From NCBI GenBank assembly GCA_019114755.1, contig DXEW01000017.1, forward strand, positions 1 through 63,383: 63,383 bases of DNA. The letters are read 5' to 3'. This document shows positions 1 through 63,383 of the stretch, in pieces. The first letter of the stretch is position 1. Every line of letters starts with the position of its first letter. The stretch is from Candidatus Borkfalkia faecavium. GTDB taxonomy: Bacteria; Bacillota; Clostridia; Christensenellales; Borkfalkiaceae. The translations under genes and the position numbers were made by a program. A model generated the notes under the pieces. It was not told the DNA's origin and made no database searches. It saw only the letters and a program-made list of their open reading frames with translations.

Positions 1-365
1 AGAATTGTGTGAGCTAAAATACTCGCGCAAGCAAAATCACACTTTTGCGCCAGCGCACCCAATTTGCGCGACAGCGCTCCCGCAGGAAAGGTGAAGGCTG
101 CGCGCGTTTTATAATAAGTGTGCCCTGAAAAACAAACAGGGCTCCCGAAAATCGCAGCAAAGCGAGATTTTTGGGAAAGAGGAGCGGCAGGCGCAGCGGG
201 CAAGGCGGCGAGCATAGCACGCCGTCTGCCATGGCGCCTTGACGCGACGAGCAGCCGAGGAAAACTCCGAACAGAAAACGCGCACCGTTCGGCGCGCGTT
301 TTGGTTGGGGTTTTCTTCAAAATCTCGACGATTTGTTTTGTCAGCTCAAAACAAATCGTGAGAAT
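1..365 (-). repeat. Composite structured intergenic repeat, copy R1 (cut by window edge)
   Basis: Non-coding. Read on the minus strand it carries the same conserved islands as the copies near 15.5 kb and 39.1 kb: a 12-bp perfect hairpin (arms 328-339 and 348-359, loop GTCAGCTC), an AAAACGCGC/GCGCGTTTT hairpin with a variable tip (about 275-300), the CTTCACCTTTCCTGC island and a GCGCAA...TTGCGC hairpin near 25-55. A further module (about 137-245) recurs at 16278-16395. It begins a few bases after the rseP stop, so it may also act as that operon's transcript end. Short reading frames across it are not genes. Confidence 0.75.
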
Positions 366-369
366 GGTA

Positions 370-1497
370 TTACACCCATTGCAGCACATCCACCAGCACG
401 GCGAAGGCGAGCAGCAAGATCAGCCCCGCGAAGTGGATGGCGGCTTCCGCCTTGCGGTTGACGGGCTTGCCGCGCACCCATTCGATGCAGGTGAAGATCA
501 CCTTCGACCCGTCGAGCGAGGGGATGGGCAGCAGGTTGAACACCGCCAGGTTGACGCCGATATAGGCGGCGATCTCTAAAAATTGCTGCAGCGAGCGGGA
601 GGCGATCTCGGCCGTCAGCACCACGGTGGTGACGGGGCCGCCGAGGGCGGAAATGCCGAGGCTGCCCGTTAAAAGCTGGCCTAAGAGGCGGAAGATGGCG
701 CCGCCGATGCGCGCGGAATAGACGAAGGCGCGGCCGAGCGTCTGAAAAAAGCCGAAGCCGCGGTAGGATACGGAGGCGACGGCAAACCCGCCCCCTTCCG
801 CCTCGCCGATGCCGAGCGAGCGCCACAGGGCGGCGGTATCGGCAAGGTTGGCAAAATCGGCGTCGGCGCGCAGGGCGACGGCCTCTTCCACCACCCCTCT
901 CCCGTCGCCGCTGCGGCGGGAGAGGGTGAGGGCGACAAGTTCCCCCGCCCCCTTCCCTTCCAATGCCTGCATCAGGTCGGAGACGAGGTAGATATCGCGC
1001 CCCTCGCAGGCGAGGATGACGTCGCCTTCTTGCAGCGAATGCGCGGCCTCGAACGAGGTGGCGGCGGGCTGCACCCGCACCGCCATGAATTGCAGCTGCC
1101 CGCAGGCGAAAAAGGAGAGGATGATGAGCAGCAGCGCGAACAGGTAGTTCATCGCCGCGCCCGCCAGCAGCACGAGGATGCGCCGCCACGGCTTTTGGCG
1201 GTAGAAGGCGCCGGGGAGCGCCTCTTTGCCCTCTTCTTCCTCTTCGCCCGCAAAGGCGCAGTAGCCGCCGAGGGGGATGAGGCGGAGCGCAAACACTTCG
1301 CCGTTCTTTTTTGTGCGCTTGAACAGGGCGGGGCCGAAGCCCACGGAAAATTCTTGGATGCGGAAGCGGAGCAGCCTGCCCGCCAGGTAATGCCCGCACT
1401 CGTGCACGGTGATCATGGCGAGCAGTATGAGGATGGCGAGCAGCACCGAACCGACCGTCCGCAATACGTCGGCCGCGGCAAGCAGATTCAAAGGCAT
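370..1497 (-). CDS. rseP: RIP zinc metalloprotease RseP (site-2 protease)
   Basis: Intramembrane protease of the RseP/SpoIVFB class, which cleaves membrane-embedded substrates such as anti-sigma factors. The 375-residue product has the zinc motif HECGH at residues 32-36 inside the first membrane segment, a PDZ-like stretch around 130-230 and the second-site motif ending in LDG near residue 331 (NLLPIPSLDG), so it looks complete. The start is fixed by GGAG six bases upstream. It lies downstream of dxr, as in many Bacillota (uppS-cdsA-dxr-rseP), separated by the 54-bp tandem repeats. Substrate cannot be read from the sequence. Confidence 0.95.
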   Translation of the reverse strand: MPLNLLAAADVLRTVGSVLLAILILLAMITVHECGHYLAGRLLRFRIQEFSVGFGPALFKRTKKNGEVFALRLIPLGGYCAFAGEEEEEGKEALPGAFYRQKPWRRILVLLAGAAMNYLFALLLIILSFFACGQLQFMAVRVQPAATSFEAAHSLQEGDVILACEGRDIYLVSDLMQALEGKGAGELVALTLSRRSGDGRGVVEEAVALRADADFANLADTAALWRSLGIGEAEGGGFAVASVSYRGFGFFQTLGRAFVYSARIGGAIFRLLGQLLTGSLGISALGGPVTTVVLTAEIASRSLQQFLEIAAYIGVNLAVFNLLPIPSLDGSKVIFTCIEWVRGKPVNRKAEAAIHFAGLILLLAFAVLVDVLQWV

Positions 1498-1535
1498 GGC
1501 ATCTCCGTTTTGGAAGGGAAGCGCGTTTTACGCGA

Positions 1536-1690
1536 GCAGCGCCGCGGCGGCGTCGAGGGCGGGCTCTTTACTGCGGCGGAACTATTGCAGCAGCGCCGCG
1601 GCGGCGTCGAGGGCGGGCTTTTTGCCGCGGCAGAACTATTGCAGCAGCGCCGCGGCGCGGCGGCGCACGGCGGCGTCAAGGGCGGCAAGT
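1536..1690 (-). repeat. 54-bp tandem repeat duplicating the 3' end of dxr
   Basis: The unit starting GCAGCGCCGCGGCGG begins at 1536, 1590 and 1644. The third, partly diverged copy lies inside dxr and the other two follow its stop codon. The period is exactly 18 codons, so each extra copy repeats in frame the ending ALDAAAALL and a stop. It fills most of the dxr-rseP gap. Confidence 0.85.
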
Positions 1691-2763
1691 TCGGCATACG
1701 AACGGGCGGGGGAAACTTCTCCCTGCAGCGCCTCTTCCATAATATCTGCGATGCGGGTATATTTTATTTGCCCGCGCAGAAACGCCTGCACCGCCACTTC
1801 GCCCGCGGCGTTGAGGGCGTAGGGGTACCCGCCCCCCTTGGCGGCGCAGGAGAGCGCCAGCGAAAAGCAGGGATAGCGGCGCGCATCGACGGCGGCAAAG
1901 TGCAGGGCGCCGAGCTTGACAAAATCGACGGGCGGCAGGCCGCAGGGCAGGCGCTCGGGGTAGGTGAGCGCCATCTGGATGGGCAGCTCCATGGAAGGAA
2001 CGCTCATCTGAGCGAGCACGGCGCCGTCGGCAAACTCGACCATGGAATGGACGATGCTCTCGCGGTGGACGAGCACCTCGACCTGCGAAAGCGCCGCCCC
2101 GTACAGGTGCATCGCCTCGATGACTTCAAACCCCTTATTGAGCATGGTGGCGCAGTCTACGGTGATCTTGGCGCCCATGTTCCAGTTGGGGTGCGCCAGC
2201 GCCCGCGCGGGGGTGACGGCTTCCAGCTCCTCCAGGGGCACATCCCGCAGGGCGCCGCCGCTGGCGGTGAGGAGGATCTTGCAAAAGGGTGCGGCGCGGT
2301 CAAAGTGCAGGCACTGCCAGATGGCGGAGTGCTCGCTGTCTACGGGCAGGATGCGCGCGCCCGTGCGCGCGGCCTCGGCCAAGACCAAATCGCCGCCCGC
2401 CACCAGGCTCTCTTTATTGGCGAGGGCTACGTCTTTGCCCGCAGCCAAAGCGAGGAGGGTCGCCTTCAGCCCCGCAAAGCCGGACACCGCCACCAGCACC
2501 ACGTCTGCCCCGTCATAGGCGCACGCCTCTTCGAAGGCGGCCTCGCCGCGCCCGCAGCGGACGCCGCCCGCCGAAAACGCCTCCCCTTCTGCGCGCAGGG
2601 CGGCAAAGTCCGGCCGCACGGCGCGCATCTGCTCTGAAAACAGCGCTTCGGAGGCGTTTGCCGCCATGGCGACGATGCGAAAATTTTCGGGATAGCGCGC
2701 CGCCACGGCGATCGCCTGCCTGCCGATGGAGCCCGTACTGCCGATGAGGGCGATGTTCTTCAT
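1636..2763 (-). CDS. dxr: 1-deoxy-D-xylulose-5-phosphate reductoisomerase
   Basis: Second enzyme of the MEP isoprenoid pathway: NADPH-dependent conversion of DXP to 2-C-methyl-D-erythritol 4-phosphate in the cytosol. The 375-residue protein opens with the NADPH-binding GSTGSIG at residues 8-14 and carries the NKES and LTASGG active-site segments and the PVDSEHSAI metal/substrate motif. The start follows AGGAGGAGG. A terminator-like hairpin (2896-2924) separates it from cdsA, so expression needs read-through or an unseen promoter. Its C-terminal end has been tandemly duplicated beyond the stop. Confidence 0.97.
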   Translation of the reverse strand: MKNIALIGSTGSIGRQAIAVAARYPENFRIVAMAANASEALFSEQMRAVRPDFAALRAEGEAFSAGGVRCGRGEAAFEEACAYDGADVVLVAVSGFAGLKATLLALAAGKDVALANKESLVAGGDLVLAEAARTGARILPVDSEHSAIWQCLHFDRAAPFCKILLTASGGALRDVPLEELEAVTPARALAHPNWNMGAKITVDCATMLNKGFEVIEAMHLYGAALSQVEVLVHRESIVHSMVEFADGAVLAQMSVPSMELPIQMALTYPERLPCGLPPVDFVKLGALHFAAVDARRYPCFSLALSCAAKGGGYPYALNAAGEVAVQAFLRGQIKYTRIADIMEEALQGEVSPARSYAELAALDAAVRRRAAALLQ

Positions 2764-2895
2764 GCGATGTTCCTCCTCCTATTGATATGCCCGCAGGGGC
2801 GCTTTCATGCCCGCAGCTTCCCGGCGCGCCGCCGCGCGTGATGCCCGAACAAAAATGCCCGCGCCAAAAACTTCTTCTAAAAAATTATTCGGATA

Positions 2896-2924
2896 GAAAA
2901 AATTGCAAAGCGGGCGCTTTGCAA
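2896..2924 (-). terminator. Intrinsic terminator between cdsA and dxr
   Basis: The stem TTGCAAAG/CTTTGCAA (2903-2924) is followed on the minus strand by a run of six T (2896-2902). It would end or attenuate the transcript coming from cdsA. Confidence 0.75.
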
Positions 2925-2943
2925 CGGTTTTTCCGAATCAAGA

Positions 2944-3858
2944 TCAGAGCCCGACGCGCACCACGAACAGCGCGAAGGCGATATACACGAACAGGCTGGC
3001 AAACAGCGTGCCGTCGATGCGGTCTAAAATGCCGCCGTGGCCGGGGAGCAGCTTGCCCATGTCTTTGATGCCCAGCCGCCGCTTGACCACGCTTTCGACC
3101 AGGTCGCCGAACTCGGTGAGGAGCGAGGTGACAAGGCCGATGAGCGCCATCACCACCCATACGCTGCCCTCCCACGAGCTGCCGATGCCCGTGTACACAT
3201 AGTCTGAGGTGAGCGTATACAGCCAGTACAGCAGCAGGCTGGCGCCCGTGCCGAACACCACCCCGCCCACGGCGCCGGAGATCGTCTTGTTGGGGCTGAT
3301 GTTCGGGCACAGCTTTTTGCCGCGCAGCACGCTGCCCACGGCGAAGGCGAAGGTATCCGCCACCGGCGAGATGACGAAGATGAGAAGGAGCGCCAATGTA
3401 GAGGCGTTTTCAAACTCGTTGGTCAAGAGCATGGTGGAGAGGATGGCGGTGGGGTACAGACCGCACAGCATGGCAGAGCCGGTGCCCGCCAGCGTCGTGT
3501 TCCTATGATCGACCACCAAAAGGCATAACAGCGCCACCGCAAAGGAGAAGGACCACACCAGCATGGCGCGGTAGCCCTGCCCGGGCGCAAACTCTTCCAC
3601 CAGATAAAAGGCGGGGGTAAAGATCAGCGCATACACGTACACGGCCGCCTTTTGCGAAGTGCACAGGCGCAGCGCGTGCGCCAGCGGCTCCGCCTTTTCT
3701 TCGACGGGCGCGCAGAAGGCGTGCACCATCTCGTAGGTGCCGATCAGAGAAAAGGCATAGATGAGGATGCCGAACAGCCTGTGATCGACGTTCCGCAAAA
3801 AGAAAAACCCCACGAGCACGCCGATGTAGACGAGCCCCGTCGCGATGCGCTTAAACAT
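2944..3858 (-). CDS. cdsA: Phosphatidate cytidylyltransferase
   Basis: Makes CDP-diacylglycerol from phosphatidic acid and CTP at the membrane, feeding all phospholipid synthesis. The 304-residue protein is strongly hydrophobic with about eight membrane segments and ends in the complete family signature (KRRLGIKD, then HGGILDRID) around residues 255-280. It lies two bases downstream of uppS, so the two are co-transcribed and probably translationally coupled. Confidence 0.96.
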   Translation of the reverse strand: MFKRIATGLVYIGVLVGFFFLRNVDHRLFGILIYAFSLIGTYEMVHAFCAPVEEKAEPLAHALRLCTSQKAAVYVYALIFTPAFYLVEEFAPGQGYRAMLVWSFSFAVALLCLLVVDHRNTTLAGTGSAMLCGLYPTAILSTMLLTNEFENASTLALLLIFVISPVADTFAFAVGSVLRGKKLCPNISPNKTISGAVGGVVFGTGASLLLYWLYTLTSDYVYTGIGSSWEGSVWVVMALIGLVTSLLTEFGDLVESVVKRRLGIKDMGKLLPGHGGILDRIDGTLFASLFVYIAFALFVVRVGL

Positions 3859-3860
3859 AC

Positions 3861-4556
3861 TCAGCCCTCCCGCACTTTGCCGAACCGGCGATCGCGCAAG
3901 GAATAATTTTCAAACGCCTTCTCTAAGTCGCGCTTGGAAAAGGCAGGCCACATCTTATACGAAAAGTACAGCTCGGCATACGCCGACTGGTACAATAAAA
4001 AGTTGGAAAGGCGCAGTTCGCCCCCCGTGCGGATGATGAGGTCCGGATCGGGTATGCCGCCCGTCTGCAAAAGCTGCGAGAAGCTGGCATCGTCTACATA
4101 CCGCCCCTGCGACACCGCCAGGTTGACCGCCCGCACGATCTCTTGCCGGGCGCCGTAGTTGAGGCATATGTTGAACAGGCCCTCCGTGCGGTCTTTGGTC
4201 TCTTCCATCATCTGCAAAATGGCGGCGCGGATGTCTTCGGGGAAGACGGTGATGTCGCCGATGACGTTGATCTTGACGTTCATCTCCAGCATCCGCTCTT
4301 TGCGCTCGGAAAAATAGAGGCGGAACAGGCGGAACAGTTCCTCCACTTCCGCCTTGGGGCGGTACAAATTTTCGGTAGAGAGCGCGAACACCGTGACGAT
4401 GCGCACCCCCAGCCGAAAGGCGTGGGTGCACACCTTGAACATATTCTGTACGCCCATCTTATGCCCGTAGGCGCGCGGGCGGAAGCGGCGCCTGGCCCAT
4501 CTGCCGTTTCCGTCCATGATGATAGCCAAATGCGCCGGCAGTTTGATTCGTTTCAT
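3861..4556 (-). CDS. uppS: Isoprenyl transferase (undecaprenyl diphosphate synthase)
   Basis: cis-Prenyltransferase building the undecaprenyl carrier used in peptidoglycan synthesis. The 231-residue protein starts with the diphosphate-binding loop IIMDGNGRWA (catalytic Asp15) and has the FALSTENLYRP and RTGGELRLSNF segments typical of the family. It sits between frr and cdsA in the conserved Bacillota order, six bases after the frr stop. Confidence 0.97.
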   Translation of the reverse strand: MKRIKLPAHLAIIMDGNGRWARRRFRPRAYGHKMGVQNMFKVCTHAFRLGVRIVTVFALSTENLYRPKAEVEELFRLFRLYFSERKERMLEMNVKINVIGDITVFPEDIRAAILQMMEETKDRTEGLFNICLNYGARQEIVRAVNLAVSQGRYVDDASFSQLLQTGGIPDPDLIIRTGGELRLSNFLLYQSAYAELYFSYKMWPAFSKRDLEKAFENYSLRDRRFGKVREG

Positions 4557-4562
4557 TCCAGA

Positions 4563-5135
4563 TTAAACCGACATGATCTCCTTTTCTTTTTCGGCGGTGG
4601 CCTTATCGATCTGCTCGATGGCCTTGGAGACGGACTTTTCGACGTCCTTTTCGCAGCCCGCGCACTCGTCTTCGGAGATCTCTTTGCCGTTTTTCAGCTT
4701 TTTGAGCACGTCCATCGACTCGCGGCGGACGTTGCGCACGGCGACCTTCGCCTCTTCGGACAGCGCCTTGATCTGCTTGGCGATGTCGCGGCGGCGCTCT
4801 TCGGTGAGGTCGGGGAAGATGAGGCGGATGACTTTGCCGTCGTTGGTGGGGTTGAGCCCGATGTTCGACTGCAAGATCGCCTTTTCGATGCCCTTCAGAA
4901 GGCTGGTATCCCAGGGGCTGATGACCAGGCACTTGGCGTCTGCCACGGCGATGTTGCCCACCTGGTTGATGGGCGTCATGGCGCCGTAATAATCGACCTG
5001 GATCTTATCCAGCACGTGCGGGTTGGCCCTGCCGGCGCGGATGTTGGAAAACTCTTCGCGCAGCACGCTGACCGTCTTTTCCAGCTTGTCTTCCAGGGTG
5101 AGAAACATCTCTTCTACTTTTTCGTTTTCGACCAT
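4563..5135 (-). CDS. frr: Ribosome recycling factor
   Basis: Works with EF-G to split post-termination ribosomes. The protein is 190 residues from the ATG at 5133-5135 (MVENEK), which has GAGGAGG five bases upstream; the in-frame ATG five codons earlier lacks a site. The family core (SPWD, VGNIAV, LPxLTEERR-like PDLTEERRRD) and helical C-terminus are intact. Located between pyrH and uppS. Confidence 0.97.
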   Translation of the reverse strand: MVENEKVEEMFLTLEDKLEKTVSVLREEFSNIRAGRANPHVLDKIQVDYYGAMTPINQVGNIAVADAKCLVISPWDTSLLKGIEKAILQSNIGLNPTNDGKVIRLIFPDLTEERRRDIAKQIKALSEEAKVAVRNVRRESMDVLKKLKNGKEISEDECAGCEKDVEKSVSKAIEQIDKATAEKEKEIMSV

Positions 5136-5195
5136 GGTGATCCTCCTCAAAATACTTTTTCTTGTGCGGGCGCAACGGGGCGTCCTTTCCCCCGC

Positions 5196-5915
5196 TCAGT
5201 CGCTTGCGATCAGCGAGCCCGTCTCTTCGCCGCAGACGGCGCGCACGATGGCGTCTTCTTCGGACAGGGCGAAGGCGAGCACGGGGATGTTGTTGTCCAT
5301 GCACATGGTGATCGCCGTCGTGTCCATCGCCTTGAGGCCGCGGTTGATGACCTCCATGTGCGAGATGCGGTCGATCTTTTTGGCGTTCGGGTTGGTCTTG
5401 GGGTCGCTGTCGTAGATGCCGTCTACGTTTTTGGCCAACAGCAGGATGTCTGCATTGGTCTCGCAAGCGCGCAGCGCCGCGCCCGTATCGGTGGAGCAGT
5501 ACGGGTTGCCCGTGCCGCAGGCGAAGATGACGATGCGCCCCAGTTCAAAATGCCGCAGCGCCTTGCGCAGGATGAACGGCTCTGCCACGCTGATCATGTT
5601 CAGCGCCGTCTGCACGCGCACGGGCACGCCGCGCTGTTCGATGGCGTCCTGCATGGCCAGCGAATTGATGACGGTGGCGAGCATGCCCATGTGATCCGCC
5701 GTGGTGCGGTCCATGTTGGTGCCCTGCCTGCCCCGCCAGAAGTTGCCGCCGCCGATGACGATACCCACTTCCACGCCCATCGCATGCACGCGGATGAGCT
5801 GGTCTACGACGCCGGCGATGATCTTTTCGTCCAGGCCGAAGCCCGCCTCGCCGGCGAGCGCCTCGCCCGAAAGTTTTAAGATGATCCTCTTGTACTTGGG
5901 TGTACTGCTCTGCAT
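5196..5915 (-). CDS. pyrH: UMP kinase
   Basis: Phosphorylates UMP to UDP with ATP; hexameric amino-acid-kinase fold. The start is set at the ATG at 5913-5915 (MQSSTPKYKR), 239 residues, because the KRIILKLSGEAL nucleotide-binding strand then falls at the usual distance from the N-terminus and GAGAGGG precedes it; an upstream ATG would add 18 unusual residues. GGGNFWRG and the GTGNPYCSTD loop (family GTGNPFFTTD) are present. It lies 60 bp upstream of frr. Confidence 0.96.
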   Translation of the reverse strand: MQSSTPKYKRIILKLSGEALAGEAGFGLDEKIIAGVVDQLIRVHAMGVEVGIVIGGGNFWRGRQGTNMDRTTADHMGMLATVINSLAMQDAIEQRGVPVRVQTALNMISVAEPFILRKALRHFELGRIVIFACGTGNPYCSTDTGAALRACETNADILLLAKNVDGIYDSDPKTNPNAKKIDRISHMEVINRGLKAMDTTAITMCMDNNIPVLAFALSEEDAIVRAVCGEETGSLIASD

Positions 5916-5955
5916 GTTCTTTTCCCTCTCCGTGATCTGCCTGCCGCAGTATTTT

Positions 5956-5990
5956 TTGAAAAAGGGCACACAATGCTCGATTGTGTGCCC
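5956..5990 (-). terminator. Terminator after tsf
   Basis: The stem GGGCACACAAT/ATTGTGTGCCC (5964-5990) is followed by TTTTTC on the minus strand, just below the tsf stop. It ends the rpsB-tsf unit; pyrH starts 41 bp further on without an obvious promoter. Confidence 0.85.
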
Positions 5991-5998
5991 GCTTTTTG

Positions 5999-6658
5999 TT
6001 AACCTTTCATCTTGGAAACTTGTTTTTCGACTTCTTCCGCGAGGTCGTCTTTCTTCTTTTCGATGCCTTCGCCCATCTCGAAGCGGGCAAAGCGGCGGAC
6101 GGTGATCTTTTCGCCGATGGATGCGATCGCCTCGGTGATCAGCTGGCCGATCGTCTTGGAAGAATCTTTCACGAACGGCTGCTCGAGCAGGCAGAAGTCT
6201 TCATAATACTTTTTGATGCGGCCCTGCACCATCTTTTCGGCGATGGCTTCGGGCTTGCCCTCGTTCATGGCCTGGATCTTGAGGATCTTCTTCTCCTCTT
6301 CCAGAACTTCTGCGGGGACCTCTTCTTTGGTCACATACAGGGGCTTTGCCGCCGCGATCTGCAGGGCAATGTCGTGCACCAGCGCCTTGAACTGGTCGCC
6401 GCGCGCCACAAAGTCGGTCTCGCAGTTGACTTCTACGAGCACGCCCACTTTGCCGCCCATGTGGATATAGCTGTCGACGATGCCTTCGGCGGCGATGCGG
6501 CCCGCCTTTTTGGCAGCGGTCGCCATGCCCTTTTCGCGCAGGATCTCGACCGCCTTGTCCATGTCGCCGTTCGCTTCGGTCAGCGCCTTTTTGCAGTCCA
6601 TCATGCCTACGCCCGTCTTCTGGCGCAGCGCGTTAACGTCACTTGCTGTGATTGCCAT
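5999..6658 (-). CDS. tsf: Elongation factor Ts
   Basis: Nucleotide exchange factor for EF-Tu. The ATG at 6656-6658 ([12 protein letters not shown]), with AGGAGAG upstream, gives 219 residues, the short form common in Bacillota. The N-terminal UBA-like region with [11 protein letters not shown] and the core motif TDFVAR are present. It is paired with rpsB 36 bp upstream. Confidence 0.97.
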
Positions 6659-6694
6659 TTTCGTGTACTCTCCTATGATGAATTTCCGCCGCAA

Positions 6695-7492
6695 TTACTC
6701 GGCGTCTGCCGCGGGCTCGGCCGCAGCTTCCTCTTCGGCGGCAGCGACCTCTTCGATCGACTGCTCGCCCGCCTCTTCGGCGGCCTGCTGCATCTCGGCG
6801 TTGACCGCCTCGCCCTGGTTCGCCTCGATGACGGCGCTGGCGATGACGGAAGAAAGCAGCTTGACGGCGCGGATGGCGTCGTCGTTGCCGGGGATGACGT
6901 AGTCGATGAGATCGGGATCGCAGTTGGTATCCGTGATCGCGATGATGGGGATGTGCAGCTTGCGCGCTTCCTGCACCGCGATGTCTTCGTTATGCGGGTC
7001 TACGATGAACATGGCGCCGGGGAGCGTCTTCATGTCTTTGATGCCGCCCAGGTTTGCCTCCAGCTTGTTCATCTCTTTTTTCAGGCCCAGAACTTCTTTT
7101 TTGGGAAGCAGGTCGAAGTCGCCGTTCTCCTCCATCTTTTCCAGCTTATTGAGCCTGTCGATGCGGGAACGGATGGTCTTGAAGTTGGTCAGCGTGCCGC
7201 CCAGCCAGCGCGAATTGATATAGAACTGGCCGCAGCGGGTAGCCTCGTCGCGGATGGCTTCCTGCGCCTGCTTTTTGGTGCCGACGAACAGGATGCTCTT
7301 GCCCGATTTGACGGTGTCGACGACAAAGTTGTACGCCTTTTCCACCAGGCCTACGGTGAGCTGCAGGTCGATGATGTGGATGTCGTTACGGGCGGCGAAG
7401 ATGTACTTTTTCATCTTCGGGTTCCATTTCCTGGTCTGATGACCGAAGTGCACGCCCGCTTCGAGCAGCTGCTTCATGGTGATGACTGCCAT
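6695..7492 (-). CDS. rpsB: 30S ribosomal protein S2
   Basis: The start is the ATG at 7490-7492 ([19 protein letters not shown]) preceded by GGAGG; 265 residues. All S2 blocks are visible ([39 protein letters not shown]). A Glu/Ala-rich tail of about 40 residues follows the conserved domain from roughly residue 225. First gene of the rpsB-tsf operon. Confidence 0.98.
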
Positions 7493-7615
7493 TTTTGAAT
7501 TCCTCCGTTTCATCCTCCCCCGCGCGCGAAAAAGCACCGCCTCAGCCCGCCCTGTTGAGATTTTGGCGGGAACGGAACGCGGAACGCTCGGGGTGTGAAT
7601 TTGTTTAGCCTACCT

Positions 7616-7644
7616 ATTTTAGCATAAACGCCATGGTTTGGCAA
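7616..7644 (-). promoter_or_regulatory. Sigma-A type promoter of rpsB-tsf
   Basis: -35 TTGCCA (7639-7644), 17-bp spacer, -10 TAAAAT (7616-7621). It predicts a leader of about 115 nt before rpsB. Confidence 0.85.
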
Positions 7645-7689
7645 GCAAAAATAAAAGGCAAACGCTTTTTTTCGCGCAGAATGCGCCCG

Positions 7690-7880
7690 CGCCTGCGCCC
7701 GAAAGAGGGCGGCGCGGCGCTTTGCAAAAGCCGCGGGCACTGCACCGGCAAAAACCGCGGGGCGGGCACACGCCGCAGAGCGCGCCCGAAAGAGCGCGCG
7801 GCGGCGCTTTGCCAAAGCCGCGGGCACTGCCGCCGCAAACGGCGCTTTGCAAAAGCCGCGGGCGCACAGCGCCCGCGGCG
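7690..7880. repeat. Imperfect GC-rich repeats between rpsB and ruvX
   Basis: The string GGCGCTTTGCAAAAGCCGCG occurs three times with small changes (near 7718, 7805 and 7840). No gene is seen. The last copy forms the terminator below. Confidence 0.5.
7851..7879 (-). terminator. Terminator after ruvX-DUF1292
   Basis: Perfect 11-bp stem GCCGCGGGCGC/GCGCCCGCGGC (7855-7879), three-base loop, then TTTT on the minus strand, 35 bp after the stop. Confidence 0.75.
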
Positions 7881-7913
7881 TTCACACGTTTTACCGCCTG
7901 GGGCGATCGAAAA

Positions 7914-8309
7914 TCAGCCCTTGTGGTCGTGACCCTTGCAGCCGCAGCCGCAGCCTTCCTCGTAATCGGTATCCAACGAGGCCGCCTCGTCGGCATCGTC
8001 GTCCTCTTCCATCACGCGGCAGAATTCTTCAAACACCTCGTCTAACAGCTTGTCGTCTTCCACGGGCACCAGTTCTTCCGCGCCCTCTTCGCCCACGATC
8101 TGCAGGATGGTCACCTCGTCTTCTTCCCCCTCCTCTTCGTCGGCGGGCTGGAAGAAGGCATACCACCCTTCCTTATATTCGATGGTGCCGATATGATAGC
8201 ATTTATGCACTTTGCCGGCATCGTCTACCAGCTCGACCACGTTGACCTCTTCGTCGGCGCAGTCTTCGCAGTCACATCCGTCTTCGTGCAGTTTGGTTTC
8301 GTCGCTCAT
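7914..8309 (-). CDS. DUF1292 protein from an internal start
   Basis: Alternative product of the same frame. The ATG at 8307-8309 (MSDETKLHEDG) has AAGGAG eight bases upstream, so an independent 131-residue DUF1292 protein is likely made even if the fusion also is. It is very acidic with N- and C-terminal Cys/His clusters suited to metal binding. In other Bacillota this gene follows ruvX as a separate cistron. Function unknown. Confidence 0.65.
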   Translation of the reverse strand: MSDETKLHEDGCDCEDCADEEVNVVELVDDAGKVHKCYHIGTIEYKEGWYAFFQPADEEEGEEDEVTILQIVGEEGAEELVPVEDDKLLDEVFEEFCRVMEEDDDADEAASLDTDYEEGCGCGCKGHDHKG

Positions 8310-8741
8310 TGCTTGTTCTCCTTTTTTGCGTTTATTCAGGTACCCTTCCAGAATATAGGAAGCGGCAATACTGTCGATAGAGCGCTTGCGGTCTTCTCTG
8401 CGCACGCCGCCTTCGATGAGCACGCGCTCCGCCTCCATGGTGGTGAAGCGCTCGTCCTCTTCGATGACGGGGATATCCGTCTTGGCGCGCAGCAGCTCGA
8501 TGAAGCGGCGGGTCTTGTGCGTCTGCACCGATTCGCTGCCGTCGAAGTTATAGGGCACGCCGCAGACGATGAGCCCCGCCCCCTTTTCGAGGGCGATGGC
8601 GGCGAGGGCGGCGGCGTCCGCCTCGGCGTCTTTGCTGCGGCGGTAGGTGGTGCCGGGCAGGGCGAAGGTATTGAACGGGTCGCTGGCGGCAACGCCGATC
8701 CTTTTATCGCCTATATCGAAGGCAACGATACGCTTTTCCAT
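7914..8741 (-). CDS. ruvX: RuvX/YqgF nuclease-like protein fused in frame to a DUF1292 domain
   Basis: One open frame of 275 residues from the ATG at 8739-8741. Residues 1-140 are the YqgF/RuvX RNase H-like domain (AFDIGDKRIGVAASD, DERFTTMEAERVL and DSIAASYILEGYL with the acidic catalytic residues), linked in Bacteria to 16S rRNA maturation or Holliday junction processing. From residue 145 follows an acidic DUF1292 domain, usually encoded by the next separate gene, with Cys clusters at both ends (DGCDCEDC and GCGCGCKGHDH). There is no stop between them. The junction codes KRKKGEQ over an A6 tract that is also the Shine-Dalgarno of an internal ATG. Removing one A would restore a stop overlapping that ATG (ATGA). 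Confidence 0.85.
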   Translation of the reverse strand: MEKRIVAFDIGDKRIGVAASDPFNTFALPGTTYRRSKDAEADAAALAAIALEKGAGLIVCGVPYNFDGSESVQTHKTRRFIELLRAKTDIPVIEEDERFTTMEAERVLIEGGVRREDRKRSIDSIAASYILEGYLNKRKKGEQAMSDETKLHEDGCDCEDCADEEVNVVELVDDAGKVHKCYHIGTIEYKEGWYAFFQPADEEEGEEDEVTILQIVGEEGAEELVPVEDDKLLDEVFEEFCRVMEEDDDADEAASLDTDYEEGCGCGCKGHDHKG

Positions 8742-8774
8742 ACAAAACTCACAAACCTTTTCCGCAGCGGCCCG

Positions 8775-8962
8775 GCCGCTCTGTTTTAGTATACCATACT
8801 TTTCCGCAGCGGCTCGGCCGCTCTGTTTTAGTATATCATATCCCGCCGCCGGCCAGGAATACATCCTGTCCGCGGCCGCTCTGTTTAGTATATCATATCC
8901 CGCCGCCGGCCATGGATACATCCTGTCTTCGGCCGCTCTGTTTTAGTATATCATATCCCGCC
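8775..8962 (-). promoter_or_regulatory. Tandem array of four extended -10 promoter elements upstream of ruvX
   Basis: On the minus strand TGGTATACT or TGATATACT (TGn plus TATACT) occurs at 8788-8796, 8830-8838, 8887-8895 and 8945-8953, each followed by AAAACAGAG. The first spacing is 42 bp and the others 57-58 bp. The repeated unit includes the flanking GC-rich block, so the array arose by tandem duplication of a promoter. Confidence 0.65.
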
Positions 8963-8970
8963 GCCGCCGT

Positions 8971-9241
8971 CCACAGTTTTTTGAAAAAACAGAGAAAATT
9001 ATCGATAATTTCACCCGCCGTTCTGCTTTTGACCTTCTTTGATACAAAAAACGGCAGTTTCCTAAGCGCGCCCTCCTCTTTCCATATAACGCCCCCGGGC
9101 GCGCTCTCCGCCTTCCCAAAACGCCGCCTTGCCGCCGTCTTCCCGAAAATGCCGCCCTCCCCCGTTCCATAGCAAAACGCCTTCCCCAAAAACGCCGATA
9201 CCCGCCGCGGCCGAAGCCGCGGCGGATACCGTAAGAAAAAG
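8971..9241. other. Intergenic sequence with one GC-rich hairpin
   Basis: No convincing gene. A stem (CCGCCGCGGC/GCCGCGGCGG, about 9207-9231) could end a leftward transcript from the small reading frame at 9.4 kb, although its T-run lies about ten bases beyond the stem. Confidence 0.4.
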
Positions 9242-9321
9242 TTGTTAGAGTGTGGGCAAGGGGAAGCCGCCCGCCGTGCGGGCGGCGGGGATGCGGGCGC
9301 ATCGTACGCGCGCATCCCCCT

Positions 9322-9435
9322 CTATGGGAGGCGCGGAGCTGCATGCCGCTCCGCGGCGTGTGAGCCTTGTCTGCCGCCCTTTTGGGCGGCGCGGGTATCG
9401 CCCGCCGCGAGCACGCGTTTGAGCGATCTTTTCAT
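9322..9435 (-). CDS. Candidate small basic peptide (37 residues)
   Basis: ATG at 9433-9435 with AGGAGAG five bases upstream and a plausible promoter (GTGACA at 9506-9511, TATAAC at 9482-9487). The peptide starts MKRSLKRVLAAG and is rich in Arg, Ala and Gly. A GC-rich hairpin (9287-9320) follows the stop. No family recognised; the transcript could equally be a small RNA. Its reality depends on the start signals alone. Confidence 0.3.
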   Translation of the reverse strand: MKRSLKRVLAAGDTRAAQKGGRQGSHAAERHAAPRLP

Positions 9436-9481
9436 AAAACTCTCCTGTCTGTCTTTTGTAACGCCTATAGCATAGCAGAAA

Positions 9482-9511
9482 GTTATATAATTCTTTGGGA
9501 AAATTTGTCAC
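9482..9511 (-). promoter_or_regulatory. Promoter-like sequence upstream of the 9.4-kb small frame
   Basis: GTGACA (9506-9511), 18-bp spacer, TATAAC (9482-9487) in an AT-rich patch that contrasts with the surrounding GC-rich DNA. Confidence 0.45.
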
Positions 9512-9566
9512 GAAAATGTAATAAATCGTATCATATTTGTAAAAAAACCGGGCGGCGGGCATACAA

Positions 9567-9595
9567 AAACGGGCGGAGCCGAAGCTCCGCCCGCA
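9567..9595 (-). terminator. Terminator after the MFS transporter
   Basis: Stem CGGGCGGAGC/GCTCCGCCCG with a tetraloop, followed by TTTTTG on the minus strand, about 20 bp below the stop at 9618. Confidence 0.85.
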
Positions 9596-9617
9596 AAATC
9601 GACAGATATTTTTCGTA

Positions 9618-11033
9618 TTATTCGGTTTTTTCCGCTTCTTCCGCCGCGGGGGATACCCCTTCCTGCGCGGGAACTTCTTCAGCGTTCTCCTGTGCGGGAA
9701 CTTGTACTTCGGCCGCGGGGCTCCCGCTGCCGCCTTCGCCGGCGCCCGGCACCTTGCAGCGGATGGCGAGGATGAACAGCACCAGGCCGATGACGAACAT
9801 CACCGCCAGGGCGGCGACGCCGATGCTCTGGGCCGTGAACGCCGTGTGGATGCCCTGCTCTGCCAGCGAATCGAAATAGGGCGCGCACAGCGCCGTCACC
9901 GTACCCACGAGGAAGGTGCCCATGAACGAGGCGCCCTTGCCGAAGATATCGTAAATGCCGAAGTACTCGCTCGCCTTTTCGCCGGGGATGATCTTGGCGA
10001 AATAAGAGCGGGACATCGCCTGGATGGTGCCCTGGAACAGGCCCACGCACACGGCGAGGATCCAGAACTCGTATTCTTGGTCCAAAAAGATGGCGTATAC
10101 GGTGATGAAGAAGTAGGCGACGATGCAGGCGATGATCAGGTACTGCGGCTTGACCCTGCGCGAGAGCATCCCCAACAGGATGGCGGCGGGGAAGGCGACC
10201 ACCTGGGTGACGAGGAGGGCGATGACCAGGCTGACCGTATCCAGCCCCAGCGAGGTGCCGTAGGTGGTGGCGAGGTCGATGATGGTATACACGCCGTCGA
10301 TAAAGAAGAAGAAGGCGAGCAAAAACAGCCAGATGCGCTTATCGCGGGCGATCTCCCGGAAGGTGTGCCCGAGCGAGCGCAGTCCAACGCGCACGGGATG
10401 GCCTGCGGGCTCCACGAACTGCCGCTGCTCGTAGCCGCGCCACAGGGGCAGCGTGCAGGCGACCCACCACACCGCCACGATGAGGAAGACGATGATCATG
10501 CACACCTGCAGCGAGATGAGCTCGAACATGTAATACATCACATACACGGCGATGGTGAGCACGAAGGGGATGCAGCTGCCGATATACCCCCAGGCATAGC
10601 CGCGGGAAGAGACTTCGTCCATGCGCTCGCGGGTGGTGACGTCGCACAGCATGGAATCGTACACCACCAGGCTGAGCTGGTAGGCAGATTTGGCGAACAC
10701 GAACAGCACGAGGAACCACATCCAGTGCTGCATAAAGCCGAGCGCCACGCACCCCAGCGCCCCGACGAGCACGGCGACGGAGAAGATCTTCCGCCGCATG
10801 CCGCGCAGGTCTGACAGCGAGCCGAAGATGGGCCCCAATACCGCCACCACCACGGTGGCGATGCTGGTGGCGTACGACCAGTAGACGACGTATTCGGAAT
10901 CGCTCGCGCCGCCGCTTTCGGCGATGGTATTGAAAAAGATGGGAAGGAGAGTGGAAACGAGCAGCGTGAAGGCGGAATTGCCCACGTCGTACCACACCCA
11001 CTTGCGCTCTAACGGCGTCATTTTCATCTTCAT
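9618..11033 (-). CDS. MFS transporter of the UMF1/Atg22-like family
   Basis: 471-residue integral membrane protein with about twelve hydrophobic segments. The N-terminus (WYDVGNSAFTLLVSTLLPIFF) is typical of the UMF1 family related to the fungal vacuole effluxer Atg22. The C-terminal 40 residues are acidic and Ala/Glu-rich. Substrate unknown; Atg22 relatives are linked to amino acid export, which cannot be assumed here. It lies 45 bp downstream of the phospholipase C-like gene, from which it may be transcribed. Confidence 0.85.
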   Translation of the reverse strand: MKMKMTPLERKWVWYDVGNSAFTLLVSTLLPIFFNTIAESGGASDSEYVVYWSYATSIATVVVAVLGPIFGSLSDLRGMRRKIFSVAVLVGALGCVALGFMQHWMWFLVLFVFAKSAYQLSLVVYDSMLCDVTTRERMDEVSSRGYAWGYIGSCIPFVLTIAVYVMYYMFELISLQVCMIIVFLIVAVWWVACTLPLWRGYEQRQFVEPAGHPVRVGLRSLGHTFREIARDKRIWLFLLAFFFFIDGVYTIIDLATTYGTSLGLDTVSLVIALLVTQVVAFPAAILLGMLSRRVKPQYLIIACIVAYFFITVYAIFLDQEYEFWILAVCVGLFQGTIQAMSRSYFAKIIPGEKASEYFGIYDIFGKGASFMGTFLVGTVTALCAPYFDSLAEQGIHTAFTAQSIGVAALAVMFVIGLVLFILAIRCKVPGAGEGGSGSPAAEVQVPAQENAEEVPAQEGVSPAAEEAEKTE

Positions 11034-11051
11034 ATCCTTTCACTTGACCTC

Positions 11052-11097
11052 CCGATCAAATTTTGTACTTCTTTCCGATCAAATTTTGTACTTCTTT
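11052..11097 (-). repeat. Perfect 23-bp tandem duplication at the 3' end of the phospholipase-like gene
   Basis: CCGATCAAATTTTGTACTTC plus three bases is repeated head to tail (11052-11074, 11075-11097). The second copy contains the stop codon of the gene at 11079, the first lies just after it. Confidence 0.85.
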
Positions 11098-11933
11098 TCT
11101 TCTTCCAAAGGCAATACAGGGATCTGCTGCCAGCCCTCGCGCGGGCCGAAGGTATCGGCAAAGGCAGGGCCGAGCGCGGCGTTCCCCTCCAAAAAGGCGA
11201 GGTAGTTTTGGGTGAGGGCAAGGCAGTCGTCCAGCGCCGCCGCGAACAGCTTTTGCAGGCGCAAATTGCTGTCTGCGCAGGCGGGGATGGGGCGCTTTGC
11301 CATCATCATCCCGTGCATTTCAGGATAGTTGCCCGAAAGTTTCAGCACCAAATTGACGAGCCCGCGCTTGGGCTGGTGCGGGGCGCGCAGCAGGGCATTG
11401 TAAAAGCGCATGGAGCGCAGGGCGCGCAGCACCTGCTTTTCACTGACCCCCGCAAAGAAGGGGGCGATGACGGCGGCGTTCTCCGCCGAGGGGACGATGT
11501 GGTCGTCTATCTTTGCCGAAAGCGGCTCGATGCCCCGTTCTTCCAACAAAAAGCGGTCGAACTCGCTCTCGATCTCGGTATGGGTGACGTGGCTGAGGCG
11601 GATCTTGTTTTCGATATAGCTGTGGCAGGCGCGGTCTAAGGCGAAGTGGCACACAAACCCCAAAAGGTACGCCAGCGCCCCCGCGCGGTCGTCCGCCTCG
11701 GCATAGGCGAGCTTGGCGGGGGCGAAAAAATCGCTCCCCTTCTGCCCGTGCGTGCGGTAGCCGACGGCGTTGACGGGGTCCGCCTTCAACACCTTGTAAT
11801 AGAACAGGATATCCGGCCCGTGCAGGCCGATGTCGTACAGCTGCCTGCGCGCGGAAGCGGCGGCAGCGACCTCGACGGGGTATACTTCCAGCATTTTTTC
11901 GCCGAAGACGCGGTGTGCATAAGTGGATGGCAT
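11079..11933 (-). CDS. Zinc-dependent phospholipase C-like protein
   Basis: 284 residues from the ATG at 11931-11933 (MPSTYAHRVFGEKML), with GGAGG eight bases upstream. The order of metal-ligand motifs matches the zinc-dependent phospholipase C fold (PF00882): His6 in the N-terminal helix, GLHGPDILFYYK, and CHFALDRACHSYIE. There is no signal peptide, so unlike secreted clostridial phospholipases it should be cytosolic; such homologues are common in Clostridia and have no assigned substrate. A longer upstream reading frame lacks start signals. Confidence 0.8.
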   Translation of the reverse strand: MPSTYAHRVFGEKMLEVYPVEVAAAASARRQLYDIGLHGPDILFYYKVLKADPVNAVGYRTHGQKGSDFFAPAKLAYAEADDRAGALAYLLGFVCHFALDRACHSYIENKIRLSHVTHTEIESEFDRFLLEERGIEPLSAKIDDHIVPSAENAAVIAPFFAGVSEKQVLRALRSMRFYNALLRAPHQPKRGLVNLVLKLSGNYPEMHGMMMAKRPIPACADSNLRLQKLFAAALDDCLALTQNYLAFLEGNAALGPAFADTFGPREGWQQIPVLPLEEEKKYKI

Positions 11934-11958
11934 AAACTTTTTCCTCCGGTACCCCTTT

Positions 11959-11967
11959 ATTATACCA
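11959..11967 (-). promoter_or_regulatory. Extended -10 promoter of the phospholipase-like gene
   Basis: TGGTATAAT (TGn plus TATAAT) with no good -35 hexamer; about 25 bp before the start codon. Confidence 0.65.
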
Positions 11968-11969
11968 CA

Positions 11970-12245
11970 TCGCCGCCGCCCCGCCACCCTTTTTGAGGCA
12001 AAAAATTGTAATATAAATGTAAAATCGTGAAAATACGGGCGCGAAGGGCAGATTTCCGCCTGCAAAAGGGCTGCGAAGGGCAAGGCACCGCCCGCAAAAG
12101 GGCTATGGTTCCGCCCTGCGCCGCCGCCTTTGCAGACGGCGGCGCGGGCAAAGGGCGCAAAGCGGGGCGCGGGCAAACAAGCGGATAAACGCAAAGGGTT
12201 TGCTGCGGCGCGGGCGGACAAAGGGATCTGAAAGCGCACGGGCAA
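11970..12245. other. GC-rich intergenic stretch
   Basis: About 275 bp of low-complexity sequence with scattered GGGCAAA-type repeats. No gene, RNA or promoter recognised. Confidence 0.5.
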
Positions 12246-12249
12246 AGAA

Positions 12250-12281
12250 GGGGCGCGCCGCAAGATCTTGCGGCGCGCCCC
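12250..12281 (-). terminator. Strong palindromic terminator after the YtxH-like gene
   Basis: A perfect 32-bp palindrome (GGGGCGCGCCGCAAGA and its complement) followed by TTCTTTG on the minus strand. Confidence 0.75.
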
Positions 12282-12286
12282 GTGCC

Positions 12287-12466
12287 TTATTCGGCGCTCT
12301 GCCGCCCGCCTTCCAGTTCGGCGAGCTTTTGGTCGATATACGCGTCTACGCGCTGCTTCAGCTCTTCCTGCCCCTTTTTGACCAGGGCGCGCGCCTTGTT
12401 GTTGCCGGCGATGAGCAGCGCCCCCGCCGCCATGCCGAGCACCATCCCCGCGATGAATTTTTCCAT
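12287..12466 (-). CDS. YtxH-like small membrane-anchored protein
   Basis: 59 residues from the ATG at 12464-12466, preceded by GGAGG. One glycine-rich N-terminal membrane segment (residues about 4-21, GMVLGMAAGALLIAG) followed by a charged amphipathic helix, the layout of YtxH/DUF948-type general stress proteins. Family assignment is by architecture only. It has its own extended -10 and terminator, so it is monocistronic. Confidence 0.7.
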   Translation of the reverse strand: MEKFIAGMVLGMAAGALLIAGNNKARALVKKGQEELKQRVDAYIDQKLAELEGGRQSAE

Positions 12467-12542
12467 GCGTTTTTTCCTCCGTGCGGCAAACCGCCGCAGG
12501 CAAAGTATGTGCGCCGCCGCCCGCATTTATGCACGGCCGCCG

Positions 12543-12551
12543 TTTATAACA
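12543..12551 (-). promoter_or_regulatory. Extended -10 promoter of the YtxH-like gene
   Basis: TGTTATAAA (TGn plus TATAAA), about 77 bp before the start codon; no clear -35. Confidence 0.5.
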
Positions 12552-12638
12552 GCCGACTGCGGGAAGGCGCGGACGGCTTATACGCGGAAGAAAACCCTTT
12601 CCCCGCCGCTTATGCGGAAAAAGCCCCTGCCGCCTCGC

Positions 12639-13253
12639 TCATGTGCGGGGCGGCAGCAGGGCGCGCAGGCGCTCGTTCTCCTGCCGCAGCTGCCGTATCT
12701 GCCCGTGTAGGCGCTCGTTTTCCTGCCGCAGCGAATAGGCAAGGCGGTCGTACAGGGCGTTGATCTCCCCTTCCAGCCGCTTTTCCAGCAGCCTGCGGGG
12801 GCGGGGAGCGGCGGCAGCGGCGCCCATGCCCAGCTTCTGCGCCGCCGCGCGCACCTCTTCCGGCTGTTTTTTGAGCATGTTGCGGTATTTGTTCTGATAG
12901 CGCAGCATCTTTTTTTCGTCGCCGCCGCACACGTTGGCGATGGCACGGCGGACGGAGTTGCCCTTGCCGCGCTCGATGAGGATGAGGCGGAGCATCTCTT
13001 CCTTTTCGGCGGGGCTGAAGGGGCGCACCCGCTCGGCGCGCAGCTGCGTGCCTTCCAGCAGGCGCTTGGCGGCGGAGTCTTCCGTGCGCAGCAGGCGGTA
13101 ATAGTAGTTGCGCACGCTGCCGCCCGCGCGGCCGTGCTCTTTGCCGTAGCGCGCGAACAGCTCGGTCAGCGTCTTGCCCTCCTTCCTGCCCGCCGCGATG
13201 TACCCGACCAGCGCCTCCGCCTCTGCCCTGGCATACCCGTTGATCTTTTCCAT
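12639..13253 (-). CDS. Putative DNA-binding protein with C-terminal coiled coil
   Basis: 204 residues; start with GGAGG nine bases upstream. The N-terminal 60 residues (with the SVRNYYYRLL segment) and residues about 78-120 look like two helical Myb/SANT-like units resembling RsfA-type regulators. Residues about 160-200 form a leucine-rich coiled coil with repeats of LRQENERL. An RsfA-like sporulation or cell-type regulator is possible but the match is by pattern only. It is divergent from the gene at 13426. Confidence 0.55.
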   Translation of the reverse strand: MEKINGYARAEAEALVGYIAAGRKEGKTLTELFARYGKEHGRAGGSVRNYYYRLLRTEDSAAKRLLEGTQLRAERVRPFSPAEKEEMLRLILIERGKGNSVRRAIANVCGGDEKKMLRYQNKYRNMLKKQPEEVRAAAQKLGMGAAAAAPRPRRLLEKRLEGEINALYDRLAYSLRQENERLHGQIRQLRQENERLRALLPPRT

Positions 13254-13425
13254 GGCCTTACACCTCCGAAACTTCTGCGCGGGCGCCTTTGCCCGCGCGG
13301 GTATGATATTGACATAGTATTGTTTTTTTATTCATACAATACAATATTCTTTTCATAACCAAGTCAAAGTAAAAGGGACCCGCCCCGAAAGGCGTCTTTT
13401 GCTTTGACTTGGTTAGGAGGTAGCC
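13254..13425. promoter_or_regulatory. Divergent promoter region containing a MITE relic
   Basis: AT-rich stretch between two divergent genes. A TTGACA lies at 13309-13314 on the plus strand and TTGACT on the minus strand inside the relic's inverted repeat. ATTGT/ACAAT half-sites between them (about 13319-13345) could be operator elements. No -10 at ideal spacing could be settled. Confidence 0.4.
13357..13414 (-). mobile_element. Deleted MITE copy (58 bp)
   Basis: AACCAAGTCAAAG ... CTTTGACTTGGTT inverted ends. The first 45 bp match the reverse complement of the right end of the full element at 33422-33700 (CCCGCCC.GAAAGGCGTCTTTTG), followed directly by the 13-bp left terminus, so the centre is deleted. 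TA flanks both ACCAAG termini. The right end abuts the Shine-Dalgarno of the gene at 13426. Confidence 0.8.
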
Positions 13426-14394
13426 ATGCGCATCCACTTTTCCGCCGCCCTGCCCTGCCTGCTGCGCCTGGACGGCGCAAACGCCGGCTGCGTGGGCGAA
13501 GCCGAACAGTTCGCCGACCTCTGCCCGCCGGGGGCTTTGGCGGAATTTTTGCCCGCCGACGGCGACTATGTGCCCCTGGCGTTCATGGTGGACGAAACAT
13601 TTTTCCGCCGCCCGCCCGCCTGCGCCGACGTATACCGCAGCGACTGCTGCGCCGACATCTACGCTGCGCGCTTTTGCACCCGCGAGGTGCGCTTTACCCT
13701 GCTGGCGCAGGGGAGCGCCGCGGGGCTTGCCGCCACCGCCTTCGACGCGGGAACGCCGCTGCTCCTCTTGGAGGGCGGGGGCGTGTTCGCCACCCATCCC
13801 CTGCCGCGGGGCGAATACGACATCGGCGAAGAGCACATCGGCGGCGAAAGGTTTGTGCGCGCCTTCTGCCGCTGCGGAGGGGGAAGCAGGCTGCTCTTAT
13901 TTTCGGAAGAAGGAAAACAGGTGCTCGACGAGCGCGCCGATTTTTACGAAGGCGGCAAACAGCTGTGCCTGCGCGCCCGCATTGCCGACATCGCCGGCCA
14001 CACGCAGGAACGGCGCTTTTGCAGCGAGGAAGGGATCTTGCGCGAGACGGCGCGCACCGCCCGCCCGCGGGAGGGCTACGACCCCGATAAGCTCCCCGAA
14101 GCGGTGCTGCCCTTCGCCTTTTTTCAGGCGATGGCGGCGGGCGGCGACCTCTCCCCCTACCTTTCGGCGGAGCTGTTGGGGCAGCGCGAGGCGCTTGCCG
14201 CCTACCTGGGCGATTTTTGCGCCGTACGCCTGCCCAAAGAGGTGTTTTACCTCACCCACGAGGGGTCGGCGGCGGGGCTTACCTACCGCGCGGGCAAAAA
14301 CCTGTTCGACGTGCGCTGGTTCGCGGCGGAACTGCGCGGCCGCAAGATCGAGAACGTCCGCCCCGTCGGCGGCTCCGACTTTCTGTTTGCCTGA
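13426..14394 (+). CDS. Hypothetical protein, 322 residues
   Basis: Not recognised. ATG at 13426 with AGGAGG directly upstream. The protein is soluble, Ala/Gly/Glu-rich, without signal peptide or membrane segments, and contains about eight scattered cysteines without a tight metal-binding pattern. The distribution of short beta-like stretches suggests a mixed fold. Base composition is that of the neighbours. The MITE relic lies immediately upstream and may have altered its promoter. Confidence 0.7.
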   Translation: MRIHFSAALPCLLRLDGANAGCVGEAEQFADLCPPGALAEFLPADGDYVPLAFMVDETFFRRPPACADVYRSDCCADIYAARFCTREVRFTLLAQGSAAGLAATAFDAGTPLLLLEGGGVFATHPLPRGEYDIGEEHIGGERFVRAFCRCGGGSRLLLFSEEGKQVLDERADFYEGGKQLCLRARIADIAGHTQERRFCSEEGILRETARTARPREGYDPDKLPEAVLPFAFFQAMAAGGDLSPYLSAELLGQREALAAYLGDFCAVRLPKEVFYLTHEGSAAGLTYRAGKNLFDVRWFAAELRGRKIENVRPVGGSDFLFA

Positions 14395-14641
14395 ATGCGC
14401 CCCCGCCCTCTCTGCCTTGACCGCCCCGCCGCCCTTTTGTGTCCGTGCGAGGCCGCGCCCCGTATCCTTTTCGGCTGCCCGTTTGATCCGCCCCGCCGCC
14501 GCCTGCCAAGGCGGCGGCGCGGCGGCTCTCCCTACCCCTTTCCTTTTGGCAGCGGAGGCCGTTTTTTGACGGGGCGCGGCGGCTTTTCCGCTTTTTTCCT
14601 TTCCTTCACACGAATTTCATGCAAAAATACCGCGCGGATGA
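14395..14641. other. Intergenic, GC-rich
   Basis: About 250 bp without a supportable gene. A GCCGCCGCCT/AGGCGGCGGC hairpin (about 14497-14523) may end the preceding transcript, but no T-run follows. Confidence 0.45.
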
Positions 14642-14671
14642 TTGATTGCCGCGCGCATTTTGTGTTATACT
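14642..14671 (+). promoter_or_regulatory. Promoter of the YugP-type peptidase
   Basis: -35 TTGATT (14642-14647), 18-bp spacer, extended -10 TGTTATACT (TATACT at 14666-14671). Confidence 0.75.
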
Positions 14672-14744
14672 AAACATAATAAAAGGCGCAAACTTGCGCA
14701 AACGCGCAGGCGCCCTTCACAACACCGAAAAAGAGGAAACTGCC

Positions 14745-15491
14745 ATGTGGTTTTTTTCTGACGTCTACCTCATCTACCTGTGCTCGGGGCTGATCATCCT
14801 GCCCTGCCTGCTGCTCGCCGCCTGGGCGAGCGCGCGGGTGCACTCCACCTACAACAAGTACAACAAGCTGCCCACCTCTACCGACTGGACGGGCAGCGAC
14901 ACCGCGCGCATGCTGCTGGAAAAGAACGGCATTGCCGACATCGCCGTGGTGCGCGGCAAGGGAAAGCTGACGGACAACTTCAACCCCCGCAGCAAGACGG
15001 TCACCCTTTCGGAAAGCACCTATGCCTCTAACTCGGTGGCGGCGGTGGCGGTGAGCGCGCACGAGATCGGGCACGTGGTGCAGCGGGCGCGCGGCTACGC
15101 CTTTTACAGGCTGCGCACGGCGCTGGTGCCGCTGACGAACATCGGCTCCATGCTCGCCTTCCCCGTGGTCATCGTCGGCGTCATCCTCGAATGGACGCTC
15201 GCCTCTTCGACGGCGGGCAACATCGTGGTGTTTGCGGGCATCTGCCTGTACGCGCTGTCTACCCTGTTCTGCCTGGTGACGCTGCCCGTGGAGCTGAACG
15301 CCTCTTCCCGCGCAAAAAAAATGCTCGCCGAGACGGGCGTTTTGGTCACAGAGGAAGAACAGAAGGCGGCCGCAAAAGTGCTGTCCGCGGCGGCGATGAC
15401 CTACGTCGCCTCGCTTTTGACCTCGCTGGTGTATTTTTTGCGCTTTTTGCTGTATGTGTTTTTGCTGACGGGAAGGAGAAGAAACGATTAA
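14745..15491 (+). CDS. Zinc metallopeptidase, YugP family
   Basis: 248-residue integral membrane protein from the ATG at 14745 (MWFFSDVYL), with GAGGA upstream; a longer upstream frame lacks signals. The zinc motif HEIGH is at residues 106-110, between an N-terminal membrane anchor (about 8-28) and three C-terminal hydrophobic segments (about 125-150, 155-180, 215-240). YugP-type proteins are widespread in Bacillota and their substrates are not established. Monocistronic, followed by the R2 repeat. Confidence 0.88.
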   Translation: MWFFSDVYLIYLCSGLIILPCLLLAAWASARVHSTYNKYNKLPTSTDWTGSDTARMLLEKNGIADIAVVRGKGKLTDNFNPRSKTVTLSESTYASNSVAAVAVSAHEIGHVVQRARGYAFYRLRTALVPLTNIGSMLAFPVVIVGVILEWTLASSTAGNIVVFAGICLYALSTLFCLVTLPVELNASSRAKKMLAETGVLVTEEEQKAAAKVLSAAAMTYVASLLTSLVYFLRFLLYVFLLTGRRRND

Positions 15492-15498
15492 AAAGAAG

Positions 15499-15966
15499 TT
15501 CACGCGTTCCTCGGCGAGCTGACGCCTGCGGAACGCCGTGAGTTTTAGGAAAACCCCAACCAAAACGCGCTATCTGCCGATAGCGCGTTTTCTGTTCGGA
15601 GTTTTCCTCGCCGCGGCATAGTTCAGAGCACACCATTATCAAAATGCCGCGGCTTCACCTTTCCTGCCAAAGCCTCACGGCAAATTGGGGGCGCGGGCGC
15701 AAAAACGTGGTTTTGCTTGCGCGAGTATTTATTTTCAGTTCACGAAATTTCTTTCGTGCTGACGAAAGAAATTTCCGTGAGGAAGGGGGAAACCTGCCGT
15801 GCGCTCGTCGCGTAAAATTACGCGCCGTGCTGGCGGCGGTTTCTCCCCTCTTTTTTTGCCGTTTGGGGGCTCACGTTTTATAAACGGCAAAAAAATTCAC
15901 CTCCATCCGTATGCCCATAAGGGAAAAAAGGAAAAAGTGTGATTTTTCCTTTTTTTCGTATTTGTT
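15499..15966 (+). repeat. Composite structured intergenic repeat, copy R2
   Basis: Most complete copy. In order: P1-type hairpin (15501-15540, inner GAGCTGAC); hairpin AAAACGCGCTAT/ATAGCGCGTTTT enclosed by GGAAAAC/GTTTTCC (about 15551-15608); 10-bp stem GCCGCGGCAT/ATGCCGCGGC with loop core TTCAGAGCACACC; CTTCACCTTTCCTGC island; GCGCAA/TTGCGC hairpin; second P1 (15741-15779); GGGGGAAACC/GGTTTCTCCCC stem enclosing an inner palindrome; TTTTTTTGCCGTTT/AAACGGCAAAAAAA stem (15851-15895); a GGAAAAA/TTTTTCC hairpin. Islands match R1, R3 and R4 while stem arms differ. Non-coding. Confidence 0.8.
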
Positions 15967-15999
15967 TGGAGCGATGGAGAGTTTGTCTCAGCCCCGCGC

Positions 16000-16260
16000 G
16001 GCGAAGCGCGCGGGTATGGATTGTTTTTCTATGTCACCCTGAGCGGCGAATGGATATGAGCCGCGCAGTCGATCCGTCTCTTCGTCCTGTCATTTCGACC
16101 GAGGAAAGGAGCAACAGCGACTGACCGAGTGGAGAAATCTTGCGCGGTGCGTATCGAAAGACAAACTCTTTTGCCGTGTTCGGAACAGCTCTCTGTTCAA
16201 GACAAGATCCCTCGACTGACGCTCGGGATGACAAGGATGGTTTTATTTTCATAGATCCTT
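16000..16260. repeat. Short interspersed repeat of the CATCCTGAGCG type
   Basis: Strings such as TGTCACCCTGAGCGGCGAAT, TCATTTCGACCGAGGAAAGG and ATCCCTCGACTGACGCTCGG are characteristic of widely scattered bacterial interspersed repeats. A related short copy lies at 34388-34420. No gene. Confidence 0.55.
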
Positions 16261-16277
16261 CGGCTCGCATTTTATAG

Positions 16278-16400
16278 GGCTCCCGAAAATCGCAGCAAAG
16301 CGAGATTTTTGGGAAGAGGAGCAGCAGGCGCAACGGGCAAGACGGTGAGCGAAGCGAACCGTCTGCCATAGTGCCTTGCCGCGACGAGCTCGGGATGACA
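16278..16400 (+). repeat. Repeat module shared with R1
   Basis: Matches 137-245 over about 110 bp (CTCCCGAAAATCGCAGCAAA onward). Contains a CCCGAAAATC/GATTTTTGGG hairpin and a GACGGT/ACCGTC stem that appears as GGCGGCG/CGCCGTC in R1. A fragment with GCCATGGCAGACGGC lies at 37675-37696. Confidence 0.7.
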
Positions 16401-16431
16401 AGAGGGTCTAGGGAAAGCCAAGAGCATGAAA

Positions 16432-16471
16432 TCCCGCCGCGGCGCCTTCCTGCATAGGGAGGCGCCGCGGC
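16432..16471. repeat. Long GC-rich hairpin
   Basis: 14-bp perfect inverted repeat CCGCCGCGGCGCCT/AGGCGCCGCGGCGG with a 12-base loop. No T-run on either side; a structural element or pause site rather than a standard terminator. Confidence 0.6.
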
Positions 16472-16503
16472 GGCCGACCGCACGCCCCCTTCCCTATACA
16501 AAC

Positions 16504-16536
16504 AGAAAGCGCGCACCCGCGGGTGCGCGCCTTTTT
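16504..16536. terminator. Terminator below the cyclophilin gene
   Basis: GCGCGCACCC/GGGTGCGCGC stem, followed by TTTTTT on the plus strand and TTTCTG on the minus strand, so probably bidirectional. It closes the minus-strand gene ending at 16586. Confidence 0.75.
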
Positions 16537-16585
16537 TCGCCTTCAAAATACTTTTATTTCGATGCGGTCTCACTTCCGAAACAGA

Positions 16586-17467
16586 TCAATACTTGTTGAC
16601 CTCGACGGAGGTGATGACCACCTTTGCCGCGGGGACGTCGAAGGTCGCCTCGTACGAGCCGCCGGAAACGAACTCGTCGCGGATGGCCACTTCGTGCTCT
16701 TCGGTAAAGGAGTCGAGCTCGTTATCAGACTGGTAGTCGTCGATGGCGTCCAACAAATCTTCCAGCGCCTGCTTGGACTCGTCGTCTGCCAGCTCGCCGA
16801 ACACGCAGTAGTTGCGGTCGGTGGAGGAAGAAGTGGAGGTATAGATATAGAACATGCTGGTGGTGCTGTTCTTATAATATTCGCTGTGGCCGTAGTCGTC
16901 TTTGCTGCTCTGCTTGAAGGTGACGTTCGTCTTTTCGCCCGTGGGGACGTACGAATAGGTGCCCAGCACGCCGAACTTGTTGTTCAGGCCGCCTTCCGAA
17001 ACGCTGAAGCCGTTGACGCTGGTCTCGCCGTGCAGGCGGTTGGTCGCCTCATTGCGGTCGGCGTCCTTCCAGACGGTGATGTTTTCCAAAGTGACGTTGC
17101 CATCGGCGTCTTTGGTGGCGCCGTCGTAGTCGAGGGCGGTCAGATCGTCCAGCACGTCGCCGTTTTCAAGGTCGGTATAGGTATAGCCGCCGGCGACCAT
17201 GCGGTTGCTCTGGAAGTCGTGCACGACGGTGCCGTCAAAGAAATCTTTGTCGATGAGTTCGATGTAGTGCGCCACCGTCTGCGAATACAGGTCGCGGTGC
17301 AGCTTGTATGTGAGGGAGTATTCTTCGCCGTTGAATTCGATGTTTACGGAAATTTCGGGATTTTTGCTCTCGCAGCCGGAGAACATCAGCGTGCAGCCCA
17401 AAAGCGACGCCGCCGCTAAGGCGACCGCGCAGCCCTTTGCCAGTTTCCCGCCAAGTGATTTGAACAT
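16586..17467 (-). CDS. Cyclophilin-type peptidyl-prolyl isomerase lipoprotein
   Basis: 293 residues from the ATG at 17465-17467 (MFKSLGGKLAKG), with AGGAGG upstream. A signal peptide ends in lipobox-like LLGC or FSGC (Cys about residues 25-31), so the enzyme should be anchored outside the membrane. The cyclophilin domain begins at ISVNIEFNGEEY and has HYIELIDKDFFDGTVVHDF, MVAGGYTY and later GVLGTYS, matching the family layout with an insertion after the GGxY motif. Likely assists folding of exported proteins. Own promoter and terminator. Confidence 0.87.
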   Translation of the reverse strand: MFKSLGGKLAKGCAVALAAASLLGCTLMFSGCESKNPEISVNIEFNGEEYSLTYKLHRDLYSQTVAHYIELIDKDFFDGTVVHDFQSNRMVAGGYTYTDLENGDVLDDLTALDYDGATKDADGNVTLENITVWKDADRNEATNRLHGETSVNGFSVSEGGLNNKFGVLGTYSYVPTGEKTNVTFKQSSKDDYGHSEYYKNSTTSMFYIYTSTSSSTDRNYCVFGELADDESKQALEDLLDAIDDYQSDNELDSFTEEHEVAIRDEFVSGGSYEATFDVPAAKVVITSVEVNKY

Positions 17468-17552
17468 ATTGCCTCCTGAGATCATAGAGTGCCGCCCCTC
17501 TTCCATAGAACGAGCAGCGGACGCGGGCGGCCTTCGCCGCCTGTACCTGTTT

Positions 17553-17581
17553 ATTTTACCTGTTCTTTGCCCAATCGTCAA
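17553..17581 (-). promoter_or_regulatory. Promoter of the cyclophilin lipoprotein
   Basis: -35 TTGACG (17576-17581), 17-bp spacer, -10 TAAAAT (17553-17558). Confidence 0.85.
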
Positions 17582-17706
17582 GCGCTTTTTGCATACCGTG
17601 CGCAAATTCACGCCGATTTCCCGCCGTTTTTCACAATACGGACAAATTTATGCCCGCAGCGGGCGCAAACGGGCGGCAGCGCGCCCCTCTGTCCGAAAAC
17701 GCAGGG

Positions 17707-17744
17707 GCAAAAAAGGGCGCGCACCCCTTTGACGGGCGCGCGCC
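17707..17744 (-). terminator. Terminator of the ribosomal superoperon, after rplQ
   Basis: GGCGCGC...GCGCGCC stem (about 17715-17744) followed by CTTTTTTG on the minus strand, 30 bp below the rplQ stop. Confidence 0.85.
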
Positions 17745-17771
17745 GATGTTCCCGCCGCAGCGGCTTGTTTG

Positions 17772-18287
17772 TTATACGAGTTCGATGATCGCAACTTCTG
17801 CAGCATCGCCGCGGCGCTCGCCGAGGCTGATGATGCGGGTGTATCCGCCGGCGCAGTTCTTTTCGTCATTGCGCTGTGCGTATTTGGGAGCGATCTCGTT
17901 GAACAGCTTTTCGATCAGCGGGTGCGCCACGTCTTTGGTGCGCGCCTTGTACGCAGATTTGCTTTCGGTGAACGCCTTGATCTCCTGCAGGTCGTAGAGC
18001 TTGCTCATGATCTTGCGGCGCGCCGCCAGCTTTTTGGGGCCGTCTTTGACGACGGTGACCGTCACCTCGCGTTCCTTTTTGCCCGTCTTTTCGGTGACCT
18101 GCTTGCTGCTTTCGATGGTATCGTCATAGGCGTTGATCGCCGTAGTGATGATCTTTTCTACATACGACTGCAGTTCTTTGGCGCGGGCCTTGGTCGTCTC
18201 TATCCTTCCGTACCAGAGAAGGCTGGAAGCCTGGTTTCTCAAAATGGCGATACGCTGTTCGCTGGTTCTGCCCATTTTTCCCGGCAT
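17772..18287 (-). CDS. rplQ: 50S ribosomal protein L17
   Basis: Last gene of the superoperon, four bases after rpoA. The N-terminus (MGRTSEQRIAILRNQASSLL) and C-terminus (GGYTRIISLGERRGDAAEVAIIELV) are canonical. At 171 residues it is 45-55 longer than the common form because of a charged insertion around residues 55-110 (TGKKEREVTVTVVKDGPKK and neighbours), seen in some clostridial L17 proteins. Confidence 0.97.
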   Translation of the reverse strand: MPGKMGRTSEQRIAILRNQASSLLWYGRIETTKARAKELQSYVEKIITTAINAYDDTIESSKQVTEKTGKKEREVTVTVVKDGPKKLAARRKIMSKLYDLQEIKAFTESKSAYKARTKDVAHPLIEKLFNEIAPKYAQRNDEKNCAGGYTRIISLGERRGDAAEVAIIELV

Positions 18288-18291
18288 AATG

Positions 18292-19248
18292 TTAGTCCTC
18301 CTTTTTATCTAATGAAAGCCCGTAGGACTCCAGTTTCTGGATGACTTCGTCCAACGACTTTCTGCCGAGGTTGCGAACCTTCAACATCTCATCCTCGGTC
18401 TTTTTGGTTAAATCTTCGACTGTGTGAATGTTAGCGCGCTTGAGGCAGTTGTAAGAGCGGACGGAGAGGTCCATGTCTTCGATGGCCATCGCCAGCACTT
18501 GCTGCTGCTTGTCGTCCTCGTTTTTGACGAGGATATCCATCCCTTTGATGGAATCGCTCAGATTCACAAACAGGCCGATGTGGTCCTGCATGATCTTTGC
18601 CGCGAGAGATACGATCTCTTTGGCGGAAAAGGCGCCGTTCGTCCAAACTTCCATGACCAGCTTATCGTAGTCGATGCTCTGCCCGACGCGGGTGCTTTCG
18701 ACATTGTAGTTGACCTTTTTGACGGGCGTGTAGATGGAATCGATGGGGATATAACCGATGGGGTGGTTCTTGTTGGAACCCGCGCCCTTGTACCCCCTGC
18801 CGCGGCCGACGGTCAGCTCAAAGTCGATCTTGCTGCCCTCGTCTACCGTGCAGATGTACTGGTCTTTGTTGATGATCTCCACCTCTGCATCCTGCTCGAG
18901 GTCTGCCCCCGTGATGACCGCGGGGCCCTCTTTGCACACATGCACCGTTTTGACGTAGTCTTTATCGGTGGAAGAGGTCTGGATGGCGAGCGTTTTTAAG
19001 TTGAGGATGATTTCGGGAACGTCTTCCTTGACGCCGGGCAGCGCCGAAAACTCGTGCTTGACCAGGCCGTCCGGATAGAACCGGATCCCCTGCACCGCAG
19101 CCCCCGGAAGCGCCGAAAGGAGTATCCTCCTCAAGCAGTTGCCAATCGTGAGACCGAAGCCCTTTTCCAAAGGCTCCACGACGATCTTCGCGTAGCTTTT
19201 GGCCTCGTTCTCTTCCACATCGATGCGGGGCATATCCATTTCGATCAT
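18292..19248 (-). CDS. rpoA: DNA-directed RNA polymerase subunit alpha
   Basis: 318 residues. The N-terminal assembly domain (GFGLTIGNCLRRILLSALPG) and the C-terminal domain that contacts UP elements and activators (LSVRSYNCLKRANIHTVEDL, RNLGRKSLDEV) are both complete. The start at 19246-19248 (MIEMDMPRID) has AAGGAGG nine bases upstream. Lies between rpsD and rplQ in the standard alpha operon. Confidence 0.98.
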   Translation of the reverse strand: MIEMDMPRIDVEENEAKSYAKIVVEPLEKGFGLTIGNCLRRILLSALPGAAVQGIRFYPDGLVKHEFSALPGVKEDVPEIILNLKTLAIQTSSTDKDYVKTVHVCKEGPAVITGADLEQDAEVEIINKDQYICTVDEGSKIDFELTVGRGRGYKGAGSNKNHPIGYIPIDSIYTPVKKVNYNVESTRVGQSIDYDKLVMEVWTNGAFSAKEIVSLAAKIMQDHIGLFVNLSDSIKGMDILVKNEDDKQQQVLAMAIEDMDLSVRSYNCLKRANIHTVEDLTKKTEDEMLKVRNLGRKSLDEVIQKLESYGLSLDKKED

Positions 19249-19280
19249 GCCTTATTACCTCCTTGTTTCGGCGTTACTTC

Positions 19281-19871
19281 TTACTTGGAGTACAGCTCAA
19301 CGATCATTTGTTCTTGGATCGGCGTGTCGATCTCTTCGCGCACGGGGATCGAAACGATCTTCCCTTCCAGTTTTTCGGCGTCAAACTCCATCCACTTGGG
19401 TGCGGGGGTGAGTTTGCTCTCTTTGACTGCCGTGAAATATTTGTTGGACTTTTTGTTCTCGCGCACGGCCACCACGTCGCCCGCCTTGACGATGTAGGAG
19501 GGGATGTTGACCTTTTTGCCGTTGACGGAGAAATGTGCGTGCGAAACGAGCTGGCGCGCCTGCTGACGGGTCGCTGCCAGGCCCATACGGTACACGACGT
19601 TGTCGAGGCGGCGCTCCAAAAGGGCGAGCATGTTTTCACCCGTGATGCCCTTCATCCTGTCGGCCGCTTCGTAGTACTTGCGGATCTGCTTTTCGTTGAC
19701 GCAGTAGATGAACTTGGCGCGCTGCTTTTCGCGCAGCTGCAGGCCGTATTCGGAAATCTTTCTCGACTTTCTGCCGCTGGTGCGGGTCGACTTTTTATAG
19801 CAGCCGACCGCCGTGGGGTCCAGTTCGAGGAATCTGCATCTCTTCAATTTATTATACTTGCTCGTTGCCAT
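19281..19871 (-). CDS. rpsD: 30S ribosomal protein S4
   Basis: 196 residues with the primary rRNA-binding N-terminus and the S4 domain (MLALLERRLDNVVYRMGLA, then SHAHFSVNGKKVNIPSY). In the alpha operon it follows rpsK by 19 bp, and S4 is the usual translational repressor of this operon in model bacteria. No zinc-binding cysteines are seen near the N-terminus, so it is the zinc-free form. Confidence 0.98.
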   Translation of the reverse strand: MATSKYNKLKRCRFLELDPTAVGCYKKSTRTSGRKSRKISEYGLQLREKQRAKFIYCVNEKQIRKYYEAADRMKGITGENMLALLERRLDNVVYRMGLAATRQQARQLVSHAHFSVNGKKVNIPSYIVKAGDVVAVRENKKSNKYFTAVKESKLTPAPKWMEFDAEKLEGKIVSIPVREEIDTPIQEQMIVELYSK

Positions 19872-19890
19872 GTTCTATCGTACTCCTCTA

Positions 19891-20289
19891 TTATACTCTG
19901 CGGCGCTTCGGGGGACGGCATCCGTTGTGCGGGATGGGCGAAACGTCGGTGATCATCGTGATTTCGAGGTCGGCTGCCGCGAGGGCGCGGATGGCCGCTT
20001 CTCTGCCCGCTCCGGGGCCCTTCACATACACTTCCACCGAGCGCAGGCCGTGCTCTTTGGCGGCGCGGGCGGCGGTGTCGGCGGCAGACTGTGCCGCGAA
20101 CGGGGTGCCCTTCCTGGAACCCTTGAAGCCGAGGCTGCCGGCGCTCGACCAAGAAATTGCGTTGCCGCCCATATCCGTGATCGTCACCAACGTGTTGTTG
20201 AACGAGGACTGGATATGCGCCTGGCCTTTATCGATTTTTTTCAGCTCTTTGCGGCGGCGCGCCTGCGCTGCCTTTTTAGGTGCTGCCAT
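19891..20289 (-). CDS. rpsK: 30S ribosomal protein S11
   Basis: 132 residues; platform protein of the small subunit. Recognised from [39 protein letters not shown] and the C-terminal [17 protein letters not shown]-like end ([18 protein letters not shown]). Lies 17 bp after rpsM. Confidence 0.98.
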
Positions 20290-20306
20290 AGTCTGTCATC
20301 CTCCTC

Positions 20307-20675
20307 TTACTTCTTCTTCTTCGCGACCGTGCGGCGCGGGCCTTTGCGCGTGCGTGCGTTCCTCTTAGAGCTCTGTCCGCGGACGGGCAGGCCCTTTCTG
20401 TGACGGACGCCGCGGTAGCAGCCGATCTCCATCAGGCGCTTGATGTTCAGGTTGACCTCGCTGCGGAGTTCGCCCTCCACGTGCAGGTTGTGGTCGATAT
20501 ATTCTCTGAGCTTGGAAACGTCGTTCTCGTCAAGATCTTTGACGCGCGTATCGGGATCAATGCCCGTCGCAGCCAGAATTTTTTTCGACGTGGTGAGGCC
20601 GATCCCGTAAATGTAGGTGAGACCGATCTCTACACGCTTTTCTCTGGGTAAATCTACACCGGCAATACGTGCCAT
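20307..20675 (-). CDS. rpsM: 30S ribosomal protein S13
   Basis: 122 residues with the canonical [20 protein letters not shown] start and the C-terminal [14 protein letters not shown] and NARTRKGP tail that reaches the decoding region. A gap of 116 bp separates it from rpmJ upstream, wider than elsewhere in the operon. Confidence 0.98.
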
Positions 20676-20791
20676 TGTCTTTTTGACCTCCGTTCAAATT
20701 TTGATGGTTGCTGTATATTCCGTTCATGCGCGCGCTGCCGCAAAATTGGAATGGCGCGGCACGCCGCTCGCGCAGGAGATTATTTTCGCTG

Positions 20792-20908
20792 TTAGCCCTG
20801 TCTCTGCTTATGGCTCTTGTTCTTGGAACAGATCACCATGACCTTACCGTTCCTTTTGATGACTTTGCACTTATCGCACATCGGTTTGACAGACGGTCTT
20901 ACTTTCAT
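20792..20908 (-). CDS. rpmJ: 50S ribosomal protein L36
   Basis: 38 residues: [20 protein letters not shown] then [18 protein letters not shown]. It keeps the Cys11, Cys14 and Cys27 zinc ligands with a His near residue 33, so it is the C+ form. GGAGG precedes the ATG at 20906-20908. Located between infA and rpsM, as is standard in Bacillota. Confidence 0.97.
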
Positions 20909-21009
20909 TGTTCGTTCCTCCGAAAATTCGTTGTTCTGCCTTCTGCTTGCAGGAGGCTATGGCTTTACGCCCTGTTTGCCGGGCGCTCGGCCCGCCGCTG
21001 TTTTTTGTG

Positions 21010-21231
21010 TTAGTTTTTGCTGCGCCAGGTGATCCTGCCCTTGGTCAGGTCGTACGGGCTCATTTCGAGCTTGACCGTATCCCCGGGGATGATGCGGATG
21101 TAGTTCATGCGCAGCTTGCCCGAGATATACGCCGTGATCACATGGCCGTTGGAAAGGGATACTTTGAAGGTCGCATTCGGCAGCGCCTCGACGATCTTGC
21201 CCTCGGCCTCGATTACATCGTCCTTCGACAC
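21010..21231 (-). CDS. infA: Translation initiation factor IF-1
   Basis: 73 residues, a single S1/OB-fold domain ([40 protein letters not shown]). Binds the A site during initiation. The C-terminus ends GRITWRSKN. Co-transcribed in the map-KOW-infA-rpmJ stretch. Confidence 0.97.
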
Positions 21232-21259
21232 AATGACTCCTCCGAAAAAAGAATACTGT

Positions 21260-21538
21260 TCACGCCTTCCTCTCCTGCATCAGCTGCAAAAGAGCGGCGC
21301 GTATTTCGCTGTTTTCGTCTTTGCCCTGCGCGATCCGCTCCGCGATCTGCGGATGAAAGGAGGGCAGAAGCCGCACATGTTTCGCGTTTTTGCGCTTGGG
21401 ATCTTGCAGTTTGCGGTACTTGCCGTCTGCCAGCAGAAGTTCGCCTTCCGCAATGCCTACGATCAGGTACAGCCTGCCGCGGTCTCTGCCGGCGAGGCTT
21501 TGCGCCGCGCCGCCGACTGCGGGGGTTTGTACTTTCAT
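21260..21538 (-). CDS. KOW-domain RNA-binding protein
   Basis: 92 residues. The first 45 residues form a KOW/SH3-like barrel ([35 protein letters not shown]), followed by a helical tail. Clostridial genomes commonly carry such an L14e-like KOW protein between map and infA; its role is thought to be ribosome- or RNA-linked but is not established. ATG at 21536-21538 with GGAGGG. Confidence 0.85.
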
Positions 21539-21554
21539 GCTCCCTCCGCCGCTG

Positions 21555-22298
21555 TTACAGGGTGAGGATCTCGACCCCGTCTTCGCGGATGACTACGGTA
21601 TTTTCGTAATGCGCGGCGGGCTTGCCGTCGGCGGTGACCGCCGTCCAGCCGTCCTCTAAAACGCGCACCTGCCGCGCGCCCGCCAGGATCATCGGTTCGA
21701 TGCAGATCACCTGCCCCACCTTTAAGCGGATGCCGGTGCCGCGCTTGCCGTAATTGGGCACGGACGGGTCTTCGTGCATCTCTCTGCCGATGCCGTGGCC
21801 GACGAATTCCCGCACCACCGAAAATCCGTTCGACTCCGCATGCGCCTGCACCGCCGCGCCGATATCGTACAGCGGGGTGCCCGCGCGCAGGTTTTTGACC
21901 GCTTCCCAAAAGCATTCTTCGGTGACGCGGACGAGTTTTTGCTTGCCTTCGTCGATCTTGCCCACCGCAAAGGTGCGGGCGCCGTCGCCGTGGAAGCCGT
22001 TTTTATAGGCGCACAGGTCGATGCTGACGATGTCGCCTTCGTGCAGGTATCTCTCTCCGGGGATGCCGTGCACCACCACCTCGTTGACCGAGGCGCAGAT
22101 GCTGGCGGGATAGCCGCTGTAGCCTAAGCAGGAAGGGATGGCCCCGCGCGAGCGGATGTACCCTTCCGCCAGCTCGTCCAGCTCCGCCGTGCTGATGCCC
22201 GGGCGGATCTTGGAGCCGAGGTAGGCGAGCGTGTCGCGCACGATGGCGCAGGGCTCCCGCATGAGATCGATCTCTTGTTCGGTCTTGACGTGGATCAT
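21555..22298 (-). CDS. map: Type I methionine aminopeptidase
   Basis: 247 residues. Removes the initiator Met from nascent chains. The five metal ligands are visible in DLCAYKNGFHGDGARTF (two Asp), GHGIGREMHEDP (His), CIEPMIL (Glu) and HYENTVVI (Glu). The usual adk-map order is kept, with 10 bp between them. Confidence 0.97.
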   Translation of the reverse strand: MIHVKTEQEIDLMREPCAIVRDTLAYLGSKIRPGISTAELDELAEGYIRSRGAIPSCLGYSGYPASICASVNEVVVHGIPGERYLHEGDIVSIDLCAYKNGFHGDGARTFAVGKIDEGKQKLVRVTEECFWEAVKNLRAGTPLYDIGAAVQAHAESNGFSVVREFVGHGIGREMHEDPSVPNYGKRGTGIRLKVGQVICIEPMILAGARQVRVLEDGWTAVTADGKPAAHYENTVVIREDGVEILTL

Positions 22299-22308
22299 GT
22301 TTCGCCGC

Positions 22309-22935
22309 TTACTTGTTGTCCAGCGCGGCGCAGATCCTGGCGAACACCTCGTCGATGGCGCCGACGCCGTCGATGTCGATCAGCACGCCCTTGTTCTTAT
22401 AATACTCGATGAGGGGCGCCGTCTGGTCGCTGTACACGCGCAGGCGGTTGCCGACCGTCTCTTCGTTGTCGTCTTTGCGCTGATACAGCTCGCCGCCGCA
22501 GCGTTCGCAGGTGGTCTTGCCGTTCAGGAAATTGACGTGATAGCTTTCGCCGCAGTTCTTGCACACGCGGCGGCCGCACAGGCGGTCCATGAGCAGGGAG
22601 AGGTCGATGTCGATATTGATGACGGCGTCGACCTTGGAGAACTTATCCAGCTCCTGCGCCTGGAACAGATTGCGCGGGAAACCGTCCAGGAGATAGCCGC
22701 CCTCGCAGTCCGCTTCGCGCAGCCTGCCTTCCACGATCTTGCAGGTGACCTCGTCGGGGACGAGCTGACCTTTGTCCGTGTAGGATTTTGCCAAAAGACC
22801 GATCTCTGTGCCGCGCTTGATGTTGTCGCGGAAAATGTCGCCCGTGGAAATGTGCGGGAGACCGTATTTTTCCGAGATGCGCGTCGCCTGCGTGCCCTTG
22901 CCGGCACCCGGCGCACCCAAAAGGATGATGTTCAT
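22309..22935 (-). CDS. adk: Adenylate kinase
   Basis: 208 residues. The P-loop GAPGAGKGTQA is at residues 7-17, followed by the NMP-binding part and a LID with four cysteines (CKNCGESYHVNF and TTCERCGGEL), i.e. the zinc-binding LID typical of Gram-positive bacteria. Balances adenine nucleotides. Located after secY, across a 130-bp gap that holds a GC-rich hairpin. Confidence 0.98.
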   Translation of the reverse strand: MNIILLGAPGAGKGTQATRISEKYGLPHISTGDIFRDNIKRGTEIGLLAKSYTDKGQLVPDEVTCKIVEGRLREADCEGGYLLDGFPRNLFQAQELDKFSKVDAVINIDIDLSLLMDRLCGRRVCKNCGESYHVNFLNGKTTCERCGGELYQRKDDNEETVGNRLRVYSDQTAPLIEYYKNKGVLIDIDGVGAIDEVFARICAALDNK

Positions 22936-23065
22936 GGTTGCTCCTCCTGTAGGTTATTTTTCCCCGCGCCCGCAAGCGGGCGCGGATATGATTTGAAATT
23001 GTTTCCGAAAGGTTCCCTTCCCCTCCCTTACAAAAGGTTTTGCGGGATGAGCGGGAAGCGAAAAA
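22936..23065 (-). other. secY-adk gap with hairpin
   Basis: A CCGCGCCCGC/GCGGGCGCGG hairpin (about 22963-22985) lies just upstream of the adk Shine-Dalgarno. It has no T-run, so it may be a processing or pausing structure. No gene. Confidence 0.45.
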
Positions 23066-24394
23066 TTACTTTAAGAAGCCCTTATAATTCTTCATCATCA
23101 ACTGCGACTGCAGCTGCTTGTCGAACTCCAGCGCCACCGATACGACGATGAGGATACCGGTCGTAGAGAAGACGTTGACAAATTCCGTGCCGGCAAAGCT
23201 GAAGGCAAAGGACGGCACGAACGCGACCAGCGACAGGAAGATGGCCCCGAACAGCGTGATGCGGTTGGAGATCTTGCGCAGGTACTGCGCCGTGGGCTTG
23301 CCCGGGCGGATGCCGGGGATGAAGCCGCCGTTCTGCTGGATGCTCTTGGAGATGTCGTCCGGGTTGAACTGGATCTGCGCGTAGAAGAAAGAGAAGGCGA
23401 AGATCAGCAGGCACAACACCAGGATATACACCCAGCCCCAAGGGCCGGAGCCGTTACTGATGTTCTGCGCATACCAGCTGTCGGCATAGCCGCTCCAGAA
23501 CAGCCCCATGATGAGGTCGGGCAGGCTGATGATCGCGAAGGCGAAGATGAGTGGCATGACGCCGCTGCCGGAGATCTTGATGGGGATGACGGTGGACTGC
23601 CCGCCGTACATCTTGCGGCCCTTGACCTGCTTGGCGTACTGCACCGGGATGCGGCGCTCGGCCAAATCGACCGTGACGATGAGCGCGAAGATGATGACCG
23701 CGATGACGCAGAATACGATGACCTCCAGGATGGGGTCGAAATCGAAGGCGACGTTCTCCGCGGTGAAGGCGGAGATGATCTTATCCAGCAGCGTCAGGCC
23801 CGCGGTGGAGATGATGCCGAGGAAGATGATCAGCGAAATGCCGTTGCCCACGCCGTATTCGGTGATGCGCTCGCCGATCCACATGGTGAGCATGGCGCCC
23901 GCCGTGTAGAGGATGACCATATAGATATACACGATCCACAGGTTGCCCTCGCCGCCGAACAGGTTGGTGATGATGCCGCTGATGGCGCCCTGCGAACCGA
24001 AGTTGATGATGACGCCGACAGCCTGTACGATCGCCAGGGCGATGGTGACGTAGCGGGTGATCTGCGCGATCTTGCGCCTGCCCTCTTCGCCCTGTTTAGA
24101 CAGCCGCTCCAGCGCGGGGATGCCCACGGTGAGCAGCTGGATGATGATGGACGCGTTGATGTACGGCCCGATACCGAGGGCAAACAATGTGCCGCTGGCG
24201 AGCGCGCCGCCGGTGACGGCGTTCATCAGGTTCAGGAAGTTGTTCCCTTCCACCACCGAGCCGAACTGCGCCGTATCCAGGCCGGGTACGGGGATATAGC
24301 AGCCGAGGCGGTACACCAGGAGCAACAGAAGCATGATGAATATCTTCTTTCTGATTTCCTTGACTTTAAAAGCGTTTTTTAAAGTTTCGAACAT
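23066..24394 (-). CDS. secY: Protein translocase subunit SecY
   Basis: 442 residues, ten membrane segments; the central pore of the Sec translocon, partner of SecE (encoded at 41482) and SecA. Signature blocks LGCYIPVPGLD, the GIGPYINASIIIQLL plug/segment-2 region, RRIPVQYAKQVKGRKMYGGQ and NGGFIPGIRPG are present. Lies in the spc operon after rplO. Confidence 0.98.
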   Translation of the reverse strand: MFETLKNAFKVKEIRKKIFIMLLLLLVYRLGCYIPVPGLDTAQFGSVVEGNNFLNLMNAVTGGALASGTLFALGIGPYINASIIIQLLTVGIPALERLSKQGEEGRRKIAQITRYVTIALAIVQAVGVIINFGSQGAISGIITNLFGGEGNLWIVYIYMVILYTAGAMLTMWIGERITEYGVGNGISLIIFLGIISTAGLTLLDKIISAFTAENVAFDFDPILEVIVFCVIAVIIFALIVTVDLAERRIPVQYAKQVKGRKMYGGQSTVIPIKISGSGVMPLIFAFAIISLPDLIMGLFWSGYADSWYAQNISNGSGPWGWVYILVLCLLIFAFSFFYAQIQFNPDDISKSIQQNGGFIPGIRPGKPTAQYLRKISNRITLFGAIFLSLVAFVPSFAFSFAGTEFVNVFSTTGILIVVSVALEFDKQLQSQLMMKNYKGFLK

Positions 24395-24481
24395 CTGGTT
24401 CTCCTAAATTTGAAGGTCAGTCTCCGCCGAGCGGAGACGCAGATCCCCCCCTACCCGCAAAGTGCTGCGGGCCGGCGGAAA

Positions 24482-24928
24482 TCAGAGGGTTTCCGCCGTG
24501 CCGCCGGCCTTTTCGATCGCTTCTTTGGCAGAAGCGGAGAACTTAGCCGCTTTTACGGTGAGCGCGACGCCGATCTCGCCCGCGCCCAAGACCTTCAGGC
24601 CGCAGTTGTCTTTGACCTGCTTGGCGAGCTTGTTTTCCATGACGTAATCGTAATCGACCACCGTGCCCGCAGCGAGATCTGCGAGGTCGGAAAGGTTGAC
24701 GATGACGTACTCTTTGCGGAAGTTATTGTTGAAGCCGCGTTTGGGAAGCCTTCTGTGGATGGGAGTCTGGCCGCCTTCGAAGCCGGGGCGGACGCCGCCG
24801 CCCGAGCGGGCCCACTGGCCCTTGTGGCCCTTGCCGCTGGTTTTGCCCAAACCGGAGCCGATGCCCCTGCCCAGGCGCTTGGCGGGCGTATTGGAGCCGA
24901 TGGCGGGTTGTATCGTATCAATTCTCAT
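24482..24928 (-). CDS. rplO: 50S ribosomal protein L15
   Basis: 148 residues from the ATG at 24926-24928 ([20 protein letters not shown]); the glycine-rich N-terminal extension ([19 protein letters not shown]) and the [17 protein letters not shown] motif are complete. The in-frame upstream extension was rejected because it overlaps the end of rpmD without a ribosome site. Confidence 0.97.
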
Positions 24929-24941
24929 AATTGCAAGCTCC

Positions 24942-25121
24942 TTACACGTTCTCGACCTTGACAAGGTGAGAAACTTTTTTGATCTGGCCCTGCACCGCGG
25001 GGGTATCCTCGTGGATCTTGCAGGAGCGGATCTTTTTCAGACCCAGCGCCGCGACCGTCGCTTTCTGCGTCTGGGTGCTGCCGATGGTGCTCTTGACGAG
25101 CGTTACTTTGATCTGTGCCAT
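24942..25121 (-). CDS. rpmD: 50S ribosomal protein L30
   Basis: 59 residues: [20 protein letters not shown] followed by the ALGLKKIRS core and ending [14 protein letters not shown] at 25119-25121, with GGAGG. Between rpsE and rplO, the standard position. Confidence 0.96.
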
Positions 25122-25132
25122 TGCATACCTCC

Positions 25133-25654
25133 TCAGCCGATGATCTCTTCGACGGTTTTGCCGCGGAGCGCAGCCACCTGCTCGGCCGTGCGCAGCTGGG
25201 CAAGGCCCGCGATGGCGGCCTTGACGCAGTTGACGGGGTTGCTGGTGCCGTGCGACTTGGTGCGGATATCTTTGATGCCGACCGCTTCCATGACCGCACG
25301 GACGGGGCCGCCGGCGATGACGCCGGTACCTTCTTCGGCGGGCATCATGTACACATAGCCCCTGCCGAACTTGCCGTGCACTTCATGCGGGATGGTGGCT
25401 TCGACCATGGGAACGACGATCAGGTTCTTTTTCGCCTGCGCGGTCGCCTTTTCGATGGCTTCGGGAACTTCGTTCGCCTTGCCCGAGCCGACGCCGACGC
25501 GGCCCTTGCCGTCGCCGACCACGACCAGCGCCGCAAAGCGCATGTTGCGGCCGCCCTTTACGACCTTGGTGACGCGGTTGACCTGGATGAGCTTTTTGAT
25601 GAAACCGTCGTTTTCTTCCTGCCTTCTTGCAGGCCTTCTGTCTTCTCTTGCCAT
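25133..25654 (-). CDS. rpsE: 30S ribosomal protein S5
   Basis: 173 residues with the double-stranded RNA-binding N-domain ([20 protein letters not shown]-type block) and the C-domain ([31 protein letters not shown]). Site of spectinomycin resistance and accuracy mutations in model organisms; nothing unusual at those positions could be judged. Confidence 0.98.
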
Positions 25655-25670
25655 TTACCTTGTTCTCCTA

Positions 25671-26039
25671 TCAGAATTTCAGTCCGGCTTCTCTGGCGCC
25701 GTCGGCTACACCCTTCACGCGGCCCGTGTAGATGTAACCGCCCCTGTCGAACACGACCGTTTCGATGCCGGCTGCCAGCGCCTTTTTCGCCGCTGCCGCG
25801 CCGACCACCTTGGCGGCCTCCGTCTTGGTCATATCTTTGATCTGTTCCTTGACGGCCTTCTCCATGGTAGACGCCGATACGAGGGTCACGCCCTTGACGT
25901 CGTCGATGACCTGAACGTAAATGTGATTGAGGCTCCTGTAAACGTTGAAGCGGGGCATCTCTGCCGTGCCCGTGATCTTTTTGCGGACACGCGCATGGCG
26001 CTGCACCCTGTCTGCATTTTTATCTTTTTTCGAAATCAT
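25671..26039 (-). CDS. rplR: 50S ribosomal protein L18
   Basis: 122 residues; binds 5S rRNA. Canonical [20 protein letters not shown] block and C-terminal [20 protein letters not shown]. Between rplF and rpsE. Confidence 0.98.
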
Positions 26040-26052
26040 GTTTTACGCTCCT

Positions 26053-26592
26053 TTATTTGCCGGCCGTCTTGCCTTCTTTCCGCTCGATGACTTCGTCTTT
26101 ATAGCGGATGCCGTAGCCGTGGTACGGTTCGGGCTCGCGCAGCGAGCGGATGTTCGCGGCGACCTGGCCGACCTTGACCCTGTCGATGCCCGACACGGTG
26201 ATCTCGGTCTGCGTGGGGCATTCCAGTTTGATGCCCTCGATCTCCGCAAATTCCACGGGATGCGAATAGCCGATGTTCAGCACGATCTTGTTGCCCTGCT
26301 TTGCCACCTTGTAGCCGACGCCGTTGATGACCAGCCCTTTCGAGTAGCCGTGCGTGACGCCCGTGACCATGTTGTGCAGCAGCGCCCTGTACAGGCCGTG
26401 CTTGGCTTTGAGTTCTTTGGAATCGTTGGCGCGCGAAAGGGTGACGTGGCCGTTTTCTTCCGCGAGCGTGATCCGCGCATCTATTTCCTGCTCCAGCGTG
26501 CCCTTGGGGCCCTTCACGATCATCTTATTGTCTTTGACTTCGACCGTGACGCCCGCGGGGATGGCGACGGGAGCTCTACCGATTCTCGACAT
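26053..26592 (-). CDS. rplF: 50S ribosomal protein L6
   Basis: 179 residues with the MSRIGRAPVAIPAGVTVEV start and the C-terminal REPEPYHGYGIRYKDEVIER motif. Near the factor-binding site of the large subunit. Confidence 0.98.
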   Translation of the reverse strand: MSRIGRAPVAIPAGVTVEVKDNKMIVKGPKGTLEQEIDARITLAEENGHVTLSRANDSKELKAKHGLYRALLHNMVTGVTHGYSKGLVINGVGYKVAKQGNKIVLNIGYSHPVEFAEIEGIKLECPTQTEITVSGIDRVKVGQVAANIRSLREPEPYHGYGIRYKDEVIERKEGKTAGK

Positions 26593-26605
26593 TCGTTCAG
26601 CCTCC

Positions 26606-26998
26606 TTACCAGACGAAACAGAGCACTTCGCCGCCGACGTTGGCAGCCTTTGCCTGTTTGTCCGTCATAATTCCTTTGGAGGTGGAAACGATGGCCGTCC
26701 CCAGGCCTCCCAGCACCTTGGGCATATCCGCCGCGCCGCTGTACGTGCGCAGGCCGGGCTTGGAGACCCGCTTCAGGCCGGAGATGACCGGCTTGTTGCC
26801 TTCGGCATATTTCAGCCCGATCACGATCTTGCCCGAAAGGCCGTCGTCGACGAAGTCGACGCTCTTGACGTAGCCTTCGCTCAAGAGGATGTTCGCGATC
26901 GCCTTTTTCATGACGGAAGCGGGGACCTCGACCTTTTCGTGCTTCGCGGTCAGCGCGTTCCTGATTCTTGTGAGCATATCTGCAATGGGATCTGTCAT
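26606..26998 (-). CDS. rpsH: 30S ribosomal protein S8
   Basis: 130 residues; [11 protein letters not shown] start and the [21 protein letters not shown]-terminal motif. In model bacteria S8 represses translation of this operon from a site near rplE; such a site was not analysed here. Confidence 0.98.
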
Positions 26999-27009
26999 GA
27001 TGTGCCTCC

Positions 27010-27195
27010 TTACCAGCTCGCCTTCTTCACGCCGGGGATCTGCCCTTTGTACGCAAGGTTGCGGAAGCAGATACGGCAGATGCCGTACTTGCGCAGCACT
27101 GCATGCGGACGGCCGCAGATGCTGCAGCGGGTATATGCGCGCGTAGAAAATTTAGGCGTTCTCTGCTGCTTGTTGATCATTGATTTTTTAGCCAT
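27010..27195 (-). CDS. rpsZ: 30S ribosomal protein S14, zinc-binding type Z
   Basis: 61 residues with the CXXC pair motifs CSICGRPH and CRICFR, i.e. the C+ zinc-ribbon paralogue typical of Bacillota. Ends [11 protein letters not shown]. Located between rplE and rpsH. Confidence 0.97.
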
Positions 27196-27207
27196 GTTCC
27201 GTTCTCC

Positions 27208-27765
27208 TTATTTCTTGAAGGGCATGCCCAGCGCCGCGAGAAGCTCTCTCGCCTCTTCGTCCGTCTTTGCCGTGGTCACGAAGCAGATATCGAAACCGCG
27301 GATCTTTTCCACCTGATCGTAGGAGATCTCGGGGAAAATGAGCTGCTCTTTGACGCCCAGCGCGTAGTTGCCGCGGCCGTCGAATGAGTCGGGGTTGACC
27401 CCGCGGAAGTCTCTCATTCGCGGCAGGGCGATGGACACAAATTTATCGTAGAATTCGTACATCCTGTCGCCGCGCAGCGTCACCTTCAGACCGACCGACA
27501 TACCCTCTCTGACCTTGAAGTTCGCCACAGATTTTTTCGCCTTGGTGATGACGGGCTTCTGGCCGGCGATGGCCTTGAGCTCGTCGTGGGCGATCTGCAC
27601 GCTCTTCGCGTTGTCTTTGATGTCGCCGAGACCGGAATTCATTACGATCTTTACGAGTTTGGGGACCTCGTTCACGTTCTTGTAGCCGAACTTTTTGACG
27701 AGGTAGGGAACGACTTCGTTCTCGTAGGCTTCCCTGACTCTGTTCTTATACACTTTTTCTGCCAT
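27208..27765 (-). CDS. rplE: 50S ribosomal protein L5
   Basis: 185 residues; contacts 5S rRNA and the P-site tRNA. Blocks [31 protein letters not shown] and [19 protein letters not shown] are canonical. Confidence 0.98.
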
Positions 27766-27781
27766 TTGGTGTTACCTCGCC

Positions 27782-28213
27782 TCAGTCCTTCTCTTCTTCC
27801 GCGGCGGCCTCTGCCTTCGCGGTGCGCTTCCTCACGCGCTTTTTGGGAGCTTCTTCCTCCGCCTTGGGCGCGCTCTTGGAAGGCTTTTTATACGCCTTGT
27901 CGAGCACGGCGCCGCACTTGCAAACGCGGACCTTTTTCATCTTGCCGTCTTCTTCGACGAAGGCGTGCTTGACGCGCGTAGCCTTGCCGCACTTGTCGCA
28001 GATGACCATGACGTTGGAAACGTCGATGGAGCCTTCGCGCTCGATGATCTGCGAAACGTCGCCCGCCTTCCTCGCCTTCCGGTGCCGCTTCTGGAGGTTG
28101 ACGCCCTGCACGGTCACGCGGCCTGCCTTGGGGCTGGTGTTGACGACTTTGCCCGTCTTGCCCTTGTCTTTGCCGGCGATGACCACTACGGTATCGTTCA
28201 ATTTTACGTTCAT
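27782..28213 (-). CDS. rplX: 50S ribosomal protein L24 with C-terminal extension
   Basis: 143 residues against about 100-105 usually. The KOW core (DTVVVIAGKDKGKTGKVVNT) and a CXXC...CXC-like set (CDKCG, CKCG) are present. After residue about 105 comes a roughly 38-residue Lys/Ala/Glu/Arg-rich disordered tail (KPSKSAPKAEEEAPKKRVRK). Confidence 0.96.
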   Translation of the reverse strand: MNVKLNDTVVVIAGKDKGKTGKVVNTSPKAGRVTVQGVNLQKRHRKARKAGDVSQIIEREGSIDVSNVMVICDKCGKATRVKHAFVEEDGKMKKVRVCKCGAVLDKAYKKPSKSAPKAEEEAPKKRVRKRTAKAEAAAEEEKD

Positions 28214-28224
28214 TTGCGGCCTCC

Positions 28225-28593
28225 TTACAGCACTTCGGGTGCGAGGGAAATGATACGCATGTAATCTTTATCCCTCAGTTCTCTGGCGATGGGCCCGAAG
28301 ATACGGGTCCCGCGCGGCTGCTTCTGGTTATCTATGATGACTGCGGCATTGTCGTCGAAACGGATATAGGTGCCGTCCTGACGGCGGATGCCCTTGCTGG
28401 TGCGGACGATGACTGCCTTGACGACGTCGCCCTTTTTCACGGCGCCGCCGGGAGCTGCGGACTTGACGCTGGCGATCACGACGTCGCCGATGTTGCCGCA
28501 CTTTCTGAACGAGCCGCCCAGCACGCGGATGCACATGAGCTCCTTCGCGCCGGAGTTGTCGGCCGCTTTAAGCCTTGTCTGTGGTTGTATCAT
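28225..28593 (-). CDS. rplN: 50S ribosomal protein L14
   Basis: 122 residues; [20 protein letters not shown] start and the [21 protein letters not shown]-terminal block. Binds near the L19/h14 intersubunit bridge. Confidence 0.98.
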
Positions 28594-28616
28594 ATGGCTC
28601 TTGTCTCCTTATACGC

Positions 28617-28871
28617 TTACTTCGCCTTCTCGACGATCTCGGCAACTCTCCAGTTCTTGTCTTTGCTGAGTTTGCGCGTCTCGACGATGCGGACCTTATC
28701 GCCCACGACGCAGTCGTTCGCCTCGTCGTGCGCCTTGACCTTTTTGGTCTTGGTGATGGTCTTTTTATACAGCGGATGCTTGCTCTTGTCGACGATGGCC
28801 ACGACGACGGTTTTGTCCATCTTGTCGGAAACGACCAGGCCGACTCTCTCTTTTCTTAAATTTCTTTCCAT
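28617..28871 (-). CDS. rpsQ: 30S ribosomal protein S17
   Basis: 84 residues; OB-fold with [14 protein letters not shown] and [19 protein letters not shown]. Primary 16S rRNA binder. 16 bp after rpmC. Confidence 0.97.
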
Positions 28872-28887
28872 GACTTTCTACCTCGCC

Positions 28888-29088
28888 TTATGCCCTCGAT
28901 TTGATCTCTCTCTCGCGGATCACGGTGTTGACGCGCGCGATGTCCTTTTTGCAGGCGACGATCGCCATCGGATTGTCGAGCTGCCCGGATGCGTGACGGA
29001 AGCGGAGATTGAAGAGCTCGCTTTTGAGCTCGCCCAGCTTCGCCTTGAGCTCTTGGTCTGTCATGTTGTGAAGTTCGTTGCCTTTCAT
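28888..29088 (-). CDS. rpmC: 50S ribosomal protein L29
   Basis: 66 residues; LFNLRFRHASGQLDNP is the family signature. The start codon overlaps the rplP stop by one base (TAATG), so translation is coupled. Confidence 0.97.
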   Translation of the reverse strand: MKGNELHNMTDQELKAKLGELKSELFNLRFRHASGQLDNPMAIVACKKDIARVNTVIREREIKSRA

Positions 29089-29558
29089 TAACCTTCACCG
29101 CCTTCTGTGATTTTTACGCCGTCCTCGATCTCGCCGGTGACGGGGTTGGGCTCGCCCTTGACCATGAACTTGGTCTTGATGGGCAGTTTGTGGCCCGCGA
29201 GGCGCATCGCTTCGCGTGCGACGTCTTCGGGCACGCCCGCCATTTCGAACAGCACCCTGCCCGGCTTGACGATGGCCACCCAGTATTCGACCGCACCTTT
29301 ACCGGAACCCATACGGGATTCGGCGGGGTGACGGGTGATAGGCTTGTGCGGGAAGATATCGATCCATACCTGGCCGCCGCGCTTGATAAACCTGGTCATC
29401 GCGATACGGGCTGCCTCGATCTGGCGGGAGGTGATCCTCGCGCCGTCGGCCGCCACCAGGCCGAATTCGCCGTAGGCTACCTTGTTGCCCTTGTGCGCTT
29501 CGCCCTTGATGTTGCCGCGATGCTGTCTTCTTCTTTTAACTCTCTTCGGGATTAACAT
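29088..29558 (-). CDS. rplP: 50S ribosomal protein L16
   Basis: 156 residues, slightly long at the C-terminus ([14 protein letters not shown]). [16 protein letters not shown] start and [20 protein letters not shown] motif. One-base overlaps with both neighbours (rpsC and rpmC). Confidence 0.97.
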
Positions 29559-30217
29559 TACCGGTTTCCTCCTTCCTGCGCCTTGGCTTTGAGGACCTCG
29601 CCTTTGTAGATCCAGACCTTGACGCCGATCATGCCGAAGGTGGTGTGCGCCTCGGCAAAGCCGTAGTCGATGTCGGCGCGCAGCGTCTGCAGGGGGATGC
29701 TGCCCTCATGATACTGCTCGCTGCGGGAGATCTCGGCGCCGTCTAAACGGCCGCTGACCATCACCTTGACGCCCTTCACGCCCGAACGCATGGCGCGGCC
29801 GATGGCCTGCTTCATGGCGCGGCGGAAAGACATACGCTTTTCCAGCTGCTGGGCGACGCTTTCGGCCACCAGCTGCGCATCCGAGTCGGGCTTGCGCACT
29901 TCGGTGACGTTGATGACCACAGCCTTGCCGCCGACGAGCTTGGAGAGGTCTTTTTTGATGACCTCGATCTCGGCGCCGGCCTTGCCGATCAGGACGCCCG
30001 GCTTGCCCGTGAGGATGGTGACGACCACCCTGTTCGCGGCGCGCTCGATGAGGATCTTGCTGATGGCGGCCGCATAGTATTTTTTCTTGATAAAGGTGCG
30101 GATATCGTAATCTTCTTTGAGATTTTTGCCGAAATCCTTTTTATCGGCATACCACTGGGTGTCCCAGCCCTTGATGACGCCGACTCTCAAACCGTGTGGA
30201 TTAACTTTCTGTCCCAT
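29558..30217 (-). CDS. rpsC: 30S ribosomal protein S3
   Basis: 219 residues; KH domain around residues 50-100 ([18 protein letters not shown]) and C-terminal domain ([34 protein letters not shown]). [13 protein letters not shown] start. Confidence 0.98.
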
Positions 30218-30228
30218 GACGAATCTCC

Positions 30229-30618
30229 TTACTTGCTCTCAACGTCCAAAATGACGGTGATGTGGCTGGTCCTCTTGAGGATGGAATGCGCCCTGCCCTT
30301 GGAAACGGGGTTCATGCGCTTGAGGGTCGGGCCCTGGTCGGCATACGCCTCGGCGACGATCAGGTCGCCCCTGTCCATCCCGTAGTTGTGCTCCGCGTTG
30401 GCGGCGGCGGAGAGCAGCACCTTTTTGACGGGTTCTGCCGAGACGATGGTCGCATACTCGAGGATGGCGGCTGCCTCGTTCACGCTCTTGCCGCGGATGA
30501 GGGCGAGCGCCCTGCGGACTTTGTAAGGGGACATTCTGATATGCTTTGCGGTGGCGAAGGGACGTTTGTCCTTGTTTTCCGCGATTTTCTTTGTCTTTTC
30601 ACGCGTATTCTTAGCCAT
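30229..30618 (-). CDS. rplV: 50S ribosomal protein L22
   Basis: 129 residues with an N-terminal basic extension of about 18 residues ([17 protein letters not shown]) before the core [20 protein letters not shown]. The hairpin lining the exit tunnel ([20 protein letters not shown]) is intact. Confidence 0.97.
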
Positions 30619-30635
30619 TGAGTCTCACTCTCCTT

Positions 30636-30917
30636 TTACTTCTTGGCACCGGTGGTCTTGCCGCCCGCATGCCCTTTGAAGGTCCTGGTGGGAGCGAACT
30701 CGCCGAGCTTGCAGCCTACCATGTCCTCGGTGATGTACACGGGGACGTGCTTCCTGCCGTCGTGCACCGCGATCGTGTGCCCTACCATCTGAGGGAAGAT
30801 CGTCGACGCTCTCGACCATGTTTTCAAAACTTTTTTATCGTTTGCCGCGTTGAGCGCCTCGACCCGCTGCAGGAGTCTCGCCTCAACGTAGGGGCCTTTC
30901 TTTACGCTTCTGCTCAT
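30636..30917 (-). CDS. rpsS: 30S ribosomal protein S19
   Basis: 93 residues; [20 protein letters not shown] start and [20 protein letters not shown] end. Head of the small subunit. Confidence 0.98.
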
Positions 30918-30934
30918 TTTTCAGTGCTCCTCCC

Positions 30935-31762
30935 TCAATTGATGCGTTTGAGAATGAACTTGCTCGTCGAGCTCTTCTTCTTTCTCGTCTTATAACCCAG
31001 CGCGGGCTTGCCCCACGGGGTCATAGGGCCGGCATGGCCGACGGGGCTCTTGCCCTCGCCGCCGCCGTGCGGGTGATCGCAGGGGTTCATGACTGCGCCG
31101 CGGACGGTCGGGCGGATGCCCATGTGGCGGGTCTTGCCCGCTTTGCCGACGCGGATGATCTCGTGCTCGACGTTGCCGACCTGGCCGATGGTGGCGCGGC
31201 AGGTGACGGGCACCAGGCGCATTTCGCCGCTGGGCATCTTCAGCGTCGCGTACGCGCCCTCTTTTGCCATCAGCTGCGCCGCGATGCCTGCGGCACGCGC
31301 GACCTGGCCGCCCCTGCCCGGTTTGAGCTCGATGTTATGCACCATGGTACCGACGGGGATATTCTCGAAGGGCAGGCAGTTGCCGGCCTTGATGTCGGCA
31401 TTGGCGCCGGAGAGAACGGTGTCGCCCACGTTCAGGCCGATGGGCGCGAGGATGTACCTCTTTTCGCCGTCCGCATACTGCAGGAGGGCGATGTTGGCGC
31501 TGCGGTTGGGGTCGTACTGGATGCTCTTGACCTTGGCGGGGATGTCGTCTTTATTGCGCTTGAAGTCGATGATGCGGTACTTTCTTCTGTTGCCGCCGCC
31601 GATGTGGCGGACGGTGATCTTACCCTGGTTGTTTCTGCCGCCCGACTTGCGCATATCCTCGAGCAGGCTCTTTTCGGGCTTGGTCGAAGTGATCTCGTCG
31701 TAGGCGTGCACCGTCATGAAGCGGCGCGCGGCAGAGGTCGGTTTATATCTCTTGATAGCCAT
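30935..31762 (-). CDS. rplB: 50S ribosomal protein L2
   Basis: 275 residues; [18 protein letters not shown] and the peptidyl-transferase-proximal loop [17 protein letters not shown], with the essential His, are present. Confidence 0.98.
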
Positions 31763-31786
31763 TTTGCTTTCCTCCGGTTAGGTTGA

Positions 31787-32077
31787 TTAAGACAGCGAAT
31801 CGAAGTATTCGATGGGCTTGCTGCCTTCGGTCAGCTGAACGATCGCCTTTTTATAGGAGGAAGTCATGCCCTCGTTCCTGCCCATTCTCTTCAGCTTGCC
31901 GCGCACGTTGCTGGTGTTTACGCTCGCCACCTTGACGCCGAACAGCTGTTCGACGGCGAGCCTGATCTGCGTCTTGTTCGTCCCCTTTGCGACCTCGAAG
32001 GTGTACTTCTTGTTGGCGATGCCGTCGTACCCTTTTTCGGTGAGGATGGGACGGATGATGATGTCTTCCGCTCTCAT
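31787..32077 (-). CDS. rplW: 50S ribosomal protein L23
   Basis: 96 residues; docking site for trigger factor and SRP at the tunnel exit. IIIRPILTEKGYDGIANKKY start and VNTSNVRGKLKRMGRNEG. Start overlaps the rplD stop by one base. Confidence 0.97.
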   Translation of the reverse strand: MRAEDIIIRPILTEKGYDGIANKKYTFEVAKGTNKTQIRLAVEQLFGVKVASVNTSNVRGKLKRMGRNEGMTSSYKKAIVQLTEGSKPIEYFDSLS

Positions 32078-32703
32078 TACGCTCCGTAGACCTCCTGAAT
32101 TTTCTCGACCGCGCCCTTGGTCAGAACGACCTGTTTGTTGGCGACTACCTCGTAGGTGCTGATCTGCGCCACGGGCAAAGTGCTCAGCTTTTCGATGTTG
32201 CGGCTGGCGAGGATGACGTTCACGTCGTCGTTGTCCATCACCAGCACCGTGCGCTTGTCCAGCTTGAGCGCCTCGAGGAACTTGACCATCTCTTTGGTCT
32301 TGGGAGCGCTCACTTCCACTTTATCCACCACGATCAGCTCGCCGTCGGCAACTTTTTTGGAAAGTGCCGAGAACAGCGCGCCGCGCCTGGCTTCCACGTT
32401 CATCTTTTTGGAGAAATCGCGGCTCTTGGGTGCGAACACGACGCCGCCCTTGGTCCACTGCGGCGCGCGGATGGAACCCTGGCGCGCACGGCCGGTGCCC
32501 TTCTGGCGCCACGGCTTTGCGCCGCCGCCGCGCACTTCCGTGCGGGTCAGCGTGCTCTTGGTGCCCTGGCGCTCGTTGGCCAGGCGCGCCACGACCGCCT
32601 GATGGATCAGGGGCTCGTTGTACTCGGCGCCGAAGATCTTGTCGGACAGCTGCATTTCGCCCGCTTCCGATCCGTCCATTTTATATACTTTTACGCTAGG
32701 CAT
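32077..32703 (-). CDS. rplD: 50S ribosomal protein L4
   Basis: 208 residues with the extended tunnel loop ([20 protein letters not shown]). In some bacteria L4 autoregulates the S10 operon through its leader; whether the 250-nt leader here has such a site is unknown. Confidence 0.98.
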
Positions 32704-32718
32704 TGTTTCTTACTCTCC

Positions 32719-33354
32719 TTATTTGGACTTGACGCTGTCGCTGACGGCGACGATGCTGCCCTTGGGGCCGGGAACGGCGCCCTTGATGAGAAGCGCGTTG
32801 CGCGCCGCGTCTACCCTGACCACTTCCAGGTTCTGCACGGTGACGCGCTCGTGGCCGTACTGGCCGGGCATCTTCTTCTGCTTGAAGACCCTGCTGGGGG
32901 TGGAGTTCGCGCTCATGGAGCCGACTTCCCTGTGTACGGGGCCGACGCCGTGCGTCTCTTTCAGGCGGCGGTGGTTCCAGCGCTTGATGACGCCCGAAAA
33001 ACCGTGGCCCTTGCTGGTGCCGACGACGTCCACTTTGTCGCCGTTTTTGAAGATGTCTACCGTCACTTCTTTGCCGACCTCATACGAGGAGAGGTCTGCC
33101 AGGCGGAACTCTTTGAGCACCTTCTGCGGTTTGACGCCCGCCTTTTTGAACAGGCCGAGCTCGGGCTTGTTGAGCTTCTTTTCGCTGGTCTCGTCAAAGC
33201 CCAGCTTCAAAGCGGCGTAGCCGTCTTTTTCCACCGTCTTGATCTGCACCACGGGGCAGGGGCCCGCTTCCACTACCGTGACGGGGATGACCTTGCCGTC
33301 CGGAGTAAAGATCTGCGTCATGCCGACTTTGCGGCCGATGATTGCTTTATTCAT
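32719..33354 (-). CDS. rplC: 50S ribosomal protein L3
   Basis: 211 residues; [20 protein letters not shown] start, [20 protein letters not shown] and the [13 protein letters not shown] core. GGAGTG precedes the ATG. An AT-rich stretch upstream contains TATAAT (about 33373-33378) without a good -35. The MITE lies between this gene and rpsJ. Confidence 0.98.
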
Positions 33355-33421
33355 TGATAAAGTTCACTCCTTATTATAAATATTGAGAATACCTTGACGG
33401 AACAAAGTATTGCATTTGCCT

Positions 33422-33700
33422 AACCAAGTCAAAATAAACCGAACCCGATCGAAAGCGGGGATATTACCACATCTGCTGCGTTAAAGCCCTTGCCAATACG
33501 TCGGTGTATTGGCTGCGGGCTTTGCCTTGCATCTGCGGCAATCTACCCGCTTGCGATTGCTTCGCACCCTGAAAGAGCGCATTTTGCGATGAATTGGGGC
33601 GGCGAAGCAGCAATACCCACAGAGGTATTGCAATGAGGATGAGCCGCAAGACGCGCAAAAGACGCCTTTCAGGGCGGGTTCGGATTACTTTGACTTGGTT
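33422..33700 (+). mobile_element. MITE-like element, full copy (279 bp)
   Basis: 26-bp terminal inverted repeats (AACCAAGTCAAAATAAACCG left, AACCAAGTCAAAGTAATCCG as the right end's complement; 24 of 26 positions agree). Inside are hairpins AAAGCCC.TGCCAATAC/GTATTGGC.GGGCTTT and GCAATACC/GGTATTGC. It has no transposase gene. The left flank is TA. It lies between rpsJ and rplC, five bases from the rpsJ stop. A near-identical copy starts at 63204. Confidence 0.85.
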
Positions 33701-33704
33701 TACT

Positions 33705-34004
33705 TTACAGCTTGATCTTGATGTCTACGCCCGCGGGAAGATGAACGCTGTCCAACAGTTTTGCGTTGGGGCTGTAGATGTCGATGATGCGCTTATGGGT
33801 GCGGATCTCGAACTGCTCGCGGCTGTCTTTATCTTTGTGCGGCGAGCGGAGGATGGTTACGACCTCCTTTTCGGTGGGAAGGGGGATGGGGCCGCCGATC
33901 TTGGCGCCCGACTTCTGCATCGCGTCTACGATGCGCTGTGCCGCGAGGTCTACCAGTTCGTGGTCGTAAGCGGCGAGTTTGATCCTGATTTTCTGTCCTG
34001 CCAT
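33705..34004 (-). CDS. rpsJ: 30S ribosomal protein S10 (NusE)
   Basis: 99 residues; [20 protein letters not shown] and the [20 protein letters not shown] loop. Also the NusE antitermination partner of NusB. First gene of the S10-spc-alpha superoperon, with a strong promoter about 250 bp upstream. It is separated from rplC by the MITE, unlike the usual 15-40 bp. Confidence 0.98.
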
Positions 34005-34258
34005 GTTTGTTGTGATTCCTCCGTTTTTTATACTAACTTTACGTCAACTGTGCCGTGTGTGTCGAAGTGCCGAGAAAAATAAATGCCATTCGAATATCAA
34101 CATATTGAATGGCTGCACTCCGGTTAGTCGCAGGGGTCGAGCCCCCACATTTGTCGGTATAAATTATCTTCGCAAAGGGCGTGATTGTGCTGTATTTATC
34201 CTCACGACCAATGCGTTTGAAGTAACTTTATACCTCAACCCTATTACACAGCTTGAAT
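34005..34258 (-). promoter_or_regulatory. S10 operon leader with terminator-like hairpin
   Basis: About 250 nt of transcribed leader. It includes a GTGGGGGC/GACCCC-type hairpin (about 34122-34140) and GCCATTC/GAATGGC (about 34083-34111) followed by ATTTATTTTTCT on the minus strand, which could attenuate the operon. The ligand (for example L4) is not inferable. Confidence 0.5.
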
Positions 34259-34287
34259 ATGATACCATATCCCGCCGGTTATGTCAA
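34259..34287 (-). promoter_or_regulatory. Promoter of the S10-spc-alpha superoperon
   Basis: -35 TTGACA (34282-34287), 17-bp spacer, -10 TATCAT (34259-34264) with the extended TGG. Near-consensus. Confidence 0.9.
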
Positions 34288-34384
34288 CTCTTTTGCGCAA
34301 ATTTACTATATTTTTTTTGGGAAAAATTTCACGAAAATCTCGGCAAGCTTTTTATTGACGCCCCGCGAAGCCAGCCCGCCTCCC

Positions 34385-34445
34385 CTGTCATCCTGAGGAG
34401 CGAAGCGACGAAGGATCTCTTTTTGAATGGTAAATGTAAAATGTA
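34385..34445. repeat. Interspersed repeat fragments
   Basis: TCATCCTGAGGAGCGAAGCG is the core of a widespread interspersed repeat. It is followed by a small AATGTAAAATGTAGAATGTA tandem motif (about 34423-34458). Confidence 0.5.
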
Positions 34446-34474
34446 GAATGTAAAATTTCGGACGATTTAAAACA

Positions 34475-34700
34475 AATACGAAAAAAAGGAAAAACGACGC
34501 TTTTTCCTTTTTTCCCTTATAAGTATACGGATGGAGGTGAATTTTTTTGCCGTTTATCAATCGTGAGCCCCTAAACGGCAAAAAAAGAGGGGAGAAACCG
34601 CCGCCAGTACGGCGCGCAACTTTGCGCGCCAACGCACGGCAGGTTTCCCCCTTCCTCACGGAAAATTCTTTTGTCAGCTCAAAAGAATTTTCGTGAACTC
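34475..34700 (-). repeat. Composite structured intergenic repeat, copy R3
   Basis: Reverse complement of the second half of R2. P1 hairpin AAAATTCTTTT-GTCAGCTC-AAAAGAATTTT (34662-34691), GGTTTCTCCCC stem region with inner GCGCGC palindrome, P3 stem TTTTTTTGCCGTTT/AAACGGCAAAAAAA (34542-34586) and a GGAAAAA/TTTTTCC hairpin. It begins directly after the hsp20 stop, so it may end that transcript. Confidence 0.8.
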
Positions 34701-34703
34701 ATG

Positions 34704-35138
34704 TCATTCAATTATAATATGGCTCTCCTCTTCCCGCTTGCGGTTTTCCTTGGGGATGGAGACGCTGAGGATGCCGTTTTCGTACCGGGCCTTGATGTCT
34801 TCCCGCGCCACGTCGCCCACATAATAGCTGCGGCTGCACGAGATGCTGCGCTCCCTGCGGATATAGCGCGCCTTTTTGTCGCTCTCCTCTTCCTTCTTCT
34901 GTACGGAGATGTTCAGGTAACCGTCTTTGAGGTCGAGGCGGATATCCTTTTTATCCATGCCGGGCAGCTCCACTTCCATCAGATAGTCCTCTTCGCGCTC
35001 CTTGATGTCGGTACGCATATACTTGTGCGCTTCGGGGCGGCGGTACAGGTCGGGGAAGAAGCTGCGCACGGCTTCGTCGAAAAAGTCGTAATCGTTATAG
35101 GCGTTGTTCCTGCTCAATTCGTTTTTCATCACTGTCAT
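34704..35138 (-). CDS. Hsp20-family small heat shock protein
   Basis: 144 residues. The alpha-crystallin domain spans about residues 38-140 (DIKEREEDYLMEVELPGMDK, then YENGILSVSIPKE with the conserved GxLxVxxPK strand), preceded by a short N-terminal arm (FFDEAVRSFFPDL) and ending in a polar tail. An ATP-independent holdase for unfolding proteins. A CIRCE operator overlaps its transcription start, so HrcA control is expected. Confidence 0.93.
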   Translation of the reverse strand: MTVMKNELSRNNAYNDYDFFDEAVRSFFPDLYRRPEAHKYMRTDIKEREEDYLMEVELPGMDKKDIRLDLKDGYLNISVQKKEEESDKKARYIRRERSISCSRSYYVGDVAREDIKARYENGILSVSIPKENRKREEESHIIIE

Positions 35139-35180
35139 GCTCCTGTTCTTTTTGAATTTAGCAATTTAGATATTTGAGTG

Positions 35181-35207
35181 TTAGCACTCTCTTGCTTTGA
35201 TTGCTAA
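35181..35207 (-). promoter_or_regulatory. CIRCE operator (HrcA site)
   Basis: TTAGCACTC, nine-base spacer, GATTGCTAA: one mismatch to the consensus TTAGCACTC-N9-GAGTGCTAA. It overlaps the predicted start of the hsp20 transcript. Confidence 0.92.
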
Positions 35208-35208
35208 T

Positions 35209-35236
35209 ATTATACCACTTCCGCGGAAATTGTCAA
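35209..35236 (-). promoter_or_regulatory. Promoter of hsp20
   Basis: -35 TTGACA (35231-35236), 16-bp spacer, -10 TATAAT (35209-35214) with extended TGG. Confidence 0.9.
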
Positions 35237-35286
35237 GCGGGAAGGCGCACTTTTTTATAAAAAAGAAAAAAATTTTTTGCGAAGTA

Positions 35287-35315
35287 TTGCGCGCGGGGCA
35301 AAGGCATGGTATACT
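35287..35315 (+). promoter_or_regulatory. Promoter of the YitT gene
   Basis: -35 TTGCGC (35287-35292), 17-bp spacer, extended -10 TGGTATACT (TATACT at 35310-35315). Confidence 0.7.
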
Positions 35316-35391
35316 GGTAGAGAGCAGGGCCGCCCGCGCGGGGCTCTCCGCGCCCGCCCTGCCCTTCAGCGACGGGAACGGGAGGGACCGC

Positions 35392-36294
35392 ATGAAACGG
35401 AAGACTAAAATTTACATTTTCGACTGCCTGATGATGGCGGCGCTGGCGTTTTTATTCGCGCTGATGTACGAGCTGTTCGTGGCGCCCAACCACTTTGCCC
35501 CTTCGGGCGTGAACGGCATCGCCACCATGATCGAATATGTGACGGACGGCGCCTTCAGCGTGGGATACTTTTCGCTGATCGTCAACATCCCGCTGTGCGT
35601 GGCGGCGTTCTTCCTCATCGACCGCGGCTTCGCCGTCAAGACCTTTATCTTCAGCCTGCTGTATTCGGTGTTCCTGCTCGTGCTGCGGGCGGCAGACCTT
35701 TCGCAGTTCCAATACGACGCGCAGGGGGTAGACACCATCTATCCCGTGCTGATCGCGGGCGCCATCAGCGGGTTCGTGTACGGGCTGGCGGTGCGGCGCA
35801 ACTCTTCCACGGGCGGGGCGGACGTCATCGCCAAATATGTGAGCAAGAAAAATCCCCTGCTCAACTTTTTTTGGATCAACTTCGCCATCAACGCCGCCAT
35901 CGCGGCGGTATCCTTCTTCGTATACGCCAAGCGGGACGGCGGCGGCGCCTTGGTGTACGACTACAAGCCGGTGGTGCTGTGCATGCTGTACTGCCTGATG
36001 TCGAGCTTTGTGGGCAATTCCATCATCCGCGGCTCCAAATCGGCATATAAATTTTTGGTCATCACCCCGCACGCCGACGAGATCGAAAAGGAGATCGTGG
36101 GCAGGCTCCACCATTCCGCCACCCGCATCAGCGCCATGGGCGCCTACAGCCACACCCCGCGCGACGTGCTCATCTGCGTGATCAACCGCAGGCAGATCGA
36201 AGAATTCCGCGAGATCTTGCAAAAGTACGACAAGACCTTCGCCTTTGTGGAGACGGTGAACGAGACGCTGGGCAATTTTTTGAAGGTGAAATAG
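35392..36294 (+). CDS. YitT-family membrane protein (DUF161 plus DUF2179)
   Basis: 300 residues from the ATG at 35392 (MKRKTKIYIFDC), with GGAGGGA upstream. Five to six membrane segments in residues 1-200, then a soluble DUF2179 domain (about 205-295, TPHADEIEKEIVGRLHHSAT, YDKTFAFVETVNETLG). Function of the family is not established; it is often described as a transporter-like regulator. It is divergent from hsp20 and forms an operon with the DUF1266 gene 39 bp downstream. Confidence 0.88.
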   Translation: MKRKTKIYIFDCLMMAALAFLFALMYELFVAPNHFAPSGVNGIATMIEYVTDGAFSVGYFSLIVNIPLCVAAFFLIDRGFAVKTFIFSLLYSVFLLVLRAADLSQFQYDAQGVDTIYPVLIAGAISGFVYGLAVRRNSSTGGADVIAKYVSKKNPLLNFFWINFAINAAIAAVSFFVYAKRDGGGALVYDYKPVVLCMLYCLMSSFVGNSIIRGSKSAYKFLVITPHADEIEKEIVGRLHHSATRISAMGAYSHTPRDVLICVINRRQIEEFREILQKYDKTFAFVETVNETLGNFLKVK

Positions 36295-36333
36295 ACCCGC
36301 GCCGACGCGGGAGCAATCAATTTGGAGGAAACC

Positions 36334-37482
36334 ATGAATATCGACGAGATCAGGGCGCGCACCGCCCGGCAGATGCAGGAGATGCAAAAGCGCGCGCAGG
36401 AAGCGGCGGATAGAATTTCCGCACCGGATGCGGATGCTCTTTCCGCCCAAGAAGAAGAAAAGAAAAGGGCGGAAGAGGCAGAGCGCGCCCGCAAAGCGGC
36501 AGAGCAGGAAGAGGCGAACCTGCAGCGCCAGCGCGAAGTGCTGGCGCAGATGATGGGCGAAGAGTTCGCCCGGCAGTCCGCCGCCATGCAGGAGCAGGTA
36601 TCGGAAGAGATCAGGCGGCAGGCGGCAGCGGCGGCGGCACAGGCGCAGCAAGACGTGCTCGGGGCGCTGTACGGCGGCGACCTCTCCATGCTTTCCGCCG
36701 CCCTCGACACCCTGGCGATGGACGACGAGGAGGACGAAGAAGAAGAGGCGGAGTTGACGCCCGCGCAGCTGTACGACTATGTCGAAGAGAAGATGCGGGA
36801 AATAGACGCCCTCGAAGAGCCGCAGCCCGCCGCATACGGCGCCCTCCCCTCCCGCTGGGAAAAGTTCTGCATCCTGCTTTCGGGCATCATCTCCACCGTC
36901 AACGAACACAGCCTCGACGGGCTGAACGTAGAAGAGCATATCCCCCTGTACGAACAGCAGATCGCCAACCTGCTGCGGAACAGCTGGGGCATCTGCGGGC
37001 GGGAAGAGCTTCTGGATACCCTGCTGTACCTTTCGCGCGGCGGCTACCGCGCCCGCTTTGCCGCCTACGCCGAGGCCGCCTCGGCGGAAGAGCTGTTCGA
37101 TGAAGACACCGACGAAGAGGACAAGGAAGGCATCGAACGCGGCCTGGCGTTCGTACAGCACTTCAAAGACAAGTACGAACCGGAATTTTTGCTGGGCTGG
37201 GACATCGGCCGCGCGGCGATGATCACCCGCTGGGGCTATTTCGTGGGCTGGCTGACCAAGGCGGAAACGCTGCAGCTGCTTTCCGACATGGGGCAGGTAG
37301 CGGCAAACGGCCTGGGCAGCTGGCGCGAATTTGCCCGCTCGTACCTGTTCGGCGGCGCTTTTTGGAAGGAAGTGTGCGCGGCAGGCGACGGGGCGAGCTA
37401 CCTCGATACCCTGACGGAGGCGGTCAAGGCGCTGCTGCAAAGCGGCGGACAGTGGCAGCGCTTCCCCTGGGCGAAGGAATAA
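36334..37482 (+). CDS. DUF1266-containing protein with N-terminal coiled coil
   Basis: 382 residues from the ATG at 36334, GGAGG six bases upstream. Residues about 10-110 are a highly charged Glu/Ala/Gln coiled coil; residues about 120-150 are acidic. The C-terminal 190 residues resemble DUF1266 (FLLGWDIGRAAMITRWGYFV, LGSWREFARSYLFGGAFW). No signal peptide. The family has no established function and in other bacteria often travels with toxin/immunity or surface loci, not evident here. Confidence 0.75.
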   Translation: MNIDEIRARTARQMQEMQKRAQEAADRISAPDADALSAQEEEKKRAEEAERARKAAEQEEANLQRQREVLAQMMGEEFARQSAAMQEQVSEEIRRQAAAAAAQAQQDVLGALYGGDLSMLSAALDTLAMDDEEDEEEEAELTPAQLYDYVEEKMREIDALEEPQPAAYGALPSRWEKFCILLSGIISTVNEHSLDGLNVEEHIPLYEQQIANLLRNSWGICGREELLDTLLYLSRGGYRARFAAYAEAASAEELFDEDTDEEDKEGIERGLAFVQHFKDKYEPEFLLGWDIGRAAMITRWGYFVGWLTKAETLQLLSDMGQVAANGLGSWREFARSYLFGGAFWKEVCAAGDGASYLDTLTEAVKALLQSGGQWQRFPWAKE

Positions 37483-37484
37483 AA

Positions 37485-37541
37485 AGGCGCATAGCCGATC
37501 GTCTCGCGCAAGCGCATCGGTAAACAAACGCCTTTCCCTTT
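37485..37541 (+). terminator. Terminator after the YitT-DUF1266 operon
   Basis: AAAGGCG/CGCCTTT outer stem enclosing CCGAT/ATCGG, followed by CCCTTTTC, immediately after the stop. Confidence 0.65.
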
Positions 37542-37712
37542 TCATGCCTTCACCCTTTTTAAGGGGGAAGGTGGCACGAGCCGCTTTTGCGGCGCGTGAC
37601 GAATGAGGGTTGATTTATCCTTATTACACTCTTTGCCTATAACAAGGGCGGTATCCCCTCATCTCGTCGCCGGCAAGGCGCCATGGCAGACGGCGCGAAA
37701 ACGGCGCAGGAA
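37542..37712. repeat. Interspersed repeat fragments
   Basis: CCTTCACCCTTTTTAAGGGG with AAGGTGGCACGAGCC is a common interspersed repeat type. A fragment GCCATGGCAGACGGC (about 37680) is shared, inverted, with R1. No gene. Confidence 0.5.
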
Positions 37713-37715
37713 CGT

Positions 37716-37746
37716 AAAAACAGCCGCACGGGTGTGCGGCTGTTTT
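37716..37746 (-). terminator. Terminator after rplL
   Basis: Near-perfect stem AAAACAGCCGCAC/GTGCGGCTGTTTT with a 4-base loop, ending in TTTTTA on the minus strand. It ends the rplJL unit; no rpoB follows. Confidence 0.9.
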
Positions 37747-37765
37747 GTGTTTTCCTTTCGGGCAA

Positions 37766-38140
37766 TTAGTCGATGGTGACTTCTGCGCCGGCCTCTTTCA
37801 TGCGGGCAGCGATCTTTTCGGCTTCTTCTTTGTTGACGCCTTCTTTGATCATGCCCAGGTCTTCGACCAGCTTCTTCGCTTCGGCAAGGCCGAGGGAAGT
37901 GAACTCGCGGACAGCCTTGATGACCTCGATCTTCTTAGCGCCGATGTCCTTCAGCTTGACGTTGAACTCGGTCTTCTCTTCCACTGCGGGAGCGGCAGCG
38001 CCTGCTGCGGGAGCAGCTGCAACTGCGACGGGAGCGGCGGCGCTGACGCCGAACTCCTCTTCCAAAGCCTTCACGAGCTCGTTGAGCTCGACGACCGTCA
38101 TACCTTTGATCTCTTCGATGAACTTAGCGATATCTGCCAT
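37766..38140 (-). CDS. rplL: 50S ribosomal protein L7/L12
   Basis: 124 residues from the ATG at 38138-38140 ([20 protein letters not shown]). The N-terminal dimerisation part, Ala-rich hinge (about residues 33-52) and C-terminal factor-binding domain ([20 protein letters not shown]) are all present. Stalk protein. In most bacteria rpoB follows; here a terminator and a convergent operon do. Confidence 0.98.
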
Positions 38141-38239
38141 TGTAATGATCCTCCGATGATTTTTTGATTTTGTCTGCCGCATTTTACGCCGCGGCGGGGC
38201 GGGTCTGCGGCCGATGGCCGCGCTTGTTGCTGTACCTGT

Positions 38240-38764
38240 TTATGCGCCCTTCTTTTCGGCGATGGCGTTGAGCGCCACCACTACGCCGCGCAGCATTGCG
38301 GAAAGAACGCCCGCAAAGTTGGCGATGGGTGCCTGCATCGAGCCGAGCATCTTGGCGATGAGCTCTTCCCTCGAAGGCATATCCGCGAGGGCTTTGACGC
38401 CCGCCGCATCGACATACGCGTTGTCGACATAAGCGCTCTTGGGGACGATCTTTTCGGGCAGGTCTTTGACCGCCTGGGCGAAGATCTTGGCCGCCGACGT
38501 TTCGTCGGGGCTGAACGCCGTAGCCGTGGGGCCGTTGAGGTCGGCATCGAACGCATCTACGCCCAGTTCGTTGAAGGCCTTGCGCACGAGGGTGTTTTTG
38601 TACACCTTGTACTCGACGCCCGCCTCGCGGAACTTGTTGCGGAGCGCGGAAACTTCTGCAACGGTGAGCCCCTTATAGTCGACAAATACGACAGACTTGC
38701 TGTTTTGGATCTTTTGCTTGATCTCTTCAACAACCTGCTTTTTTGCTTCTAAATTGGCTGACAT
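38240..38764 (-). CDS. rplJ: 50S ribosomal protein L10
   Basis: 174 residues; N-terminal rRNA-binding part (SKSVVFVDYKGLTVAEVSAL, YKVYKNTLVRKA) and the C-terminal helix that binds L7/L12 dimers. AGGAGG precedes the ATG. The promoter and L10 leader lie 600-770 bp upstream, because repeat R4 sits between leader and gene. Confidence 0.98.
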   Translation of the reverse strand: MSANLEAKKQVVEEIKQKIQNSKSVVFVDYKGLTVAEVSALRNKFREAGVEYKVYKNTLVRKAFNELGVDAFDADLNGPTATAFSPDETSAAKIFAQAVKDLPEKIVPKSAYVDNAYVDAAGVKALADMPSREELIAKMLGSMQAPIANFAGVLSAMLRGVVVALNAIAEKKGA

Positions 38765-38784
38765 TGGTTACCTCCTGTTATATT

Positions 38785-39300
38785 TGGCTCGCGAAAATCT
38801 CGGCGGCTGCGCCTGCGATTTTCTGCGATTTGAGGGAGACACCTCCGTGCGCTCGTCGCGTAAAATACGCGCCGTGCTGGCGGCGGTTTCTCCGCTCTGC
38901 GCCGCGCACGCAAGGGCTCTCGTTTGATAAACGCGCGGCGCATTCACCCTCTTCCGTATACCTTTAAGGGGCGCCGGCGCAAAAGCGTGGTTTTGCTTGC
39001 GCAGTCGTTATTTTATTGACTCGCGAAAAATGTTTTGAGCTGACAAAACATTTTTCTGCGATCTGAGGACAACCCCACTGTCCGCCTTCGGCGGAGCAGC
39101 CGGAGTTTTCCTCGGCGGTGCGCTTTTCAGGGCACACCTTTTTCAGACGCGCACCGCCTTCACCTTTCCTGCAAAAGCCTGACGGCAAATGAGGGGCGCG
39201 GGCGCAAAAGCGTGGTTTTGCTTGCGCAGTCGTTATTTAAGTTTTTCCTCGCGAAAATCTCGGCGGCTGCGCCTGCGATTTTCTGCGATTTGAGGCCGCG
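38785..39300 (-). repeat. Composite structured intergenic repeat, copy R4, inside the rplJ leader
   Basis: Displays its modules on the plus strand but is transcribed as complement in the rplJ leader. Contains P1-type hairpins at 38790-38827, 39025-39056 and 39250-39287; P3 stem TGCGCCGCGC/GCGCGGCGCA (38898-38942) around the conserved GGGCTCTCG loop; TCCGCC-TTCG-GGCGGA hairpin; 10-bp stem GGCGGTGCGC/GCGCACCGCC with loop TTCAGGGCACACC; CTTCACCTTTCCTGC island; and two GCGCAAAAGCGTGGTTTTGC hairpins. All are homologous by position to R2 with different stem arms. Confidence 0.8.
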
Positions 39301-39361
39301 GCACGCCCTGCCGGGCGGCGCTTCCTCTGCGGCGCCTTTGAACACTTCAAACGCCTGCCGC

Positions 39362-39398
39362 AAAAAAACAGCCCTTACACCGCACGGCATAAGGGCTG
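39362..39398 (-). terminator. Attenuator of the L10 leader
   Basis: Stem CAGCCCTTA/TAAGGGCTG with a 12-base tip followed by seven T on the minus strand, about 110 nt downstream of the predicted start. Confidence 0.88.
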
Positions 39399-39500
39399 CA
39401 AGAAAACACTTTTCACAGCTACAAAACGCCTCGGCGGGCTGCATGCGCAATTAAACCAAACGGTGCCTGCTTTCTACGGTGTGCTATTCATTTGTTGTAA
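39399..39500 (-). promoter_or_regulatory. Ribosomal protein L10 leader
   Basis: Transcribed leader of rplJL. It contains GCCGAGGCGTTT (about 39423-39434), a core of the L10 leader in Bacillota, upstream of the attenuator. In relatives excess L10-L7/L12 complex binds here and favours termination. Assignment is by position and motif; no covariance search was done. Confidence 0.75.
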
Positions 39501-39503
39501 AGC

Positions 39504-39532
39504 ATTATACCGCGGATGCGGCGCCTTGTCAA
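39504..39532 (-). promoter_or_regulatory. Consensus promoter of rplJL
   Basis: TTGACA (39527-39532), 17 bp, TATAAT (39504-39509): perfect hexamers and spacing. The -35 starts seven bases below the rplA stop. Confidence 0.95.
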
Positions 39533-39538
39533 CTGTTT

Positions 39539-40228
39539 TTAGCCCTTGTTGTAGGCGACTTTTACGCCCGGGCCCATGGTGCTGGAAACGGTGACGCTCT
39601 TGATGTACTGGCCCTTCGCCGCCGCGGGTTTGGCGCGGACGATGGCGTCCATCAGGGCGTTGAAGTTTTCGGCGATCTTTTCTTTGCCGAAGCTCTTTTT
39701 GCCGATGGGGCAATGGATGATTGCCGTCTTGTCCAGACGGTATTCCACTTTACCTGCCTTCACCTCGGCGATCGCCTTGGCGACGTCCATGGTGACGGTA
39801 CCGGACTTCGGGTTCGGCATGAGGCCTTTCGGGCCGAGCAGCTTACCGATGCGGCCGACGACGCCCATCATGTCGGGCGTGGTGATGACGACGTCGAAAT
39901 CGAACCAGTTCTCCGTCTGGATCTTCTGGATCATTTCTTCCGCGCCCACGTAATCGGCGCCCGCCTGCTGGGCGATGTCTGCGCGCTCGCCCTTGGCGAT
40001 GACCAACACCTTTTTGCTCTTGCCGGTGCCGTTGGGCAGCACGAGCACGCCGCGGACCTGCTGATCCGCCTGACGGGGGTCGACGCCGAGGCGGACGTGC
40101 AGCTCGATGGTCTCATCGAACTTCGCCTTCGCCGTTTCGATGACGATGTTCATCGCCTCTTCGGCATCGTATAATTTGGAACGATCGTATGCCTTCAAGC
40201 TGTCGGCATATTTTTTCCCGTATTTCAT
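39539..40228 (-). CDS. rplA: 50S ribosomal protein L1
   Basis: 229 residues; [20 protein letters not shown] start, [17 protein letters not shown] and the C-terminal [11 protein letters not shown]. Mobile L1 stalk. Follows rplK by 60 bp; rplJL downstream has its own promoter. Confidence 0.98.
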
Positions 40229-40288
40229 TCTTAATTTACCTCCTTGTGGTTCCGGCGAGATGATCTCTCTCCCACAGTCTCCTTATAT

Positions 40289-40714
40289 TTACTCTTCGAC
40301 GGTGATACCCATGCTGCGGGCGGTGCCTTTGACCATGCTCATGGCAGATTCGAGCGAAACGGTGTTGAGGTCGGGCATTTTCAGCTTGGCGATCTCTTCT
40401 ACCTGCTGCTTGGTGAGCTTGGCGACTTTGTCGCGGTTGGGGCGAGCGCTGCCGCTTTCGATCTTGCACGCCTTTTTGATGAGCACGGGCACGGGCGGCG
40501 TCTTCAGGATAAAGGTAAACGACCGATCCTGATAGATGGTGATGACAACGGGAATGATCAGCCCCGCCTGGTCGGCGGTCTTCGCGTTGAACTCTTTGGT
40601 AAAGCCGGGGATGTTGATGCCGTGCGGGCCGAGCGTCGAACCGACGGGGGGACCGGGGGTAGCTTTACCTGCGGGCAGCTGAAGCTTGACGACCGCAGTG
40701 ATCTTTTTAGCCAT
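40289..40714 (-). CDS. rplK: 50S ribosomal protein L11
   Basis: 141 residues from the ATG at 40712-40714 ([20 protein letters not shown]), AGGAGG upstream. [19 protein letters not shown] and the C-terminal [12 protein letters not shown] are canonical. Binds the GTPase-associated centre. Confidence 0.98.
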
Positions 40715-40799
40715 AAGTTCTCCTCCTGAGATTGTGGTTGTAACAAAGCGCCTTGCAAAAATTTGCGCTTCTCCCACGATTTAAGAAAAAAGGTTGCCC

Positions 40800-41366
40800 T
40801 TATTCCTGCGTAGTTTGCTCTGCCGCCTCGACGGCGTTGAGCTTGCGTATCTGCACGTATTCCACCTCGACGTCGGTATTCCTGCCGAACATCAGCACGT
40901 TTACCTTCGCCTTTTGGGCGGAATCGTTCAGTTCTTTGACCTTGCCTACAAAACCGGCCAAGGGGCCTGCGTCGATGCTGACGTTGTCGCCCACGGCGAA
41001 GTCTGCATCCACCGCCACAGATTCCAGCTGCATCTTGCGCACCTCTTCCTCTTTGAGGGGAAGCGGCCTGCCCTGCGGGCCTACAAAGCCCGTCACCCCG
41101 CGGGTATTGGTCACAAGGTACCACACCTGGTTGGAATAGATCATCTTGATGAACACATAACAAGGCAGCAGCTTGCGCTCGACCACCTTCTTTTTGCCGT
41201 TCTTCTCTTCAATGGTCTGCTCCATGGGGATCTTCAGATCGAAGATGTTGTTTTGCAGGTTATTGTTTTCGATGAGTTGTTCCAGGCTGGCTTTGACCAT
41301 CGCCTCATACCCCGAATAGGTATGCAGCACATACCACTTTGCCTGGCTTTCGAGAGAATTTTCCAT
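40800..41366 (-). CDS. nusG: Transcription termination/antitermination factor NusG
   Basis: 188 residues from MENSLESQAKWYV. NGN domain (WYVLHTYSGYEAMVKASLEQ, RKLLPCYVFIKM) then the C-terminal KOW (VGDNVSIDAGPLAGFVGKVK). The ATG at 41364-41366 has only a weak GAGAT upstream. A TTG start nine codons earlier (reading LKDEIESVMENS) has a run of G upstream and is a real alternative. Between secE and rplK, as usual. Confidence 0.95.
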   Translation of the reverse strand: MENSLESQAKWYVLHTYSGYEAMVKASLEQLIENNNLQNNIFDLKIPMEQTIEEKNGKKKVVERKLLPCYVFIKMIYSNQVWYLVTNTRGVTGFVGPQGRPLPLKEEEVRKMQLESVAVDADFAVGDNVSIDAGPLAGFVGKVKELNDSAQKAKVNVLMFGRNTDVEVEYVQIRKLNAVEAAEQTTQE

Positions 41367-41481
41367 AACGCTTTCGATCTCGTCTTTCAAGAAGCACCCC
41401 CCCGCAAAAATCACTGCGATCGCTTTGCGCTGCAAAACGCAAGCGTGACAATGTATTTTGCGATGGATGCTTGCTGAAAAT

Positions 41482-41709
41482 TCAGGCGCCGATGCCTGTG
41501 AGCAGCCCCAGCAGCGTATTCAAGCCGTAATTGATGGCGGTGAACACGATGAGGAAGGCGATGACCACGGCCAGGACCGCGCCCGTCGATTTGACAACTT
41601 TGCCGAACGAGGGCCAGGTCACCTTTTTCAGCTCGGAAAAGACCTCTTTGATCTTTCTGCCCATGCGCACGAAGATGTTGGGCTTTTTGACAGCAGTTTT
41701 CCCTTTCAT
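41482..41709 (-). CDS. secE: Preprotein translocase subunit SecE
   Basis: 75 residues: basic N-terminus, the amphipathic EVFSELKKVTWPSFGKVVKS helix and one membrane segment (about residues 43-68), the minimal Gram-positive form. Stabilises SecY. Confidence 0.96.
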   Translation of the reverse strand: MKGKTAVKKPNIFVRMGRKIKEVFSELKKVTWPSFGKVVKSTGAVLAVVIAFLIVFTAINYGLNTLLGLLTGIGA

Positions 41710-41745
41710 TTCAACCTCTTATATATATGGTCTATGCCCTGCCGC

Positions 41746-41907
41746 TTACTTCGACTCTTTGTGGACGGTATGCTTTTTGCAGTTCGGGCAATACTTTTTC
41801 AGCTGCAGTCTCTCCGGGTCGTTCTTCTTGTTCTTCATCGTATCGTAATTTCTGTGTTTGCACTCGGTGCATTCAAAGGTAACTTTTGTTCTGTTGATGG
41901 CAGCCAT
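41746..41907 (-). CDS. rpmG: 50S ribosomal protein L33
   Basis: 53 residues: [20 protein letters not shown], then [20 protein letters not shown] and [13 protein letters not shown]. Four cysteines in two CXXC pairs (CTEC, CPNC), so the zinc form. First gene of rpmG-secE-nusG-rplKA. Confidence 0.97.
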
Positions 41908-41933
41908 CTCGTTTCAACTCCATGCAAAAAAAT

Positions 41934-41955
41934 CACACCTTGGCGCGGTGTGTAG
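41934..41955 (-). terminator. Small hairpin with T-run in the rpmG leader
   Basis: CACACC/GGTGTG stem followed by ATTTTTTTG on the minus strand, right at the predicted transcript start. Too close to the start for a normal terminator; it may be an attenuating or stabilising 5' hairpin. Confidence 0.4.
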
Positions 41956-41959
41956 ATGT

Positions 41960-41989
41960 AGTCTATCATAACCCCGCCCGCCTTGTCAA
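41960..41989 (-). promoter_or_regulatory. Promoter of rpmG-secE-nusG-rplKA
   Basis: -35 TTGACA (41984-41989), 18-bp spacer, -10 TAGACT (41960-41965) with extended TGA. Confidence 0.8.
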
Positions 41990-42100
41990 CCGTTTTTGCC
42001 GCCGCCCGCAAAAATAATTGCCCCGCCGCCGCATTTTTTGCCCCGCCCCGCCCCAAAACCGGGCGAAACAGGTTTTTTTTCGATTTTTTCGGCTTTTCCC

Positions 42101-42129
42101 TTGCAAGCGGCGCCCTTTTCCATTATAAT
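42101..42129 (+). promoter_or_regulatory. Promoter of the flavodiiron gene
   Basis: -35 TTGCAA (42101-42106), 17-bp spacer, -10 TATAAT (42124-42129). Confidence 0.85.
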
Positions 42130-42170
42130 AATAAGAAAGAAGACAAACTATTGCAGCGAGGTTTTTTGAC

Positions 42171-43349
42171 ATGAAAGCGATGCAGATCTGCGAAGGCGTC
42201 TACTGGGTGGGCGCCATCGACTGGAACTTACGCAATTTCCACGGCTACGAGACGGAGAAGGGCTCTACCTACAACGCCTACCTCATCGTCGATGAAAAGA
42301 TCACCCTCATCGACACGGTGAAGGAAGGCTTTTTCGGCGAGATGCTGGAGCGCATCTCTTCCGTCATCGACCCTGCCAAGATCGACGTGATCGTCTCCAA
42401 CCACGCCGAACCCGACCACAGCGGCTGCCTGCCGCAGATCTTGCAGGTGGCGAAAAACGCCAAGGTGTACACGGCCTTCGGCGCGGGCGTGAAGGACCTT
42501 TCCGCCTACTACGGCGATCTGGGCTATACCGGCGTGAAGGCGGGCGAACAGCTGTGCATCGGCAAGCGCACCCTCTCGTTCGTGCCCACGCCCATGGTGC
42601 ACTGGCCGGACAACATGGTCACCTTTATGACGCCGGAGAACATCCTCTTTTCCAACGACGCCTTCGGCCAGCACTACGCCTCCGACGAGCGGCTTGACAC
42701 CGAGTGCGACCTGCCCGAGGCGTATATCCAGGCGCGCAAGTACTACGCCAACATCGTGCAGCCGTACGGCATGCAGACGGGCAAGGCGCTCGCCGCCTGC
42801 GCGGGGCTGCCCATCCGGACCATCTGCCCCAGCCACGGCATCATTTGGACGCAGCACATCCCCGACATCCTCGCCCTGTACAAGAGCTGGGCTGGCGGGG
42901 AATACGACGACACCGCCGTCATCGTCTTTGACACCATGTGGCACTCCACCGAGGCGATGGCGCACGCCATCGAGAGCGGGTTCCTCGCCTGCGGCCTCAA
43001 GCCCCGCCTGTACAACCTGCACTACTGCCACAATTCCGACATCATCGCCGACGCCATGACCGCCAAGTATATCGCCGTCGGCTCCCCCACCCTCAACAAC
43101 AACATGATGCCCTCCGTGGCCTCCTTCCTCACCTATTTCAGGGGGCTGACGGGAAATAAAAAGAAGAGCATCGCCTTCGGCTCGTACGGCTGGGGCGGGC
43201 AGTCGCCCGACCAGGTGCACGAGGCATTGGCGGGCTGCAAGTGCGAGGCGCTGCTGCCGCCCGTGCGCATCGCCTACAAGCCCACGGCGGAACAGCTGGA
43301 AAAACTGACCGCCGAAGTCACGGAAGCGGTCAAAAACAGCCAAAACTGA
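42171..43349 (+). CDS. A-type flavoprotein (flavodiiron FprA family)
   Basis: 392 residues. N-terminal metallo-beta-lactamase-like diiron domain (residues about 1-245; ligands in HAEPDHSG, then H near MVHWPD, D in FSNDAFG and H in SHGIIW) and a C-terminal flavodoxin domain (about 255-390; FMN loop FDTMWHSTEAMAH, later GSYGWGG). Reduces O2 or NO in anaerobes. The start at 42171 (MKAMQ) follows GCGAGG; the ATG three codons later is possible. No rubredoxin domain is fused. Confidence 0.93.
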   Translation: MKAMQICEGVYWVGAIDWNLRNFHGYETEKGSTYNAYLIVDEKITLIDTVKEGFFGEMLERISSVIDPAKIDVIVSNHAEPDHSGCLPQILQVAKNAKVYTAFGAGVKDLSAYYGDLGYTGVKAGEQLCIGKRTLSFVPTPMVHWPDNMVTFMTPENILFSNDAFGQHYASDERLDTECDLPEAYIQARKYYANIVQPYGMQTGKALAACAGLPIRTICPSHGIIWTQHIPDILALYKSWAGGEYDDTAVIVFDTMWHSTEAMAHAIESGFLACGLKPRLYNLHYCHNSDIIADAMTAKYIAVGSPTLNNNMMPSVASFLTYFRGLTGNKKKSIAFGSYGWGGQSPDQVHEALAGCKCEALLPPVRIAYKPTAEQLEKLTAEVTEAVKNSQN

Positions 43350-43366
43350 ATACAGCGGCTTTCCGG

Positions 43367-43396
43367 CGGGCGCACGACAGGTGCGCCCGTTTTTTT
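43367..43396 (+). terminator. Terminator after the flavodiiron gene
   Basis: CGGGCGCAC/GTGCGCCCG stem, 5-base loop, then seven T. Confidence 0.92.
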
Positions 43397-43469
43397 GAAT
43401 ACCTCGGCCGGCGAAATTGTCAGCCGCAAAATAATTTTCTCCTTTCATCAAAAAGTTGCCCGCAAACGC

Positions 43470-43498
43470 TTGACAATCGATACTATGTAATGTATAGT
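43470..43498 (+). promoter_or_regulatory. Promoter of the padR operon
   Basis: -35 TTGACA (43470-43475), 17-bp spacer, -10 TATAGT (43493-43498). Confidence 0.9.
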
Positions 43499-43500
43499 AT
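43480..43500 (+). promoter_or_regulatory. PadR-type operator overlapping the promoter
   Basis: Perfect inverted repeat ATACTAT-N7-ATAGTAT filling the spacer and -10. Matches the ATACT...AGTAT layout of PadR sites and predicts autorepression. Confidence 0.75.
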
Positions 43501-43533
43501 TGCGTATAAAACAGTATGCGCGGGAGGAACGCC

Positions 43534-43851
43534 ATGGATACGCAACTGAAAAAAGGCCTTTTAGACGTGTGCGTGCTTTCTGTGCTGCGCAGAGAGGCCT
43601 CGTACGGGTACAAGATCGTAAACGACATCGCGCCGATGATCGAAATTTCGGAATCGACGCTGTACCCCATCCTCAAACGGCTGGAAGCGGCGGGCATGGT
43701 GACGACCTGCACCCGCGAGCACAACGGCCGCCTGCGCCGCTATTACGCCATCACCCGCAAGGGTGAAGAGCGCATCGACGAATTTTTGCAGGACATGCAG
43801 GAATTTGCGCGCATCTGTGAGATCATTCGCTCGGAGGATCCCCATGACTGA
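43534..43851 (+). CDS. PadR-family transcriptional regulator
   Basis: 105 residues from the ATG at 43534 (MDTQLKKGLLDVCVLSVL), GGGAGG upstream. Winged helix-turn-helix with the family motif YGYKIVNDI and STLYPILKRLEAAGMV, and a short C-terminal dimerisation helix (PadR-s2 type). First gene of a three-gene operon; its stop overlaps the next start. Confidence 0.93.
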   Translation: MDTQLKKGLLDVCVLSVLRREASYGYKIVNDIAPMIEISESTLYPILKRLEAAGMVTTCTREHNGRLRRYYAITRKGEERIDEFLQDMQEFARICEIIRSEDPHD

Positions 43852-44398
43852 AAACCAATGGATCGGACAATTCAAACGGCAGCTTTCACCCCTGCCCGCC
43901 AAAGAGCGGGAACAGGCCGCCGCCTATTACCGCGAGCTGTTTGCAGACCGCAAGGAAGCGGGCGCGGAGGAAGAGGCGGTGGCGGCGGAGTTGGGCTCGC
44001 CGCAGGAGGCCGCGCAAAAGGTTTTGGAAGAGAGCGGCGTGCAGGCAAAGGCCTCTTCGCCCGCCAGAACGGTGGGCGGCGTGCTGCTGATGATATTCGC
44101 CTCTATCCCCGCAGCGATCGTGCTGGCGGCGCTGGGGGCTGCGGGCATCGGCCTGCTGGCCGCGGGCGTCGCCTGTGCGGCGGCGGGGCTGCTGATGACG
44201 GTGTACAGCTTCGTCTTGATGGCGATGGAGGGCTTTGCCGGCGGGCTGCTGGCGCAGGCGGGCATCGGGCTCGGCCTCGCCGCCGTGGGGCTCTTGCTGC
44301 TGCCCGCCTTTTGGGCGGCCGCCAAGGGGCTGTTTTATCTGTGCAAAAAAGTGATCGCCGCCACGGCAAAGCTCATCGGCGGCAAAAAGGAGGCGTGA
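43844..44398 (+). CDS. DUF1700-family membrane protein
   Basis: 184 residues from the ATG at 43844, which overlaps the padR stop by eight bases. N-terminal cytosolic domain (WIGQFKRQLSPLPAKEREQA, YYRELFADRKEAG, AELGSPQEAAQ), typical of DUF1700/HAAS, then four membrane segments (about 80-175). Always paired with PadR and DUF4097 in many Bacillota, where the set is thought to sense envelope stress. Role here inferred from that pairing. Confidence 0.88.
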   Translation: MTENQWIGQFKRQLSPLPAKEREQAAAYYRELFADRKEAGAEEEAVAAELGSPQEAAQKVLEESGVQAKASSPARTVGGVLLMIFASIPAAIVLAALGAAGIGLLAAGVACAAAGLLMTVYSFVLMAMEGFAGGLLAQAGIGLGLAAVGLLLLPAFWAAAKGLFYLCKKVIAATAKLIGGKKEA

Positions 44399-44399
44399 C

Positions 44400-45407
44400 A
44401 TGAAGACGGGAAGCAAAATTTTTACCATCGTATGCTGCGCCGTCGGCGGGGCGCTGCTGCTGGCGGCCTGCGCCCTGTTCGTGACCGGCATGGCGCTGGA
44501 AGGCTGGGACTTTACCGCCCTCAACACCGCGCGCTACCAAACGCGCACGCAGACCTTTACCGGCATCGAAGACATCGACATTTCCTACCCCTTTGCCGAC
44601 ATCGCCGTGAAGACGGATGAAGCCGCGGAGGAGATCGCGCTCTCCTACCCCGTACGGGTAGACAGGGACGGGAACGACCTCGGCTATACGCATCTGACGG
44701 CGGAAGGCGGGCTGCTGCAGCTGACGGCGAAAGAAAAGCCCTCGTGGGGCTTCGGCTTCGGCATCGGCATACAGGTGAGCGCGCCGCAGGTGGTGCTCAC
44801 CCTGCCGGCGACCGCCTTCGGCGACATCTCCATCGGCTCGGATGCGGGCAAGATCGCCGTAGAAGGCGTCACTTGCGGCAATTTGCTGCTTTCCGCCGAC
44901 CTCGGCGACATCGAGGCGAAAGACGTTTCCTGCACGCAGCTGACCGCCACGGCGAGCGCGGGCGCCGTGGCCGTGTACGGCGCCGCCTGCGAGGGCGCGC
45001 AGCTGACTGCAGACCTCGGCGAAGTGCGCGCGGAAAACGTGCAATGCGGCGCCCTCACCTGCACCTCGCAGCTGGGCAGCGCGCGCATCGAACGCCTGCA
45101 ATGCGAGAAGCTCAGCGTAGATGTGGAAACGGGCGACATTGAGCTGGAAGAGGCGGCCGTGCAATCGATAGAGCTTTCGGTGGAGCTGGGAGACATCGAT
45201 CTGCGGCAGGTGGACGCGCAGGAGCTGGACCTTGCGGCGGAAATGGGCAGCATTGAAGGAACGCTGGCGGGAACGGAAGAAGACTACACCATCGGCGTGA
45301 CCGCAAACATGGGCTCGAGCAACATTGCCGACCGCTTCGGCGGCACGCGCACCCTCGTCGCCGCCACGGAGATGGGCGACATCACCATCACGTTTTTAGG
45401 CGCCTGA
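44400..45407 (+). CDS. DUF4097-type beta-repeat protein with membrane anchor
   Basis: 335 residues; ATG at 44400 with AAGGAGG. One N-terminal hydrophobic segment (about 8-31), then a long extracytoplasmic right-handed beta-helix-like region with repeats such as ADLGDIEAKDVSC, ADLGEVRAENVQC and VELGDIDLRQVDA. DUF4097 proteins accompany PadR-DUF1700. Likely a surface sensor or scaffold; exact role unknown. The penultimate motif AATEMGDITITF closes the solenoid. Confidence 0.88.
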   Translation: MKTGSKIFTIVCCAVGGALLLAACALFVTGMALEGWDFTALNTARYQTRTQTFTGIEDIDISYPFADIAVKTDEAAEEIALSYPVRVDRDGNDLGYTHLTAEGGLLQLTAKEKPSWGFGFGIGIQVSAPQVVLTLPATAFGDISIGSDAGKIAVEGVTCGNLLLSADLGDIEAKDVSCTQLTATASAGAVAVYGAACEGAQLTADLGEVRAENVQCGALTCTSQLGSARIERLQCEKLSVDVETGDIELEEAAVQSIELSVELGDIDLRQVDAQELDLAAEMGSIEGTLAGTEEDYTIGVTANMGSSNIADRFGGTRTLVAATEMGDITITFLGA

Positions 45408-45415
45408 GCGGCCAA

Positions 45416-45490
45416 TGCGCCTTCCGACAGGTATTGGAACGCCCCCTGCGCCTTCCGACAGGTATTGGAACGGCCCCCGCGCCTTCCGAA
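45416..45490 (+). repeat. 31-bp tandem repeat after the DUF4097 gene
   Basis: TGCGCCTTCCGACAGGTATT followed by GGAACG occurs at 45416 and 45447, with a truncated third copy near 45480. Confidence 0.8.
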
Positions 45491-45535
45491 GGGGGCGCAG
45501 CGGAAGCGGGCGGCGGACTGCGGGCGGCAAGCGAC

Positions 45536-45570
45536 AGGCAGGGCGGCGCCAAAAAGGCGCCGCCCTGCCT
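45536..45570. terminator. Long perfect hairpin downstream of the padR operon
   Basis: 15-bp perfect stem AGGCAGGGCGGCGCC/GGCGCCGCCCTGCCT with loop AAAAA. Lacks a strong T-run; probable transcript end of the operon. Confidence 0.6.
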
Positions 45571-45647
45571 TGAAAAAGGCTCGCAAAGCGCTCCCCCTTA
45601 CACGCCCGCGATTTCACGCGGAACGGCGAAATATACCACACACAGTA

Positions 45648-45735
45648 CTCTCTATTCTTCAAAAAATACAAGATATACGCCCTCTGCCCATATAGTACTT
45701 TCCATTTTTCAAAAAACACAACATATGCCCCTGCG
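45648..45735. repeat. Imperfect AT-rich direct repeat upstream of the MATE gene
   Basis: AGTACT...TTCAAAAAATACAAGATAT (about 45652-45680) and AGTACT...TTCAAAAAACACAACATAT (about 45695-45725). No gene. Confidence 0.55.
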
Positions 45736-45765
45736 GAAAACGCCCTCCGCGGGGGCTTTTTGCGT

Positions 45766-45794
45766 TTGACAAACGGGCGCGCTTTTGCTATAAT
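45766..45794 (+). promoter_or_regulatory. Consensus promoter of the first MATE gene
   Basis: TTGACA (45766-45771), 17 bp, TATAAT (45789-45794) with extended TGC. Confidence 0.95.
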
Positions 45795-45843
45795 CGCAGC
45801 GCGGGGTGCGGGACGCGCCCCGACGCGATGCGGAGGTACAGGC

Positions 45844-47169
45844 ATGCAGCACACGAGCGAACGGCGCGAATTTTTACGCTTTGTGATCCCTTCCATGCTG
45901 GCGTTCGCCCTTTCCGGCCTGTACAGCATCACAGACGGGTTTTTTGTGGGGAACGCGCTGGGCGACAACGCCCTCGCCGCCGTCAATATCGCCTACCCGA
46001 TGACGGCGTTCATCCAGGCGGCGGGCACGGGCATCGGCATGGGCGGGGCCATCCTCTACTCCGTCAACGCCGCAGACGCGCACAAGCGGCGCGCCTTTTG
46101 CGGCGGGGCGGGACTCCTGCTCCTGCTCTGCGGCGCGCTGCTGACGGCGGTATTTTTGCCCTGCGCGCCCCTTTTGTTGCGCGCCTTCGGGGCGAGCGGC
46201 GATATCTACGCGCTCGGCGCGGAATATATGGTATGGATCTCGTGCGGGGCGCTGCTGCAGGTGCTGGGCACGGGGCTTTCGCCCGTCATCCGCAACATGG
46301 GCGGGGCGGTGTGCGCCATGGCGGCGATGATCGCCGGGTTTGCGTCTAACATAGTACTCGACTGGCTGTTCATCTGGGTGCTGGGCTTCGGCATGGCGGG
46401 CGCTGCCGCCGCCACCGTGTGCGGGCAGGCGGTGAGCTTTTTGGTATGCCTGGCATACCTTTTACGCCGCAGGCTGCTGCGCGAGGTGCTGCCCGCCAAG
46501 GGCTGCCTGAAACACCTGCCGCGCGTGCTCGCCGTGGGGCTTTCGCCCTTCGGGCTGACCTTTTCGCCCAACATCGCCCTCATCCTCGTCAACCGCTTCG
46601 CCGCGAACTTTTCTGACTTCGCCGTGGCCTGCTACGCGGCGGTCAGCTACATCTCGTGCGTGGTGCTGCTGCTTTTGCAGGGGGTGAGCGACGGCAGCCA
46701 GCCCCTCATCAGCCGCAAATTCGGCGAGGGCGACATGGCGGGGGCAAAGCGCATGCGCAACTATTCCTTCGCGGCGGCGGGCGTCACGGCGGCGGTGAGC
46801 ATCGCCTGCCTGTTCCCCCTGCGCGCGCACCTGGCGGCGCTGTTCGGGGCCTCCCCCGCCGTGGCGGCGGAAGTGGCGAAGATATTGCCGCCCTTTTTGC
46901 TGGGGTACCTGTTTGCCGCCTTTTCGCGCAACGTCATCTCCTATTTTTACGCCATGGAAAAGTCGCTGCGCGCCTCGCTGCTCATCTACGGCGAGCCCGC
47001 CGTATTGCTTTTGGGGCTGTTTGTGCTGCCCCGGTGGCTGGACGTATGGGGCGTATGGCTGGCGGTGCCGCTGTCGCAGGCGGTCGTCGCCCTCGCCGCG
47101 GGCGTCCTGCTGCTGTGGGCAAAAAGAAAGGACGCCCCGCCGCAGCAGAGTTCCCCCGCCGCAGCGTAG
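45844..47169 (+). CDS. MATE-family efflux transporter
   Basis: 441 residues from the ATG at 45844 (MQHTSERREFLRF), GGAGG upstream. Twelve membrane segments in two MATE halves; family marks include the LYSITDGFFVGNALGDNALA first segment and the mid-protein SPNIALILVNRFAAN. Multidrug or metabolite export by H+ or Na+ antiport is the family role; substrate unknown. Monocistronic, with consensus promoter and strong terminator. Confidence 0.92.
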   Translation: MQHTSERREFLRFVIPSMLAFALSGLYSITDGFFVGNALGDNALAAVNIAYPMTAFIQAAGTGIGMGGAILYSVNAADAHKRRAFCGGAGLLLLLCGALLTAVFLPCAPLLLRAFGASGDIYALGAEYMVWISCGALLQVLGTGLSPVIRNMGGAVCAMAAMIAGFASNIVLDWLFIWVLGFGMAGAAAATVCGQAVSFLVCLAYLLRRRLLREVLPAKGCLKHLPRVLAVGLSPFGLTFSPNIALILVNRFAANFSDFAVACYAAVSYISCVVLLLLQGVSDGSQPLISRKFGEGDMAGAKRMRNYSFAAAGVTAAVSIACLFPLRAHLAALFGASPAVAAEVAKILPPFLLGYLFAAFSRNVISYFYAMEKSLRASLLIYGEPAVLLLGLFVLPRWLDVWGVWLAVPLSQAVVALAAGVLLLWAKRKDAPPQQSSPAAA

Positions 47170-47259
47170 CCGCCGCGTCTTTTTGTTTTGAGAATGAAGT
47201 CGGGAATGAAGCGCACGAACGCCGCACTCTCCGTACATTACAATTTTTAAGTTTTTTAA

Positions 47260-47301
47260 GGCGCGGGGGCGCATCTTGCGATGCGCCCCCGCGCCGTTTT
47301 T
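47260..47301 (+). terminator. Terminator after the first MATE gene
   Basis: 16-bp perfect stem GGCGCGGGGGCGCATC/GATGCGCCCCCGCGCC, 4-base loop, then GTTTTTAA. The right arm recurs twice more at about 47378-47408, so this hairpin arm has been copied. Confidence 0.92.
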
Positions 47302-47415
47302 AATATGCCCCTCTTATGCCGCATTTAGCGTTCTTTCTCTTATCATAGGCGCACTATCTGTACTTCCGCGATGCGCCCCCGCGCCTTATCGGATACGCCC
47401 CCGCGCCCTGTTTTT

Positions 47416-48525
47416 TTACTTGATCTCCTCTGCCCCCTGCCGATGCAGGGTAAATTTTTCTGCCCCGAGGCTGCCGTAGCGCTTCAGGTAATAGACGCCC
47501 GCGTCGGCGTCGATGCAGCAGGCATAGCGGGTATAGCAGGGGCGGCCCTCTTCGGTCAGCACGCCGCCCTTCACCATCTCTACGGCGGAGAGCATATGGA
47601 ACATCTGCGCGGCGTCTTGCTCTGCCACGTCTGCCTCATCCTCCCCCTCGCCGCGGCCTTCCCCTTCGCCCGCCTCCGCAAAAGGACGGCTGTTGGCGCG
47701 GTAAAAGGCGGCGCGCACGAAGCGGGAGGGCGAAGCTGCATCCCCCGGCAGCCCCACGCCGCCCGTGCCGTGGTACAGCGCTTGGAGCGGCATGCCGAAG
47801 CCGCAGGCAGGCTCTGCCGCCGTCAGGTGGCGGTAGGCGTGCAGGTTGTGCAGCTGGAAGGGAAAGGGCGGCTCGTTGGCGAGAACGCCCGCGGGGTCGT
47901 CGTACAAACGCAGGCCGCCTTCGGCGGGCTCCGCCACAAAGTAGCCGTACCTGTCCGCGACCAGCCAATGCAGGGCGGGGACGGGATAGTTTTTGTAGGG
48001 AATGGAAACGACTTCCGCCCCCTGCAAAAAGGCGCGCGCCTGCCGCGTATCCGCGCACCGGGCGAGCAGCGCCGCCACCATCTCGTGCGGGGCGACGGCG
48101 CGGCCTGCCGCTGCGGCTCTTTCTGCCGCCGCCCCTTCCGCGCCCTGTATATCCTCTGCCGCTGCGGCTCTTTCTGCCGCCGCCCCTTCCGCACCCTGTA
48201 TATCCCCTGCCGCTGCGGCTTTTTCTTCGGCAGCCCTTTCCCCTTTGCGCATATCCCCCGCCGCGCGCATGCGGGCGCTGTGCGGAAAATACAGTCCCGC
48301 CGCGCACAGGCCCTGCTCGTTGACTGCTTCGGCGAAGAGGGGGAAGCCGCCGTCTTCCGCCGCCATGCCCAGCATCGCGTAGGCGGTGCGGACGGGCGGC
48401 ATGGCCGCAAAGCGCAGCAGGCTCCCGCGCGCCACCTGCGTGACGCGCTCACGGAAGCCGTATTCGAGGTCTAAATTCCTACCGAACATAAAGTGCCTGC
48501 CCTGCCAACCGATCGCCGTACACAT
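47416..48525 (-). CDS. Linear amide C-N hydrolase, choloylglycine hydrolase / penicillin V acylase family
   Basis: 369 residues starting MCTAIGW at 48523-48525 after GGAGGAG, so Cys2 becomes the N-terminal nucleophile. Family blocks present: GRNLDLE (about 17-23), ALHWLVADRYGYFVAE, GVLANEPPFPFQL, VGLPGDAASPSRFVRAAFY and the C-terminal RYACCIDADAGVYYLKRYG. Residues about 85-135 are an Ala/Glu-rich insertion built of 17-residue repeats (51 bp). Bile salt, penicillin V or N-acyl amide hydrolysis cannot be separated from sequence. It follows GH31 but across a terminator-like hairpin. Confidence 0.88.
   Translation of the reverse strand: MCTAIGWQGRHFMFGRNLDLEYGFRERVTQVARGSLLRFAAMPPVRTAYAMLGMAAEDGGFPLFAEAVNEQGLCAAGLYFPHSARMRAAGDMRKGERAAEEKAAAAGDIQGAEGAAAERAAAAEDIQGAEGAAAERAAAAGRAVAPHEMVAALLARCADTRQARAFLQGAEVVSIPYKNYPVPALHWLVADRYGYFVAEPAEGGLRLYDDPAGVLANEPPFPFQLHNLHAYRHLTAAEPACGFGMPLQALYHGTGGVGLPGDAASPSRFVRAAFYRANSRPFAEAGEGEGRGEGEDEADVAEQDAAQMFHMLSAVEMVKGGVLTEEGRPCYTRYACCIDADAGVYYLKRYGSLGAEKFTLHRQGAEEIK
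48106..48225 (-). repeat. 51-bp tandem repeat inside the acylase gene
   Basis: Unit starting TGCCGCTGCGGCTCTTTCTG begins at 48106, 48157 and (partial) 48208. In frame: 17 residues per unit (GAEGAAAERAAAAEDIQ type). Confidence 0.9.
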
Positions 48526-48554
48526 CTGAAAACTCCTCCCCTGCCAGTATCTGC

Positions 48555-48581
48555 AAAAGGGCGGCGCCCCATGCGCCGCCC
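48555..48581 (-). terminator. Terminator after GH31
   Basis: GGGCGGCGC/GCGCCGCCC stem followed by TTTTG on the minus strand, between the GH31 gene and the acylase. Confidence 0.7.
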
Positions 48582-48629
48582 CGCTCGTTTTCTTCAATTA
48601 TCCGCCTGCCGCAAAATGCCGCGGGCGCT

Positions 48630-50597
48630 TTACAGCCGTTCAAATACGGGGATGACGTCGAGCGGCGCTTCCGCCTCTATATCGCCACCGCCTTCCAGCT
48701 CTTCGCCCGTGAAAATATTTTTCCACCTGCCCGCGGGCAGGTACACCTGCCTGCTGCGCATCCCCTCGTACAGCACGGGGGCGACGATGTAACGGCTGCC
48801 GAACATGTACTGCTCGGGCACCTCCCAACAGCGCGCGTCCTGCGGGAATTCGTAGAACATCGGCCGCATGACGGGCGAACCGTTCTCGCTCGCCTCGCGC
48901 ATCACTTCCAGGATATACGGCTTCAGGCTTTCGCGCAGCTGCACGTACTTTTTGAGCACCTCGTACACCTCTTCGCCGTAGCTCCAAAGCTCGTTGGCAA
49001 GGCCTGTATGGCAGAAGCCGCCGCCCCATTCCCTTTCGTCTAAATTGGGGATGTCGGAAGGCCCCTTGTCGCCGTGCATGCGCAGCACGGGGCAGAATAC
49101 CGCGTATTCGAACCAACGCAGCAGCAGCTCTTTATGTTCGGGGCGGGTGACGTCGACGAAGAAGCCGCCGATGTCCGTCGTCCACCAGGGGATGCCGGCG
49201 ATACCGATGTTCAGGCCCGCGGCGTACTGGTCGCGTAAGGAAGCGAAGTTGCCGCAGATATCGCCCGACCATACCACCGCGCCGTACTTTTGGCTGCCCA
49301 GCCAGGCGCAGCGGATGAGGTTGCAGATGTCCTTCTGCCCCGCTTCCTTCTGCCCGTAGTAAAAGGCCTTGGCGTGGCACATGGGGTAGGCGTTGCCGAC
49401 GGCCAGCTGCGTGCCCATGTGGTAGCGGTAGTTGTCGAAGTCGTAAACGGTGTATTCGGGCTCCGCCTCGTCCAGCCAGAACATATCGATGCCGCTTTCA
49501 AAATAATTTTTGCGGCACTTATCCCACAGGTACCTGCGGGCGCGGGGGTTGGTGGCATCGTAGATGTACGAATCGCCCAAAAAGTCGAAGCACTGCGAGC
49601 CGCGCTCGGTGCGGATGAGCAGGTCTTTTTCGCGCATCTCTTCAAAGTTTTCGCTCTTTTTATCCACCGTCGGCCAGACGGAGACCATGCAGCGGATGCC
49701 GTATTCTTTGAGCTCGCGCACCATGGCGGCGGGGTCGGGCCAGTAGACGGGGTCGAACTTCCACTCGCCCTGGCGCGTCCAATGGAAAAAGTCGATGACG
49801 ATCACGTCCAGCGGGATGCCGCGGCGGTGGTACTCGCGCGCCACTTCCAGCACCTCTTCCTGCGTGCGGTAGCGCAGCTTGCACTGCCACAGCCCCGCGG
49901 CGTTTTCGGGGAAGGCGGGCGCGCGGCCGACGAGGGCGGTGTAGTTGGCGAGGATATCTTTGGGCGTTTCGTCGGCGGTCACCCAGTAATCGCACTGCCG
50001 CGCGGAAGAAGCGTACCACTCGGTGAGGTTGGAAGCGAAGTTCACCCTGCCCACGGCGGGGCAGTTCCACAAAAAGCCGTACCCCAACGAAGAGAGGGCG
50101 AAGGGCACCGAACACTGCGAATTGCGCTGGGCAAGCTCTAACGAGCAGCCTTTCAGATCGAGCTGCGGCTGCTGGTACTGCCCCATGCCGAACAGCTTTT
50201 CGCCCTCGTTGCTCTCAAAGCGCAGGCAGAGTTCGTAGTCGCCCCCGCGCACGGGCCTGAATTCGCGGGCGACGACGCGCAGCGAAGGGGTGTGCGGCGA
50301 ATCGTACCCGTACATGCGGTAGTACTCGCGCAGGATGGGGACGCCGTCGCGGAAGATGCGGATCTGGCCGATATCCGAGATGGTCAGGCTGATGCGGCCG
50401 TTGCGGATGGTGGCAGCGTGCGCCTCGAACATGACGTCGGCGGGCAGCACCGTGGCGCCGTCCAGCGCCCAGTCTTCCCCCTGAAAGCCGCCGCAGGGCG
50501 TGGCGCGCACGCGCAGGCCGTTTTTGCCCACCGCCTGCACCCAGACGGTCTCGCCGCGGCGCTCGAAGATCAGCGTATCGTTTTCTAAGCGGAACAT
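48630..50597 (-). CDS. Glycoside hydrolase family 31 (alpha-glucosidase/alpha-xylosidase type)
   Basis: 655 residues, no signal peptide, so it acts on imported oligosaccharides. N-terminal beta-sandwich (about 1-200), TIM barrel (about 200-520), C-terminal beta domains. Catalytic nucleophile Asp in DMFWLDEAEPEY; acid/base Asp in WSGDICGNF; IVIDFFHWTRQGEWKFDPVY and IPWWTTDIGGFF are subsite blocks common in family 31 alpha-xylosidases. Start after GAGG. Single gene with its own promoter; no transporter alongside. Confidence 0.93.
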   Translation of the reverse strand: MFRLENDTLIFERRGETVWVQAVGKNGLRVRATPCGGFQGEDWALDGATVLPADVMFEAHAATIRNGRISLTISDIGQIRIFRDGVPILREYYRMYGYDSPHTPSLRVVAREFRPVRGGDYELCLRFESNEGEKLFGMGQYQQPQLDLKGCSLELAQRNSQCSVPFALSSLGYGFLWNCPAVGRVNFASNLTEWYASSARQCDYWVTADETPKDILANYTALVGRAPAFPENAAGLWQCKLRYRTQEEVLEVAREYHRRGIPLDVIVIDFFHWTRQGEWKFDPVYWPDPAAMVRELKEYGIRCMVSVWPTVDKKSENFEEMREKDLLIRTERGSQCFDFLGDSYIYDATNPRARRYLWDKCRKNYFESGIDMFWLDEAEPEYTVYDFDNYRYHMGTQLAVGNAYPMCHAKAFYYGQKEAGQKDICNLIRCAWLGSQKYGAVVWSGDICGNFASLRDQYAAGLNIGIAGIPWWTTDIGGFFVDVTRPEHKELLLRWFEYAVFCPVLRMHGDKGPSDIPNLDEREWGGGFCHTGLANELWSYGEEVYEVLKKYVQLRESLKPYILEVMREASENGSPVMRPMFYEFPQDARCWEVPEQYMFGSRYIVAPVLYEGMRSRQVYLPAGRWKNIFTGEELEGGGDIEAEAPLDVIPVFERL

Positions 50598-50669
50598 AAG
50601 TATGACCTCGCAGCAATTACTTTTGACCGGGCCGAAGCGGCGCCCCGCTCTTTCCGGTCTTCTATATCT

Positions 50670-50698
50670 ATCTTACAATACGCGGCGAAATTTGTCAA
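50670..50698 (-). promoter_or_regulatory. Promoter of GH31
   Basis: -35 TTGACA (50693-50698), 17-bp spacer, -10 TAAGAT (50670-50675). Confidence 0.85.
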
Positions 50699-50751
50699 CA
50701 GTTCCCACAAAATGTTTTTTAATAACAAGATATGGCGACAAAACTATAACA

Positions 50752-50782
50752 AAAGAGCGCTCCGCCTTGCGCGGGGCGCTCC
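50752..50782 (-). terminator. Terminator after the sirtuin gene
   Basis: GAGCGC.../...GCGCTC stem followed by TTTTGTTATA on the minus strand. Confidence 0.65.
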
Positions 50783-50908
50783 ATTCGGTCCGTCATTTGA
50801 TATGCCGGAAAATTTTTATATTTGGAAAACGGCTGCGGGCGCGGGCGCTTCCGAAACCAAAACATTTACCCCCCTGCCGAGGGGCGCTGCGCTGTTCCAA
50901 AAAATATT

Positions 50909-51634
50909 TTACACCGCCGAGAACACTTCGCCGATCTTGCCGTCGATAAACAGCACCCCCTGCATGCTGCGCGCGGGCGCGCCGCGGTTGATGACCGCGG
51001 CGTTTTTACCGCGGAAAAAATCGATGAGGCTCGCCGCCGGCTGTACGTTGAGCGAGGTGCCGCCGACGATCAGCGTGTCCGCCTCTTCGATCAGCTCTAC
51101 CGAGCGGGCGAGCACCGCTTGGTCGAGCGGCTCTTCGTACAGTACCACGTCCGGCTTGATCACGCCCCCGCAGCGGCAGCGGGGGATGCCGGCGCTTTCC
51201 GCGATCTGCTCGGCGGGATAGAGGGCGCCGCAATCCATGCAGACATTGCGCCAAATGCTGCCGTGCAGTTCGAGCACGGCATGCGAGCCCGCCTTTTGGT
51301 GCAGGCCGTCGATATTTTGGGTGATGACGGCGGCAAGCTTCCCCTCCCGCTCCCACTGCGCCAGCTTATAGTGGGCGGCGTTGGGCTGCGCATTCAGGCA
51401 GAGCATCTTTTCGCGGTAGAATTCAAAAAACTCTTCCGTATGCCGATCGAAAAAGGTGCGCGAGAGGATGTATTCGGGCGGGTATTTGTACTTTTGGCGG
51501 TACAGCCCGTCCTGCGAGCGGAAATCGGGGATGCCGCTTTCGGTGCTGACCCCCGCCCCGCCGAAAAATACCATCTTTTTGGACGCCTGCACGATCTCGC
51601 GCAGGCGGGCAATGCCTTCTTGTCTTGTATCCAT
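50909..51634 (-). CDS. cobB: NAD-dependent protein deacylase (sirtuin, CobB-like)
   Basis: 241 residues from the ATG at 51632-51634 ([15 protein letters not shown]) after GGGGG. Rossmann NAD motif [16 protein letters not shown] (about 25-40), [12 protein letters not shown] and catalytic His in ELHGS; zinc module CMDC...CRC with the second pair closely spaced. Removes acyl groups from lysines. The next minus-strand gene upstream (DUF1858) may be co-transcribed. Confidence 0.93.
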
Positions 51635-51730
51635 CTCTTTGACCCCCTGTCCGTTTTTTGAATGGCGCTGCGGAAACCTTCGCCTTTTCCGCAAAAACAA
51701 AAACGGCGGAATGCTCCGCCGCCTTGTGAT

Positions 51731-51931
51731 TTACTCTTCGATGCCTTCGTTGAGCTTTGCAAGCAGCTCGTCGAGGTCTTTGCCGTGCACGCTGACGGCC
51801 TCGCCGATGGTCTCGCCGTGCGCGAGGGCGCAGCCGATGCAGTGCATGCCGTACGACATGAGGATGCTCGCCGAATTGGGGTTGATCTGCAGGCACTCTG
51901 CGATCAACGTATCTGCCGTGATCTTCGCCAT
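51731..51931 (-). CDS. DUF1858 domain protein
   Basis: 66 residues. ITADTLIAECLQINPNSASI then the MSYGMHCIGCALAHGETI motif, with CxxC as in the small DUF1858 (hybrid-cluster-associated) family of anaerobes. Function not established. GGAG precedes the ATG. Its promoter faces the putative origin region, and the sirtuin follows 97 bp downstream. Confidence 0.9.
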   Translation of the reverse strand: MAKITADTLIAECLQINPNSASILMSYGMHCIGCALAHGETIGEAVSVHGKDLDELLAKLNEGIEE

Positions 51932-52008
51932 TGTTGTATCTCCTTTTTGAAATAATATCGGGCGCCCCTTACGCAGGGCTTGCGCGCCGCTATATGTTTT
52001 ACCGTTTT

Positions 52009-52037
52009 AGTATACCATTTTATACACAAAAATGCAA
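52009..52037 (-). promoter_or_regulatory. Promoter of the DUF1858 gene
   Basis: -35 TTGCAT (52032-52037), 17-bp spacer, extended -10 TGGTATACT (TATACT at 52009-52014). Confidence 0.75.
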
Positions 52038-52139
52038 CCGCTTTGCGGGCAATGGCCGGGCGAAACCGCCCCGTTTTTGTCTCCGTTTGCACCCTTATTG
52101 CGGGAAACCCCTTACGCCTTCGCTTTCTTGAAAGCGCCC

Positions 52140-52580
52140 CGCAAAAGAGTTATCCGCAATTTCCTCTTTTGCAAGCGCCCGCGAGGAAAGGCTGCCTCCT
52201 GCAAAAAGTTATCCACAATTTCCACGGCCGACCCCCTGCAAGGGGATACGGGCGGCCGATTTTGGCGCAAAGCGGCAAAGTTTTCCGCGTCCGCTGTTGA
52301 CAACGCTGTGCATACCTGTGGAAAAGTGCGGGATATCCACCGTTTTACACCCGTTTTTGCGGGCGATACCGCTTGTCAAGCGAATAGATGTAAAAAGATT
52401 TCCACAATTTATGCACACAATTCCACATTAACCCCAAAATTCGGGGGAAAACTGCCCCTTTCGACAAAAACAGGAACATGTGTTCAAAAAAATTATCAAC
52501 AATTTCTGCAAAATGTGTTTATAAAGTCAGATTTGTATACTCTTCTCCCCTTTTCCCCGCCGCCGCTGTGGAAAACTGCC
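52140..52580. other. DnaA-box cluster: candidate replication origin
   Basis: Non-coding stretch with repeated DnaA-box-like 9-mers: TTATCCGCA (52150-52158), perfect TTATCCACA (52209-52217), TTTTCCACA as complement (52317-52325 and 52567-52575), ATTTCCACA (52398-52406), AATTCCACA (52419-52427), TTATCAACA (52493-52501). AT-rich runs lie between and after them. Almost all genes to the left, including every ribosomal operon, are transcribed away from it. dnaA itself is not in the window. Alternatives are a DnaA-titrating or DARS-like site. Confidence 0.55.
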
Positions 52581-52653
52581 GTCCGCCTTTCCCAAAAAAA
52601 TTTGCGGGCGCACAATTTTTGCAATTTATTTTTGCTTCATGCCTGAAAAAGTA

Positions 52654-52681
52654 TTGACAAATTTTGAAAATCTGCTATACT
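52654..52681 (+). promoter_or_regulatory. Promoter of tRNA-Arg
   Basis: -35 TTGACA (52654-52659), 16-bp spacer, extended -10 TGCTATACT (TATACT at 52676-52681). Confidence 0.88.
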
Positions 52682-52701
52682 ATTTAGGTACGCTAACGTA
52701 T

Positions 52702-52778
52702 GCGCCCTTAGCTCAATTGGATAGAGCGTTGGTCTACGGAACCAAAGGTTAGGGATTCGAGCTCCTTAGGGCGCGCCA
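52702..52778 (+). tRNA. tRNA-Arg (anticodon ACG)
   Basis: 77 nt with encoded CCA. Acceptor GCGCCCT/AGGGCGC, anticodon stem TTGGT/ACCAA around loop CTACGGA (anticodon ACG), T-arm AGGGA-TTCGAGC-TCCTT. A14-G/D-arm (TAGCTCAATTGGATAGAGC) is standard. Confidence 0.97.
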
Positions 52779-52779
52779 C

Positions 52780-52818
52780 AAAAAAGCCACGGACTGTTGT
52801 CCGCGGCTTTTTTGTTAT
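52780..52818 (+). terminator. Terminator after tRNA-Arg
   Basis: AAAAAGCC.CGGAC/GTCCG.GGCTTTTTT stem, immediately after the CCA. A second copy of the hairpin and T-run lies at 52933-52958. Confidence 0.92.
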
Positions 52819-53057
52819 GTGCTCATAGCAGCTCGAATTGGTTGCCCAGCAGGGGCAAGCTATTCGGGCACGCAGTGCCTTGCGCCCGCAGGGCGCAAAA
52901 CTCCTTAGGGCGCGTGCTCGCCTTCCTATATACCACGGACTGTTGTCCGCGGCTTTTTTGTTATGCACCCATAGCAGCTCGAATTGGTTGCCGCTTGCGG
53001 CAAGCTATTCGGGCACACAGTGCCTTGCGCCCGCAGGGCGCAAAACTCCTTTGGCAC
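52787..53057 (+). repeat. About 146-bp tandem duplication downstream of tRNA-Arg
   Basis: CCACGGACTGTTGTCCGCGG begins both units (52787, 52933), followed by ATAGCAGCTCGAATTGGTTG, GGGCACGCAGTGCCTTGCGC and the TTGCGCCC/GGGCGCAA hairpin. The first unit ends with CTCCTTAGGGCGCG (52901-52914), identical to 52762-52775 at the tRNA 3' end; the second ends with a degenerate version. No gene. Confidence 0.85.
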
Positions 53058-53118
53058 CGTGGCGTGTGCCAAACGGTTAAAATATCGGAATTTATTATCG
53101 TTTTGCCTATAATTTTTC

Positions 53119-53147
53119 TTGACAGAATTAGTTCCATATAGTATTAT
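53119..53147 (+). promoter_or_regulatory. Promoter of the flavin reductase operon
   Basis: -35 TTGACA (53119-53124), 17-bp spacer, -10 TATTAT (53142-53147). Confidence 0.88.
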
Positions 53148-53174
53148 TTATTCGTACTATATAGTATAAATAAT
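53143..53174 (+). promoter_or_regulatory. Palindromic operator, probably for the operon's MarR regulator
   Basis: ATTATTTAT (53143-53151) and ATAAATAAT (53166-53174) form a perfect inverted repeat around the palindrome ACTATATAGT (53156-53165), overlapping the -10 and start site. Confidence 0.7.
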
Positions 53175-53190
53175 TCCAGGAGACACTGTT

Positions 53191-53694
53191 ATGAAAGAAA
53201 TCAAGATCGCACAGGCACCCGTTTTCACTTCCCCTAATCCCATGACTTTTATCTGCTCCAAGAAGGCGGACGGGAAAACGAACATGGCAACGCTCGCTTT
53301 TTGGACGTATGCTTCCACCAACCCTGGGAAAGTCGTGTTTTCACTGAACAAGGGCGCTTACACTTTGGAACTTCTTGCAAAAAATAAAGAAGTAGTTATT
53401 GCGGTTCCCGGCGTTTCGCTTACGGGCGCACTCATCGCCTGCGGTACCTCTTCGGGAAGGGCTACCGATAAGGTTGAAAAATTCGGCATTGCCATGCAGA
53501 AACTCGCCGGCACGGAAATCGAAATTCCCGAAGCAACCCGCCTTGCCATTGTAGCAAGCGTCTGTGAGACCGTGGATGCGGACGACCATGTTCTGCATAT
53601 CTGCAACGTAAAGAATGTTTATGCGGACGAAAGCGTCGATGCGGTATTCGGCTGGAAGGGCTACGGGGAATTTGCCGCCGCGCAGAAAAAATAA
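53191..53694 (+). CDS. Flavin reductase-like protein (FMN-binding split barrel)
   Basis: 167 residues; ATG at 53191 with AGGAG. PVFTSPNPMTFICSKKADGK, NMATLAFWTYASTNPGKVVF and SLTGALIACGTSSGRATDK are typical of the clostridial flavin reductase family that binds FMN. First gene of a four-gene operon with visibly lower GC than the surroundings. It could supply reduced flavin or electrons to the radical SAM proteins downstream; that is inference. Confidence 0.88.
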   Translation: MKEIKIAQAPVFTSPNPMTFICSKKADGKTNMATLAFWTYASTNPGKVVFSLNKGAYTLELLAKNKEVVIAVPGVSLTGALIACGTSSGRATDKVEKFGIAMQKLAGTEIEIPEATRLAIVASVCETVDADDHVLHICNVKNVYADESVDAVFGWKGYGEFAAAQKK

Positions 53695-53697
53695 ATT

Positions 53698-54357
53698 ATG
53701 GTATTTCCCATCAAAGATAAGATCAAAAATCTGAATATCGTTATCGGCTGCCCGATTGGTTGTCGATATTGCTACGCGCGTAACAACTGCCGCCGCTTTC
53801 ACATCACGGACGACTTTTTCAAACCGCAGTTTTTTGAAAACAAACTTCGTTTATTCGATACAAAGGAGCCGAAAGTTTTTCTGCTCACGGGCATGAGCGA
53901 CCTTGCCTATTGGCAGTTCGACTGGACGGAAAAAGTATTTGAAAAGGCGGCGCAGACGCCGCACAATCAATACCTTTTTCTGACAAAGCGCCCCGAACGG
54001 CTGCATATACAGACCGATCTTGATAATCTCTGGTTCGGCGTGACCGTCACCTGTGCAGCGGAAAGAAAGCGCATAGAAATTTTAAGGCGAAATGTAAAAG
54101 CAAAGCATTATCATGTCACGTTTGAGCCGCTCTCCGACGGCGTGGGAGAGGTCGATTTTTCGGGCATCGGTTGGACGGTCATCGGCACGGAAACGGGAAA
54201 CTGCAAGGGAAAGATCCCTACAAAAAAAGAGTGGGTAGATAATTTACATATGCAGGCAAAGGCGCGGGGCGTTCCCGTCTTTATGAAAGAGGCGCTGGAA
54301 GGCATTATGCCTGCCGATAAAATGATACAGGAATTTCCAAAGGAGTTCGGAATATGA
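53698..54357 (+). CDS. DUF5131-family radical-SAM-like protein
   Basis: 219 residues. The motif GCPIGCRYCYARNN (about 17-30) is a CX3CX2C iron-sulfur motif; LTGMSDLAYW and FLTKRPERL, then WFGVTVTCAAERKRIEIL and TFEPLSDGVGEVDF, TVIGTETGNCKGKI are the DUF5131 (phage Gp37/Gp68-like) blocks. Substrate unknown. It begins three bases after the reductase stop; its own stop overlaps the marR start (ATGA). Confidence 0.85.
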   Translation: MVFPIKDKIKNLNIVIGCPIGCRYCYARNNCRRFHITDDFFKPQFFENKLRLFDTKEPKVFLLTGMSDLAYWQFDWTEKVFEKAAQTPHNQYLFLTKRPERLHIQTDLDNLWFGVTVTCAAERKRIEILRRNVKAKHYHVTFEPLSDGVGEVDFSGIGWTVIGTETGNCKGKIPTKKEWVDNLHMQAKARGVPVFMKEALEGIMPADKMIQEFPKEFGI

Positions 54358-54782
54358 CGCAAAGACAGGGCGGATTTTTGATTTCCAAAATAAAACAGAT
54401 CGGCGGGCGCAGGTTCGATAAGATATTGCAAGAAAAAAATATCGACGCTTTCAACGGCGCGCAGGGAAAAATTTTGTATGTACTCTGGCAGGGAGGGAAA
54501 ATGACGGCGACGGAGATCTCAAAAAAGAGCGGCCTTGCCAAGACGACGCTCACCGCCATGCTTGCACGAATGCAGGAACAGGGGCTTATCCGCATCGAAG
54601 AAAATGCAAACGACAGGCGCAGCGCACTTGTATGCCTGACTGAAAAAGCCGCCGCACTCAAAGATAAATACGACGGCGTGACAAAAGAGATCGAAGAAAT
54701 TTATTATAAAGGCTTTTCGGACGAGGAGATCGAGCAATTCGAAAACTATCTGAAACGCATCCTCAACAATCTTGGAGACTGA
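54354..54782 (+). CDS. MarR-family transcriptional regulator
   Basis: 142 residues; winged helix-turn-helix (TATEISKKSGLAKTTLTAML, wing with NDRRSALVCLTEKA). Likely controls its own operon through the palindrome at 53143-53174. The start overlaps the preceding stop by four bases. Confidence 0.92.
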   Translation: MTQRQGGFLISKIKQIGGRRFDKILQEKNIDAFNGAQGKILYVLWQGGKMTATEISKKSGLAKTTLTAMLARMQEQGLIRIEENANDRRSALVCLTEKAAALKDKYDGVTKEIEEIYYKGFSDEEIEQFENYLKRILNNLGD

Positions 54783-54783
54783 T

Positions 54784-55665
54784 ATGGACGAAGTAAAGAT
54801 ACGCGATATACGGGTAAAAACCGTACTCACAAAATCGAACCTGCCCATAGCCGGTTACTCGGTAAACCCCTATGTAGGCTGCACGCACGCCTGCAAGTAT
54901 TGCTATGCCTGTTTCATGAAACGGTTTACGGGGCATGACGAGCCGTGGGGAACCTTTCTCGACGTCAAGCATTGGGAGCCGATCAAAAACCCGCAGAGGT
55001 ACGACGGACAGACGATGATCGTAGGCTCGGTCACGGACGCTTATAATCCGCAGGAGGAAACGTTCCGCCGGACGCACGCCTTTTTAGAGCAGATGCAGGG
55101 CAGCAGAATAAACCTTATTATCACCACCAAGTCAGATCTTGTGCTGCGCGACCTCGATTTGATAAAGACTTTCCCGTCTCCCCTTATAAGTTGGTCGATA
55201 AACACACTCGACGAAAATTTCAAGAACGATATGGACAGCGCTGTTTCCATAGAGCGCAGGATTGCGGCAATGAAAAAGTGCCACGAAGAAGGCATTCGAA
55301 CGACCTGCTTTATATCGCCCATATTCCCTGAAATCACCGAAGTATTTGACATTGTTGAAAAAATCAAGGACTTCTGCGACTATATCTGGCTGGAAAATCT
55401 GAATCTGCGCGGCAATTTCAAGGCAGACGTCATGAACTATATTGAGGAAAAGTATCCCCCTCTTTTGCCGCTGTACCGCGAAATCTATAATAAGAACGAT
55501 ACGACCTATTGGAAGATATTAGACCAAAAGGTTGCGGACTACGCCTGCGCAAACGATTTCATGTATGTAATCGACGAAGAACCTTTCCTGCGCAACCCCA
55601 CAGGCAAACCCATCATTATAAATTACTTCTATCATTCGCAGATAAAGCAATCTGCTAAAAAATAA
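54784..55665 (+). CDS. Radical SAM protein of the SPL-like family
   Basis: 293 residues from the ATG at 54784 (MDEVKIRDIRVKTVLTKSN), GGAG upstream. CTHACKYCYA (about 33-42) is the CX3CX2C cluster motif; VGSVTDAYNPQE, INLIITTKSDLVLRDLD and ISWSINTLDENF follow the TIM-barrel order of spore-photoproduct-lyase-like radical SAM proteins. True SPL activity is unproven and the gene lies with another radical SAM-like gene. Two bases after marR. Confidence 0.88.
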   Translation: MDEVKIRDIRVKTVLTKSNLPIAGYSVNPYVGCTHACKYCYACFMKRFTGHDEPWGTFLDVKHWEPIKNPQRYDGQTMIVGSVTDAYNPQEETFRRTHAFLEQMQGSRINLIITTKSDLVLRDLDLIKTFPSPLISWSINTLDENFKNDMDSAVSIERRIAAMKKCHEEGIRTTCFISPIFPEITEVFDIVEKIKDFCDYIWLENLNLRGNFKADVMNYIEEKYPPLLPLYREIYNKNDTTYWKILDQKVADYACANDFMYVIDEEPFLRNPTGKPIIINYFYHSQIKQSAKK

Positions 55666-55751
55666 TCGCAGTACCCGTCAAAACCCTTTTGAAACGAAAA
55701 ATTGAATTTGGTGGTGTAGCAATACTTGATAAAAAGTGTCCATAAAAATAT

Positions 55752-56012
55752 GTGACAGTCTATAAGCTCGACCGATTTTCCCGAAACAAATACGAAACGG
55801 CGATACATAAAAAAGCATTGCGCGACAACGGCGTGAAAGTATTATCCGCAATGGAGAATATCCCCGACACGCCAGAGGGAATAATCCTTGAAAGTTTGAA
55901 TGCAACGGCAGAAAAAAACGCCGTCGCCAGCGATACGAGCAGCGAAAATTCGCGCGCGCTGCAGTTGAGCTTTGCCGATATGAATTTGTCGCCCAACGAC
56001 GATGCCGAATAG
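55752..56012 (+). pseudogene. Serine recombinase remnant
   Basis: VYKLDRFSRNKYETAIHKKA then LRDNGVKVLSAMENIPDTPE and GIILESL are the central part of the resolvase catalytic domain of large serine recombinases. The N-terminus with the catalytic Ser is missing and after ESL the sequence departs from the family. Likely the remains of the element that brought in the 53-55 kb operon. Confidence 0.75.
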
Positions 56013-56136
56013 AACAGCACCGTCAAAAAAGAAAAGAGCACGCCCGCCCTCCGCCATGCCGCGCAGACGATTTTTTCGCCCCGCGGCTTTTTGAAAACAC
56101 CCGTATTATATCACCTTGACAGCGCCGCCGCAATGA

Positions 56137-56436
56137 GAGATCTTCCGCGCCCCGCAGCTGCCGTGGCGGGCAGAAGAGGCGGCGGCGCGGGCAGGCCTTT
56201 GCTGCGGGCACTTCCACGTGCTGTACAAAAAATATTTCCGCACCACCTTCCTTGCCGACGTTATCGCGGCGCGCATCCAGCGGGCGGAAGAGCTGCTGCT
56301 CTCCGGCTCCGAGAGCATCGCCGCCGTCGCCGAGCGGTGCGGATATGAAAACGCGGAACACTTTTACCGCCAGTTCAAGGCCGTGACGGGCAAAACGCCC
56401 CGCGCCTTCCGCGAGGGAGGCGCCCCGTTGAAATGA
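56137..56436 (+). pseudogene. AraC-family C-terminal domain fragment
   Basis: After an in-frame stop at 56134, the frame reads PWRAEEAAARAGLCCGHFHV, then LYKKYFRTTFLADVIAARIQ and the second helix-turn-helix SIAAVAERCGYENAEHFYRQ to a stop at 56436. Only the AraC DNA-binding domain (about 100 residues) remains; no ligand domain is found. High GC like the flanking genome. Confidence 0.65.
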
Positions 56437-56490
56437 CGCCCGCGTGTCGGCAAAACGGCGCCCCGGCGAAATGACGCCCGCGCGCCATTC
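56423..56490 (+). repeat. Short tandem duplication after the AraC fragment
   Basis: GGCGCCCCG..GAAATGACGC followed by CCGCG occurs twice, about 36 bp apart. Confidence 0.7.
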
Positions 56491-56512
56491 GCAGTCTCCC
56501 CGAACAACATAA

Positions 56513-56541
56513 AAAACCCCGGCGGAGGACCGACCGGGGGA
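56513..56541 (-). terminator. Terminator after mutM
   Basis: CCCCGG/CCGGGG stem with GTCGG tip, followed by TTTTTTATG on the minus strand. Confidence 0.85.
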
Positions 56542-56556
56542 ATGTGAATAAAAAAT

Positions 56557-57372
56557 TTATTTTTGGCAATGAGGGCAGAACACGCTGCTTCTGCCGCCGA
56601 GCACGATGCGCGCGAGCGGCGCGCCGCATACGGGGCAGGGCTTACCGCCCCTGCCGTACACCTGCAAAAAGGGAGTGTTGCGGTAGTCCTTTCCGCCGCC
56701 CGCCGCGTATTCTGCAAACGAAATGCTGTTTTTTTCAATGAAATACTCTAACCGCTCCGGGATGGCGGCGGCGAGCTTTTCCCATTCCGCATCCGTCAGC
56801 GTGCAGCAGGGCCTGCTCGGGCGGATGCCGCAGGAAAAGAGGATCTCGTCCGAATAGATGTTGCCGATGCCGGCGACGGCGCGCTGGTCGAGCAGCAGCG
56901 CCTTGACCGGACGCCTGCCGCCGCCGAAGGCGCGCAGATATGCCGCCGTGAGCCCGCCAAACGGCTCGATGCCGAGCTTATCTGCCCCGCTCACGTCTTT
57001 CCCGCCCGCGGGGGTGAACCAAAGTTTGCCCAGGCGGCGCACATCGACATAGCGCAGCTGCATGCCGTCATCGAGCGACAGGGCTATGTGCGTGTGCCCC
57101 GCAAGCGGGGCCTCTGCCCCTTCGAGCGTGAGGCAGCCCGTCATGCGCAGGTGGATAGTCAAAAAGGCGCCGCCCGCAAAGCACAGGCGCAGGAACTTCC
57201 CTCGCCGCGAAAACGCCTCGACCTTCTGCCCTACAAGGCAGGCGGCAAACTCTTCCGGGGCGGGGGCGGCTATGACCTGCCCGCAATAGATATGTACGGC
57301 GCGCACCGTCTTTTGCAGAAGGCGCGGCTCCAGCACCCGCCGCACCGTTTCCACTTCCGGCAATTCCGGCAT
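56557..57372 (-). CDS. mutM: Formamidopyrimidine-DNA glycosylase
   Basis: 271 residues, complete. PELPEVETVRR with catalytic Pro2 and Glu3, the H2TH region (VAGIGNIYSDEILF) and the C-terminal zinc finger (CPVCGAPL...CPHC). Excises 8-oxoguanine and related lesions. AGGAGG precedes the ATG. It is the last gene of the MATE-106aa-mutM minus-strand run. Confidence 0.97.
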   Translation of the reverse strand: MPELPEVETVRRVLEPRLLQKTVRAVHIYCGQVIAAPAPEEFAACLVGQKVEAFSRRGKFLRLCFAGGAFLTIHLRMTGCLTLEGAEAPLAGHTHIALSLDDGMQLRYVDVRRLGKLWFTPAGGKDVSGADKLGIEPFGGLTAAYLRAFGGGRRPVKALLLDQRAVAGIGNIYSDEILFSCGIRPSRPCCTLTDAEWEKLAAAIPERLEYFIEKNSISFAEYAAGGGKDYRNTPFLQVYGRGGKPCPVCGAPLARIVLGGRSSVFCPHCQK

Positions 57373-57435
57373 ACGTTTCCTCCTTTTGCAGCGGCTTTTA
57401 TACTGCTCTTTGTACCGCCCGCCCTCCGTCGTGGG

Positions 57436-57756
57436 TTATTCTTCTACTCTTTCCCAAAAATCGAGCCCTGCCAACCAGCCATACCGCAAGTATTTTTGAT
57501 AAAACGGGTCATCCTCGGCAGGGTCGCCGTCTATATACGCATCCACCTCTAACTGCAAGGCGTCTCTGACGATCTCTTGCAGCCTTTCTTCCGTTACATG
57601 CAGATCGATAATGCAAGGCTCGTCCTCTTCTTCCACAAACCCCAAGGTGACGAGCGCGGGATCGCGTACCAACAACTCAACGACGATATCCGGGTACAAC
57701 TCGTGTAAACATTTTTTCAGATCTTTATAAAGAGGAAAACTCGTCTTCAATTTCAT
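57436..57756 (-). CDS. Hypothetical acidic protein, 106 residues
   Basis: Starts MKLKTSFPLYKDLKKCLHEL at 57754-57756; only a weak GAGAAA precedes, consistent with coupling to the MATE gene, whose stop lies 11 bp upstream. Rich in Asp/Glu, with a single Cys and no membrane segment. No family recognised. It could be a small binding or immunity-type protein, but nothing supports that directly. Confidence 0.6.
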   Translation of the reverse strand: MKLKTSFPLYKDLKKCLHELYPDIVVELLVRDPALVTLGFVEEEDEPCIIDLHVTEERLQEIVRDALQLEVDAYIDGDPAEDDPFYQKYLRYGWLAGLDFWERVEE

Positions 57757-57767
57757 ACTTTTATTTC

Positions 57768-59138
57768 TCAATTCCCCTGCGGCTGCAAGACGCGCTTTGC
57801 CCTGCGGTAGGCAAAGGCGAAATAGGCGATCTCCGCCGCCGCCGTGATCGTCCACGACACGGGGTACAGCAGATACAGCATGGTCGTCGTGCCCGCGAGC
57901 GGAAAGATGCAGTACACCCAGAACACGCGGAACACGCACGAACCCAAAATGACGACGACCGTCGGCACCACCGTTTTGCCCAACCCGCGCGCGGCGGCGA
58001 TGGTGTTATCCATAAAGGCGGAGAGCGCGTACGAGAAGCACATCACCGCCAGCCGCTGCCTGCCCGCCTCGATGACGGCGGCCTCGCCCGTAAAGATGGA
58101 TAAGAAGGCGCCCGCACAGGCGAAGAGCAGCAAGCCGCATACCAATCCGGACCCGAAAGAATACAGAAGGCTGACAAAATAACAGGGCAAGATGCGCTCC
58201 GCTTTGCCCGCGCCGAAGTTTTGCCCGATGAAGCTGGTGCAGCCGGTGTAGAAGGCCGCCATCAGCTCGAACACGATGGTATCGGCGTTGACGGCGGCGG
58301 AGTTGCCCTCGACCACCGTGCCGTCAAAGGTGTTGATGCCCGCCTGGATGAACAGGTTCGCCAGCTGAAAGATGGCGTTCTGGATGCCCGCGGGGATGCC
58401 CGTGGCGAGCACGCTTTTGGCAAAGGCGGGGTCTATGCGCAGGCGGGAAAGGCGCAGGCGGTAGGCGCGGCGGGCGCGGGCGAGCGCCGTCAGGATGAGC
58501 GCGCAGGAGAGCCACTGCGAGATGGTCGAAGCCAGCGCCACCCCCGCCACCGACATATTGCAGACGATGACGAAAAAGAGGTTGAGGAGGATGTTGGTGA
58601 CGCCCGCAGCCGTCAGAAACAGCAGCGGTTTGCGGGTATCGCCGTCGGCGGAAAAGATGCCGTTGCCGCAGTTGTACAGCGCCGTGCCCGCGGCGCCCGT
58701 AAAATAGATGTACACATACAGCAGCGCCCCTTCCAAAAACTGCGGCTTGGTGCCCATCAGCAGCAGCACGGGGCGGGCAAGCCCCATCGCCAGCGCCGCC
58801 ACCAACAGCCCGAAGGCGGCGGATACGATGAGCGCCGTATGCGCCGCCCGCGCGGAGCCCTCTTCATCTTCCGCCCCCAGACGCTGCGCCATGACGGCGT
58901 TGATGCCCGTGCCCATGCCGATGAGAAGCCCCGTGAACAGGGCGACGTATGTGGTGGTGGAACCGACGGCGCCCAGCGCGCCCGCAGAGCCGAACCTGCC
59001 CACCACGGCTACGTCTGACATGTTGAACAGCACCTGCAGCACGTTTGAAAACATGAGCGGCAGGCTGAAGAGCAATATATTTTTCAAAAGCGGGCCCTGC
59101 GTCATCGACAGCGCCCGCTTTGCGCGGTCCTTGTGCAT
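57768..59138 (-). CDS. MATE-family efflux transporter (second copy)
   Basis: 456 residues, twelve membrane segments. MSDVAVVGRFGSAGALGAVG, GMGTGINAVMAQRLGAEDEE and GTSFIGQNFGAGK-like CTSFIGQNFGAGKAERI are MATE/NorM-DinF marks. It is only distantly similar to the MATE at 45.8 kb, so not a recent duplicate. Export substrate unknown. Confidence 0.92.
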   Translation of the reverse strand: MHKDRAKRALSMTQGPLLKNILLFSLPLMFSNVLQVLFNMSDVAVVGRFGSAGALGAVGSTTTYVALFTGLLIGMGTGINAVMAQRLGAEDEEGSARAAHTALIVSAAFGLLVAALAMGLARPVLLLMGTKPQFLEGALLYVYIYFTGAAGTALYNCGNGIFSADGDTRKPLLFLTAAGVTNILLNLFFVIVCNMSVAGVALASTISQWLSCALILTALARARRAYRLRLSRLRIDPAFAKSVLATGIPAGIQNAIFQLANLFIQAGINTFDGTVVEGNSAAVNADTIVFELMAAFYTGCTSFIGQNFGAGKAERILPCYFVSLLYSFGSGLVCGLLLFACAGAFLSIFTGEAAVIEAGRQRLAVMCFSYALSAFMDNTIAAARGLGKTVVPTVVVILGSCVFRVFWVYCIFPLAGTTTMLYLLYPVSWTITAAAEIAYFAFAYRRAKRVLQPQGN

Positions 59139-59184
59139 AAAAACCTTCGTGTGAAAAAATCAAAGCGGCAAAGTTACAGAAAAA

Positions 59185-59212
59185 AGTATACCAGCCTCCC
59201 CGCCAAAGTCAA
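59185..59212 (-). promoter_or_regulatory. Promoter of the second MATE gene
   Basis: -35 TTGACT (59207-59212), 16-bp spacer, extended -10 TGGTATACT (TATACT at 59185-59190). Confidence 0.8.
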
Positions 59213-59218
59213 CTCTTT

Positions 59219-59345
59219 TGCGCGAACTTTTTTGAAAATTTTTGCGCGGAACTTTGGGAACGCTCTGCGCGGAATTTTGAAAATTTTTGCACGGGATTTT
59301 GGGAATGATTTGTGCAGATTTTTTGAAAATTTTTGCGCCGGCGCT
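59219..59345. repeat. 45-46-bp tandem repeat, three copies
   Basis: TTTTGAAAATTTTTGCGCGG-type units with TGAAAATTTTTGC at 59233, 59278 and 59324. AT-rich with GGGAA spacers. Reading frames through it give 15-residue periodicity but are not genes. Confidence 0.85.
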
Positions 59346-59499
59346 GTCCATTTTAGCCCCGCGCTTTGGAAATTTCCGCCCCTTCCCTCTATCCGATTTT
59401 GCGCGCCGATGGCAGATGCGGCGGCTCTATCCCTTATCCCCCCCCGCGCATTAAAAATTTTTCCGCGCATACTTTTTGGCAAGGCGGGGCATACTGACG

Positions 59500-59600
59500 G
59501 TCAAAAGGAAGGTGCGGGGCACGCCCGACCCTTTCCGCAGCGCGGCGCAGGGGTACGGGGTGAAGCCCGACCCTTTCCGCATGGCGCCCATGGCGCAGGC
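59500..59600 (+). repeat. Imperfect direct repeat before the 146-residue gene
   Basis: GCCCGACCCTTTCCGCA occurs at about 59523 and 59566, with similar flanks. No separate gene. Confidence 0.6.
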
Positions 59601-59613
59601 AGGAGGAACAGAG

Positions 59614-60054
59614 ATGACAGATAAAAAATCGGGCGAGGAACTGCTCGCCGAGGTATACCGCAACACCCGCTACGCGCTCGCTTCCATCGCCGACATTTTG
59701 CCGGAGACGGAAGACGAACGCCTGCGCGAAGAACTCAAGCAGATGCACGACGGCTACGAGCACATTTCCGGCAAGGCGGCGGCGCTGGCAAAGGAACGGG
59801 GCCTCGAGCTCAAGGACCCGGGGCCCTTGAAGCGGGCGATGATGTGGGGCTCGGTGAAGATGAACGCCCTCAAAGACGATTCGCGCGCGCATATCGCCGA
59901 GATGCTGACGCAGGGCACGGTGATGGGCATCACGGCGCTGACGCGCTCGCTCGGCGAAAGCGAGCGGGCGGACGAGGATATCCGCGCCGTGGCGGACGAA
60001 CTGCTGCTGTTGGAGCAGCAATACGAACAGACAATGAAAAGCTATATTTACTGA
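59614..60054 (+). CDS. Conserved hypothetical protein, 146 residues (all-helical)
   Basis: ATG at 59614 with AGGAGG. Almost entirely predicted helix (residues 5-50, 52-70, 80-110, 115-146), Glu/Asp/Ala-rich, resembling a four-helix ferritin-like or DUF2383-type bundle. The block GPLKRAMMWGSVKMNALKDD looks strongly conserved. No metal-ligand set could be defined. Function unknown. Confidence 0.7.
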   Translation: MTDKKSGEELLAEVYRNTRYALASIADILPETEDERLREELKQMHDGYEHISGKAAALAKERGLELKDPGPLKRAMMWGSVKMNALKDDSRAHIAEMLTQGTVMGITALTRSLGESERADEDIRAVADELLLLEQQYEQTMKSYIY

Positions 60055-60214
60055 ACGCCGCCCCCCTTTTTATGGGGAAGAACTCTACGCCCACACAAAG
60101 CAAAAGCGCGGGCAGGGCAAAGAGAGTACGGCTGCGTAAAGAAAATGGGGCGCGCGCAGCCGCCCTTCGCGTGCGGAGGGCGGCTGCATGCAGGGCAAAT
60201 AAGCAAAAAGAGAG

Positions 60215-60246
60215 GGGCGCGCGTCCATAAGGACGCGCGCCCCTCT
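60215..60246. terminator. Bidirectional terminator between the 146-aa and 130-aa genes
   Basis: GGGGCGCGCGTCC/GGACGCGCGCCCC perfect stem, TCTTTCG on the plus strand and TCTCTTTTTG on the minus strand. A second hairpin GCAGCCGCCCT/AGGGCGGCTGC lies at about 60158-60189. Confidence 0.85.
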
Positions 60247-60277
60247 TTCGTATAACTCACCCGCTGGCGGGCATATG

Positions 60278-60670
60278 TTACTTCTGTTCGGGGATATCCT
60301 CTTCCTTTTCTGCGGGCAGCGCTTTGTTTTGGGAGGGCTGTTCACCCCGTGCATTCACCAATTCCATGACGATAAAGAATGCGTAGGCGGCGATCTTCAG
60401 GATGAGCACCGCAAAGCTGAACCACACGATGAAGGCGGCAAACCCTGCCGAATACACGCCCTGCGAAATGGCGCTGAAGATGCTGATCAGCGCGTCGACC
60501 GCCAAAAAGACGAGGGTGACGATAAAGCAGGTCTTTGCCGTCTTTTTCAGGTCTTCGTCCTCACTTTTGACGATGGCGTAGCCGCCGGCGATGGCGAAGG
60601 CGATGATGCTCACATACCCGCACGCCCAGATGAGGATCTTTTTCCAACTGTTGCTCCAAACCTCTTTCAT
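60278..60670 (-). CDS. Small integral membrane protein, 130 residues
   Basis: ATG at 60668-60670 with GGAGG. Three membrane segments (about 10-32, 45-68, 78-105) and a Lys/Glu-rich cytosolic tail (GEQPSQNKALPAEKEEDIPE). No family recognised. Consensus promoter just upstream suggests substantial expression. Confidence 0.65.
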   Translation of the reverse strand: MKEVWSNSWKKILIWACGYVSIIAFAIAGGYAIVKSEDEDLKKTAKTCFIVTLVFLAVDALISIFSAISQGVYSAGFAAFIVWFSFAVLILKIAAYAFFIVMELVNARGEQPSQNKALPAEKEEDIPEQK

Positions 60671-60704
60671 AATATCCTCCTTACCGAATTTTCTCGGCAC
60701 TTCT

Positions 60705-60733
60705 ATTATAAATGACGAAAGGCGCTTTGTCAA
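60705..60733 (-). promoter_or_regulatory. Consensus promoter of the 130-residue membrane protein
   Basis: TTGACA (60728-60733), 17 bp, TATAAT (60705-60710). Confidence 0.93.
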
Positions 60734-60762
60734 TACCTGAATAAAAAAAAGAGGGAAATCCG

Positions 60763-61569
60763 TCAATTTTTGGGGAGGGTGCGCCTGTACAGCTCGCTTT
60801 TGGAGACGCCGCGGTCTTTTGCGGCGGCTTTGAGCGCCTCTTTGCGGGGCATGCCCTGCGCCATGTAGTGGGCGACGTGCTCCTCTTCCGAAAGGGAATT
60901 GAGCGGGTTTTGCTGCGGAGAAGCCCCCTGCACCACCAGCACGTACTCGCCCCGCTTTTCGCCCGCCAGCCCCGCGGAGAGAGCAAAGTATTCGCAGCTT
61001 TCGTGCAGCTTGGTGATCTCGCGCACGGCGCACGCCTGCCGCTCGCCCCACACTTCGTATAAGAGGGCGACGTCGGCGTCTACGTCCTGCGGGGCGGAAT
61101 AGAGGGCGAGCGTCCCTTCAAAGGAGGCGTACTTTTGCAAAAAGGCGCGCTTTTCCGACGTCTTCCCCCGCAAAAAGCCCAAAAAGGCGAAGGTTTCGGC
61201 GGGGAAGCCCGAAAGCACCAGCGCCGCCACGAAGGCGCAGGCGCCGGGCACGAGGGTATAGGGAATGCCCGCCTCGCGCAGCTGTAACGCCAAGAGATTG
61301 CCGGGATCGGAGATGACGGGCGTGCCCGCGTCGGTGACCACGGCGACCTCTTTCCCCTCCCGCGCCAGCGATACGAGCTTTTCCGCCGCCGCGCGCTCGT
61401 TGAACTTGTGGCAGGCGACGAGCGGCTTTTTGATCTGATAATGATTGAGAAGTTTGAGGGAGTGGCGGGTGTCTTCACAGAAGACGGCGTCGACCGCCCG
61501 CAATACCTCTAAGGCGCGCAGCGATATATCGCCCAAATTGCCGATGGGCGTGGCGACGAAATAGACCAT
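60763..61569 (-). CDS. rsmI: 16S rRNA (cytidine(1402)-2'-O)-methyltransferase
   Basis: 268 residues from the ATG at 61567-61569 (MVYFVATPIGNLGDISLRAL), AGGAG upstream. Tetrapyrrole-methylase fold with CEDTRHSLKLLNH, VTDAGTPVISDPG and VPGACAFVAALVLSGF. The C-terminal helical domain reads ALKAAAKDRGVSKSELYRRT. Follows the trmN6-like gene, a common pairing in Bacillota. Confidence 0.96.
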   Translation of the reverse strand: MVYFVATPIGNLGDISLRALEVLRAVDAVFCEDTRHSLKLLNHYQIKKPLVACHKFNERAAAEKLVSLAREGKEVAVVTDAGTPVISDPGNLLALQLREAGIPYTLVPGACAFVAALVLSGFPAETFAFLGFLRGKTSEKRAFLQKYASFEGTLALYSAPQDVDADVALLYEVWGERQACAVREITKLHESCEYFALSAGLAGEKRGEYVLVVQGASPQQNPLNSLSEEEHVAHYMAQGMPRKEALKAAAKDRGVSKSELYRRTLPKN

Positions 61570-61589
61570 GGTTGTTCTCCTTTGGCGCA

Positions 61590-61815
61590 CGGGCGCTTTT
61601 TTGCCGCGCAGACGGACAGAGCCGATGCGCGGGCGGCTCGCTTGCCGCCGCCTGCGGCGGGCGTTTTTTGCCGCCGCCTGCGGCGGGCGCTTTTTTGCCG
61701 CGCAGACGGACAGAGCCGATCGCGGCGGCCGCAGCGCGGGCGTCCCTTTTACAGGCGGGGCGCCCGTCTGTTTTTATTCGGCGCGGCGGGCGTTTTTTGC
61801 CGCCGCCTGCCGCAG
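61590..61815 (+). repeat. GC-rich repeats between rsmI and the methyltransferase
   Basis: GCCGCCTGCGGCGGGCG followed by TTTTTT is repeated (about 61649-61692), and GCGCAGACGGACAGAGCCGA occurs twice (about 61607 and 61702). Each first type is a terminator-like hairpin on the plus strand, although both flanking genes are on the minus strand. Confidence 0.65.
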
Positions 61816-61835
61816 CTCGGCCGATGCGCGGGCGC

Positions 61836-62552
61836 TCAGTTTTTGACGTTGACGATGTCCGGCAGAAGTTCGGTGCCCGGCTTTGCGCCCTTGACCCCTT
61901 CCGCCAGCAATAAATACGGCTTTGCCCCCTCTCTGCCCCGCACCAGCTGCACCCGCTTTGGCTCTAAGCCGCATTCCTTCATGATATACAAGACCTCGGC
62001 GAGGCGGTCGGCGCGGTTCGAGATCGCCAGCCTGCCCCCGAAGCGCAGCTTTTTGGCGGCAACAGAAACGGCCTCGCGCAGGGTGATGGTGAGCTCTTTG
62101 CGGCAGACCGCCTTGTGGTATTCCTCTTTCTGGAAGCCGCCCGTCTCGTAGGGCGGGTTGCAGAGGATGAGGGAAAAGTGCTCGTCGTACTCTTTGCCGA
62201 TGTCCTGCACGCGGCAGCACACGGCGGTAAAACCCGTAAGGCCGTTCAGCCGCACCGAGCGGGCGCTCATCTCCGAGAGGGCGGGCTGCATCTCGAACAG
62301 GGTGACGCTTTGGATATGCGGGTTGAGGGCGTAAAAGTGCAGCCCCACGATGCCGCTGCCCGCGCAGAAGTCGGCGACTATATCCTTCTTTTTCCCCCGC
62401 GCAAAGCGCGAGAGGAGCACGGCGTCGCTGGTGAAGCGGTACAGGCTTTTATTTTGAATGATGCGCAGGTCCCCTTCCAGCAGTTCTTCGATGCACTCTC
62501 CCTCGCCGAGGGGCACATCCTGCCCGATGGGCGGCATTTGCTTTGTTTCCAT
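61836..62552 (-). CDS. tRNA1(Val) (adenine(37)-N6)-methyltransferase-like protein
   Basis: 238 residues from the ATG at 62550-62552 (METKQMPPIGQDVPLGEGEC). SAM motif DFCAGSGIVGLHF and the catalytic NPPY of N6-adenine methyltransferases are present, with FTSDAVLLSRFA upstream as in the TrmN6 family. No Shine-Dalgarno; a TACTAT extended -10 lies only ten bases above the ATG, so the mRNA may be leaderless. Confidence 0.9.
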   Translation of the reverse strand: METKQMPPIGQDVPLGEGECIEELLEGDLRIIQNKSLYRFTSDAVLLSRFARGKKKDIVADFCAGSGIVGLHFYALNPHIQSVTLFEMQPALSEMSARSVRLNGLTGFTAVCCRVQDIGKEYDEHFSLILCNPPYETGGFQKEEYHKAVCRKELTITLREAVSVAAKKLRFGGRLAISNRADRLAEVLYIMKECGLEPKRVQLVRGREGAKPYLLLAEGVKGAKPGTELLPDIVNVKN

Positions 62553-62605
62553 ACCAACATAGTACCACAAATGCGGCAAAAACACAAACGGTTTGCGCGC
62601 GGCGG

Positions 62606-62634
62606 TTGACAAACGGGCGTAGGCGTGGTATCAT
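62606..62634 (+). promoter_or_regulatory. Promoter of the nitroreductase
   Basis: TTGACA (62606-62611), 17 bp, TATCAT (62629-62634) with extended TGG. Confidence 0.92.
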
Positions 62635-62659
62635 CGAAGAAAAAAGGGAGGGTAAGAAT

Positions 62660-63163
62660 ATGCAGACAAGTGAAGCCATCCGCGCCCGCAGGAGCGTGCG
62701 CAAGTATAAAGCGGGGGCGGCCGTGCCCCCCGAGCACGTAAAGCTGATGCTGGAGGCGGCGATGATGGCGCCCAGCGCCGTCAACAGCAGGCCCTGGGAA
62801 TTTTATGTGGTGGAAAAGCGAGAGACGTTAGATCTGCTGATGCAGGCGCACCCCGCCTGCAAGATGCTGGAGACGGCCTCTCTTGCCATCGCGGTGTGCG
62901 GGCGGCCCGACCTGCAGCCGGGGCGCGGCTTTTGGCCGCAGGACTGCGGCGCGGCGGTAGAGAACCTCTTATTGCAGGCGACAGACCTCGGCTACGGCAC
63001 CTGCTGGTGCGGCTGTTACCCCGCCCAGCCGCGCACCGACGGCGTGCAGCAGGTTTTGGGCTGTGAAAGCATCCCCGTGGCGCTCATCGCTGTGGGCGTC
63101 GCGGACGAAGCGCCCGCCGCCAGGGGCTTTTACGACGAGGCGCGGGTGCACTATATCCGCTGA
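62660..63163 (+). CDS. Nitroreductase family protein
   Basis: 167 residues from the ATG at 62660 (MQTSEAIRARRSVRKYK), GGGAGGG upstream. FMN-binding RRSVRKY, MMAPSAVNSRPWEFYV and GYGTCWCGCYP are family blocks. Reduces nitro groups, flavins or quinones with NAD(P)H; the physiological substrate is unknown. Short form without extra domains. Confidence 0.93.
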   Translation: MQTSEAIRARRSVRKYKAGAAVPPEHVKLMLEAAMMAPSAVNSRPWEFYVVEKRETLDLLMQAHPACKMLETASLAIAVCGRPDLQPGRGFWPQDCGAAVENLLLQATDLGYGTCWCGCYPAQPRTDGVQQVLGCESIPVALIAVGVADEAPAARGFYDEARVHYIR

Positions 63164-63203
63164 AAAACAAAAACGGGCAAACAAAGAGGCCTTCTCCGAT
63201 CAT

Positions 63204-63383
63204 AACCAAGTCAAAGTAATCCGAACCCGATCGAAAGCGGGGATATTACCACATCTGCGGCGTTAAAGCCCTTGCCAATACGTCGCTGTATTGCCTGCGG
63301 GCTTTGCCTTGCATCTGTAGTGATCTACCCGCTTTCGATTGCTTCGCACCCTGAAAGAGCGCATTTTGCGATGGATTGGGGCG
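63204..63383 (+). mobile_element. MITE-like element, second full-type copy (cut by window end)
   Basis: The first 180 bases match 33422 onward with only scattered differences (terminus AACCAAGTCAAAGTAATCCG, TA on the left flank). It includes the AAAGCCC/GGGCTTT hairpin. The right end lies outside the window. Confidence 0.9.

What the first reader, a model, noticed from the sequence alone, without database searches (positions are those of the whole stretch)
15499..15966. A dispersed non-coding repeat whose stems change in a compensated way: candidate structured RNA or DNA element
Copies near 1-365, 15.5 kb, 34.5 kb and 39 kb share islands and loops but not stem arms. One 10-bp stem is GCCGCGGCAT/ATGCCGCGGC in R2 and GGCGGTGCGC/GCGCACCGCC in R4, with the loop core TTCAG(A/G)GCACACC conserved; R1 has GGCTGC/GCAGCC there. 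The P3 stem is TTTGCCGTTT/AAACGGCAAA in R2 and R3 but TGCGCCGCGC/GCGCGGCGCA in R4 around GGGCTC(A/T)CG. Such substitutions preserve pairing and argue for selection on structure rather than decay. I know of no named family with this set of islands, but have not searched.
Basis: seen in the sequence. Interest (0 to 1): 0.85.

Follow-up and report, generated by a model that had tools for sequence, protein, structure and literature searches.

The report
Mobile hairpin repeat beside genes
Bacteria of one genus carry many copies of a small non-coding repeat built as a row of hairpins; its paired arms change together while the loops stay fixed, and copies often sit right beside genes, so it looks like a new kind of self-spreading DNA repeat rather than an ordinary regulatory RNA.

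Summary
The 468-bp stretch is two tandem units (15499-15735, 15739-15967) of one family. Each unit is about 220-235 bp, some five hairpins in a row (P1-P5). A model of hairpin P3 matches 69 places in this genome and 36 of 40 genomes searched in the genus, own included. In 183 held copies P3 has 77 distinct arm pairs; 1787 of 1830 pairs are Watson-Crick.

Two results move the interpretation. (1) G-T pairs (8) are no commoner than C-A (12); tRNAs of the same genome show 50 against 0. The constraint thus looks equal on both strands: DNA hairpins, or RNAs from both strands. (2) Units tend to abut genes with P1 facing the gene: 98 of 172 by a stop codon, against 34 of 172 for the other end. Sites are filled in some species and empty in others; alike copies have unrelated flanks.

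Best reading: a nearly genus-restricted, non-autonomous, REPIN-like mobile repeat whose fold, not its arm sequence, is conserved. Terminal inverted repeats, target duplications, REP tags, three transposase or reverse-transcriptase families and Rfam matches were sought and not found. The mover is unknown.

The parts
15499..15735 (+). Unit A (copy R2a): P1, P2, P3, island TTCACCTTTCCTGC, P4, P5, tail GTATTTATTT; starts 7 nt after the stop codon of the + ORF 14646-15491 (a zinc metallopeptidase, PF04298)
   Evidence: 15499-15736 folds as ssDNA with z -5.9
15739..15967 (+). Unit B (copy R2b), tandem to unit A, same hairpin order, island TTCACCTCCATCCGTATGC and a terminator-like P5
   Evidence: 15737-15972 folds as RNA with z -9.4
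15606..15667 (+). P3 hairpin and island of unit A (model R1 match, 68.8 bits)
   Evidence: this hairpin is also one of the 23 rows of the model
15847..15909 (+). P3 hairpin and island of unit B (model R1 match, 67.0 bits)
   Evidence: this hairpin is also one of the 23 rows of the model
15..364 (-). Copy R1 with the ~130-bp insert in P3; P1 starts 5 nt after the stop of the - ORF 370-1497 (peptidase M50, PF02163)
34470..34697 (-). Copy R3, B type; P1 faces the 3' end of a minus-strand HSP20 gene (PF00011)
38788..39015 (+). Copy R4a; P1 lies 11 nt from the antisense Shine-Dalgarno (38770-38776) of the minus-strand L10 gene (38764-38240, PF00466)
39020..39238 (+). Copy R4b, tandem to R4a, between rplJ and the L10 leader
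39248..39288 (+). Lone P1 hairpin with the same sequence as the P1 of R4a
   Evidence: by eye
39356..39497 (-). L10 leader (RF00557) upstream of rplJ, separated from it by R4a and R4b

Best explanation
It is a nearly genus-restricted family of non-autonomous mobile intergenic repeats that works like a REPIN. Each unit (about 220-235 bp, TTCAC... to ...GTATTTRTTT) is a row of about five hairpins. Loops and linkers are conserved in sequence, while stems are conserved only as stems. Shown: high copy number, similar copies at unrelated sites, presence or absence between species, compensated arms, no sign of a one-strand (wobble) bias, and P1 tending to face the neighbouring gene. Inferred: the unit spreads as a folded single DNA strand whose loops and linkers are read by an unknown enzyme of the cell, so the arms need only pair. 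New copies are kept mostly between a gene's end and its terminator, where they do least harm. Arm changes probably arise partly by hairpin template switching during replication.
For: Compensated arms: 77 distinct P3 arm pairs in 183 copies, 94.7% WC as they stand against 45.9% (max 54.7%) after shuffling. That call picks the best offset per copy and keeps only copies with >=7 WC; with the offset re-optimised for shuffled arms too and all 198 hits kept, it is 9.42 of 10 against 6.55 (max 6.76). With fixed anchors and no filter on pairing, 98.5% against 62.8%. P1: 237 of 240 WC. Strand symmetry: P3 8 GT, 12 CA of 1830; P1 0 and 0 of 240; 33 own-genome tRNAs 50 and 0 of 684. Mobility: R2's gene has no unit next to its stop in 24 of 24 readable orthologues; R1's gene has one in 7 of 29 readable loci, own included (by eye, by model). 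In G011 the unit lies between the stop and a terminator nearly identical to G013's, which has no unit. R3 and the copy at G000:C27:7407 are 94% identical with unrelated flanks and sharp edges at GTTCAC and GTATTTGTTTT. Polarity: P1 side within 40 nt of a same-strand stop in 98 of 172 and facing an antisense start in 12; P5 side 34 and 1.
Against: No enzyme was found: Y1 transposase, RVT_1 and Transposase_20/IS110 give 0 matches in the own genome, and by eye none follows copy number in the genus. No target duplication or terminal inverted repeat. No strain-level empty site. On the P1 side 42 of 172 copies fit no gene-edge class and 20 are tandem. Terminator-like hairpins of the same loci also show GT about equal to CA (91 and 78 in a noisy set of 210), so the symmetry is not unique to the family. 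ARAGORN may itself disfavour C-A in tRNA stems, so the 50-to-0 control may be partly built in. P1 keeps an unpaired C and P2 keeps mismatches (by eye), which fits selection on a precise fold, RNA or DNA. Only 3 of 8 compared pairs have their 5' edge at (G)TTCAC.
Confidence: 0.6

Rival explanations
1. A host-selected structured RNA: a 3'-UTR module that stabilises mRNA, ends transcription or slows ribosomes near the stop codon.
For: P1 starts 0-9 nt after a same-strand stop in 21 of 52 own copies, against 0 of 52 for the same distance at the other end. P5 of B units looks like a terminator and unit B folds with z -9.4. E. coli REPs under 16 nt from a stop are reported to lower translation (passages of PMC12306157 on an earlier study).
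Against: Wobble pairs are not enriched over C-A, unlike tRNAs (with the ARAGORN caveat). Units at rplJ lie antisense in 4 of 4 genomes that have them by model. The gene before R2 lacks a unit in 24 of 24 readable orthologues.
Confidence: 0.2
2. Arms are kept alike by mutation, not selection: DNA hairpins template their own repair by template switching, so a change in one arm is copied into the other.
For: Explains near-perfect arms, few intermediates and strand symmetry. Template switching is reported to create and maintain hairpins (abstract and start of introduction of PMC8794818). Of 20 distinct own-genome P3 arm pairs, 197 of 200 cells are WC and 3 are mismatches.
Against: It does not explain the conserved loops and linkers, nor the unpaired C of P1 and the mismatches of P2, which arm copying would tend to remove (by eye).
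Confidence: 0.3
3. A classical MITE or REPIN moved by a known transposase of the host.
For: Size, copy number, hairpins and intergenic position fit. REPIN hairpins also show compensatory changes (passage of PMC3116915).
Against: No TIR or TSD, no GTAG or CGTC tag, no Y1 transposase found in the own genome.
Confidence: 0.07
4. Ordinary intrinsic terminators that share sequence by gene conversion.
For: Position after stop codons and the T-rich tail.
Against: In G011 the unit lies in front of a separate terminator. Five hairpins with fixed loops are not a terminator, and rplJ copies lie upstream of a gene.
Confidence: 0.05

Closest known systems
REPIN / REP repeats with RAYT (Y1) transposases
   Same: Short non-autonomous intergenic hairpin repeats, high copy, some right after stop codons; arms with compensatory changes (passages of PMC3116915, PMC3733652, PMC12306157)
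   Different: Here about five hairpins in 220-235 bp, no GTAG or CGTC tag, no Y1 transposase found in the own genome; PMC3733652 says G-T pairing was often observed in GTAG repeats, here it is rare
BOX, RUP and SPRITE repeats of Streptococcus pneumoniae
   Same: Structured repeats, BOX modular; judged parasitic, some co-transcribed, some at gene 3' ends (passages of PMC3049150)
   Different: BOX is proposed to be mobilised through TIRs like those of an IS; no TIR seen here. Sequences were not compared
bcr1-bcr18 repeats of the Bacillus cereus group
   Same: Group-restricted interspersed repeats, some MITE-like, some with conserved structure, often in UTRs (passages of PMC3446304)
   Different: Sequences were not compared here
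Template-switch-maintained hairpins
   Same: Multibase compensated stems made in one event (abstract of PMC8794818)
   Different: A mutation process, not a repeat family; does not account for conserved loops

Membership tests
REP / REPIN | GTAG or CGTC tag at the end of the palindrome | tested here: not met
   0 of 37 own copies hold either tag or its complement in the 16-nt window at the 5' end; none in those 3'-end windows that the script located
REP / REPIN | RAYT (Y1) transposase in the genome | tested here: not met
   PF01797: 0 matches in the own genome (89.9% complete, so a missed gene is possible); 18 of 31 genus genomes searched have one
REP / REPIN | Hairpin arms with compensatory changes | tested here: met
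MITE | Terminal inverted repeats | tested here: not met
   Mean end-to-end score 6.07 of 14 against 5.52 shuffled, 28 copies with both ends located
MITE | Target-site duplication | tested here: not met
   2 of 28 copies have any flank match, against about 2.7 of 28 in shuffles; the 3' edge is only known to a few bases
BOX (pneumococcus) | boxA-boxB-boxC modules | not tested
   BOX sequences were not compared
Rfam families | Match at the family's gathering score | tested here: not met
   Only tRNA and L10_leader in the whole window
Group II intron or retroelement | Reverse transcriptase in the genome to move it | tested here: not met
   PF00078: 0 in the own genome, 4 of 40 in the genus
IS110 with bridge RNA | Transposase_20 gene in the genome | tested here: not met
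   PF02371: 0 in the own genome, 6 of 40 in the genus
Folded RNA acting from one strand | G-U pairs in excess of C-A mismatches in variable stems | tested here: not met
   P3 8 GT, 12 CA of 1830; P1 0 and 0 of 240; tRNA control 50 and 0 of 684; P2, P4, P5 not counted this way
Intrinsic terminator | Serves as the terminator of the gene before it | tested here: inconclusive
   In G011 a separate terminator follows the unit; P5 of B units has a T-run

The most novel reading that the evidence does not exclude
A mobile element recognised by shape: conserved loops on single-stranded DNA are the address, while the stems are free text that is continually rewritten in matched pairs by hairpin template switching. 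It lands at gene edges with one end facing the gene, using functions of the cell rather than a transposase of its own.
Probability: 0.15. Interest if true: 0.78.

Novelty: new variant of a known kind. Interest (0 to 1): 0.55.

Why it matters
One genome offers about 20 versions of the same hairpin, and the loci held here 77. That is a natural experiment on how paired arms evolve, and it can separate RNA selection from DNA-level arm copying by counting G-T against C-A. The family also sits at many gene ends in this genus, and it seems to break assemblies: contigs C4, C5, C9 (the window) and C24 of this genome begin or end in a copy.

Tried and rejected
Rfam at gathering score over the whole window and at E<=5 over 15400-16000: nothing credible. 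Plasmid and phage records, distant mode: no match. Y1 transposase, reverse transcriptase and IS110 as movers: not found in the own genome; that genome is 89.9% complete, so a missed gene is possible. Replication-strand polarity: GC skew of the window is too weak to use. Terminator-like hairpins as a second control: noisy. A first look at orthologue flanks took the wrong ORF and was redone with tblastn, then checked with the model (one extra weak hit, 21.4 bits, in the G021 locus, not beside the gene's stop). Group I introns, integron attC sites and known ribozymes were considered from recall only and not tested beyond Rfam. P4 and P5 pairing was not counted; P2 pairing was only looked at. For P1, only 88 copies whose loop reads NGCTGA were used, and 12 of their 36 distinct arm pairs, which use a shifted register, were left out of the count. 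For P3, 15 of 198 hits with under 7 WC pairs (mostly the insert form, some false or decayed) were left out; one search keeps them. Literature: seven searches, of which I read the listings, and seven papers opened for passages or for the outline with abstract; none that I saw describes this family, but sequence cannot be searched there and I do not know the genus name.

Full report
What is there. The window is one whole contig of a 1.73-Mb, 38-contig genome. blastn with 15500-15975 finds 119 matches at E<=10 in that genome; a stricter rerun over the fetched stretches merges to 45 clusters. They fall into two frequent subfamilies, A and B, and a third, C, marked by GAGAGACAACCC...GGTTTTCTCTC. 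The finding's 468 bp is one A and one B unit in tandem. Complete units share one order: P1 (TTCAC...loop GAGCTGA...GTGA), P2, P3 (loop GGGCACACC...TTTATAAAA), a TTCAC island, P4, P5 (loop GYGYG) and a tail GTATTTRTTT. Six own-genome copies have a longer P3 form with a ~130-bp insert (by eye; the filter flagged seven, one wrongly). The same longer form is visible in G046.

Stems change, loops do not. With P3 arms taken from fixed anchors, 37 own copies give 20 distinct arm pairs, 98.5% paired as they stand against 62.8% (max 81.5%) after shuffling partners. Over all loci then held, 183 of 198 loop hits have at least 7 WC pairs, with 77 distinct arm pairs and 1787 of 1830 WC cells. That search picks the best offset for each copy. 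Giving shuffled arms the same freedom and keeping all 198, copies average 9.42 WC of 10 against 6.55 (max 6.76). P1 next to its loop gives 24 usable distinct pairs and 237 of 240 WC cells. The tool's count on alignment A1 (37 copies, P1 and P3) gives 97.8% paired, 18 of 22 pairs changed on both sides, and a covariation score of 0.711 against 0.210 shuffled. In the same call the bare number of pairs changed on both sides (18 against 16.7) and of further pair types (25 against 30.2) does not exceed shuffles. Copies are related, so none of these is a probability.

DNA or RNA. In an RNA used from one strand, G-U is the easy halfway step. On the other strand a G-T pair reads as C-A. P3 shows 8 G-T, 12 C-A and 23 other mismatches in 1830 cells; P1 shows no G-T or C-A and 3 others in 240. 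The 33 tRNAs read from the same genome show 50 G-T and 0 C-A in 684 cells. So the pairing looks constrained alike on both strands: a DNA hairpin, or RNA from both strands. The tRNA yardstick is rough: tRNAs evolve slowly, and ARAGORN itself may disfavour C-A. Terminator-like hairpins of the same loci give 91 G-T and 78 C-A, so symmetry alone is not unique to the family.

Where it sits. Of 172 held copies with 450 nt of flank on both sides, the P1 side lies within 40 nt of a same-strand stop in 98 (33 of 53 own, 65 of 119 relatives), faces an antisense start with a Shine-Dalgarno in 12, follows another copy in 20 and fits none of these in 42. The P5 side lies within 40 nt of a converging stop in 34 (11 of 53, 23 of 119), faces a start in 1, precedes another copy in 21 and fits none in 116. 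ORFs were called mechanically and the P5 end was set at a fixed offset, so both sides hold some error. In the own genome 21 of 52 begin 0-9 nt after a stop, against 0 of 52 at the other end.

Mobility. The gene before unit A is a zinc metallopeptidase. Of 26 loci fetched for it, only the own one has a unit beside the stop; 24 others with readable 3' flanks do not, and one has no flank (by eye, 85 by model). The gene before R1 is an M50 peptidase. It matches in 37 of 40 genomes; of 30 loci fetched, 7 have a unit (own, G046, G042, G048, G012, G016, G011; that of G046 scores only 18.7 bits), 22 do not, and one has too little flank. In G011 the unit, followed by a P1 fragment, lies between the stop and a terminator, GCGGCGGCTTGC...GCAAGCCGCCGC, that G013 carries without a unit. 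At rplJ (L10), 20 of the 36 matching genomes were fetched. The L10 leader is found in 17 of 20, the other three being cut short upstream. Two antisense units stand there in 4 of 20, and a partial one is visible in G012. Their arms differ between species although they sit at the same place, so either repeated landing or exchange of hairpins has occurred. R3 and the copy at G000:C27:7407 are 94% identical over 221 nt, with unrelated flanks and sharp edges at GTTCAC and GTATTTGTTTT. Two G046 copies are 97% identical over 227 nt with unrelated 5' flanks, but both run on into another repeat downstream. Of 8 pairs compared, 3 have the 5' edge at (G)TTCAC; the others are a few bases off, differ in P1 or share more flank. 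The same P1 stem occurs with different P2 types and with up to six P3 stems, so hairpins are also reassorted.

Spread. The P3 model matches 36 of 40 genomes of the genus, own included, with up to 122 places in one. In a draw of 61 genomes of the family, with stricter filters, it matches 9, in 4 of 18 genera, one of them at E 0.006 only.

How it most likely works. Shown: a dispersed non-coding unit, filled or empty by species, whose fold is kept and whose one end tends to face genes. Inferred: it moves as a folded DNA strand read at its loops by an enzyme not yet found, and it persists where it harms least. Template switching (PMC8794818, abstract) may rewrite the arms, but alone it does not explain the constant loops, the unpaired C of P1 or the P2 mismatches. 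The cellular effect is unknown. E. coli REPs within 15 nt of a stop are reported to lower translation (PMC12306157, passages), so a side effect on the gene before it is plausible.

Compared with the known. It works like a REPIN, but fails the REPIN tag and RAYT tests and the MITE tests, and it has no Rfam match. I therefore call it a new variant of a known kind.

Noticed in passing
L063 (G000:C1:16602-16942) and L010/L075 (G000:C20:26531-26862): A different repeat with long terminal inverted repeats (AACCAAGCCAAAGC...GCTTTGGCTTGGTT) seems to have inserted into B units; it looks like a true MITE.
   Followed up: no
33421-33601 and 63203-63383: A 181-bp direct repeat, 94% identical, beginning near AACCAAGTCAAA; the second copy ends the contig.
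   Followed up: no
38764-39497: The L10 leader and rplJ are separated by 591 nt holding two units, while in G049 they are 85 nt apart; the ribosomal protein operon tolerates the insertion.
   Followed up: partly
L014, L025, L026 upstream flanks: Remnants of P1 that stop at or near its loop lie just before complete units, as if hairpins had been cut at the loop.
   Followed up: no
downstream flanks of many copies, for example window 34430-34470: Runs of ACATTTTACATTCTACATTT-like repeats and an AGAGATCCTTCG...GGATGACA repeat often follow the units; gene ends in this genome look like stacks of repeats.
   Followed up: no
L258 (G012): P1 carries a long extra hairpin-like insert in its loop region.
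   Followed up: no
52787-53061: Two tandem copies of about 145 bp downstream of the tRNA at 52702-52775.
   Followed up: no
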